38,046 bases of DNA, from positions 1-38,046 of the forward strand of contig CANQVL010000025.1 in the NCBI GenBank assembly GCA_947627285.1, given 5' to 3'. This DNA is from an uncultured Oscillospiraceae bacterium (GTDB lineage Bacteria; Bacillota; Clostridia; Oscillospirales; Oscillospiraceae). This document shows positions 1 to 38,046 of this stretch, piece after piece. Under the pieces are notes generated by a model. That model was not told where the DNA came from and did not search any database. It worked only from the letters and a program-made list of their open reading frames with translations. Positions within the stretch are counted from its first letter, which is position 1; each line of letters starts with the position of its first letter. The translations under genes were made by a program, and so were the position numbers.

Positions 1-619
1 AGGGGATCACGTTGTCCACGATGTCGGGGAAGGTCTCGAAGGTCTTGCCCGCGCCGGAGATGGCCTGATAGGTGCAGACCAGCGCCTTTTGAAGACCGAA
101 TTCGTCCTTCAACGGGTGCAGGGCGGGGACGTAGCTTTGCAGGGAGCAGTTTGACTTCACGGCTATGAAGCCGCGCCTTGTCCCCAGGCGCTTGCGCTGG
201 AAGGGTATGACCTCCAGGTGCTCCGGGTTTATCTCCGGCACCACCATGGGCACGTCCGGGGTCCAGCGGTGGGCGGAGTTGTTGGAGACCACGGGGCACT
301 CATGCCTGGCGTACGCCTCCTCAAGCGCCTGTATCTCGTTTTTCTTCATGTCCACAGCGGAAAAGACGAAGTCCACGTTGGACGCGATCTGGTCAATGTC
401 GTCCTCGGCGGACCTTACAATGAGATCCTTCGCGCACTCCGGCACGGGGACGCTCATGAGCCAACGACCGGAGACCGCCTCGCCGTAGGGCTTGCCGGCG
501 CTGCGTGAACTGGCGGCGACCTCGGTGAGCTCAAACCAGGGGTGACCGGCTATGAGCGTGACGAAGCGCTGACCCACCATGCCCGTGGCGCCAATCACGC
601 CGACCTTGTATTTTTTCAT
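1..619 (-). CDS. asd: Aspartate-semialdehyde dehydrogenase, N-terminal part (runs off window)
   Basis: Reduces aspartyl-4-phosphate to aspartate semialdehyde with NADPH, the branch point to lysine/diaminopimelate, threonine and methionine. Only the first 206 codons are in the window; the 3' end lies beyond base 1. The Rossmann motif GATGMVGQR is at residues 10-18. The catalytic cysteine sits in KSNCSL (Cys158), the spacing and surroundings of the archaeal/fungal-like ASADH subfamily rather than the classic enterobacterial one. SNNSAHRW and VPEINPEHL are further family signatures. The start (complement of CAT at 617-619) is preceded on the minus strand by GGAGG within 627-631. It is divergent from the spoIID-like gene. 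A minus-strand promoter lies about 140 bases upstream. The family assignment is secure; the full length is not visible. Confidence 0.95.
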   Translation of the reverse strand, partial: MKKYKVGVIGATGMVGQRFVTLIAGHPWFELTEVAASSRSAGKPYGEAVSGRWLMSVPVPECAKDLIVRSAEDDIDQIASNVDFVFSAVDMKKNEIQALEEAYARHECPVVSNNSAHRWTPDVPMVVPEINPEHLEVIPFQRKRLGTRRGFIAVKSNCSLQSYVPALHPLKDEFGLQKALVCTYQAISGAGKTFETFPDIVDNVIP

Positions 620-759
620 GATTTTTCCTCCAAATATGATGAAAATAAAAAAATATGGTAATTAAAAAAATTGCCGAAAGGGGTAGCCAAACAGTGAAAA
701 ATGTTGTATAATGCAGTTTACATAAATATCGCCGGCTGTTTAGCCCGCGCGGTATTGAT

Positions 760-788
760 ACTTTAGCACAGGTAAAAGCCTGTGTCAA
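760..788 (-). promoter_or_regulatory. asd promoter with a dyad in the spacer
   Basis: On the minus strand, TTGACA (788-783) is followed after 17 bases by TAAAGT (765-760) with an extended -10 TGC. The spacer holds a perfect inverted repeat CACAGG-N6-CCTGTG (767-784 on the plus strand), well placed for a repressor. The leader to asd would be about 135 bases. I saw no lysine-riboswitch-like architecture in it. Confidence 0.6.
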
Positions 789-811
789 CGGTGAAATAGT
801 TTAAAAATCAA

Positions 812-854
812 GGCGGTTTTTGCGTTTTAGCGAGATAAATAACCGAAAACCGCC
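812..854 (+). promoter_or_regulatory. Leader hairpin before the spoIID-like gene
   Basis: A 9-base perfect inverted repeat, GGCGGTTTT (812-820) and AAAACCGCC (846-854), encloses 25 bases and ends about 17 bases before the ribosome binding site GGAGGT. A TATAAT lies upstream at 707-712 but has no good -35. The hairpin could be a leader element or an attenuator remnant; function is unknown. Confidence 0.3.
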
Positions 855-880
855 ATCTGCCGCCAAAACGGAGGTATCCC

Positions 881-2656
881 ATGAGATCGAAGCTGAAAAC
901 GATTATAACCGCGCTCCTTGCTCTCGCGCTGTCGGTATCCCTGGCGCCCGCCCCGGCAAGGGCGGACTACACGCCGCCGTATGACACCGTGAGGATCGGG
1001 ATATATTCATATAAAGCGGACGGAGCTCCGGCGCAGAAGGCGTTTTCCTGGTCAAATCTTCAAAATGTCGCGGGGTACGGCGACGGGTACGAGCTGGGAT
1101 ATTACGATTCCGACCGTCAGTTCGTGTCCCTGGGCGCCTTTATCACCTCCACGGATCAGATCTCCGTTTTGATCGACAAAAACATGAAGTATAACTCTTC
1201 CGAAAACTCCTATTCGGAGCTCTCCGGCTCCGCCTCCGGTACGGTGGTGGGCTGCTTCCATCTGAGGTACAACACAGTATACGCCACCTACGACGAGGCG
1301 GCGGCAAAGGCGGCGGAATATGACGGCGGCTTTGTAAAATACGAAAACGGCAGCTTTGTTGTCCTGGTTGGGCAGTACCTCTCCTCCGGCGAGCTCTCCC
1401 GGGCGGTGGGCGGTGACTTCACAGGCGACAGCGGCACGGCCAACACCGTGACGGTGGTGGAGACAAGGACGAACAGGATACTCTTTGAGTTTGACTGCGG
1501 CACATCGCTGAACCTGGCTGTCCGCCCGTTCAGCAATTCCGAAATCAAGACGCAGACCTGGCACAGGGGCTGCATGTACTACGGCGGCTTCTCCTTCCTC
1601 CGTGGCGAGGCGGGTATAACCACGGTGAACTACGTGAATGTGGAGGACTACGTCAAGGGCGTTATCTGCTATGAAATGGGCAACGGCTGGCCGATTGAGG
1701 CGCTGAAGGCCCAGGCTATAACCGCCAGGACGTACCTCATGGCGAATATTAACAGGCACCGCTCCCTGGGCTATGACATATGCAACACCACGGACTGTCA
1801 GGCATACCACGGCACAGGCTCTGCCAACGCCAACACGGACGCGGCGGTGGACCAGACAGCGGGGCAGTACCTCATGTACAACGGCGAGCTTTGTGAGACC
1901 TACTATTACTCCTCCAACGGCGGCGCCTCGGAGGACGTGGAGAACGTGTGGACCGAGGCGATACCGTACCTTCGCGGCGTTGTCGACCCATATGAGGCGG
2001 ACGCCTATAAGGACGGCAAGATAAACCAGTATTACTGGACCGTCACATATACCCCGTCGTCGCTGGGCGCGAGGCTCAGGAGCCTGGGGAAGAACTGCTC
2101 GGACATAGTTAAAATAAGGCTGGAGTTTACCAACGTCGGCAACGTGAAGTCCATCACCTTTATCGACACGGCTGGGCGGAATATCACGGTGAACAAGGAG
2201 AAGGTCCGTACATACCCAAGCGTCAGGTCGTGCCGGTACTCGGTAAACGGTCTTGGGCCTTCCAACTCAGCCAACGGCACAAGCTATTACGTCAACGAGG
2301 GGACTGCCATAGGCGAGACACTGCCGGGGCTCTTTGCCGTCGGCTCCTCAGGCGTGAGCGAGCTCCCGGCGGACGACATCTACGCCATACGCGGCACCGG
2401 CACGGTGGATAAGGTCAGCGCCGGCAGTACCGCCAATTCCGGCACGGTGGGCGTGAACGCCCAGGGCAAATTTGTATTTTCCGGCTCCGGTTACGGGCAT
2501 AATGTGGGCATGAGCCAGTGGGGAGCGTACTCCATGGCAAAATACCACAACATGACCTGCGAGGAGATACTCACCTTCTACTACACCGGCACGCAGATCG
2601 TCACCGCCGGCACGGGCGCGGCGGGCGACGATTGGTGGTTCGGCGCGTTGGGTTGA
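881..2656 (+). CDS. SpoIID/LytB-domain protein (secreted, 591 aa)
   Basis: SpoIID-family proteins are lytic transglycosylases that trim stem-peptide-free peptidoglycan, classically during engulfment in sporulation. A signal peptide is evident at residues 1-28 (charged RSKLK, hydrophobic core, APARA cleavage region). Residues about 120-175 ([17 protein letters not shown]...FVVLVGQY) look like a SPOR-type repeat. The SpoIID domain begins near 235 ([13 protein letters not shown]). It contains [22 protein letters not shown], in which Glu265 matches the catalytic glutamate position. It ends with [18 protein letters not shown] at about 534-551. At 591 aa it is much longer than B. subtilis SpoIID (about 340 aa) because of the N-terminal extension. 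The start is supported by GGAGGT just upstream. A vegetative LytB-like wall role is an alternative to sporulation. Confidence 0.9.
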
Positions 2657-2676
2657 GGGGAAGAAGGGCTTTTTCC

Positions 2677-3699
2677 ATGAAGACATCGGATTTTTACTAT
2701 GAGCTTCCCGAGGAGCTTATCGCCCAGACGCCGCTTGAGCGCCGGGACGCCTCCAGGCTCATGGTGCTTGACAAAAATACCGGAAAGACGGAGCACCGAC
2801 GGTTTTTTGAGCTGCCGGAGCTTCTGCGTCCCGGAGACTGCATGGTTTTCAACGACTCCCGCGTACTTCCCGCGCGGCTTTTCGGGAAAAGACCCACCGG
2901 CGGAGCGGTGGAGGTGCTGCTCCTCACCGACAGGGGCGGCAAGCGCTGGGAATGTCTTGTCCGCCCCGGCAAAAAGGCGCGCCCCGGCGACAGGCTCAGC
3001 TTCGGCGACGGGGAGCTGGAGGCGGAGATAGAGGAGATACTTGACGGCGGGAACAGGCTCATTCGCTTTGACTATGAAGGCATATTCATTGAGATACTGG
3101 AGCGCCTGGGACGTATGCCACTGCCGCCGTATATCCATGAGGAGCTGAAGGACGCGGAGAGGTACCAGACGGTGTATTCCCGCGAGCTCGGCTCCGCCGC
3201 CGCTCCTACGGCGGGGCTCCACTTTACGCCGGAGCTCCTTGAAAAAATACGCGAAAAGGGCGTGGACACCGCCTTCATAACCCTCCACGTGGGGCTTGGG
3301 ACCTTCCGGCCCGTGAAGGAGGACAATATCGAGGACCACGATATGCACTCGGAGTTTTGCCAGATCTCCCGCGAGGCGGCGGATAAGGTCAACGCCGCCA
3401 AGGAGCGCGGGAGCAGGGTCATCGCCGTGGGCACCACCTCCTGCCGCACCCTTGAGGCGTTCTCAGACAGCTCCGGACGCCTTGAGCCGGCGTCGGGTTG
3501 GACGGATATTTTCATCTACCCCGGCTACAGCTTCAAATGCGTTGACGCGCTGGTGACAAACTTCCACCTGCCGGAGAGCACCCTCCTAATGCTGATCTCC
3601 GCTCTCGCCGGCCGCGACCACGTCCTCGCCGCCTACCGCGAGGCGGTGAGGGAGAGATACAGATTTTTCTCGTTTGGAGACGCGATGATAATTTGCTGA
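2677..3699 (+). CDS. queA: S-adenosylmethionine:tRNA ribosyltransferase-isomerase
   Basis: Transfers and isomerises the ribosyl part of SAM onto preQ1 at position 34 of tRNA, giving epoxyqueuosine. The 340-residue product is the normal length. It opens with [19 protein letters not shown] and contains the family blocks [49 protein letters not shown] and [19 protein letters not shown]. The frame is open further upstream, but ATG 2677 matches the family N-terminus and lies 20 bases after the SpoIID stop. Placement so close behind the SpoIID gene suggests co-transcription. No tgt gene follows in this window; the next genes are a toxin-antitoxin island. Confidence 0.95.
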
Positions 3700-3758
3700 T
3701 ATACCGCCATATTATGCGCATATTATGACGAAAATTATTGAAATAACCGCATAGTATA

Positions 3759-3787
3759 TTTACAACTTAAAGATGATGTGCTATAAT
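3759..3787 (+). promoter_or_regulatory. Promoter of first toxin-antitoxin module
   Basis: TTTACA (3759-3764), 17-base spacer, TATAAT (3782-3787) with extended -10 TGC. Upstream, the 9-mer CATATTATG occurs twice in direct orientation (3708-3716 and 3719-3727), 11 bases or one helical turn apart, a possible operator or activator site. Confidence 0.65.
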
Positions 3788-3810
3788 ATTATCGAAAGGA
3801 GCTTGTGAGA

Positions 3811-4089
3811 ATGGCTAAGGTATCAACGAACATCAGCATCGACGCGGAGACGAAGGTGCAGGCGCAGGCGCTGCTTACGGACCTGGGCTTGGATATGTCC
3901 ACAGCGGTCAATATTTTTTTGAAGCAAATGATCTACGAGGGCGGGTTTCCGTTTGCTATCACCAGAGACACTCCCAACGAGGAAACCAAACGGGCAATTG
4001 ACAACGTCCGGCAGGGGAAGAATTTAAGCCGCGAGTTCCATTCGGTCAGTGAGCTCATGGAGGACCTGTATGCTGACAATCCGGTATGA
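3811..4089 (+). CDS. RelB/DinJ-family antitoxin (module 1)
   Basis: A type II antitoxin that normally binds a YafQ-like RNase toxin and represses its own operon through an N-terminal ribbon-helix-helix. The 92-residue product has the RHH-type start STNISIDAETKVQAQALLTDLGLDMSTAVNIFLKQ. The typical DinJ middle and C-terminal tail follow: GGFPFAI, then SVSELMEDLYA. ATG 3811 is preferred over the in-frame GTG at 3805 because AAAGGAG (3795-3801) is 9 bases from the ATG but only 3 from the GTG. The toxin frame overlaps its end by 20 bases. Because the partner toxin is truncated, this may now be an orphan antitoxin. It is only moderately similar to the antitoxin of the next module, so the two are not a recent duplication. 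Confidence 0.85.
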   Translation: MAKVSTNISIDAETKVQAQALLTDLGLDMSTAVNIFLKQMIYEGGFPFAITRDTPNEETKRAIDNVRQGKNLSREFHSVSELMEDLYADNPV

Positions 4090-4246
4090 AACGACCTTCA
4101 AAAAGGATTTCAAGCGCGTTGTCAAGCGCGGTTACGACGTTCGTCTGCTGGAAAGGGTAATTGAAATTTTGGCAAATGGCGAGCCGTTGCCGCAGAAATA
4201 CAAGGATCACCCGCTCATAGGCGATTATGCGGATTGCCGCGAATGA
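4070..4246 (+). pseudogene. Truncated YafQ-family toxin (module 1)
   Basis: YafQ toxins are ribosome-dependent mRNA endonucleases. This 58-codon frame (MLTIRYETTFKKDFKRVVKRG...YKDHPLIGDYADCRE, then TGA) matches the first two thirds of the family and retains the DHPL histidine. It stops just where the intact neighbour continues with CHIQPDWLLVY and ends GTHSDLF. It therefore lacks the His, Asp-Trp and C-terminal His positions used in catalysis. I see no continuation in the other frames downstream, so a deletion or rearrangement is more likely than a simple frameshift. It starts inside the antitoxin gene (ATG 4070), the normal coupled layout. The product is probably inactive, but could still bind antitoxin. 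Confidence 0.8.
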
Positions 4247-4257
4247 TTTGACGATGC

Positions 4258-4303
4258 CATGAGGTATAATATGTCTATTGCATGAGGTATAATATGTCTA
4301 TTG
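4258..4303 (+). repeat. Tandem 23-bp duplication between the two TA modules
   Basis: Two perfect head-to-tail copies (4258-4280, 4281-4303) of a 23-base unit that begins CATGAGGTATAATATG. Each carries a TATAAT and the 8-mer AATATGTC; the same 8-mer occurs inverted (GACATATT, 4325-4332), overlapping the -35 of the second module. It lies directly behind the truncation point of the first toxin. Confidence 0.9.
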
Positions 4304-4330
4304 TTTTAATAGATTTTATAAGGCGACATA

Positions 4331-4358
4331 TTGACATTTATGGCATGTTGTGTATAAT
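4331..4358 (+). promoter_or_regulatory. Promoter of second toxin-antitoxin module
   Basis: Consensus TTGACA (4331-4336), 16-base spacer, TATAAT (4353-4358), about 30 bases before the antitoxin start. The inverted 8-mer GACATATT (4325-4332) overlaps the -35 and is a plausible autorepression site. Confidence 0.75.
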
Positions 4359-4389
4359 ATAAATAGGATATCGGAAAGGAGAATGACGC

Positions 4390-4656
4390 ATGGGACAGAT
4401 GAATGTCAATATCAGAATGGATGAGGCGACAAAAACGGCCTTTGACAGGTTTTGCAGAGAGATCGGTCTGTCCGCAAGCACCGCGTTCAATATTTTTGCC
4501 AAAACCGTGGTCCGGGAACAGCGGATACCCTTTGAGCTCTCCACGGACGTCCCCAACGCCGCAACACGCGCTGCCATGGATAAGGCAAACAGCGGGGAGG
4601 ATATGTACGGTCCCTTTGACAGTGTGGCGGAGTTGATGGAGGCGCTGAATGCTTAG
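4390..4656 (+). CDS. RelB/DinJ-family antitoxin (module 2)
   Basis: An 88-residue antitoxin of the DinJ type, expected to neutralise the YafQ-like toxin encoded next and to repress the shared promoter. The N-terminal ribbon-helix-helix reads MNVNIRMDEATKTAFDRFCREIGLSASTAFNIFAKTVV. The family hinge RIPFELS follows, and the C-terminal toxin-binding part ends FDSVAELMEALNA. A strong AAAGGAG site precedes ATG 4390. The last 8 bases overlap the toxin start, giving translational coupling. The surrounding DNA is richer in A and T than the neighbouring core genes, consistent with acquisition by transfer. Confidence 0.88.
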   Translation: MGQMNVNIRMDEATKTAFDRFCREIGLSASTAFNIFAKTVVREQRIPFELSTDVPNAATRAAMDKANSGEDMYGPFDSVAELMEALNA

Positions 4657-4927
4657 ACCTGAGTTCACGGGCCAGTTCAAGCGGGATTACAAGCTCGCGG
4701 TGAAGCGTGGATTTGACCCCAAAAAGCTTGAGACAGTGATCGGTCTTCTTTGCGAGGAGGCAGCGCTGCCGGAGGCGTACAGGGACCATCCGCTTGCAAA
4801 TTCCAAAAATTACGTGGGAATGCGCGAGTGTCACATCCAACCGGACTGGCTCCTTGTTTATCAGGTAGTTCGTGATGCCCTGATTTTGCGCCTGATTCGG
4901 ACCGGTACTCACAGCGACCTTTTTTGA
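4649..4927 (+). CDS. YafQ-family mRNA endonuclease toxin (module 2)
   Basis: A 92-residue RelE-superfamily toxin, family-typical in length and apparently intact. The pattern is MLRPEFTGQFKRDYKLAVKRG, then YRDHPL, CHIQPDWLLVYQ and the C-terminal RTGTHSDLF. The three histidines and the Asp-Trp pair that E. coli YafQ uses (His50, His63, Asp67-Trp68, His87) all have counterparts. When free of antitoxin it should cleave mRNA on the ribosome. It overlaps the antitoxin by 8 bases. A hairpin at 4941-4963 closes the module. Confidence 0.9.
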   Translation: MLRPEFTGQFKRDYKLAVKRGFDPKKLETVIGLLCEEAALPEAYRDHPLANSKNYVGMRECHIQPDWLLVYQVVRDALILRLIRTGTHSDLF

Positions 4928-4940
4928 CTTATATTTTTCT

Positions 4941-4963
4941 TCGGGCGGGTGTTACCCGCCCGA
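4941..4963. terminator. Hairpin between convergent toxin and DUF305 genes
   Basis: A perfect 10-base stem, TCGGGCGGGT / ACCCGCCCGA, with a 3-base loop, squeezed between the toxin stop (4927) and the DUF305 stop (4965). The T-run is weak on both strands, so efficient intrinsic termination is uncertain; the position fits a bidirectional terminator. Confidence 0.65.
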
Positions 4964-4964
4964 T

Positions 4965-5540
4965 TCAGTTTGTGCGGCAGAGGGTGCGTTTCAGGTCGCG
5001 AAGCTCGCGGATACCGCGGGACTGGGCGCGGATTATGTCGTTTAATATCGGCACAAGGCCGGGGCAGAGGGAAAACTGCAGCGCGAGGCGGCTCATTTTG
5101 ACGGCGCCCTCATGGTGGGGGAGCATTTCGCCTATGAAGCTGCAGTCAATGGAATTGACGGCTGGAGCGGACTCCATGGACGAGAGCATCGTCTCCACGA
5201 TCCTGCCCACGCACTCGTTGTACCTCGCGGCGCTTTGCCGCAGGTTCATTGTGGCGGAGCACCCGCGCCGGATACGCGTCATCGCCTCGATGCTCCTGGT
5301 CTGCTCGCTTATGATGTTATCCGCTATGCGCTGTAAGGAGATGTTCGTCGTGTAACGCAGCAGGTTCTCGCTCATCTCAATAGCCGCCCGGTGGTGGGGG
5401 AGCATCTGGCTGATAAAATTTCCCGAGACGGAGTTTGCCAGCTCCGCGCTCTCCATTGACGACGCCATACGCGCAAGGATGGAGTTGTACCGCTCAAGAT
5501 AGCTTTCGGTGTTGCGGCTCAGTTCACATGAATTTGTCAT
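4965..5540 (-). CDS. Tandem DUF305 protein (191 aa)
   Basis: DUF305 domains are ferritin-like helical bundles, in several proteins linked to metal (copper) binding. Two repeats are visible: MLPHHRAAIEMSENLL (His49-His50) and MLPHHEGAVKMSRLAL (His142-His143). Each is followed by a helix with IISEQTRSIEAM or IIRAQSRGIREL. Unlike most family members there is no signal peptide, so it is predicted cytoplasmic, and it carries several cysteines (5, 94, 110, 133, 159, 188). The start is supported by GGGAGG on the minus strand at about 5550-5555. It stands alone, convergent to the toxin and divergent from fhs. The metal and the function cannot be told from the sequence. Confidence 0.85.
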   Translation of the reverse strand: MTNSCELSRNTESYLERYNSILARMASSMESAELANSVSGNFISQMLPHHRAAIEMSENLLRYTTNISLQRIADNIISEQTRSIEAMTRIRRGCSATMNLRQSAARYNECVGRIVETMLSSMESAPAVNSIDCSFIGEMLPHHEGAVKMSRLALQFSLCPGLVPILNDIIRAQSRGIRELRDLKRTLCRTN

Positions 5541-5613
5541 ATAATGTACCTCCCGGGTATTCTATGCGGTCAAAAGTTTATTTGGCATAACAGTAGAAAA
5601 AAATAAAACCGTG

Positions 5614-5622
5614 TGGTATAAT
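5614..5622 (+). promoter_or_regulatory. Extended -10 promoter of the fhs operon
   Basis: TGGTATAAT (TG-N-TATAAT) lies 33 bases before the fhs start. No good -35 is seen 17 bases upstream, so this would be an extended -10 type promoter. Confidence 0.5.
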
Positions 5623-5654
5623 CATCTCAATATAAGATCCGGGAGGTTCTGACC

Positions 5655-7331
5655 ATGGAATACAAGACAGATATTGAGATCGCCCAGGCGTGCGAAATGG
5701 AGCACATCACCAAGATCGCCGAAGGGTGCGCCATTGGACCGGAATATGTGGAGCAGTACGGGAATTACAAGGCGAAGATCGACTTAAAGCTCCTTGACAG
5801 GCTGGCAGACAGGCCAAACGGCAAGCTGGTCCTGGTCACGGCGATCACCCCCACTCCGGCGGGCGAGGGCAAGACCACCACCACCGTCGGACTTGGCGAC
5901 GCCCTGCGGAGGATAGGCAAACGCCCCGTCATCGCCCTCAGGGAGCCGTCTCTGGGCCCTGTATTCGGCGTAAAGGGCGGCGCCGCCGGCGGCGGGTACG
6001 CCCAGGTTGTGCCGATGGAGGACATAAACCTTCACTTCACCGGCGACTTCCACGCCATTGGCGCGGCGAACAACCTGCTCGCGGCGATGCTTGACAACCA
6101 CATATACCAGGGAAACGCCCTGGGCATAGACCCGCGCACCATCACCTGGCGCCGGTGTGTTGACATGAACGACCGGCAGCTGCGCTTTGTGGTGGACGGA
6201 CTGGGCGGCAAGGTAAACGGCACCCCCAGGGAGGACGGCTACGACATAACCGTCGCCAGCGAGATAATGGCGGTCTTCTGCCTCTCAAAGGACATCACCG
6301 ACCTCAAGGAGCGCCTTTCCCGCGTGATCGTGGCGTACAATTACGAGGGCGAGCCCGTCACCGCGGGCGACCTGAAGGCGGCGGGGGCTATGGCGGCGCT
6401 TTTGAAGGACGCCCTCAAGCCAAACCTGGTGCAGACCCTTGAGCACACCCCGGCGTTTGTACACGGCGGACCATTCGCCAATATCGCCCACGGGTGCAAC
6501 TCCATAGTCGCCACCCGCATGGCGCTGAAGCTGGGCGACTACTGCGTCACCGAGGCTGGCTTCGGCGCGGACCTGGGGGCGGAGAAGTTCCTGGACATAA
6601 AGTGCCGCATGGCGGGCTTAAAGCCCGACGCCGTTGTCATCGTCGCCACCGTCCGAGCCCTCAAGATGCACGGCGGCAAGGACAAAAAGGAGCTGGGAAG
6701 CGAGGATCTGGAGGCCTTAAGGCGCGGACTTCCCAACCTTCTCCGGCACGTGGAGAACATCACCCAGGTCTATAAGCTCCCCGCCGTGGTCGCCGTCAAC
6801 CGCTTCCCCACGGACACCGAGGCGGAGCTTCGGCTCGTGGAGGAGGAGTGCCGCAAGCTTGGCGTCAACGTTGCCCTCAGCGAGGTCTGGGGCAAGGGCG
6901 GAGCCGGCGGCGAGGACCTGGCGCGCGAGGTCGTTAGGCTCTGCGAGCAGGAAAGCGACTTCACCTTCTCCTACGACGCTGACCTTTCCATAGCCGAGAA
7001 GCTTGAGGCTATCTCAAGGAAGATATACCGCGCCGACGGGGTGGAGCTCACGGCTGGAGCGAAAAAGCAGATGAAGACGCTGGAGAAGCTGGGCTTCGGG
7101 GGAATGCCCATCTGCATGGCAAAGACCCAGTACAGCTTTTCCGACGACCCCAAGCTTCTGGGAGCGCCCAGGGGCTTTAAGATAACCGTCCGGAACCTGA
7201 AGGTCTCCGCCGGAGCGGGCTTCATCGTCGCTCTCACCGGCGAGGTCATGACCATGCCGGGGCTTCCCAAGGTCCCCGCGGCGGAGAAGATCGACGTGGA
7301 CGAAAACGGCGTCATCTCGGGGCTCTTTTGA
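5655..7331 (+). CDS. fhs: Formate--tetrahydrofolate ligase
   Basis: ATP-dependent formation of 10-formyl-tetrahydrofolate from formate, the entry of one-carbon units into folate in anaerobes and the methyl-branch step of acetogenesis. The 558-residue length is normal. The P-loop [15 protein letters not shown] is at about 67-81. The family signature [23 protein letters not shown] and [11 protein letters not shown] follow, and GKGGAGG and the C-terminal [21 protein letters not shown] are typical. GGGAGG precedes ATG 5655. It leads a packed run with fchA, which would act on the next folate intermediate. No folD is in the window, and no acetyl-CoA synthase genes, so acetogenesis cannot be claimed. 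Confidence 0.97.
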
Positions 7332-7341
7332 GGTGCCGCCG

Positions 7342-7965
7342 GTGGAAAACTCCATGCTTGAAAATACCCTTCCCCAGTTTGCCGCGTCCCTTGCCTCCAA
7401 GGCCCCCGTCCCCGGGGGCGGCGGCGCCTCGGCCCTTGCGGGGGCGTTGGCGGCGGCGCTGTCCTCCATGGTGTGCAATCTTACGGCGGGGAAGAGGAAA
7501 TACGCCCAATATGAGGCGGATATAGAGAGGATCGCCAACAGCGCCGCTGAGCTGAGGCTTGAGCTCCTTTGCCTCATAGACGAGGACGCGGCGGCGTTTG
7601 AGCCGCTGTCCAGGGCTTACTCCATCCCAAAGGACGACCCCGCCCGGGCGGAGATAATGGGATCGGCGCTTGAGACGGCCTCCCGCCCTCCCATGGAAAT
7701 TGCCGCAAGGTGCGCGAAGGTCATCGACCTTCTTTCCGAGCTTGCCGAAAAGGGCAGCGCCATCGCCGTCTCCGATGTGGGCGTGGCGGCACAGCTCGCC
7801 AAAGCCGCCCTTTTGGGCGCGGGGCTCAACGTGCGCATAAACGCAAGGTCCATGACCGACCGCGCCCGCGCCCAAGCGCTCCTTGCCCGCTTAGATGCGC
7901 TGGAATCCGCCGGCGTCCCGCTGGCTGACGCCGCGTACAGCAGGGTAATGGAGCGAATCGGCTGA
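7342..7965 (+). CDS. fchA: Cyclodeaminase/cyclohydrolase family protein (FchA-like)
   Basis: FchA/FTCD C-domain proteins form or hydrolyse 5,10-methenyl-tetrahydrofolate, from formimino-THF or 10-formyl-THF. The glycine-rich start SKAPVPGGGGASALAGALAAALSSMVCNLT is the family hallmark. A helical bundle with DEDAAAFEPL and the SDVGVAAQLAKAALLGAGLNVRIN block follows. I chose GTG 7342 because GAGGTG (7330-7335), overlapping the fhs stop, is 6 bases away. GTG 7333 and ATG 7354 are alternatives. Adjacency to fhs supports the cyclohydrolase role in one-carbon folate flow over histidine degradation, since no hut genes are seen. Confidence 0.88.
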   Translation: MENSMLENTLPQFAASLASKAPVPGGGGASALAGALAAALSSMVCNLTAGKRKYAQYEADIERIANSAAELRLELLCLIDEDAAAFEPLSRAYSIPKDDPARAEIMGSALETASRPPMEIAARCAKVIDLLSELAEKGSAIAVSDVGVAAQLAKAALLGAGLNVRINARSMTDRARAQALLARLDALESAGVPLADAAYSRVMERIG

Positions 7966-7993
7966 AATAACTAAAAGAAAGGAGAAGGTGCTC

Positions 7994-10282
7994 ATGCGGA
8001 AGCTTGCGTGGTTTGCCCTCTCCTTCTCGTTTGCCGTATTTGTGTCCCAATATTTTCTGCCCTTGGGGGCGATGCCCGTTGCGGCGGGGGTGTGCGGCGC
8101 TTTGGGACTGCTCGCGTTCGCGCTTTTGCGGGGAAACCGGAGACGCGCGGCTCTGCTCCTGGGTCTGGGGCTTGCCTCGGGCTTTTTGTGGAATTTCGGC
8201 TACGACACGCTCATATTCTCCGGCGCGCGGGAGCTTGACGGGGTGGAGACGTCCGTCACCGCCTCGGTGGTGGATTTTCCCGTGGACCAGGAGTACAGAA
8301 CATACGTTGACGTGAAGCTCCGGCGGGACGGGGCCGTGCCGTTGAAGGCGCGGGCGTATGTCTATGACGGCTCGGCGGAGGACCTGCGCCCCGGCGACAC
8401 CGTGACCTTCACCGCCCTCTTTTCCACAGCCGACATGGTGGGGGAGACGGAGATCACCTCCTTCACCTCAAGGGGCTATTTTCTCTTCGCCAGAAACGCC
8501 AGGGACATACGCGTTTTGAGCTCCCCCGGAATGACCTTCACAAGCTTTCACCGCTACCTCGCCCGCGCGATACGTGAGAAGATAAAGGAGACCTTTCCCC
8601 AAAGCGCCTCCGGCTTCATGACGGCGCTCCTCACAGGCGACAGGACGGAGCTTGACCGGGACACCGCCGCGTCAGTCGCCATGGAGCGCTCGGGGATCAC
8701 GCACATAGTCGCGGTGTCGGGAATGCACGTCGCCATACTCGCCGGCTTCCTCTTTGCCGTGCTGGGGCACTCGGCGCTGGCGGCGGTGCTGGCTGTGCCG
8801 GTCATGCTGGTGTTTATGGCTGTCTCCGGCTTCTCACCGTCGGTGGTGAGAGCCGTGGTGATGCAGGCGGCTCTATTGGCGGCGCCGCTCTTTTACAAGG
8901 AAAACGACAGCCTCACGTCCCTGTCGCTGGCAATGCTCATACTGCTCCTCATAAATCCCTACGCCGTGGCGGGCGTGAGCTTCCAGCTGTCCTTCGCCGC
9001 CACGCTGGGGATAATACTCGTGATGCCCGGGATACAAAATAAGCTAACCTCCCGCCTCCCCAAGGGAAAAAGCCTCAAAAAGGGACTGGCGCTGTGGGCG
9101 TCCGGCACACTTTCCACGACTCTGGGGGCGCTTTTATTCACAACGCCCATCTCCGCCTATTATTTCGGAAGCGTCTCCCTCGTCGCGCCGCTGACAAACC
9201 TTCTTGTGCTGTGGGCGGTGACGCCCGCCTTTATCGTCGGTGCCATCACCGTGGGCGCGGCGTTCATATGGCTGCCTTTGGGGAGAGCTTTGGCGTATAT
9301 CCCGGCGGCTTTGGTGAAATATATACTGTTCATAGCCGGGCTTTGCGCAAAGCCCTATCTCTCGGCGGTGTTCCTGGACGGCGCCGCTATGAGGGTGTGG
9401 TTTGCGCTGACGTATCTCTCCGTCGCCGCCATCGCCCTGCTGAGGCTCCCGGCGCGGCGGCTTATATACGTCTTCTCCGCCTCCGCCGCGGCGCTTTCCT
9501 GTATACTTGTGGCGGCGGACCTCCTCGCCTCCCCCGGAGACGGCTACGCCCTCACCGTCCTTGACGTGGGGCAGGGGGAGAGCGTGGTGGTCACCTCGGG
9601 GAAATATACCGCGGTGATAGACTCAGGCTCCTCCTCGGGCATTGACGCGGGGAAGGCGACGGAGAGGTACGTCCGATCCCAGGGGCGCGGAGCCGTTGAC
9701 CTTCTTGTTTTTACCCACTACCACGAGGACCACGCCGGCGGCGCGGAGAGGCTTTTCGCCTCGCTGGACGTGTCGGTCCTTGCCGTGCCGGAGCCGAGAA
9801 ACGACGAGAGCGGCCTTGACGAGGATGTCCTTGCCGCCGCCGAAAGAGCCGGCTGTGAAATAATTTTCATTGACAGCGAGACGGTCATGACCCTGGGCGA
9901 GACTGCGGTGACCCTTTTCCCGCCCCTGGGCTCGGAGACGGAAAACGAGCGGGGCATAACCGTGAGCGTGTCCGCCGGGGGCTTTGACACGCTCATACTC
10001 GGCGACATACCCTCCGCGCAGGAGCGGCAGCTGGCGGGGAGGTACGACCTTCCGGACGTCGAGTGCCTGGTGGTGAGCCACCACGGCTCCGCCGGCTCCA
10101 CCTGCGGCGAGCTCCTGGACGAGATCCGCCCGGAGACGGCGATAATCTCCGTTGGCGAGAACAGCTACGGTCACCCGTCGCCGGAGACGCTAAAGCGCCT
10201 GGAGAGCCGTGGGATAAAGGTTTTCCGCACCGACGAGAGCGGGAACATACGTATAGAAACGGGGGAGAGGAATGGTGTATAA
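7994..10282 (+). CDS. comEC: DNA internalisation channel protein ComEC/Rec2
   Basis: A polytopic membrane protein that carries single-stranded DNA across the cytoplasmic membrane during natural transformation. The 762-residue product has three parts. These are an N-terminal membrane/OB-like region (1-170), the Competence domain with many membrane helices (about 190-510, with ALLTGDRTELDRD and GITHIVAVSGMHVAILAG), and a C-terminal metallo-beta-lactamase domain. The last has LDVGQGES, THYHEDHAGG near residue 575 and VSHHGSAGS. ATG 7994 has AAAGGAG 9 bases upstream; the GTG at 7988 is too close. It overlaps holA by 11 bases, a usual arrangement in Clostridia. No comEA is next to it here. Confidence 0.95.
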   Translation: MRKLAWFALSFSFAVFVSQYFLPLGAMPVAAGVCGALGLLAFALLRGNRRRAALLLGLGLASGFLWNFGYDTLIFSGARELDGVETSVTASVVDFPVDQEYRTYVDVKLRRDGAVPLKARAYVYDGSAEDLRPGDTVTFTALFSTADMVGETEITSFTSRGYFLFARNARDIRVLSSPGMTFTSFHRYLARAIREKIKETFPQSASGFMTALLTGDRTELDRDTAASVAMERSGITHIVAVSGMHVAILAGFLFAVLGHSALAAVLAVPVMLVFMAVSGFSPSVVRAVVMQAALLAAPLFYKENDSLTSLSLAMLILLLINPYAVAGVSFQLSFAATLGIILVMPGIQNKLTSRLPKGKSLKKGLALWASGTLSTTLGALLFTTPISAYYFGSVSLVAPLTNLLVLWAVTPAFIVGAITVGAAFIWLPLGRALAYIPAALVKYILFIAGLCAKPYLSAVFLDGAAMRVWFALTYLSVAAIALLRLPARRLIYVFSASAAALSCILVAADLLASPGDGYALTVLDVGQGESVVVTSGKYTAVIDSGSSSGIDAGKATERYVRSQGRGAVDLLVFTHYHEDHAGGAERLFASLDVSVLAVPEPRNDESGLDEDVLAAAERAGCEIIFIDSETVMTLGETAVTLFPPLGSETENERGITVSVSAGGFDTLILGDIPSAQERQLAGRYDLPDVECLVVSHHGSAGSTCGELLDEIRPETAIISVGENSYGHPSPETLKRLESRGIKVFRTDESGNIRIETGERNGV

Positions 10283-11327
10283 GGGGAAAAAGGACCCGGA
10301 CAGGAACCTCGCCTACGACAGGCTCAGGGAGGATATGAGGTCCGGTAAGCTCAAAAGCGCTTATATATTCTACGGCGAGGAGCGTTACCTTCTGGACGAC
10401 GCGGTTCGCCGTCTGCGGGAGATGATACCCGCCGACACAGCGGAATTCAACCACCACAGGCTGGACGGGAGAGGCTTCTCCCTTGACGCCTTCCTTGAGG
10501 CCGTGGACGCCCTGCCGGTGTTCGCCGAGCGCACGCTCATTGAGGTGAAGGACCCGGACTTTACAAAAATGGGGGAGGAGGCGCGGCGGGGAATAATATC
10601 CGCCCTGTCCGACGCACCGGATTACTCCACCGTGGTTTTCGTCTGCGGCGAGGAGCTCAAGCTTGACGGACGCACAAAGTCCGGTCAGGAGCTCAAAAGG
10701 CTCGCGGAGACGGTGGAGTTTGCCCGCCAGGACGACAGCCGTCTTGTGACATGGGTCACCCGCCGTCTGGCGGCGTCAGGCAAAAGTATCCCCAGGGACG
10801 CGGCGGAGCGGTTCGTCCTTCTCACCGGCGGGCTCATGACGAATATGACGACGGAGCTTGAAAAGCTCATAGCCTACACGAAGGGCGACGCCGTGGGAAT
10901 GAGAGAGGTTGAGCTTCTCGTCACACCCGTGGCGGACGCCAGGATATGGAGCTTCACCGACGCCATAATCAAAAGACAGCCGGACCTTGCCTTTGAGAAG
11001 ATGGACGAGCTTCTGAGGACGCCGGGAATGGACGAATACGGCGTCCTGTACAGTCTTGCCAACGTGACAAGGCAACTTATGACGGCGAAAATATGCGTCA
11101 AAAACGGCGTCGGGGTCAAGGAATTCATGTCGCTCTCCGGCGTGAAAAGCGAGTACCCGGCGAAAAATCTCATGGCGGCGTCGGGGAAATATGACCTTTC
11201 CCGGTGCGCCGAGGCGTGTGAGATCTCCTGCCAGACGCTTCTGCGGCTCAACAGCTCCTCCGACGACCCCAGGGGGGCGGCAAAGGAGCTCACGGCAAGG
11301 GTGCTTATAGCGCTGGGGGCGTCATGA
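10272..11327 (+). CDS. holA: DNA polymerase III subunit delta
   Basis: A clamp-loader subunit that opens the beta sliding clamp. The 351-residue product starts in the end of comEC (ATG 10272, 11-base overlap). It has the HolA N-terminal pattern KLKSAYIFYGEERYLLDDAVRRLREM, the AAA-like core TVVFVCGEELKLDGRTKSGQELKRL, and the C-terminal collar region with MDELLRTPGMDEYGVLYSLANVTRQL and KNLMAASGKYD. No ATPase P-loop is expected in delta and none is seen. The stop overlaps the rnmV start (ATGA). Confidence 0.93.
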   Translation: MVYKGKKDPDRNLAYDRLREDMRSGKLKSAYIFYGEERYLLDDAVRRLREMIPADTAEFNHHRLDGRGFSLDAFLEAVDALPVFAERTLIEVKDPDFTKMGEEARRGIISALSDAPDYSTVVFVCGEELKLDGRTKSGQELKRLAETVEFARQDDSRLVTWVTRRLAASGKSIPRDAAERFVLLTGGLMTNMTTELEKLIAYTKGDAVGMREVELLVTPVADARIWSFTDAIIKRQPDLAFEKMDELLRTPGMDEYGVLYSLANVTRQLMTAKICVKNGVGVKEFMSLSGVKSEYPAKNLMAASGKYDLSRCAEACEISCQTLLRLNSSSDDPRGAAKELTARVLIALGAS

Positions 11328-11926
11328 AGCGGAAAATACGAGAGGCCATCGTGGTGGAGGGGCGCTACGACAAAAATACCGTGAGCCAGGCGGTGGACGC
11401 GGCAATAATCGAGACTGAGGGCTTCGGCGTCTTCTCCGACCGGGAAAAGCTGGAGCTTATACGAAGGCTGGCTGAGAAAAGGGGCGTCGTGATACTCACC
11501 GACCCCGATTCAGCGGGCTTCCTCATCCGCAACCACCTGAAGGGCGCTTTGCGCGGGGAAAACGTAAAGCACGCCTACGTGCCCGATGTGTACGGCAAGG
11601 AAAAGCGCAAGTCCGCCCCCTCCGGCGAGGGCAAGCTGGGGGTGGAGGGCATGGACCCGCGGACGGTCCTTGACGCCCTTAGGCGCGCCGGCGCGACCTT
11701 CGAGGACGAAAACGCCTCCCCGGAGCCGCGGGGAGGCATAACAAAGACGGATTTTTACGAGCTTGGGCTCTCAGGAAGACCCGGAAGCGCAAAAAAGCGG
11801 GCGGAGCTCGTCAAAATGCTGGGCTTTCCCGAGCGCATAAGCGCCAACGCCCTCTTGGAGGCGGTGAACGCGCTCATGACAAGGCGGGAGCTCATCGACC
11901 TTCTTTCCACTGACACTCAACTATAA
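11324..11926 (+). CDS. rnmV: Ribonuclease M5 (TOPRIM)
   Basis: Matures 5S rRNA in Firmicutes by cutting both strands of the precursor helix. The 200-residue product shows the TOPRIM signature: IREAIVVEGRYDKNTV with the catalytic Glu near residue 12, and VVILTDPDSAGFLIRNHLK with the DxD. The family-specific HAYVPDVYGKEKRKSAPSGEGKLGVEGM and a C-terminal domain with ITKTDFYELGLSGRPGS follow. It starts within the holA stop (4-base overlap), so is translationally coupled. A gene for a small membrane protein on the other strand overlaps its last 35 bases. It is the final gene of the fhs-to-rnmV run. Confidence 0.95.
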   Translation: MKRKIREAIVVEGRYDKNTVSQAVDAAIIETEGFGVFSDREKLELIRRLAEKRGVVILTDPDSAGFLIRNHLKGALRGENVKHAYVPDVYGKEKRKSAPSGEGKLGVEGMDPRTVLDALRRAGATFEDENASPEPRGGITKTDFYELGLSGRPGSAKKRAELVKMLGFPERISANALLEAVNALMTRRELIDLLSTDTQL

Positions 11927-12149
11927 GCGCGCCGATGAACGTGACCAAAAGCACGCCCTGCGGCGCCCTGTAGAGATCCGCTATCAGCCTGTGTATATGT
12001 ACGTTCCTCGCCGTCATGGGACCCGCGTAGACAAGCACCAGAAGCGCTATGGCAAGTATGACGCAGGAAAGCGCGAGCCCCAGCCTCAGAATGAAAAGCG
12101 CCGGCGGCGAAGGTTTCCCGTGAAACATTTGTCTGAGCCCTTTTAACAT
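11892..12149 (-). CDS. Small two-helix membrane protein, unknown function
   Basis: I do not recognise the family. The 85-residue product has a basic N-terminus (MLKGLRQMFHGKPSPPA) and two hydrophobic stretches at about 19-42 and 65-79. The segment between them, ARNVHIHRLIADLYRAPQGV, is amphipathic. GGGAGGGG lies 5-6 bases before the start on the minus strand (12155-12163), which argues that it is real. It converges with rnmV and overlaps it by 35 bases, leaving no room for a terminator between them. Confidence 0.65.
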   Translation of the reverse strand: MLKGLRQMFHGKPSPPALFILRLGLALSCVILAIALLVLVYAGPMTARNVHIHRLIADLYRAPQGVLLVTFIGALIVECQWKEGR

Positions 12150-12266
12150 ATGTACCCCTCCCGTCAGCCTTAGTTTATAACATTTGTTTACGGCGGCGCA
12201 ACGCTAAATTTTTTCCATATCCGGTCAGCGACGGTAAAATTTCCTCAAAAAAACTTAAAAAACGTA

Positions 12267-12295
12267 TGTACAATCCGTTTTTTGTTTGATATAAT
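12267..12295 (+). promoter_or_regulatory. nrdR promoter
   Basis: TGTACA (12267-12272), 17-base spacer, TATAAT (12290-12295) with extended -10 TGA. It is followed by AGAGGAGG before the nrdR start. Confidence 0.65.
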
Positions 12296-12325
12296 TTACA
12301 TAACATATCAGAGGAGGCATGTAAA

Positions 12326-12775
12326 ATGAGGTGTCCGTACTGCGGTTTTACCGAGAGTAAGGTTATAGATTCCCGTCCCACCGAGGACAACATCAGGCGC
12401 AGGAGAGAGTGTATGTCCTGCGGGAAGCGCTTCACCACCTATGAGTCGGTGGAGAGGATGCCCATCGTGGTGGTGAAGAAGGACGGCAGCCGCCAGGCGT
12501 TTGACAGGGTGAAGATCATCAACTCCATGCTCCACGCCTGCGAAAAGCGCACCGTGGGCCTTTCGGAGATCGAGGCGGTGGTCGGCGAGATCGAGCAGGA
12601 GGCGCAGAACTACCCGGACAGGGAGATACCCTCCAGCTACATAGGCGAGCTTGTCATGCAGCACCTAAAGCAGCTGGACGAGGTGGCATACGTGCGCTTC
12701 GCCTCGGTTTACCGCCAGTTTAAGGACATCAACACCTTCATGGAGGAGCTCAACAAGCTCCTTATGGAAAAATAA
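12326..12775 (+). CDS. nrdR: Transcriptional repressor NrdR
   Basis: An ATP/dATP-sensing repressor of ribonucleotide reductase genes. The 149-residue product has an N-terminal zinc ribbon (CPYC at 3-6 and CMSCGKRF around 31-38). An ATP-cone follows ([22 protein letters not shown] ... [23 protein letters not shown]). Length and motifs match the family throughout. It stands alone with its own promoter and a terminator hairpin; no nrd genes are in the window, so its targets lie elsewhere. Confidence 0.97.
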
Positions 12776-12783
12776 ACGGCAAG

Positions 12784-12815
12784 GGGGCGGCATTTGACCG
12801 CCCCTATAAGTTTTT
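12784..12815 (+). terminator. Terminator after nrdR
   Basis: GGGGCGG (12784-12790), 7-base loop, CCGCCCC (12798-12804), followed within 6 bases by TTTTT. It lies in the 38-base gap between nrdR and the convergent DUF4363 gene. Confidence 0.75.
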
Positions 12816-13194
12816 ATAGGATACTTCCCAGCTTCAGGCTCTCCATATCCGCTATGCCCTCCAGGTGCTCGCTTACCAGGTTCACGGCGCTTTTCACAGC
12901 GGCGGCGTCGTGGGTCAGGATGTGCTCCTGGAGCTCGTAGAAGTCGTCGGAAAGCGTCTCTATGTCCGTGTGGCGCAATACCGAGTGGGTGTAAAGCTCC
13001 CTGGATTTCCAAAGCGACATGGCGGAGTCGGCGAGATGCTCGCTCTCCTCCCAGTTTTCCGCCTCCGCCGCGTCCCCGGAGGCGCGAACGAGCCTGTCGA
13101 GCTCGGCGCAGAGGCTTTTTATCTCACTGATGTTCCACAGCGACAGCGCCAGCAGAGCCGCCAGAAGCGCGGCGGCGAAAAGCTCCTTTTTCAC
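12814..13194 (-). CDS. DUF4363 family membrane-anchored protein
   Basis: The 126-residue product has one N-terminal membrane helix (KKELFAAALLAALLALSLWNI) followed by a soluble, mostly helical part. That part contains EAENWEESEHLADSAMSLWKS and HTDIETLSDDFYELQEHI, the DUF4363 pattern. Function is unknown. It overlaps the DUF421 gene upstream by 4 bases, and this pairing is common in Clostridia, implying that the two products work together at the membrane. Confidence 0.8.
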   Translation of the reverse strand: MKKELFAAALLAALLALSLWNISEIKSLCAELDRLVRASGDAAEAENWEESEHLADSAMSLWKSRELYTHSVLRHTDIETLSDDFYELQEHILTHDAAAVKSAVNLVSEHLEGIADMESLKLGSIL

Positions 13195-13871
13195 TGCGCG
13201 CCCTCCTTTTTGGCAAAGAAAATGTTCCCGCCGCCGTCCAGGGTCAAAAGATACACGTCCTTTATTCTCCTGGCGCCCCGCTTGCGCAGCTGCGCGTCAA
13301 GCCATTTTTCATCCTTGCCCATGAGCCGCAGGTTGTCGCTCATCTTCCGCCCGTCGCTTATGAGCGTCACCGGAAGCCCGTTGTCCGGAGCGCTGAGATT
13401 CATCACCTTTGGCGTCGCCGGGGAAAACTCAGCGTATGGGAGGACCGAGAGCGTCCCGTCCGTCTCAAGTATGGCGTGCTTCACCGTCGCTATGTCCGTG
13501 ACGCCGTTTATCCTGAGCTCCACAAAGAGCTCGTCTAAGGATATGCGGCTTTTTTTCATCTCCGACTGTACAATTGCGCCGTTGTCAATGAGTATGCTGG
13601 GCTTTCCGCATATGACCCGCCGGAGCCGGGGCCATTTTACGGATATGCCCGATATGACCAGCTGGCTTGCCAGCAGCGTCAGCACCGGGACGATGCCGTA
13701 AATGAGCGGTATGCCCGTGTCCTGGAGGGGCTGGGCAGCCAGGTTTGATATGAGCACCGCCACCACAAGCTCAATGGGCTCCAGCTCCCCCAGCTGCCGT
13801 TTTCCCATTATGCGCATGGAGACGATGAGGAGCAAAAAGATTATCACCGTCCGTACAAAGCTGACACCCAT
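13191..13871 (-). CDS. DUF421 (YetF/YdfS-family) membrane protein
   Basis: The 226-residue product has three hydrophobic N-terminal helices (about 5-22, 34-51, 57-75) containing the family signature RIMGKRQLGELEPIELVVAVLISNLAAQPLQD. The two-part cytoplasmic DUF421 domain follows (GKPSILIDNGAIVQSEMKKSRISLDELFVELRINGVTDI, then the P-V-LISDGR section). YetF-like proteins have been tied to the envelope of Bacillus, some to spores, but no molecular activity is established. AAGGGGTG precedes the start on the minus strand. It is divergent from glmM and first of a two-gene operon with DUF4363. Confidence 0.88.
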   Translation of the reverse strand: MGVSFVRTVIIFLLLIVSMRIMGKRQLGELEPIELVVAVLISNLAAQPLQDTGIPLIYGIVPVLTLLASQLVISGISVKWPRLRRVICGKPSILIDNGAIVQSEMKKSRISLDELFVELRINGVTDIATVKHAILETDGTLSVLPYAEFSPATPKVMNLSAPDNGLPVTLISDGRKMSDNLRLMGKDEKWLDAQLRKRGARRIKDVYLLTLDGGGNIFFAKKEGAQ

Positions 13872-13959
13872 TCACAGCACCCCTTCCCAATCTATCATTT
13901 GCGCCCGTGACAGGATTATTCAAACATTTTCATTTCACCGGATACTGTCATCTTTCATC

Positions 13960-13988
13960 TTGACAGCGGGCACCAAAAAGGATAAACT
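13960..13988 (+). promoter_or_regulatory. glmM promoter
   Basis: TTGACA (13960-13965), 17-base spacer, TAAACT (13983-13988), leaving about 30 bases of leader before GGAGG and ATG 14026. No room for a glmS-type ribozyme. Confidence 0.65.
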
Positions 13989-14025
13989 ACATAAAATAGC
14001 GTATCTAAACTCTTTGGAGGCACTT

Positions 14026-15378
14026 ATGGGCAAGTATTTCGGTACGGACGGATTTCGCGGCGAGGCAAACGTCGGGCTGACGGTTGACCACGCCTTTAAG
14101 ATAGGACGTTTCATCGGCAGTCACTTCGGCAGGGAGGGCAACAAGTGCCGCGTGGTCATCGGCAAGGACACCCGCCGCTCCAGCTATATGTACGAGGCGG
14201 CGCTCACGGCGGGGCTCACCTCCTCCGGCGCCGACGTTTACCTTCTCCACGTCACCACCACCCCGTCAGTGAGCTACATAACCAGGATCGACGACTTCGA
14301 CTGCGGCATTATGATCTCCGCCAGCCACAACCCCTATTGGGACAACGGGATAAAGCTCCTCAACGCCAACGGGGAGAAGATGGAGGAGGAGGTGCTCCTG
14401 GAGATAGAGAAGTACATCGACGGCGAGACCGGCGAGCTTCCCTACGCCATGCGAGCCGGCATAGGGCGCACCGTTGACTACTCCGCGGGGCGCAACAGGT
14501 ATATCGGCTACCTCATCTCTCTGGCGACCCACTCCTACAAGGGCAAGAAGGTCGGTCTTGACTGCGCCAACGGCTCCACATGGATGATAGCCAAGAGCGT
14601 TTTTGACGCCCTGGGCGCCGACACCTACGTAATAAACAACACCCCCAACGGGCTCAATATCAACTTAAACTGCGGCTCCACCCACATCGAGGGCTTACAG
14701 CGCCTTGTGGTCGGCAACGGGCTCGACGTGGGCTTCGCCTTTGACGGCGACGCGGACAGGTGCCTTGCCGTGGACGAGAAGGGCAGGATAATTGACGGCG
14801 ACCTCATCCTCTACATCTACGGACGCCATATGCTGGAGCGCGGCAAGCTGGAGGGCTCGAAGGTGGTCACCACCGTCATGTCCAACATAGGCCTTTACAA
14901 GGCGTTTGAGGCGGCGGGCATAGACTTTGAGGTCACCGACGTGGGCGACAAGTACGTCTGGGAAAATATGCGGCGCACCGGCAACCGTCTGGGAGGCGAG
15001 CAGTCGGGCCACATAATTTTCGGCAAATACGCCACCACCGGCGACGGGGTTTTGACGGCGATCAAGATAATGCAGGCCATGCTTGACAAGAAGCTGCCCC
15101 TCTCCGCCCTGGCGGAGCCCGTCACCATCTACCCGCAGGTGCTGAAAAACGTCCGCGTCGCCGACAAGGACGCCGTTCTCAACGACCTGGACGTGAGGGA
15201 GGCGGAGCACATGGCAAAGGAGAAGCTGGGGAGCAACGGCAGGGTCCTGCTGCGCAAGAGCGGCACCGAGCCGCTTATCCGCGTCATGGCTGAGGCGCCA
15301 ACCGAGAGCGAGTGCAACGGCGCCGTTGACACCATAGTTAAGGCTATGGAGAAAAAGGGGTATATTCAGGATGTATAA
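14026..15378 (+). CDS. glmM: Phosphoglucosamine mutase
   Basis: Converts glucosamine-6-phosphate to glucosamine-1-phosphate for UDP-GlcNAc and cell-wall synthesis. The 450-residue product begins MGKYFGTDGFRGEAN, the family N-terminus. TTTGGAGG (14013-14020) sits just before ATG 14026, so the longer open frame from 13702 is not used. The phosphoserine loop MISASHNPYWDNGIK is near residues 97-111. The metal loop FDGDADRCL and sugar-binding GGEQSGHIIF follow, and the phosphate-binding RKSGTEPLIRVM is at the C-terminus. Its last 8 bases overlap the acyltransferase gene. Confidence 0.96.
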   Translation: MGKYFGTDGFRGEANVGLTVDHAFKIGRFIGSHFGREGNKCRVVIGKDTRRSSYMYEAALTAGLTSSGADVYLLHVTTTPSVSYITRIDDFDCGIMISASHNPYWDNGIKLLNANGEKMEEEVLLEIEKYIDGETGELPYAMRAGIGRTVDYSAGRNRYIGYLISLATHSYKGKKVGLDCANGSTWMIAKSVFDALGADTYVINNTPNGLNINLNCGSTHIEGLQRLVVGNGLDVGFAFDGDADRCLAVDEKGRIIDGDLILYIYGRHMLERGKLEGSKVVTTVMSNIGLYKAFEAAGIDFEVTDVGDKYVWENMRRTGNRLGGEQSGHIIFGKYATTGDGVLTAIKIMQAMLDKKLPLSALAEPVTIYPQVLKNVRVADKDAVLNDLDVREAEHMAKEKLGSNGRVLLRKSGTEPLIRVMAEAPTESECNGAVDTIVKAMEKKGYIQDV

Positions 15379-16030
15379 GACCGCCGACCTTCTTGACCTC
15401 ACAAGATCCCTCGCGGGAAAATATCTTTCCCGGTGCGACTACCCCTGGCAGGCGCTGGACAAAATCGCCGATTGGTGCAGGGAGATAGGCAGGTCCCTCC
15501 CCGAGGAGGAGTATGAAAGGCGCGGCGAGGACGTGTGGATCGCCCGCGACGCCACCGTCTACCCCACAGCGTGGATAGCGGGGCCTTGCATAATCGGGCA
15601 CAAAACCGAGGTGCGCCACTGCGCCTTCATTCGCGGCAGCGCAATAGTGGGCGACAACTGCGTGGTGGGCAACTCCGTGGAGCTTAAAAACGTCATACTC
15701 TTTGACAACGTCCAGACCCCCCACTACAACTACGTGGGCGACTCCATTTTAGGCTATAAGTCCCACATGGGCGCGGGCTCCATCACCTCCAACGTCAAGT
15801 CCGACAAGACGCCGGTGGTTGTGAAATACGGCGATGAGCTTATTGAGACGGGCAGGAAAAAGCTCGGCGCTATACTGGGCGATTTCGTCGAGGTCGGCTG
15901 CAACACCGTCCTCAACCCCGGCACAGTCCTGGGAAGGGCGGTCAGCGTATACCCCACCTCCTGCGTACGCGGCGTCATTCCCGAGGGGCACATTTATAAG
16001 GACAGCTCAAATATTATAAAGCGCAAATAA
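15371..16030 (+). CDS. Stand-alone left-handed beta-helix acyltransferase (GlmU C-domain-like)
   Basis: The 219-residue product resembles only the acetyltransferase half of GlmU; no nucleotidyltransferase domain is present. After a helical N-terminus (1-55), hexapeptide repeats run from about 58 on. They include VWIARDATVYPTAWIAGPCIIG and AFIRGSAIVGDNCVVGNSVELKN. The segment TPHYNYVGDSILGYKSHMGAGSITSN corresponds to the GlmU active-site region with its histidine and Tyr-x-Gly-Asp. The 8-base overlap with glmM suggests that it acetylates the product of that enzyme, glucosamine-1-phosphate, using acetyl-CoA. A separate uridylyltransferase would then be needed elsewhere. Assignment of the acetyl acceptor is inference. 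Confidence 0.75.
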   Translation: MYKTADLLDLTRSLAGKYLSRCDYPWQALDKIADWCREIGRSLPEEEYERRGEDVWIARDATVYPTAWIAGPCIIGHKTEVRHCAFIRGSAIVGDNCVVGNSVELKNVILFDNVQTPHYNYVGDSILGYKSHMGAGSITSNVKSDKTPVVVKYGDELIETGRKKLGAILGDFVEVGCNTVLNPGTVLGRAVSVYPTSCVRGVIPEGHIYKDSSNIIKRK

Positions 16031-16035
16031 ACACC

Positions 16036-16062
16036 GGGCCGGACACGCGCCGGTCCTGTTTT
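16036..16062 (+). terminator. Terminator after glmM-acyltransferase operon
   Basis: GGGCCGG (16036-16042), 7-base loop, CCGGTCC (16050-16056) with one G-T pair, followed by TGTTTT. It fits the end of the operon, 45 bases before proB. Confidence 0.55.
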
Positions 16063-16107
16063 GAGCCGCGTTGATTTAAGCAGATAATTCAATAAAGAGG
16101 GAAAAAT

Positions 16108-16878
16108 ATGCGAATCGTCATAAAGGTCGGCTCCTCCACGCTCTCCTATCCCACGGGGCGAATGAACCTGCGGCGGGTGGAGGCGCTGGTGCGGGTACTG
16201 AGCGATCTTAAAAACGCCGGGAACGAGATAATATTCGTCTCCTCCGGCGCCATAGCCATGGGCGTTGGCAAGCTGGGGCTTTCAAAGCGCCCGGAGGACA
16301 TCCCCGGCAAGCAGGCGGCGGCAGCCGTGGGGCAGTGCGAGCTCATGTACACCTACGACAAGCTCTTCTCCGAGTATTCCCACACCGTGGCGCAGCTGCT
16401 CCTCACCGCCGCCGACATCGAGGACGAGCGGCGCCATGAGAACTTCAAAAATACGATGCTCAGGCTCCTTGAAATAGGCGCCGTGCCCGTGGTAAACGAA
16501 AACGACACCGTTGCCACCGAGGAGATAGTCATCGGCGACAACGACACCCTCGCCGCGGTGGTGGCGGCGTCCGTGGGCGCGGACCTTCTGGTGCTCCTTT
16601 CCGACATCGACGGCCTCTACACCGCGGACCCCAGGAGGGACCCGCAGGCGCGGCTCATTGAGCTGGTCCCGGAGCTTACGCCGGAGATAATGGATCTGGC
16701 GGGCTCGGCAGGCTCCTCCCTTGGCACCGGCGGCATGAAAACAAAGCTCCACGCCGCCCAAATAGCCGGGGAAGCGGGTGTGGACATGGTTATAATGAAC
16801 GGAGCCGCGCCAGATCGCCTTTATGACCTTGTGGAGGGCAGGAGCGTGGGCACCAGGTTCGCGGGGAGGAAAAAATGA
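16108..16878 (+). CDS. proB: Glutamate 5-kinase, short form without PUA domain
   Basis: Phosphorylates glutamate in the first step of proline synthesis. The 256-residue product is just the amino-acid kinase fold. It starts [13 protein letters not shown], with [16 protein letters not shown], the substrate loop [39 protein letters not shown] and [13 protein letters not shown]. The C-terminal PUA domain of the classic enzyme (about 367 residues in total) is missing. The frame ends cleanly in GRKK at the proA overlap (ATGA), so this is a natural short form and not a truncation. AGAGGG precedes the start. Confidence 0.95.
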
Positions 16879-18131
16879 CCACATTTGACATTTTAAAAAG
16901 CGCCAGGGCATCAGCACCCGCGCTGGCGGGGCTCACCGCCGAGGCGAAAAACAGCGCCATTGAAAAAATGGCTGCTTGCCTCGTTGAAAATACCGGCGGC
17001 ATACTCGCCGCCAACGCCCTGGATATTGACGCGGCGCGCGAAAGCATCTCCGAGGTGATGCTGGATAGGCTCATGCTGGACGAAAGGCGCGTCCTCTCCA
17101 TGGCTGAGGGCATGAGGGAGGTGGCAAAGCTCCCCGACCCCGTGGGTCAGGTGCTGGAGCGCGTCACGCGACCCAACGGGCTTGTCATCGAAAAGCTCTC
17201 CGTGCCATTGGGCGTCATCGCCGTAATCTACGAGTCCCGCCCCAACGTCACCTCAGACGCCGCTGTACTGGCGTTCAAAAGCGGCAGTGCCTGCGTTTTG
17301 CGCTCCGGCAAGGAGGCGTGGAGGAGCGCCAACGCCATAGTCTCCGCTCTGCGCAAGGGGCTTTGCGAGAGCGGGCTCCCGCCGGAGCTCATAAGCCTTG
17401 TGGAGGACACCACCCGCCAAAGCGCCAACGAGCTCATGACGGCTTCGGGATTCGTTGACCTGCTCATACCCCGGGGCGGCGCGGGGCTCATACGCTCCTG
17501 CGTGGAAAACGCCACCGTCCCGTGCCTTGAGACAGGCACCGGCATATGCCACGTCTATGTGGACAGCTCCGCCGACCTTGAGAGGGCAGTTAAGATCATC
17601 GTCAACGCCAAGACGAGCCGCCCCAGCGTGTGCAACGCCGAGGAGGTGTGCCTTGTCCACAGCCGCGTTGCGGCGGACTTCCTGCCAATGCTCAAAAAGG
17701 CCCTGGTGGACGACAGACGCGCTGCCGGCGCTGTCCCCGTGGAGCTGCGGCTTGACAGCCGCGCCGCCCAAATAATTCCCGGCGTCCCGGCGGGGGAGAG
17801 GGACTTTGACACCGAGTTTCTCGACTACATTTTAGCCATAAAGGTGGTGGACAGCGTGGAGGAGGCCGTCGCCCACATCTCCGCCCACTCCACCCACCAC
17901 TCCGACGCCATCGTCACGGAGGACGCGGCGAGCCGGGACAAATTCATCGCCGGAGTTGACAGCGCCGCCGTGTACGTCAACGCCAGCACCCGCTTCACCG
18001 ACGGCGGCGAGTTCGGGCTGGGCTGTGAGATGGGCATATCCACCCAGAAGCTCCACGCCCGGGGTCCCGTGGGCCTTCGGGAGCTGACCACCTACAAGTA
18101 CGTCATCTACGGAAACGGACAGACAAGGTAA
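16875..18131 (+). CDS. proA: Gamma-glutamyl phosphate reductase
   Basis: NADPH-dependent reduction of glutamyl-5-phosphate to glutamate semialdehyde. The 418-residue length is normal for the aldehyde-dehydrogenase-like family. Signatures are [67 protein letters not shown], the active-site cysteine in [12 protein letters not shown], and the C-terminal [29 protein letters not shown]. The start overlaps the proB stop (ATGA), so the two unstable-intermediate enzymes are made together. Confidence 0.97.
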
Positions 18132-18161
18132 TAGATTAAGACAAGGACAGGAGATACTGAT

Positions 18162-18965
18162 ATGTACAAATTCGGATTTATCGGCGTGGGACACATGGGC
18201 GGGACGCTCGCCTCCGCCGTCATCGGCAGCGTTGGCGCGGAAAACACGGCGGTGTGCGACATTGACGAGGGCCGCGCCAAGCTCTTTGCAGCCGCCAAGG
18301 GCTGTGACGTGCTCCCCGCCGTTGAGCTGGCAAAGTCGTGCCGCCACATCGTTTTGGGCGTGAAGCCCCAGAATATGGCGGAGCTTTTCGGCGAGATAGG
18401 CGACACCCTCAAGTCCCGCCGGGACGCCTTCACCCTGGTCACCATGGCGGCTGGAATAACCATCGACCGTCTCCTGGAGATTTACGGCGCCGACGCGCCG
18501 GTACTGCGCGTCATGCCCAACACCCCCGCCGCCGTGGGCGCCGGCTGTATGCTCTACGCCGCCAACAGCGGACTTTCGGACGCGGACAAAAGGGAGCTCC
18601 TTTCCGCCCTCGCCCCCACAGGCGAGCTTGTGGAGACGCCGGAGAAGCTCATCGACGCCGGCTCCGCTGTCTCCGGCTGCGGCCCCGCCTTCGTCTACAA
18701 GTTCATCCTCGCCTTCGCCAAGGCCGGCGAGTCCCTGGGGCTTGACCCATCCCTTGCCGCGAGACTCGCCCTCCAAACCACCCTGGGCGCCGCGTCGCTT
18801 GCCTCCAAATCCGGCGAGGACCCGCGGATACTCTGCGACCAGGTCTGCTCCCCCGGCGGCTCCACCATCGAGGGCGTCAAAACCCTCGACGCCGGCCCCT
18901 TCGCCGCCGAACTCAAAACCGCCGTCCGCGCCTCCTACGACCGCACGGTTGAGCTGGGAAAATAA
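18162..18965 (+). CDS. proC: Pyrroline-5-carboxylate reductase
   Basis: NAD(P)H-dependent last step to proline. The 267-residue product starts MYKFGFIGVGHMGGTLASAV (dinucleotide site at 7-12). It has VKPQNMAELF, the conserved MPNTPAAVGAGCML, and the C-terminal signature ending VCSPGGSTIEGVKTLD. AGGAGAT precedes ATG 18162, 30 bases after proA. It completes the glutamate-to-proline set proBAC in one operon, closed by the terminator at 18981. Confidence 0.97.
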   Translation: MYKFGFIGVGHMGGTLASAVIGSVGAENTAVCDIDEGRAKLFAAAKGCDVLPAVELAKSCRHIVLGVKPQNMAELFGEIGDTLKSRRDAFTLVTMAAGITIDRLLEIYGADAPVLRVMPNTPAAVGAGCMLYAANSGLSDADKRELLSALAPTGELVETPEKLIDAGSAVSGCGPAFVYKFILAFAKAGESLGLDPSLAARLALQTTLGAASLASKSGEDPRILCDQVCSPGGSTIEGVKTLDAGPFAAELKTAVRASYDRTVELGK

Positions 18966-18980
18966 AGCTTCAAAACATAC

Positions 18981-19015
18981 AAAAAACGGGCAGGAGAAAA
19001 ACCTGTCCGTTTTTT
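18981..19015 (+). terminator. Terminator after proBAC
   Basis: AAAAAACGGGCAGG (18981-18994), 7-base loop, CCTGTCCGTTTTTT (19002-19015). This is a long stem with one G-T pair and a run of six T. It ends just before the padR promoter. Confidence 0.92.
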
Positions 19016-19025
19016 GTTTATCCGC

Positions 19026-19054
19026 TTGACAAACTCCCCCGCCCATGCTATTAT
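19026..19054 (+). promoter_or_regulatory. padR-DUF2812 promoter
   Basis: TTGACA (19026-19031), 17-base spacer, TATTAT (19049-19054) with extended -10 TGC. The expected start of transcription, about 19061, lies directly before a dyad operator. Confidence 0.75.
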
Positions 19055-19065
19055 TACGTTACACG

Positions 19066-19086
19066 ATATATCGCGAGACGATATAT
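19066..19086. promoter_or_regulatory. Dyad operator, probable PadR binding site
   Basis: Perfect inverted repeat ATATATCG-N5-CGATATAT, centred about 15 bases after the expected transcription start and ending 5 bases before the padR ribosome site. PadR-family proteins usually repress their own operon through such dyads. That this protein binds here is inference from position. Confidence 0.6.
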
Positions 19087-19103
19087 TTATGGAGGTGACC
19101 CCA

Positions 19104-19412
19104 GTGTCCGAAGGCCAGCCTATGACGGAGGCTATGTATTACGTGCTCCTTGCCCTGACGCGCCCCGACCACGGGTACGGGCTCATGCAGAGGATACGTG
19201 ACCTCACCGGTGGGCGCGTCACCATGGGACCCGGCACGCTCTACGGGCTCATAACAAAGCTCCAAAAAATCGGGTACATAGAGCTCGACCGGGAGGACGA
19301 CCGGCGGAAGACCTACCTCATCACCGAAAAGGGAAAGAGTGCGCTTTTGGAGGAATATAGACGCCTCAAACAGCTTGCGGAGGACGGAAGGGAGCTTGAA
19401 AATGAAGACTAA
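19104..19412 (+). CDS. PadR-family transcriptional regulator
   Basis: The 102-residue product is a winged-helix repressor. The PadR core reads MTEAMYYVLLALTRPDHGYGLMQRIRDLTGGRVTMGPGTLYGLITKLQKIGYIELDREDDRRKTYLITEKGK, followed by one C-terminal helix. I chose GTG 19104 because GGAGGTGA (19091-19098) is 5 bases upstream; an in-frame ATG at 19089 lacks a ribosome site. The dyad at 19066-19086 is the likely operator. It overlaps the DUF2812 gene by 11 bases. Such PadR-DUF2812 pairs are frequent in Firmicutes, where the regulator is thought to control the membrane protein in response to envelope or drug signals; the signal here is unknown. Confidence 0.92.
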   Translation: MSEGQPMTEAMYYVLLALTRPDHGYGLMQRIRDLTGGRVTMGPGTLYGLITKLQKIGYIELDREDDRRKTYLITEKGKSALLEEYRRLKQLAEDGRELENED

Positions 19413-20523
19413 ATGGCTTCTCCACCCGGAGGATTACCGCCTGGGCGAGAACGAGAGCTTTTATTCGGGCGAGGCGGTAAAGGGCTGGCGGCTTGTAAAG
19501 CGCGGCGGATATTTCAGCTCCTTCACCCGTGTGAATCCAGAGAGGGTGCTTTACCGCGTGGAGCTGGACAGCCGGGAGCCCACGCCGGAGCAGTTCGCGC
19601 TTTATGAGGAGTGCGGCTGGGAGTGGGTGACGAAGAGAGGCGCCGTCAACGTCTACCGCGCGCCGGAGGGCTCGGACGTGCCTGAGCTCTACACCGACGC
19701 CGAGGGGCTATCCGGGACCGTAAAACGACTGCGCCGGAGCTATATACTGAACATAATCATCGAGCTAGCGCTCCTTGCGGCGCTGGCGGCGGTGCTTGCG
19801 CGCGTGGGCTTTGACGCGAGAAGCGTCCTTCTCCTGCCGGAGACGCACGTCTACTATGCCTCCATAATTGTCTACTGTCTGGCGACGACCCTCACGGGGC
19901 TCGTCTGCACCACCCGGCTGCTGCGTGGCATACGCCGGGGCGTCATGCCGTCCCACACGCCGAAGGTACGCCGCCCCTTGGGGAAAATATGCCTCATAAC
20001 GGTTTGGGTGTTGTGCCTTGCGCTGATTGCCGTTCAGCTTTTACTTTACAGGCACACGGAAATGCCGGAGGTGTCCGACGGACCCTACGTCACCCTCTCG
20101 GAGCTGGGCTTTGAGTGGGAGCGTAAGGGTATAATGAGCGACGACCCCGACGCCGAGGTGGAGCGTGTCTGGTCGCCGGTGTGCCGCATCACCTCGGCAA
20201 ACGAGACGGTGAGGGAGGGCGGCGATCGGGTGAGTATCGACGAAACCGTATACGACCTTGCCTTCCCCGGAGCCGAAAGGCTCCTGCTCCGCGCCCTGAT
20301 CTCGGACTCCCACTTTGACAAGGACCCGGAGCGGTATACCGCCCTGGAGGTCCCCGGCTGGGACGAGGTGCTCATGAGCTCCTGGGAGTGCTGGGCGCGG
20401 CGTGACGGAAGGCTGGTGCGCCTGTACCTCTACCTCCCCGGCTCCCTTGCCCCCGGCGGCGACACCTGGGACATGAAGGCCGCCTGTTTCCGAGCCGCCC
20501 TTGAGCTCATATCCGAAAGGTAA
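19402..20523 (+). CDS. DUF2812 domain membrane protein
   Basis: The 373-residue product starts with a soluble DUF2812 domain (about 25-95). It contains GWRLVKRGGYFSSFTRVNPERVLYRVELD and WEWVTKRGAVNVYRAP. Three membrane helices follow at about 114-134, 150-173 and 195-216. The C-terminal part (220-373) is probably extracytoplasmic. ATG 19402 lies in the end of padR and has AAGGGAG upstream; the longer frame from 19339 would overlap padR heavily. Biochemical function is unknown; control by the co-encoded PadR protein is expected. Confidence 0.85.
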   Translation: MKTKWLLHPEDYRLGENESFYSGEAVKGWRLVKRGGYFSSFTRVNPERVLYRVELDSREPTPEQFALYEECGWEWVTKRGAVNVYRAPEGSDVPELYTDAEGLSGTVKRLRRSYILNIIIELALLAALAAVLARVGFDARSVLLLPETHVYYASIIVYCLATTLTGLVCTTRLLRGIRRGVMPSHTPKVRRPLGKICLITVWVLCLALIAVQLLLYRHTEMPEVSDGPYVTLSELGFEWERKGIMSDDPDAEVERVWSPVCRITSANETVREGGDRVSIDETVYDLAFPGAERLLLRALISDSHFDKDPERYTALEVPGWDEVLMSSWECWARRDGRLVRLYLYLPGSLAPGGDTWDMKAACFRAALELISER

Positions 20524-20531
20524 TAATAAAA

Positions 20532-20574
20532 CGCCCCCCGAATATACTTTTACAGTATGTCGGGGGGTGCTTTT
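20532..20574 (+). terminator. Hairpin/terminator overlapping the next gene's ribosome site
   Basis: The stem pairs six C (20534-20539) plus GA with TC plus six G (20562-20567). It is extended by TATAC / GTATG around a 7-base loop, with one bulged A, and is followed by TTTT (20571-20574). It looks like the terminator of the padR operon. Its right arm is also the only Shine-Dalgarno-like sequence for the following gene. Confidence 0.7.
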
Positions 20575-22071
20575 GTGCAGGGGAAAAGGCTTTTTGTAAA
20601 TTCCGTGCTTATGACGGCGGTGTCGCTGCTTTTGCGTTCCCTGGGGCTTTGGTTCCAGGTTGCGCTCTCAAGGCGCATGGGCGCGGCGGGGATCGGGCTT
20701 TACACCCTCGCCGCCTCCGTGGGCTCCCTTGCCGCCACCTTCGCCATATCCGGCATTCGCTTCGCCGCCACGCGCCTGGTATCCGAGGAGATGGGGCGGG
20801 GGAGAATGGGCGACGTGGCGAGGGTGGTGCGCCGGTGCCTTGTCTATGCCGCCGTATTCGGCGTTTTCGCCTCGCTGGTGCTCTTCACCTGCGCCGACGC
20901 CGTGGCGGGCAGGTTCCTGGGTGACATTCGCACAGCTTTGGCCCTTCGCGTCCTGGCGATAGGTATGCCCTTCATCTCAGCCGGAGCCGTGCTGGGGGGA
21001 TACTTCACCGGTATCTGCAAGGTGGGCAGGGCGCTGGTGGGCACCGTCACCGAGGAGGTCACCCGCGTATTCGTCGCCATCTCCCTTTTGAAGCTCATAA
21101 CCACCTCAAACCCGGAGCTCATGTGCGCCTGCGTCGCGGCGGGAGGGGCGTCGGGGGAGGTCGTCTCCTTCTTCGCCCTTCTGGTCCTCTATATTCTTGA
21201 CCGCCGCCGCCGGCGCGGTGGAGCCCGAGGGGAGGGGAGGGAGCTCACCGGCAGGATGCTCTCCATCTCCCTGCCCCTCGCCGCCACTGCATACGCCCGC
21301 GTGGCGCTGAACACCGTCCAGCACCTCCTCATACCCTCGGGGCTCCGCCGCTCCGGTGCCAGCGCCGAGGCGGCTCTGGCGGGGTACGGCATGATCCAGG
21401 GCATGGTGTTCCCGGTCATAACCTTCCCCATGGTGCTCTTTGCCTCCGTCTCCGAGCTCATAGTTCCCGAGCTCACCGAGGAGCAGGTCCAGGGCAACCT
21501 CGCCCGCATATCCGGCGCCGCCAACGCCCTTTTGCGCCTCACCTTCTTCTTCTCCGCCGCTGTCGCGGCGTTCCTCCTGTGCTTTTCCCAGGAGCTTGGC
21601 GTACAGCTCTACAATAGCCCGGAGGCGGGCAGGTTCATCGGACTTTTAGCGCCCCTGATGCCCGTCATGTACATGGACAACATAACCGACGGTATGCTCC
21701 GGGGCCTGGGTGAGCACATATATTCCATGCGCGTCAACATAATCGACTCGCTCCTGTCCACCGCCCTCATCTGGTTCCTCCTGCCGGTCTACGGGCTCTA
21801 CGGCTACATCGCCATCCTCTACGCCTCGGAGATATTCAACTTCACCCTTAGCCTCCGGCGCCTCACGCGGGCGACCAGCGTCTCCCGGAGCCTCAGATCC
21901 ATGCTCCTGAGCCTCATTCTTGCCGCTTTCGCGGCGCTGGCGGCAAGATTTTTGGTTGACATAACAGGCGGCGTCAACGGCGTAATGGGCCTTGTTGCTG
22001 GGGGAGTCGTCTTCGCGGCGATTTACATAATCTCCGCCGCCCTCACAAAGCACAAAAATCCGGCCCTTTGA
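20575..22071 (+). CDS. SpoVB/MATE-like polysaccharide flippase (MVF superfamily)
   Basis: The product has about 498 residues and many membrane helices, and belongs to the oligosaccharide/lipid II flippase superfamily (SpoVB, MurJ-like, Wzx). The N-terminal block FVNSVLMTAVSLLLRSLGLWFQVALSRRMGAAGIGLYTLAASVG is diagnostic, as are GGYFTGICKVGRALVGTVTEEVTRVFVAISLL and MPVMYMDNITDGMLRGLGEH. It should move a lipid-linked wall precursor across the membrane; the spoVB name is not certain. I chose GTG 20575, 5 bases after GGGGGGTG. The upstream in-frame ATG 20557 lies in the hairpin loop side and has no ribosome site, but cannot be excluded. Confidence 0.85.
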   Translation: MQGKRLFVNSVLMTAVSLLLRSLGLWFQVALSRRMGAAGIGLYTLAASVGSLAATFAISGIRFAATRLVSEEMGRGRMGDVARVVRRCLVYAAVFGVFASLVLFTCADAVAGRFLGDIRTALALRVLAIGMPFISAGAVLGGYFTGICKVGRALVGTVTEEVTRVFVAISLLKLITTSNPELMCACVAAGGASGEVVSFFALLVLYILDRRRRRGGARGEGRELTGRMLSISLPLAATAYARVALNTVQHLLIPSGLRRSGASAEAALAGYGMIQGMVFPVITFPMVLFASVSELIVPELTEEQVQGNLARISGAANALLRLTFFFSAAVAAFLLCFSQELGVQLYNSPEAGRFIGLLAPLMPVMYMDNITDGMLRGLGEHIYSMRVNIIDSLLSTALIWFLLPVYGLYGYIAILYASEIFNFTLSLRRLTRATSVSRSLRSMLLSLILAAFAALAARFLVDITGGVNGVMGLVAGGVVFAAIYIISAALTKHKNPAL

Positions 22072-22096
22072 GAGCTTTAATTTAACAAATAATTTA

Positions 22097-22125
22097 TTGC
22101 AAAAATCTCTCCAATGCGCTATAAT
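22097..22125 (+). promoter_or_regulatory. smc promoter
   Basis: TTGCAA (22097-22102), 17-base spacer, TATAAT (22120-22125), about 50 bases before the TTG start of smc. Confidence 0.65.
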
Positions 22126-22174
22126 TTACTATCAAACTGGAAAACTGTGCATTGCGGCATTGGGAGTGTATTGA

Positions 22175-25100
22175 TTGTATTTTAAGGCATTGGAGCTCCG
22201 TGGGTTCAAGTCCTTCCCGGAGAAGACTGTCCTCACCTTCGACAAGCCCCTGACGGCCATCGTCGGACCCAACGGGAGCGGAAAATCGAATATAGCCGAC
22301 GCCATACAGTGGGTCATGGGCGAGCAGTCCACCCGCGCCCTCCGAGGGGGAAAGATGGAGGACGTGATATTCGGCGGCACCGCCCGCAGGTCCCAGGTGG
22401 GCTTTGCCGAGGTGTCGCTGACCCTGGACAACTCAGACCGGCGCCTGGGGGAGGAGCTGGACGAGGTGCAGGTCACCCGCCGCTACTACCGTTCCGGTGA
22501 GAGCGAATACTACATCAACAAAAAGCCCGTGCGCCTCAAGGACATAAACGAGCTCTTCATGGACACGGGCCTCGGGCGCGACGGCTATTCCATCATCGGA
22601 CAGGGCAAGATCGACTCCATCCTCTCCGCCAAGAGCACCGACAGGCGCGAGATCTTCGAGGAGGCGGCGGGGATCTCCCGCTTCCGCCACAGGAAGGAGG
22701 AGTCCGAGCGCAAGCTCGAGCGCGCCGAGGAGGACCTGACCCGCGTAAATGACAAGATAGGTGAGCTGGAGCTCCAGGTGGAGCCCCTGCGCCGCCAGTC
22801 TGAGGTGGCAAAGCGCTACCTTGTACTCCGGGACGAGCTGAGGGGTCTTGAGATCTCCCTTTGGCTGAACGACCTGGAGGCGATAGCCCAGCGCGTGGAG
22901 GCGTTGAAGGAGGACTCCCTGAGAGCCGCCGGCGACATCGAGCGGGCGCGTGGGGAGCTTGAAAAGCTCTACGCCGCCGGCGAGCAGTTCGCCCAGCGTA
23001 TGCGCGACAAGGACCTGGAGGCGGAGAAGCTCCGGGACGAGGTGTCCCGCCGGGAGCAGGACGCCGCCGACGTGGAGGCGGGCGTCGCCGTGCTGAAGGC
23101 CAACCTTCAGCACAATGAGGAGAATATAAACAGGATAACAGACGAGATCGCCGCCGGCGAGGGCAGGAGCCGGGGCCTTTCCGCGCAGATCGAGGAGCGC
23201 AGGACGAGGATCGCCGAAATTGACAGCGAGCGGACCGAAATAGCCGCCTCCCTGGAGGAGCTGCGCCGGCGCTGGGAAAAGCTCATAACCGGCGAGGGAT
23301 CATATGAGACGCGGGTTTCGGAGCTCACAGGGGAGTTATCTCAGGCGCAGGACGAGCTTTCGGAAAAGCGCGTGGAGCTGGGGAGCCTGGAGTCGTCAAG
23401 GAAGGAGCTTTCCGACCGGGTGGGCGGCCTTGACTGGGAGCTTGAGGACCGGAGAAAGAGGCTTGAGGCGGCAAAGCGCGAGTCCGGCGAAAACGACAAA
23501 GCGCTAAACGAGGCGCGGGAGAAGCTGGAGAGCCTTAAAAACGTCTGCCGTGGCTACGACCTTCGCGCGCAGGGACTGCGCCAAAGGGCGGAGGCCGCCG
23601 GAGAGAAGCGCACAAGGCTCCAGATGGAGTTCAACGCCCTCACCGCCAGGATACAGATGCTCACCGACATGGAGCGGGAGTACGAGGGCTATTCCAAGGC
23701 CGTCAAGGTGGTCATGAGGGAGGCCGAGAGGGGCGTTTTGAGGGGTATCCACGGACCCGCCGGGGAGCTTGTCAAGACAGTTGACAAATACGCCCTCGCC
23801 ATAGAGACAGCCCTGGGCGCGGCGGTCCAGAACATCATCGTCAGCACCGAGAACGACGGCAAAAACGCCATAAACCTTTTAAAGCGCATGGACGCCGGCA
23901 GGGTCACGCTCCTGCCAATGAACGTAATCAAGGGAAGCCGCCTGGACGAGCGGGGACTTGAGGACCGGGAGGGCTTCGAGGGCGTCGCCTTTGACCTGGT
24001 GACCTTTGACGAGCAGTACAGGAGCATATATTTAAACCTCCTCGGACGCACGGCGATAGCCGGCGACATGGACTCCGCCGTGGCGATAGCAAGGCAGTAC
24101 AACCACCGCTTCCGCATCGTCACGCTGGACGGGCAGGTCATAAACGCCGGAGGAAGCATGACCGGCGGCAGCGTCTCCAAAAATACGGGAATACTCTCCC
24201 GTGCAAACGAGCTTAAAAAGCTTTCTGAGCGCCGGGAAAAGGCGGGGCAGGAGCTTGACGGGGCAAAGGCCGCCGCCGAGGAGATAAAAAGGGGCCTTGC
24301 CGCCGCCGAGTACGAGCTCTCCGTCGCCGGAGAGGAGCAGAGAGCCGCCGAAAACGACGTGCTGAAGCTCACTGGAACAAAGGAGCACTTCGCCATACTC
24401 ATAAACGGCCTCCGGGAACAGCTTTCCCGCATAGAGGCGGAGAGCGGCGGCATTGAAAAGCGCTCGGCGGAGCTGGGCGAGAGGACCGAAAAGCTCCGTC
24501 AGGCCATATCCGGTTTGGAGGAGAGATCACGGGAGCTCAAATCTCAGCTTGACGCCCACGCCGGCGACAGGGAAAAACTCAGCGCGGAGCGGGAGGATAT
24601 CTCCTCCGCGGAGAGCGAGCTTCGCGAGCGCAGGGCGAGCCTGGACGCAGAGCGTGAGGCGGCGGAGAGGTCCGTCGCGGAGCTATCGGGTCTTCGTGAG
24701 GAGCTTTCCGGTGACAGGCAGGGCCAGGAGCGCGCCGTCGGCGAGCTTCGTGAGCGTTCCCTGGAGATGGAGAGGCAGATAGACGAAAGGCAGGCCGAGG
24801 CGGACTCAATGCGCCGCGCCGCCGCCGAGCTTCGTGAGAGGATAGCCGGGATCACAAGGGACAAGCTTGAGATCGAGGCGGAGAGGTCCAGAAGCGACAG
24901 GCAGCTCCAGGAGCGCAACAACGCCGTTTTGGAGCTGGAGCGCAACGCCTCCAGGATAGACAACCGCATGGAGGCGGCGCAGATGGAGGAGCGGCAAATA
25001 CTGGACAAGCTCTGGAACGGCTACGAGCTCACCCGCTCCGACGCCATGCAGCAGCGCCTTGCGCTTGACAGTATCCCCCAGGCAAAGCGCCGCACGGGAG

Positions 25101-25747
25101 AGCTCAAGCGCGAGATAAGCTCCCTGGGCGCTCCGAACCTGGGCGCCATAGAGGAATTTGAGCGGGTAAACACCCGCTACACCTACCTCACCGACCAGCG
25201 CGACGACATCGAGAAGGCCCGCCGCGAGCTTTTGGACATAATAGGCGATATAGTGGGCTCCATGGAGACCATCTTCAAGGAGGAGCTGGAGCGCATAGAT
25301 TTGGGCTTCCGACAGACCTTTTTGGAGCTCTTCGGCGGCGGTCAGGCCAGCGTCTCCCTGGAGGACCCGGAGGACATTCTGGGCTCCGGCATCGAGATAA
25401 AGGTCCAGCCCCCCGGAAAGACGCTGAAAACCATAACCCTCCTCTCCGGCGGAGAAAAGGCGTTCGTGGCGATAGCTCTCTATTTCGCGATCCTCAAGGT
25501 CCGGCCCACGCCCTTCGTGGTGATGGACGAGATCGAGGCCGCGCTGGACGACGCCAACGTCATAAAGGTGGCGGACTATATGCGCGGGCTTTCGGACAAG
25601 ACGCAGTTTTTGACCATCACCCACCGGCGGGGCACCATGGAGGAGGCGGACGTCCTCTACGGCGTCACCATGCAGGAGCAGGGCGTCTCCAAGGTCATCA
25701 CGATAGACCTTGACGAGGCGGAGAAAACCATCGGAAAACAAAAATAA
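22175..25747 (+). CDS. smc: Chromosome segregation protein SMC
   Basis: A condensin ATPase that compacts and separates the chromosome with ScpA/ScpB. The 1190-residue product is full length. Walker A GPNGSGKSN is at 31-39, coiled coil runs from about 170 to 510, and the hinge spans about 520-665 (GIHGPAGELVKTVDKYALAIETALGAAVQNIIVST to AGGSMTGGS). A second coiled coil runs to about 1020. The signature LLSGGEKAF is near 1089 and Walker B FVVMDEIEAALDDAN near 1113. The start is a TTG with GGGAG 8 bases upstream, and the next residues (YFKALELRGFKSF) match the family exactly. ftsY follows after 91 bases with its own promoter. No scpAB here. Confidence 0.97.
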   Translation: MYFKALELRGFKSFPEKTVLTFDKPLTAIVGPNGSGKSNIADAIQWVMGEQSTRALRGGKMEDVIFGGTARRSQVGFAEVSLTLDNSDRRLGEELDEVQVTRRYYRSGESEYYINKKPVRLKDINELFMDTGLGRDGYSIIGQGKIDSILSAKSTDRREIFEEAAGISRFRHRKEESERKLERAEEDLTRVNDKIGELELQVEPLRRQSEVAKRYLVLRDELRGLEISLWLNDLEAIAQRVEALKEDSLRAAGDIERARGELEKLYAAGEQFAQRMRDKDLEAEKLRDEVSRREQDAADVEAGVAVLKANLQHNEENINRITDEIAAGEGRSRGLSAQIEERRTRIAEIDSERTEIAASLEELRRRWEKLITGEGSYETRVSELTGELSQAQDELSEKRVELGSLESSRKELSDRVGGLDWELEDRRKRLEAAKRESGENDKALNEAREKLESLKNVCRGYDLRAQGLRQRAEAAGEKRTRLQMEFNALTARIQMLTDMEREYEGYSKAVKVVMREAERGVLRGIHGPAGELVKTVDKYALAIETALGAAVQNIIVSTENDGKNAINLLKRMDAGRVTLLPMNVIKGSRLDERGLEDREGFEGVAFDLVTFDEQYRSIYLNLLGRTAIAGDMDSAVAIARQYNHRFRIVTLDGQVINAGGSMTGGSVSKNTGILSRANELKKLSERREKAGQELDGAKAAAEEIKRGLAAAEYELSVAGEEQRAAENDVLKLTGTKEHFAILINGLREQLSRIEAESGGIEKRSAELGERTEKLRQAISGLEERSRELKSQLDAHAGDREKLSAEREDISSAESELRERRASLDAEREAAERSVAELSGLREELSGDRQGQERAVGELRERSLEMERQIDERQAEADSMRRAAAELRERIAGITRDKLEIEAERSRSDRQLQERNNAVLELERNASRIDNRMEAAQMEERQILDKLWNGYELTRSDAMQQRLALDSIPQAKRRTGELKREISSLGAPNLGAIEEFERVNTRYTYLTDQRDDIEKARRELLDIIGDIVGSMETIFKEELERIDLGFRQTFLELFGGGQASVSLEDPEDILGSGIEIKVQPPGKTLKTITLLSGGEKAFVAIALYFAILKVRPTPFVVMDEIEAALDDANVIKVADYMRGLSDKTQFLTITHRRGTMEEADVLYGVTMQEQGVSKVITIDLDEAEKTIGKQK

Positions 25748-25769
25748 TTGAAATTACTTAAAATAATGC

Positions 25770-25798
25770 TTGACATTTGCTTAGCTTTGTGGTATAAT
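25770..25798 (+). promoter_or_regulatory. Consensus promoter of the ftsY-to-leuS operon
   Basis: Perfect TTGACA (25770-25775), 17-base spacer, perfect TATAAT (25793-25798) with extended -10 TGG. No terminator is seen after it until beyond leuS, so it may drive seven genes. Confidence 0.85.
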
Positions 25799-25838
25799 GC
25801 GTTTATATCGGAAAGCCTGGGCAAAATGGGAGGTAAAA

Positions 25839-26744
25839 ATGGGCTTTTTCGATAAAATAAAGGCGGGACTTTCAAAGACAAAGGAGAACATGACGGTCAA
25901 GCTCAACTCCACCATCGCCTCCTTCACCGGGGAGAACGAGGAGTTTTTTGAGGAGCTTGAGGAGACGCTTATCCTCTCCGACGTGGGCGCGGAGGCGTCC
26001 ATGGAGGCGGTGGACAGGCTCCGGGACACCGTGCGCGAGCGGGGCATAAGGGGGTCCGAGGAGGTGCGCGCCGCCCTCAAGGAGATACTTGTGGAGATGC
26101 TGGGGGAGAAGGGGGAGCTGACCCTACGCTCCCGCCCGTCGCTGATACTTGTGGTGGGGGTAAACGGCGTGGGCAAGACCACCACCATCGGAAAGCTGGC
26201 GAAGCTCTACTCACAGCAGGGAAAGAAGGTCCTCCTCGCCGCCGGCGACACCTTCCGCGCCGCCGCCGCGGAGCAGCTGGGCGTCTGGGCGGAGAGGTCC
26301 GGCGTGGACTTCGTGCGCCACGAGGAGGGCTCCGACCCCGCCGCCGTGGTGTTTGACAGCATGAAGGCGGCGCTGGCGAGGAAGACGGACATTATAATCG
26401 TGGACACCGCCGGAAGGCTCCACAACAAGTCAAACCTCATGAACGAGCTCAACAAAATAAGCCGGGTCATTGACAAGGAGATGCCCTGGGCGGACAGGGA
26501 GACGCTTCTTGTTTTGGACGCCACCACCGGGCAGAACGGGCTTGCCCAGGCGGAGGAATTCAAAAAATCCGCCGGTCTCACGGGCATAGTCCTCACAAAG
26601 CTTGACGGCACCGCAAAGGGAGGGATAGTTTTCGCCATCACCTCCAGGCTCGGCGTGCCCGTAAGGTTCGTGGGCGTGGGGGAGCAGGCGGACGACCTCA
26701 TTCCCTTTGATCCCGAGGAGTTCGCGGAGGCGCTGCTGTCATGA
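25839..26744 (+). CDS. ftsY: Signal recognition particle receptor FtsY
   Basis: The GTPase receptor that docks SRP-ribosome complexes at the membrane. The 301-residue product is a compact form with almost no acidic A domain: it opens MGFFDKIKAGLSKTKENM. A helical N domain is followed by the G domain with GVNGVGKTTTIGKLA (about 105-119), AGDTFRAAAAEQL, DTAGRLHNKSNLMNEL, TKLDGTAKGG and VGVGEQADDLIPF. ATG 25839 has GGGAGGT immediately upstream; an open frame back to 25797 runs through the promoter and is not used. It overlaps rdgB by 4 bases. Confidence 0.96.
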   Translation: MGFFDKIKAGLSKTKENMTVKLNSTIASFTGENEEFFEELEETLILSDVGAEASMEAVDRLRDTVRERGIRGSEEVRAALKEILVEMLGEKGELTLRSRPSLILVVGVNGVGKTTTIGKLAKLYSQQGKKVLLAAGDTFRAAAAEQLGVWAERSGVDFVRHEEGSDPAAVVFDSMKAALARKTDIIIVDTAGRLHNKSNLMNELNKISRVIDKEMPWADRETLLVLDATTGQNGLAQAEEFKKSAGLTGIVLTKLDGTAKGGIVFAITSRLGVPVRFVGVGEQADDLIPFDPEEFAEALLS

Positions 26745-27358
26745 GGATAATTTTTGCAACGAACAACCCGGACAAGCTCAGGGAGGTGCGGGAGATACTC
26801 TCGCCCCTGGGCATCGAGGTCATATCCCAGCGGGAGGCGGGCTGCCGCTTCGAGGCCGAGGAGACTGGGAGCACCTTCACAGAAAACGCCAGAATAAAGG
26901 CGAGGGCCGCGATGGAGGCCACGGGCGAAGCGTGCGTCGCCGACGACTCAGGGTTGGAGGTCAACGCCATGGGCGGGGGACCGGGGATATATTCCTCCCG
27001 CTACTGCGGGGACGAGGGCTACGAGAGGACCTGCGCCAAAATCATGGACATCGTAGACCGTAACGGGGACAGAGGGGCGCGCTTTAAATGCGCTGTGGTT
27101 TGCGTTTTTCCCGACGGCGGCGAGATAAGCTGTGAGGGCGTGATAGAGGGCTCCATCGGGCACGTTTTCGAGGGGGAGCACGGCTTCGGCTACGACCCCA
27201 TCTTTGTGCCGGAGGGCTTTACACGGTCAATGGCGTGCCTCACGGACGGGGAGAAGAACAAAATTTCACACCGGGGCAGGGCGTTCAGGCAGTTTGCCGG
27301 GAGGCTTTCGGAGTATATGGAAAAAGAGAAAAAGGGGCGGGGAAATGCTGACAAGTAA
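26741..27358 (+). CDS. rdgB: XTP/dITP diphosphatase (RdgB/HAM1)
   Basis: Hydrolyses non-canonical purine triphosphates (XTP, dITP, ITP) to keep them out of nucleic acids. The 205-residue product has the start RIIFATNNPDKLREVREIL and the substrate and metal sites TFTENARIKARAAM and VADDSGLEVNAMGGGPGIYSSRYCG. Near the end come GHGFGYDPIFVPEG-type residues (HGFGYDPIFVPEGFTRSMA) and ISHRGRAFRQF. It starts in the ftsY stop (ATGA) and overlaps yhbY by 14 bases. Confidence 0.96.
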   Translation: MRIIFATNNPDKLREVREILSPLGIEVISQREAGCRFEAEETGSTFTENARIKARAAMEATGEACVADDSGLEVNAMGGGPGIYSSRYCGDEGYERTCAKIMDIVDRNGDRGARFKCAVVCVFPDGGEISCEGVIEGSIGHVFEGEHGFGYDPIFVPEGFTRSMACLTDGEKNKISHRGRAFRQFAGRLSEYMEKEKKGRGNADK

Positions 27359-27647
27359 GGAGCGGGCACAGCTGAGGGGGCTGGCAAATACCCTGGAGCC
27401 GGTGCTAATAGTCGGAAAGGGCGGCGTCACGGAGAACGTGGTGCAGGAGGCTGTCAACGCCCTTCGCACAAGAGAGCTCATAAAGGGCAGGGTGCTGGAG
27501 ACATCGCTTTTGACGGCGAGAGAGGCGTGCGACGCCATATGCGCCGCCACAGGCGCCGACGGGGTACAGGCGATAGGGACAAAATTTGTAATATTCAGGC
27601 AAAATCCCGATCTTCCCGAGGAAAAGAGAATAACGCTTAGGAAGTAG
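27345..27647 (+). CDS. yhbY: YhbY-family CRM-domain RNA-binding protein
   Basis: The 100-residue product is a single CRM domain, a family that associates with the large ribosomal subunit during assembly. The hallmark glycine loop GKGGVTENVVQEAVNALRTRELIKGRVLE is present. The TSKERAQLRGLANTLEPVLIVGKGG start and the end IGTKFVIFRQNPDLPEEKRI also fit. ATG 27345 is chosen on family alignment and overlaps the rdgB end by 14 bases; the frame is open further upstream but is then antiparallel to no homology. It lies in a run of ribosome and nucleotide genes. Confidence 0.92.
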   Translation: MLTSKERAQLRGLANTLEPVLIVGKGGVTENVVQEAVNALRTRELIKGRVLETSLLTAREACDAICAATGADGVQAIGTKFVIFRQNPDLPEEKRITLRK

Positions 27648-27655
27648 GTCATTCT

Positions 27656-28819
27656 ATGAAGATAGGAATATTCGGCGGCACCTTCAATCCTCCCCACATA
27701 GGGCACGTTCGGGCGGCGCAGGCGTCGGCGCGGGAGCTCAAGCTTGACAGGCTCCTGGTGATACCGGACTTTCTGCCGCCCCACAAGGATTTGGCGCCAG
27801 GCTCGCCCGACGGTGAGGAGAGGCTGAGGCTCTGCCGCATAGCCTTCGGAGGGATAAAAAAATGCCGCGTCTCGGATATGGAGCTCAAACGCGGCGGGAG
27901 AAGCTACACCGTGGACACGCTTCGCCGGGTGAGGGAGACGTACCCCCAGGCAAGGCTGTACCTGCTGATGGGCACGGATATGCTCCTGTGCTTTGAGGAG
28001 TGGCGGGAGTTTGAGGAGATACTGTCCATGGCGACCCTCGCCGTATTTGCCAGGGGCGAGGGGGAGGAGCGGCAGATCGCCGCCGCCTCGGAGAACCTGA
28101 GGCTCAGGTACGGGGCAAATGTGAAGACAGTGAAGCTGGAGGAGACGGTGGCCTCGTCAACCGAGATACGGGCGCTTCTTCCGCAAAGAGCGGGCAGGGA
28201 GCTCCTCACCGAGGGGACCTACGCCGAGATAATAAGGCTGCGCCTTTACGGGGCGAAGCCGGAGTATGAGTGGCTGAGGCAGAAGGCCTACGCCATGCTG
28301 GACCCAAAGCGCGTGGCGCACGTGAAGGGCTGTGAGGAGGAGGCGGTGCGCCTCGCCGAGAGATGGGGCGCGGACACAGAGCGCGCGCGGGAGGCGGCGA
28401 TACTCCACGACGTGACAAAAAAAGAGAAGCTTGACGAACAGTTGCGTCTTTGCGAAAAATATGGTATCATGCTTGACGACATGGAGCGCACGGAGGGAAA
28501 GCTGCTGCACTCCAAGACGGGAGCGGGGATAGCGAAATACGAGTTCGGCTGTGACGACGAGGTATACAGCGCCATCTTCTGGCACACCACGGGAAAAGAG
28601 GACATGGCGCTTTTGGATAAGGTCATATATATGGCCGACTACATAGAGCCCAACAGGGACTTCGAGGGGGTGGAGGAGCTTCGGCGACTTGCCTACTCCG
28701 ACCTTGACAGGGCCCTTGAAAAGGGCTTTTCCATGAGCATAGAGGACATGACAAGCCGCAATATCGTGCCGCACGCCAGGACCCTGGGGGCCCTTGAGTG
28801 GATACGCGGGCGCGGCTGA
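27656..28819 (+). CDS. nadD: Fused NadD adenylyltransferase-YqeK HD hydrolase
   Basis: The 387-residue protein joins two enzymes usually made separately. Residues 1 to about 195 are nicotinate mononucleotide adenylyltransferase (NAD synthesis): GIFGGTFNPPHIGH at 4-17, PDFLPPHK, YLLMGTDMLLCFEEWREFEEI and SSTEIRALLP. Residues about 203-387 are YqeK, an HD-domain hydrolase of diadenosine tetraphosphate. This half has RVAHVKGCEEEAVRLAE, AAILHDVTKKEK, LLHSKTGA, FWHTTG and the family signature DKVIYMADYIEPNRDF. All metal-binding His/Asp positions of YqeK are kept. There is no stop or frameshift between the halves. The gene starts 8 bases after yhbY. Confidence 0.94.
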   Translation: MKIGIFGGTFNPPHIGHVRAAQASARELKLDRLLVIPDFLPPHKDLAPGSPDGEERLRLCRIAFGGIKKCRVSDMELKRGGRSYTVDTLRRVRETYPQARLYLLMGTDMLLCFEEWREFEEILSMATLAVFARGEGEERQIAAASENLRLRYGANVKTVKLEETVASSTEIRALLPQRAGRELLTEGTYAEIIRLRLYGAKPEYEWLRQKAYAMLDPKRVAHVKGCEEEAVRLAERWGADTERAREAAILHDVTKKEKLDEQLRLCEKYGIMLDDMERTEGKLLHSKTGAGIAKYEFGCDDEVYSAIFWHTTGKEDMALLDKVIYMADYIEPNRDFEGVEELRRLAYSDLDRALEKGFSMSIEDMTSRNIVPHARTLGALEWIRGRG

Positions 28820-28856
28820 GCTCTTTTGGCATTTTTGAAAGGATCGCGGGACAGAG

Positions 28857-30122
28857 ATGAAAATATTCGGAGGAAGCAAAAACTCAAAGCACGCCGGCGG
28901 CTACGCCCACCACTCCCATGAGGAGGCGGCGCGGGAGCCGGAGGCACAGGACGCCGCGCCGGTCGGGAAAAAGGGCGACGGCGCGGAGGAATATGACGAC
29001 AGGTTCCTTCCCACCTGGGCGAAGGTGGTCATAGTGGTCGTTTCGGTGCTTATTATACTCGTCGCCGGGGCGTTTATATGGTTCAAAACGGCGTCCAGGC
29101 CGCCGGTGCAGACCGGGGAGCTCAACAACGTTGCCGGCGGAAACCAGGATCCCGACGAAGGGCAGCAGAACACCCCGACGCCGCCGGACGAGGGAAACGG
29201 CGAGGGGCAAAACGGCGAGGAAAACGGGAACGGCGAGGGAAACAACGAAGGCGCCAACGGGGAAAATAACGGCGAGGAGGAGCAGCCCAAGACCGGCAGG
29301 AACGAGAATATGTACACCTTCCTTGTTGCCGGAAAGGACAAGGTGGGCTCCAACACCGACGCCATAATGGTGGTCCGCTTTGACGCGGAGAACTACACCC
29401 TGAACGTGGTGAGCATACCCCGCGACACCTACATGAACACAACGTACAGGAACAAGAAGGCGAACACCCTGTACGGCTCGGGCGGCGCCGACGGGATGAT
29501 GGACAACATCGCGAATTTTGTGGGCTTCCGCCCTGACGGCTACGCCATAGTCGATCTGGACGCCTTTATGAAGCTGGTGAACGCCATCGGGGGCGTGGAC
29601 TACTACGTGCCCCAGAATATGGACTACGACGACGACGTACAGGACCTTCACATCCACTTCACCAAGGGCAACACCCACATGAACGGTCAGAAGGCCATGG
29701 AGTATATACGCTTCCGCCACGGCTACGTGGACCAGGATATAGGCAGGATCGACGCCCAACACGACTTTTTGATGACGGCGGCAAAGCAGATACTCGCGAA
29801 CAAGGACAAGGTGCCGGTGACGACGCTTATTGACATCGTTTTGAACGACGTGAAGACGGGGCTGAAGCTGGAGGAGTGCACATGGCTCGCCTCGGAGCTT
29901 TTGAAGCTGGACGCGGAGAATATACACTTTTACACCATGCCCGGCAACTACAACGACTACTACAACGGCAGGAACTATGTGACCGTGGACGTTGACGGGT
30001 GGATAGAGATGCTCAACGACTGCCTCAATCCCTTCTACGAGACGATAACCGCCGCCAACGTGGACATCGCCGGAAGGAACGAAAACGGAAAAATGTACGC
30101 CACGAGCGGAACGATACACTGA
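28857..30122 (+). CDS. LytR-CpsA-Psr (LCP) family protein
   Basis: LCP enzymes transfer anionic polymers (teichoic acids, capsule) from a lipid carrier to peptidoglycan outside the cell. The 421-residue product has a charged cytoplasmic N-terminus (1-54) and one membrane helix (about 55-76). A low-complexity Gly/Glu/Asn-rich linker follows (about 80-149), then the LCP domain with YTFLVAGKDKVGSNTDAIMVVRFD, NVVSIPRDTYMN, INAIGGVDYYVP-type residues (VNAIGGVDYYVP) and AMEYIRFRHGYVDQDIGRIDAQHDFL. The arginines and aspartates that hold the pyrophosphate are present. The position between nadD/yqeK and rsfS is usual in this bacterial group. Confidence 0.93.
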   Translation: MKIFGGSKNSKHAGGYAHHSHEEAAREPEAQDAAPVGKKGDGAEEYDDRFLPTWAKVVIVVVSVLIILVAGAFIWFKTASRPPVQTGELNNVAGGNQDPDEGQQNTPTPPDEGNGEGQNGEENGNGEGNNEGANGENNGEEEQPKTGRNENMYTFLVAGKDKVGSNTDAIMVVRFDAENYTLNVVSIPRDTYMNTTYRNKKANTLYGSGGADGMMDNIANFVGFRPDGYAIVDLDAFMKLVNAIGGVDYYVPQNMDYDDDVQDLHIHFTKGNTHMNGQKAMEYIRFRHGYVDQDIGRIDAQHDFLMTAAKQILANKDKVPVTTLIDIVLNDVKTGLKLEECTWLASELLKLDAENIHFYTMPGNYNDYYNGRNYVTVDVDGWIEMLNDCLNPFYETITAANVDIAGRNENGKMYATSGTIH

Positions 30123-30162
30123 TAACGCGCTTTAACTACACTTCACCGAAGGAGGAAAAAAT

Positions 30163-30525
30163 ATGCTTACACCCAAAGAGATGACCGACATCGCGGTAAG
30201 GACACTGGACGCCAAGAAGGCGGAGAACATCAAGGTCCTTGAGACACGGGACGTGACGGTGCTGGCGGATTACTTCGTCATATGCACCGCCGGCTCCACC
30301 ACACACATCAAGACCCTCTCCGACGAGGTGGAGGCGGCGCTGGAGGCGCAGGGCGAGAGGCCCCTGCGCACCGAGGGCTACCACGGCGGCGGCTGGGTGC
30401 TGGTGGACTTCGGGTGCCTGGTGGTTCACATCTTCACCGACGAGACCAGGAAATTTTACAACCTGGAGCACCTGTGGGGCGACGCTCCCCAGGTGGATAT
30501 AAGCGGGCTCATCACTCAAGCCTAA
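30163..30525 (+). CDS. rsfS: Ribosome silencing factor RsfS
   Basis: Binds ribosomal protein L14 and blocks subunit joining when nutrients are scarce. The 120-residue product carries the Iojap/RsfS block: KKAENIKVLETRDVTVLADYFVICTAGSTTHIKTLSDEVEAAL, then GWVLVDFGCLVVHIFTDETRKFYNLEHLWGDAP. A strong GGAGG site lies before ATG 30163. It sits 15 bases before leuS, the standard neighbour order in Firmicutes. Confidence 0.96.
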   Translation: MLTPKEMTDIAVRTLDAKKAENIKVLETRDVTVLADYFVICTAGSTTHIKTLSDEVEAALEAQGERPLRTEGYHGGGWVLVDFGCLVVHIFTDETRKFYNLEHLWGDAPQVDISGLITQA

Positions 30526-30540
30526 GGAGACGGACATAAG

Positions 30541-32961
30541 ATGAAATACGATTTTGCGGCAATCGAGAAAAAATGGCAGGACGTTTGGGAGCGGGAGAAG
30601 CCCTTCCGCGCCGAGACGGGCTCGGATAAGCCCAAGTTTTACGGGCTCATTGAGTTCCCGTACCCCTCCGGGCAGGGGCTCCACGTGGGGCACCCGCGCC
30701 CCTTCACCGCCATGGACATAGTCACGCGCAAGAAGCGTATGGAGGGCTACAACGTGCTCTTCCCCATCGGCTTTGACGCCTTTGGACTGCCCACGGAGAA
30801 TTACGCCATAAAGAACCACATACACCCCGCCGCGGTGACAAAGCAGAACATAGCAAACTTCACCAGGCAGCTGAAGATGCTGGGCTACGGCTTTGACTGG
30901 GACAGGGTGGTGGACACCACGGACCCGGACTACTACAAGTGGACCCAGTGGATATTCCTCCAGCTTTATAAGCACGGGCTTGCCTACAAGACCACCATGC
31001 CCGTGAACTGGTGCACCTCCTGCAAGTGCGTGCTTGCCAACGAGGAGGTGGTGGAGGGCGTTTGCGAGCGGTGCGGCTCGCCCGTTGTCCGCCGGGAGAA
31101 GAGCCAGTGGATGCTGAAGATAACCGAGTACGCCCAGAGGCTCATCGACGACCTGGACGATGTGGACTTCATAGAGCGGGTGAAGACCCAGCAGAGGAAC
31201 TGGATAGGCCGCTCCACCGGCGCGGAGGTCACCTTCAGGTCCACGGCGGGGGACGAGATAGTGGTGTTCACCACGCGCCCCGACACACTCTTCGGAGCCA
31301 CGTACATGGTGCTCTCGCCGGAGCACGCGCTCATCAAAAAATGGATGCCGCTCCTCAAAAACGCCGACGAGGTGAGGGAATATCAGCGCGCCGCCGCCTC
31401 AAAGAGCGACATGGAGCGCACGGAGCTCAACAAGGAGAAGACGGGCGTAAAGCTGGACGGCGTTCGGGGCATAAACCCGGTTAACGGCAGGGAGATACCC
31501 ATTTTCATCTCCGACTACGTGCTTGCCACCTACGGCACCGGCGCGATAATGGCGGTCCCGGCGCATGACGACAGGGACTGGGAATTTGCCAAAAAATTCG
31601 GCTGTGAGATCATCGAGGTGGTCTCCGGCGGCGAGGACGTGCAAAGGTGCGCCTTTACCGCCAAGGACGAGACGGGGATCATGGTGAATTCCGAGTTTTT
31701 GAACGGGCTCACCGTCAAGGACGCCATACCCGTCATTACAAAATGGCTTGAGGAGAAGGGGATCGGCAAGGCGAAGGTGAACTTCAAGCTGCGCGACTGG
31801 GTATTCTCCCGCCAGCGCTACTGGGGCGAGCCCATACCCATGGTGTGGTGCGAGAAGTGCGGCTGGGTGCCGCTCCCGGAGTCCGAGCTGCCGCTTAAGC
31901 TCCCGGACGTGGAAAGCTACGAGCCCACGGACGACGGCGAGAGCCCGCTTTCAAAGATGACCGACTGGGTGAACACCACCTGCCCCCACTGCGGGGGACC
32001 TGCCCGCCGCGAGACGGACACCATGCCCCAGTGGGCGGGATCAAGCTGGTACTTCCTCAGGTACATGGACCCGCACAACCCGGACGCGCTGGCCTCCAAG
32101 GAGGCTCTCAGCTACTGGTCGCCGGTGGATTGGTACAACGGCGGAATGGAGCACACCACACTGCACCTTCTCTACTCCCGCTTCTGGCACAAGTTCCTTT
32201 ACGACATCGGCGTGGTGCCCACAAAGGAGCCCTATCAGAAGCGCACCTCCCACGGCATGATTTTGGGCGAGGGCGGGGAGAAGATGTCCAAGAGCCGCGG
32301 CAACGTGGTGAATCCCGACGACGTGGTGAAGGCCTACGGCGCGGACACGCTCAGGCTCTACATCATGTTCATCGGCGATTTTGAGCAGGCCGCCGCCTGG
32401 AGCGACAACGCCGTAAAGGGCTGTAAGCGCTTCCTTGACCGAATCTGGAACCTGGCGGAGAACCGCATCGACGGTCCCGACGCCTGCTCCCACGCCAACG
32501 AGGCCGCCGTCCACCGCACCATAAAGAAGGTGGGGGAGGACATCGAGGCGATGAAGTTCAACACCGCCATCGCCGCGATGATGGGCCTGGTGAACTCCTT
32601 CTACGAAAACGCCCCCTCACGCGGGGACATCAAGGCGCTTTTGCTGCTGCTTTCGCCCTTCGCGCCCCACATCGCCGAGGAGCTTTGGGAGAAGCAGGGC
32701 TTTGAGGGGCGCGCCGCGTCCTCTCCCTGGCCCGGCTACGACGAGAGCAAGATGACCGAGAGCGAGAAGGAGATCGCCATTCAGGTCAACGGCAAGCTCC
32801 GCGCCACCGCGGTGGTGCCCATGGACGCCGACGAGGAGACTGTGCTTGAAATCGTCAAGGGGCAGGAGAGGATCGTGAAGGCACTGGAGGGCATGGAGAT
32901 AGTCAAGACCATTGTTGTGAAGAACAAGCTTGTAAATCTCATTCTTCGCCCTGCCAAATAA
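30541..32961 (+). CDS. leuS: Leucyl-tRNA synthetase
   Basis: Charges tRNA-Leu. The 806-residue product is of bacterial length. [22 protein letters not shown] holds the HIGH-type motif (HVGH, about 49-52). A zinc-binding CKCV...CERCG follows, and the CP1 editing domain contains [20 protein letters not shown] near 242. [24 protein letters not shown] comes next, KMSKSRGN is near 582, and the C-terminal domain ends [15 protein letters not shown]-like ([10 protein letters not shown]). No T-box leader exists immediately upstream, since it follows rsfS by 15 bases. It is the last gene of the ftsY operon. No clear terminator hairpin is seen before the rpsU promoter. Confidence 0.97.
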
Positions 32962-32976
32962 AAGTGCAAATTTTTA

Positions 32977-33005
32977 TTGACAATCGGCAGAGAAGTTATT
33001 ATAAT
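32977..33005 (+). promoter_or_regulatory. Consensus rpsU promoter
   Basis: Perfect TTGACA (32977-32982), 17-base spacer, perfect TATAAT (33000-33005). It predicts a leader of about 75 bases for rpsU. Confidence 0.85.
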
Positions 33006-33012
33006 AATCAGT

Positions 33013-33056
33013 GCCGGATTTGAACCGGCTTTGTGATGTCCCGTTGTGGGAAAGAG
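33013..33056 (+). promoter_or_regulatory. Structured 5' leader of rpsU
   Basis: At the predicted 5' end of the transcript, GCCGG (33013-33017) pairs with CCGGC (33025-33029) around a 7-base loop. A second small stem TCCC/GGGA follows at about 33039-33051. These could stabilise the mRNA or bind a ribosomal protein; I do not recognise a known leader family. Confidence 0.35.
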
Positions 33057-33087
33057 TTAATGCATTAGTCGGAGGGAGGGGAAATAG

Positions 33088-33273
33088 ATGTCAGAAGTCC
33101 ACGTGAAGGAAAACGAGTCTCTGGACAGCGCGCTGAAGAGATTTAAGCGCAACTGCGCCAAGGCGGGCGTCCTCGCCGACCTCCGTAAAAAGGAGTATTA
33201 CCAGAGTCCCAGCGTCAAGCGCCGCAAGAAGTCTGAGGCGGCGCGCAAGAACAAGAACAAGCGCTACTATTAA
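33088..33273 (+). CDS. rpsU: 30S ribosomal protein S21
   Basis: The 61-residue basic protein of the small subunit matches the family along its length: [70 protein letters not shown] precedes ATG 33088. It is a single-gene transcript with its own promoter and a downstream hairpin. No gatB/yqeY partner is adjacent. Confidence 0.97.
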
Positions 33274-33281
33274 AAAGTCAT

Positions 33282-33312
33282 TCAATCCGGCCTCTCGGGC
33301 CGGATTGAGTTT
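33282..33312 (+). terminator. Terminator after rpsU
   Basis: A perfect 11-base stem, TCAATCCGGCC (33282-33292) and GGCCGGATTGA (33298-33308), with a 5-base loop. It is followed by GTTTA, a weak T-run. Confidence 0.75.
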
Positions 33313-33349
33313 ATCGGGCGGACTTCGATAATTTATAGAGGTGAATTTA

Positions 33350-34198
33350 ATGGCTGAAAAGTATCAAATAGTGAGGAAAAAGGTGTTGACGCCGGATATT
33401 TCCTTGATTTCGGTTCACGCGCCGCTCATCGCTAAAAAGGCGAGGGCGGGGCAGTTCATCATTCTCCGTGCCACGGACGACGGGGAGAGGATACCCCTGA
33501 CGGTCTCCTCGACACAGGGGGATCTGGTCACGGTGGTATATCAGAAGGTGGGCGACTCCACCATGACGCTGGACGAGATACCCGAGGGCGGATGTCTCTC
33601 CGCCTTTGTGGGACCCTTGGGCGAGCCCACGCCCATCGAGGGCGTGAAACGCGCCGCCGTCGTCGGAGGAGGGCTCGGCTGTGCCATAGCTCTGCCGGTG
33701 GCAAAGGCGCTGCATGACGCCGGGGCGGAGGTTGACCTCATCGGGGGCTTCAGGACGAAGGATATCGTCATTTTGGAGGACGAGATGAGAAGCGCCTGCG
33801 ACGATCTCTATATCTGCACGGACGACGGCTCTTACGGCTACAACGGGTTTACGACCGGGAAGCTGGAGGAGCTGCTGGCGGCGGGGGAGAGCTACGACAG
33901 GGTGTACGCCATTGGGCCTCTGGTGATGATGAAATTTGTGTGTAAGCTCACGGAAAAGTACAACATTCCCACCATAGTCAGCATGAACCCCATTATGATC
34001 GACGGGACGGGGATGTGCGGCTGCTGCCGCGTCACCGTGGACGGACAGGTGAAATTCGCCTGCGTGGACGGACCGGATTTTGACGGGCACAAGATAGACT
34101 TTGACGAGACTATCGCGCGGGCCGCGACGTATAAGGAATTTGAACAGCGCCGCAGGGCGGAGCATAGGTGCAGATTGGAGGGTATGGACAATGGCTGA
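33350..34198 (+). CDS. NfnA-like ferredoxin-NADP+ reductase subunit (FAD/[2Fe-2S])
   Basis: The 282-residue protein is of the PyrK/SudB/NfnA type: an FAD-binding barrel, an NAD-binding fold and a C-terminal iron-sulfur site. FAD-site residues include GQFIILRATDDGERIPLTVSS. The nucleotide fold starts RAAVVGGGLGCAIALPVAKAL. The cluster site is GTGMCGCCRVTVDGQVKFACVDGPDF. ATG 33350 follows AGAGGTG by 6 bases; a GTG at 33341 lies inside the ribosome site. The 8-base overlap with a glutamate-synthase-small-subunit-like gene is the NfnAB arrangement, an NADH-dependent, electron-bifurcating ferredoxin:NADP+ oxidoreductase. Sulfide dehydrogenase is the older name for such pairs. Confidence 0.85.
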   Translation: MAEKYQIVRKKVLTPDISLISVHAPLIAKKARAGQFIILRATDDGERIPLTVSSTQGDLVTVVYQKVGDSTMTLDEIPEGGCLSAFVGPLGEPTPIEGVKRAAVVGGGLGCAIALPVAKALHDAGAEVDLIGGFRTKDIVILEDEMRSACDDLYICTDDGSYGYNGFTTGKLEELLAAGESYDRVYAIGPLVMMKFVCKLTEKYNIPTIVSMNPIMIDGTGMCGCCRVTVDGQVKFACVDGPDFDGHKIDFDETIARAATYKEFEQRRRAEHRCRLEGMDNG

Positions 34199-35573
34199 CA
34201 TGACCCCGGTAAAGACTAAGATGCCCGAGCAGGAGCCGGACGTAAGGAACAGGAATTTTCTCGAGGTGGCGCTGGGCTACACGCCGGAGCTGGCGGCGCG
34301 GGAGGCAAACAGGTGCCTCAGGTGCAAAAATCCCAGGTGCGTCGAGGGTTGTCCCGTGAATGTGCCGATACCGGAGTTCATCGGTAAGGTGCAGGAGGGC
34401 GACATGGAGGGGGCGTACCGCGCCCTCAGCCGCGCCAACGCCCTGCCCGCCGTGTGCGGGCGCGTGTGCCCTCAGGAGAACCAATGTGAGGGCAGGTGCG
34501 TTCGCGGGATCAAGGGCGAGAGCGTGGGCATAGGCCGCCTTGAGCGGTTCGTGGCGGATTGGGCGCTGGAGCACGGCGTTCAGGACGCGCAGACCGCGCC
34601 CTCCAACGGGCATAAGGTCGCCGTCATAGGCTCGGGACCCGCGGGGCTCACCTGCGCCGGGGAGCTTGCGAAGAAGGGCTACGCCGTCACGGTTTTTGAG
34701 GCGTTCCACGTCGCGGGGGGAGTTTTGAGCTACGGGATACCGGAGTTCAGGCTGCCAAAGTCGATAGTTCAAAAGGAGGTCGCCAAGCTCGAAAAGATGG
34801 GCGTGGAGATCCGGCTCAACATGGTCATCGGCAAGGTGCTCTCCATTGACGAGCTGTTTGAGATAGGCTATGAGGCGGTATTCATCGGGTCGGGCGCTGG
34901 GCTTCCTCAGTTTATGAAGATACCCGGAGAGAGCCTTGTGGGGGTGTTCTCCGCAAATGAGTATCTGACGCGCATCAACCTTATGAAGGCGTATGAGCCC
35001 GACAGCGCGACGCCGATTTTTGAGAGCAGGAGGGTCGCCGTCCTGGGCGGCGGAAACGTGGCGATGGACGCGGCAAGGTGCGCCAAGCGCATGGGCGCGG
35101 AGGTGCATATCGTATACAGGCGCGGCGAGGCGGAGCTTCCCGCCCGCGCTGAGGAGGTCCACCACGCGAAGGAGGAGGGCATACAGTTTGACCTTCTCTG
35201 CAACCCCGTGCTCATCGAGGGGGACGAGAGGGGAAGGGTCAAGTCCATGAAATGCGTCCGCATGGAGCTGGGCGAGCCCGACGCCTCCGGCAGAAGGCGC
35301 CCGGTGCCCATCGAGGGCAGTGAGTTTGAGATGGAGGTCGACACGGTAATCGTGGCGATCGGAACAAGCCCCAATCCGCTGATACGCTCCACCACGCCGG
35401 GACTTGACGCCAACAGCCGAGGGTGCATTACCACCGCGCCGGACGGCGCGACATCGCGCGAGGGCGTTTTCGCGGGCGGTGACGCCTCTACGGGCGCCGC
35501 GACGGTGATACTCGCCATGGGCGCGGGGAAGACCGCGGCAAAGAGCATTGATGAGTATTTGATGGGGAAGTGA
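34191..35573 (+). CDS. NfnB-like NADPH oxidoreductase (GltD/GltA-type subunit)
   Basis: The 460-residue flavoprotein resembles the small subunit of glutamate synthase. The N-terminal [4Fe-4S] domain has CLRCKNPRCVEGCPVNVPIPEF and CGRVCPQENQCEGRCVRG. The FAD site is VAVIGSGPAGLTCAGELAKKG and the NADPH site RVAVLGGGNVAMDAARCAKRMGA. The C-terminal FAD loop GVFAGGDASTGAATVILAMGAGKTAAKSIDEYL closes it. No glutamate synthase large subunit is nearby, so an NfnB role with the upstream gene is more likely than ammonia assimilation. GGAGGGT precedes ATG 34191. A weak hairpin (35572-35591) overlaps the stop. Confidence 0.87.
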   Translation: MADMTPVKTKMPEQEPDVRNRNFLEVALGYTPELAAREANRCLRCKNPRCVEGCPVNVPIPEFIGKVQEGDMEGAYRALSRANALPAVCGRVCPQENQCEGRCVRGIKGESVGIGRLERFVADWALEHGVQDAQTAPSNGHKVAVIGSGPAGLTCAGELAKKGYAVTVFEAFHVAGGVLSYGIPEFRLPKSIVQKEVAKLEKMGVEIRLNMVIGKVLSIDELFEIGYEAVFIGSGAGLPQFMKIPGESLVGVFSANEYLTRINLMKAYEPDSATPIFESRRVAVLGGGNVAMDAARCAKRMGAEVHIVYRRGEAELPARAEEVHHAKEEGIQFDLLCNPVLIEGDERGRVKSMKCVRMELGEPDASGRRRPVPIEGSEFEMEVDTVIVAIGTSPNPLIRSTTPGLDANSRGCITTAPDGATSREGVFAGGDASTGAATVILAMGAGKTAAKSIDEYLMGK

Positions 35574-35597
35574 GGTTCCCACCGGGACCTCCTGCAC

Positions 35598-35749
35598 GCT
35601 CCTGAGCCGCTGGGCTCTTTATAATGATTCCGCCATTAAATGGCGGGGGATTTTCTTTCCTCTCTTTTGGTTTCGCCAAAAGAGAGGAAAGAAACAAAGG
35701 AGAGAAAAGCGACCAGCGGGGGATTTCGGTTTTCCCCCGCTGGACACCC
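35598..35749 (+). repeat. Left inverted arm of the 628-bp element
   Basis: Hairpins in order: 35604-35617 (5-base stem), 35630-35646 (CCGCCAT/ATGGCGG), 35652-35694 (stem up to 19 bases, loop TTTCG) and 35713-35743 (CCAGCGGGGG/CCCCCGCTGG). It is the inverted partner of 36074-36225. Confidence 0.85.
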
Positions 35750-36073
35750 CTTTTAAAAACGACCACACAGGGGGCCGCGGCCCCCTATGTGGAGAACCCC
35801 CAGTGGGGAGCGTATCGGCAGCAATTGCATAAACACTGTGTAGGAGCTGGGCTGAAAGCTTTTGCCCGATTACCGCCAACAAAGCGCGGCGCAATTAAGG
35901 AGCAGGACACTCCATTGACCGACCACGTTAAGCGGTTAAGCGGGTTCGGAGACTGTGCAATTCGGTTTTGGAACCCGCGCGTCGATTCTTCTGCCCGTGC
36001 GTGAAAGTTTTAGACTGCGGGAGCCGTCGCGAGACTAAACGGCAGGGCGAAACAAGCTTCTGCCGAACCCAAC

Positions 36074-36225
36074 GAGGGTCCAGGGAGGGATGACATCATC
36101 CCTCCCTGGTCGTTTTTCTCCTCTTTGTTACTTTACTCCTCTTTTGGCGAAACCAAAAGAGGAGAAAGTAAATCCCCCGCCATATAATGGCGGAATCATT
36201 ATAAAGAGCCCGGCGGCTCCGGAGC
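36074..36225 (-). repeat. Right inverted arm of the 628-bp element
   Basis: Mirror of the left arm: hairpins at 36206-36219, 36177-36193, 36128-36171 (12 + 7 base stem with one bulged A, loop CGAAA) and 36080-36109 (14-base perfect arms around CA). The stem bases differ from the left arm at several places, but both sides of each stem changed together. Confidence 0.85.
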
Positions 36226-36236
36226 AAACAATTGTG

Positions 36237-36265
36237 TTGACTTTCGTCAACCACGACCTTATAAT
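36237..36265 (+). promoter_or_regulatory. guaA promoter with dyad at the -35
   Basis: TTGACT (36237-36242), 17-base spacer, TATAAT (36260-36265), about 33 bases before the start. A perfect inverted repeat GTTGAC-N4-GTCAAC (36236-36251) covers the -35 and is a candidate operator. The leader is too short for a purine or PRPP riboswitch. Confidence 0.65.
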
Positions 36266-36297
36266 GTTCACATTAAATGTCGAAATGAGGTCGTTGT

Positions 36298-37845
36298 ATG
36301 AATAACCAAACCGTGATCGTTCTTGATTTTGGCGGTCAGTACAATCAGCTTATCGCCAGACGTGTGAGGGAAAACAATGTATACTGCGAGGTCATGCCCT
36401 ATACGGCGACGATTGAGGAGCTGAGGGCGAAATCGCCTATTGGGTTTATTTTTACCGGCGGGCCAGGAAGCGTCTATGAGGAGGGGTCGCCACAGGCGGA
36501 CCCGGAGATATTCAGGCTCGGCGTGCCTATTCTCGGCATATGCTACGGCTGTCAGCTTATTGCCCACAACCTGGGCGGGCGGGTGACCATGGCGCAGGAG
36601 GACACGGCGAGAGAATACGGCAAGACCGAGACTTATTACGACACCTCCTGCAAGCTTTTCAAGGGGCTGCCCGACAGGGGGATCAGCTGGATGAGCCACG
36701 GGGATTACATGGAGAAGGTCCCCGAGGGGTTTATGCTTGCCGCCCACTCCGACGCGTGCCCAAACGTGGCGATCTGCGACGAGGGACGGGGATTTTACGG
36801 CGTCCAGTTCCACCCGGAGGTCAACCACACGGAGAACGGCGCCGCCATGCTGAGAAATTTCCTCTATGAGGTCTGCCATGCCAGGGGAGACTGGTCCATG
36901 GGCGACTACAAGGAGACGGCTGTGCGGCAGCTCAGGGATAAGATCGGGGCGGGAAGGGTGCTCCTTGCCCTCTCCGGCGGGGTGGACTCCTCTGTGGCGG
37001 CGGCGCTTCTCGCCGAGGCGGTGGGGAGCCAGCTGACGTGCGTTTTCGTCGATCACGGGCTCATGCGGAAAAACGAGGGGGACGAGGTGGAGCAGGCGTT
37101 CGCAAAGTGGGACCTGAACTTCATTCGTGTCAACGCCGAGGAGCTTTTCCTCTCAAAGCTTGCGGGCGTCAGTGAGCCGGAGCGCAAGAGGAAGATTATC
37201 GGGGAGGAGTTTATTCGCGTTTTTGAGGCGGAGGCGAGGAAAATCGGCTCCGTGGACTACCTGGCGCAGGGGACAATTTATCCCGACGTCATCGAATCAG
37301 GCTCCGGCAAGGCGGGGGCGGCGGTCATAAAGAGCCACCACAACGTGGGGGGACTGCCCGATTACGTGGATTTCAAGGAGATCGTGGAGCCATTGAGGAT
37401 GCTCTTTAAGGACGAGGTGCGCGCGCTGGGCAGGGAGCTGGGGCTTCCGGAATACCTTGTCATGCGCCAGCCATTCCCCGGCCCGGGGCTCGCCATACGG
37501 GTAATCGGCGAGATAACAAAGGAGAAGCTGGACACACTGCGGGAGGCGGATTACATATTCCGGGACGAGGTGGACAGGGCGGGCATCGCACACACAATGA
37601 ACCAGTATTTTGCCGTGCTCACCAACATGCGCAGCGTGGGCGTCATGGGCGACGGCCGCACCTACGACTACACCCTCGCCCTCCGCAGCGTCACCACCAC
37701 CGATTTTATGACCGCCGACTGGACGCGCATACCCTACGACGTCCTCGACAGGATCAGCACCCGCATAGTCAACGAGGTCCCGGGGATAAACAGGATAGTT
37801 TACGACATAACGTCAAAGCCGCCGGCGACGATTGAGTGGGAATAA
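36298..37845 (+). CDS. guaA: GMP synthase (glutamine-hydrolysing)
   Basis: Aminates XMP to GMP using glutamine and ATP. The 515-residue product has the class I glutamine amidotransferase (1-190), with the nucleophile in [15 protein letters not shown] and the His-Glu pair in [10 protein letters not shown]. The ATP pyrophosphatase has [19 protein letters not shown] (about 222-240). The dimerisation domain has [18 protein letters not shown] and the conserved end [21 protein letters not shown] lies 6 bases before ATG 36298. It has its own promoter directly beside the 628-bp element. Its 3' end is a known integration hotspot for genomic islands in other bacteria. Confidence 0.97.
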
Positions 37846-37922
37846 CTGACAAAACCCGCAAAGCCTTGAAAACACTGGGGTCTTAAAGCGGAAACGGGGC
37901 ATTTGATAGCAAATTGATAGCA
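37832..37922 (+). other. Possible attachment site at the guaA 3' end
   Basis: The guaA terminus is followed within 60-80 bases by two direct copies of TTGATAGCA (37903-37911, 37914-37922), 11 bases apart. Such helically phased repeats next to a conserved gene end resemble arm-type sites of tyrosine integrases. Integration at guaA is known in other genomes; no integrase gene lies within the window, so this is inference. Confidence 0.4.
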
Positions 37923-37996
37923 GATACCAAAACCGGATTTACTTTGTTCACTCCCGTATAGCGGGTGGCTTGCGGGTAAATCCTCCATATCCTAAG

Positions 37997-38037
37997 AAAA
38001 AGGTCTTGCTGACTTTCACCAGTCGGCAAGACCTTTT
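37997..38037. terminator. Strong bidirectional terminator at the window end
   Basis: AAAAAGGTCTTGC(T)GACT pairs with AGTC(G)GCAAGACCTTTTTT around a 6-base loop, with A-run before and T-run after. It is 150 bases beyond guaA and could also serve a minus-strand gene outside the window. Confidence 0.85.
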
Positions 38038-38046
38038 TTGCTATTT

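What the first reader, a model, noticed from the sequence alone, without database searches (positions are those of the whole stretch)
35598..36225. A 628-bp non-coding element with about 150-bp inverted arms, each made of four ordered hairpins
The two arms align as inverted repeats from the outer GCTCCTGAGCC/GGCTCCGGAGC through four hairpins in the same order and spacing. This is unlike a simple terminator pair or a short REP. Inverted arms this long, with their own internal palindromes, no transposase and a structured centre, suggest a non-autonomous mobile element or a structured RNA/DNA locus that folds either as one giant stem or as eight hairpins. I do not recognise it as a named family.
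Basis: seen in the sequence. Interest (0 to 1): 0.78.

Follow-up and report, generated by a model that had tools for sequence, protein, structure and literature searches.

The report
Hairpin-armed repeat of gene-cassette family
The 628-base piece is a gene-free copy of a DNA repeat family, seen so far almost only in one genus of probably gut-dwelling bacteria, whose paired hairpin arms in sister species enclose small foreign-looking genes; no transposase was found with them, which suggests a gene-shuffling system whose mover is not yet known.

Summary
In detail: 35598-36225 lies between gltA and guaA, its outer 128 bases are the window's only long inverted repeat (89%, E 2e-41), and both arms carry ordered hairpins. 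It belongs to a dispersed family, with matches on 21 of the 95 contigs of its own genome and in 23 of 34 genus genomes. The centre, C, has a conserved core in 21 of 34 genus genomes; a sparser search of 147 genomes of the order found it only in the window's own.

Relatives show a fuller form: arm, C inverted, middle, C, arm. In G022, 21 of 27 neighbouring C pairs have this order. Twelve of 21 middles examined held likely genes, most often GNAT acetyltransferases; cargo GC averages 0.49 against 0.64 in flanking genes. Two junctions occupied in one species are empty in G000 and G005. At shared sites contents differ between species, and two whole elements recur at unrelated loci. The window copy is a cargo-free arm-C-arm form.

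Compensatory changes keep the local hairpins; nothing supports the giant stem. C shows no RNA covariation and is a mosaic shuffled among copies. I found no helper transposase, integron integrase or target duplication. Best reading: non-autonomous, cassette-forming mobile repeat, mover unknown.

The parts
35598..35812 (+). left arm (ARM): five hairpins, ending in the CCACACAGGGGGCC stem
   Evidence: profile match over the whole arm; 44 arms aligned, 16 of 30 predicted pairs show two-sided compensatory change
35598..35617 (+). terminal hairpin GAGCC/GGCTC at the outer end
   Evidence: sequence; by eye, a similar terminal hairpin at outer ends of some G022 elements
35630..35646 (+). hairpin CCGCCATT/AATGGCGG
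   Evidence: sequence
35652..35694 (+). 19-bp hairpin of the arm (TTTCTTTCCTCTCTTTTGG)
   Evidence: 100% complementary; compensatory changes
35713..35743 (+). hairpin CCAGCGGGGG/CCCCCGCTGG
   Evidence: sequence; compensatory changes
35763..35792 (+). hairpin CCACACAGGGGGCC/GGCCCCCTATGTGG
35832..36078 (+). centre module C; genus-wide core at 35863-36025
   Evidence: C by blastn only in G000 and G005; core model in 21 of 34 genus genomes
36076..36225 (-). right arm (ARM, inverted)
36080..36109 (-). hairpin CCAGGGAGGGATGA/TCATCCCTCCCTGG
36128..36171 (-). CTCTTTTGG hairpin of the right arm
36206..36225 (-). terminal hairpin GAGCC/GGCTC and outer end GGAGC
   Evidence: sequence
34101..35573 (+). 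upstream gene, NADPH-dependent glutamate synthase gltA (start uncertain); 24 bases between its stop and the element
   Evidence: TIGR01316, 598 bits against cut-off 472
36298..37845 (+). downstream gene, GMP synthase guaA; 72 bases between the element and its start
   Evidence: NF000848, 773 bits against cut-off 400

Best explanation
The element is a cargo-free member of a non-autonomous mobile repeat family seen so far almost only in one genus related to Oscillospiraceae. The family's building block is an arm of several hairpins followed by a conserved module C. Two such blocks facing each other form an element, either without cargo or around one to three small foreign-looking genes. Shown: multicopy dispersal, inverted pairing, enclosed genes, two empty junctions, shared sites with different contents, conserved arm hairpins, mosaic C copies. 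Inferred: a trans-acting enzyme recognised the hairpin ends and inserted elements mostly just behind stop codons. After insertion, homologous exchange between C and arm copies swaps or deletes the middle, which would give cargo turnover at fixed sites and cargo-free forms such as the window copy.
For: Copies: own genome 75 matches on 21 contigs; 628-base query in 23 of 34 genus genomes (arm matches outside G000 and G005, as listed) and 1 of 26 others; C core 21 of 34 genus genomes. Pairing: 21 of 27 neighbouring C pairs under 2.5 kb in G022 are inverted, gaps 188-2113 bp; in G000 and G005 10 of 13 neighbouring arms face each other, none the other way. Cargo: 20 ORFs picked from 12 of 21 middles: 14 over Pfam cut-off (9 GNAT, 5 other enzymes), 5 under, 1 none, no transposase; 17 cargo ORFs GC 0.49 against 15 flanking stretches 0.64, U = 0. 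Mobility: argC|argJ, 16 bases in G000 and G005, 1006 in G022; an NYN-gene junction short in both, 1012 bases in G012; L312/L317 and L319/L327 are near-copies of whole elements with unmatched flanks. Same site, other content: leuD|leuB in G006 and G022; L173 (arms, no C or gene) against L321 (three genes); L162 (arm-C) against L150 in the own genome, 1.65 kb of GC 0.45 with an HTH-like frame beside C. Hairpins. Exchange.
Against: No target-site duplication recognised on 25 elements by eye. No helper found: Y1 transposases are missing from element-rich G005 and G006 and no arm lies at any of 25 Y1 loci fetched. 20 of 21 G000 loci share at least one flank with G005 element loci, so insertion is slow or finished. 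The one G000/G005 presence-absence case looks like a deletion with a remnant. Facing arms in G000 and G005 enclose only 262-470 bases, too little for such genes. Nine of 21 middles, both G012 ones among them, gave no convincing gene. Cargo could be short residents enclosed by chance insertions of two arms.
Confidence: 0.7

Rival explanations
1. A host-serving noncoding locus: the arms are bidirectional terminators or mRNA 3'-end stabilisers and the centre is an RNA; repeats spread but were kept for RNA function.
For: Hairpins are maintained by compensatory change. Element sides face gene 3' ends in 88 of 117 scored cases (noisy).
Against: C has no compensatory pair in 30-copy and 21-copy alignments. 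No Rfam family at gathering score. Elements sit between arg genes that look like one operon (gene names recalled), where a strong terminator should hurt. It does not explain cargo genes or contents that differ at one site.
Confidence: 0.15
2. Dead recombination debris: several unrelated short palindromic repeat families cluster between genes and the arm-C order is inherited from old duplications, without any mover.
For: Many modules are nested or truncated; other palindromic repeats lie inside middles; rearrangements between the sister genomes have ends at elements.
Against: The strict inverted order, near-copies of whole elements at unrelated loci and empty junctions.
Confidence: 0.12
3. A REPIN/RAYT system: the arms are REP-like hairpins moved by a Y1 (HUH) transposase of the genus. 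It is a special case of the best explanation in its mechanism, so the odds overlap.
For: Hairpin ends in inverted pairs; Y1 genes in 18 of 34 genus genomes, more often in arm-rich ones.
Against: No Y1 in G005 and G006; no arm at any of 25 Y1 loci fetched; two Y1 genes inspected carry a different palindrome inside.
Confidence: 0.08

Closest known systems
Composite non-autonomous transposons built from two miniature elements (TIME-COMP, Pseudomonas; passages of PMC4133298)
   Same: Two copies of a short repeat enclose genes and no gene for transposition; moved in trans; mosaic formation.
   Different: TIMEs are 262 bp with 38-bp Tn3-family ends and make 5-bp target duplications; here no transposon with such ends was found, no duplication was recognised, and the arms are hairpin stacks plus a 160-250-nt module.
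Mobile insertion cassettes (MICs, Bacillus cereus; four passages of PMC6542083; details recalled)
   Same: Genes between terminal repeats, no transposase of their own (recalled).
   Different: MIC231 has the ends of a known IS (recalled); no such IS found here.
BOX elements of Streptococcus pneumoniae (passages of PMC3049150)
   Same: Modular, multicopy, intergenic, strongly folded repeats of narrow taxonomic range with variable inner modules.
   Different: BOX elements range from 67 to 637 bp and have terminal repeats and target duplications; no gene cargo was described in the passages read.
REPINs (start of the abstract of PMC3116915 seen in a listing; details recalled)
   Same: Inverted pairs of palindromic repeats, many copies, spread within the genome (recalled).
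   Different: Unit is far longer, can enclose genes, and shows no RAYT linkage.
Chromosomal integron cassettes (recalled)
   Same: Small genes, rich in GNATs, of foreign composition; structured sites.
   Different: No integron integrase over cut-off in 34 genomes; cassettes are dispersed singly and bounded by inverted pairs.

Membership tests
MITE (miniature inverted-repeat element) | terminal inverted repeats, no transposase, many copies | tested here: met
   628 bases is long for the class (30-300 bp)
MITE (miniature inverted-repeat element) | target-site duplication | tested here: inconclusive
   ends of 25 elements printed, none recognised by eye
MITE (miniature inverted-repeat element) | ends matching an autonomous transposon | tested here: inconclusive
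   none among the cargo ORFs scanned or at 25 Y1 loci; other transposase families were not searched
Mobile insertion cassette / composite MITE | genes enclosed by the repeats, no transposase | tested here: met
   for relatives; not met by the window copy itself
Mobile insertion cassette / composite MITE | movement of the cassette as a unit in trans | not testable with these tools
   only indirect: near-copies at unrelated loci
REPIN/RAYT | linkage to a RAYT (Y1) gene | tested here: not met
   (25 loci, a few kb each)
Integron | IntI integrase | tested here: not met
   0 of 34 genomes over the TIGR02249 cut-off; weaker matches in 33 of 34 and in all 14 controls are not integron-specific
Structured RNA family | conserved fold of the centre with covariation, or Rfam match | tested here: not met
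BOX element | boxA-boxB-boxC sequences | not tested
   no comparison with BOX models was made

The most novel reading that the evidence does not exclude
A gene-capture system unlike the described ones: hairpin-stack arms plus module C act as paired recognition sites for an unidentified enzyme working on folded single-stranded DNA, picking up small foreign genes and parking them behind stop codons. Homologous exchange between C copies then shuffles cargo among fixed chromosomal sites, doing the job of a dispersed integron without an integrase. The mosaic variation of C, which has nearly erased its orthology signal, would be its footprint.
Probability: 0.25. Interest if true: 0.85.

Novelty: new variant of a known kind. 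Interest (0 to 1): 0.62.

Why it matters
Transposase-free gene cassettes are known as cases tied to known insertion sequences or transposons (recalled; for one). Here many genomes of one genus carry the family, one of them with about twenty facing pairs, some round enzymes of foreign composition, at sites whose content differs between species. If confirmed, it is a route of gene gain that annotation can miss, because the arms are non-coding and match nothing in Rfam at gathering score. It also offers a natural test of how short repeats exchange sequence: C has nearly lost its orthology signal between species whose flanks are about 95% identical.

Tried and rejected
Riboswitch or known RNA: Rfam gathering scan of the window 0 hits; permissive scan of the element gave 49 hits, all below gathering scores. 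C as an RNA: RNAalifold 39 pairs, 0 with two-sided change; cross-species 5 pairs, 0. Giant stem: not supported (in 3 of 6 genomes the same-element score was slightly higher, in 3 lower). RAYT. Integron. Phage or plasmid carriage: no blastn match, two short patterns 0 hits in viral contigs. Clean empty site between G000 and G005 for L144: it turned out to be a remnant. A tally of gene orientation used longest open frames and contains errors: the window's left side was scored as facing a start because an antisense frame is longer than gltA; the count is kept as printed. Papers: searches (listings and starts of abstracts) showed no description of this family; the library lacks most subscription journals.

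Selection to bear in mind: the loci of other genomes were partly chosen because arms were already seen in facing pairs, so the 13 facing pairs counted for them are not independent; the G000/G005 and G022 counts are. Cargo ORFs were picked by eye: 20 from 12 of the 21 middles printed there, nearly all from G022. Of the 20, 17 entered the GC test (three given as letters were left out; one was started later in frame). The empty junctions turned up by chance among loci fetched for other elements; no systematic search for empty sites was made.

Full report
What is in the window. 35598-36225 lies between gltA (stop at 35573) and guaA (start at 36298); both genes were named by NCBIfam models. The element's outer 128 bases form an inverted repeat at 89% identity, the only long one in the window (ungapped core 87 nt at 93%). 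Each arm is a row of hairpins, and about 250 bases of centre lie between them. Nothing in Rfam reaches its gathering score in the window.

It is a repeat family. In its own genome G000 (2.8 Mb, 95 contigs) there are 75 matches on 21 contigs. Among 60 genomes examined, 23 of 34 of the genus match the 628-base query and 1 of 26 outside it, the latter at E 1e-3. A sister species, G005, has 83 matches. Of 21 G000 element loci, 20 share at least one flank with a G005 element locus, mostly at 92-97%, so most copies predate that split. Copies are modular: left arm, centre C, and a right end that is either the inverted arm or another arm type; C also occurs in tandem with a period of about 356 bases.

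What the arms are. In an alignment of 44 arms from the window's genome and its relatives, RNAalifold predicts 30 pairs in three hairpins, and 16 of the 30 have sequences in which both sides changed and the pair survived. Among 21 elements in 6 genomes, the two arms of one element are no more alike than arms of different elements of the same genome. Selection, or the copying mechanism, therefore seems to keep the local hairpins, not the long stem.

What the centre is. Thirty C copies from G000 and G005 share 102 invariant columns of 241 but give no compensatory pair. In 12 orthologue comparisons C is 74-85% identical, barely above the 80% mean of all cross-species pairs, although the flanks are about 95% identical. 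In eight clean orthologue pairs, 309 of 336 differences are between states that both occur in other copies. Correlation between variable columns falls from r2 0.40 at 1 nt to about 0.05 beyond 20 nt; the shuffled level is 0.036. The simplest reading is exchange between copies. Assembly error is an unlikely source, because the exchange scale is shorter than usual assembly words (recalled), but these are draft genomes.

The centre's core is genus-wide. Plain blastn finds C only in G000 and G005, but a sequence model of its core finds it in 21 of 34 genus genomes, with 86 matches in G022 and 76 in G012; the number of candidates scored was capped at 86. A wider listing gave 90 in G022. In G025, G026, G028 and G023 the matches are weak and short. 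In 147 genomes drawn from the order, two of them in this genus, only the own genome matched, under stricter filters and with 20 candidates scored each.

The larger form. At loci of G012, G022 and G006 the order is arm, C inverted, middle, C, arm inverted. In G022, 21 of 27 neighbouring C pairs under 2.5 kb have this order, with gaps of 188-2113 bp; the other three orders have two each. A further palindromic border was picked up by a loose pattern at a near-fixed distance inside C on most of 20 middles.

Cargo. Of 21 middles examined for ORFs, 12 gave ORFs worth testing; nine, both G012 ones among them, gave none that convinced me. Of the 20 ORFs scanned, 9 are GNAT acetyltransferases over the Pfam cut-off and 2 more are weak GNAT matches. 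One each matches the metallo-beta-lactamase superfamily, Methyltransf_11, His_Phos_1, HIT and Flavin_Reduct over cut-off. Pyrophosphatase, TfoX_N and DUF998 matches are below cut-off, and one ORF has no match. No transposase or recombinase appears. GC of 17 cargo ORFs averages 0.49 against 0.64 for 15 flanking stretches, with no overlap in rank. In the window's own genome, L150 shows 1.65 kb of GC 0.45 sequence beside C, in place of the left arm that the G005 counterpart L162 has; it holds three short frames, one with weak helix-turn-helix matches below cut-off.

Signs of movement. Between argC and argJ (names recalled from sequence), G000 and G005 have 16 bases between stop and start; G022 has 1006, filled by an element. 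At the junction before an NYN-type gene (name recalled), G000 and G005 have only a short spacer, while G012 has 1012 bases with an element. At leuD|leuB (names recalled), G006 and G022 have the same flanks but a pyrophosphatase-like gene in one and a short membrane-protein-like frame in the other. At another site G005 has arms without C or gene, and G022 a three-gene element. Elements L312/L317 and L319/L327 are 87-89% copies of each other over more than 1 kb with flanks that do not match.

Results against. No target duplication was recognised. No helper was found: Y1 transposases occur in 18 of 34 genus genomes but not in G005 or G006, and never next to an arm in 25 loci fetched; other transposase families were not searched for. 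No integron integrase exceeds the cut-off in 34 genomes. The only clear G000/G005 presence-absence case is better read as a deletion. The gene-orientation tally (88 of 117 sides face a 3' end) is noisy.

Verdict. The window copy is an ordinary, cargo-free member of an unusual family. In mechanism it works most like composite non-autonomous elements such as TIME-COMP. Membership in any named family is not shown, since no autonomous partner or target duplication was found.

Noticed in passing
L250:1690-2340 and L253:1800-2420: Two Y1 (RAYT-like) genes carry inside them a different palindrome (in L253 GTAGGGGTCGCC..GGCGACCC), which suggests that this other repeat, not the arms, belongs to the RAYT.
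   Followed up: no
L166:6207-6391: Another repeat of about 185 bp with more than 20 matches in G000.
   Followed up: no
L166 against G000:C21:22047-42013; L145/L146 against L164/L170: Rearrangements between the sister genomes have their ends at these elements.
   Followed up: partly
L142:7399-8497: Tandem array of C with an extra spacer module, period about 356 bp.
   Followed up: partly
L150:1850-3742 (G000:C41): In the own genome, 1.65 kb of low-GC sequence with three short frames stands beside C where the sister species has the left arm: a candidate cargo in G000 itself.
   Followed up: partly
L348, L351, L352 (G026, G028): Compact forms: a roughly 130-nt C-like core next to a CTCTC..GAGAG hairpin, with a GCGCGGTG/CACCGCGC closing stem by eye in L348; could be the minimal ancestral unit.
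   Followed up: no
window 37997-38038: Another short palindrome after guaA, possibly a terminator.
   Followed up: no
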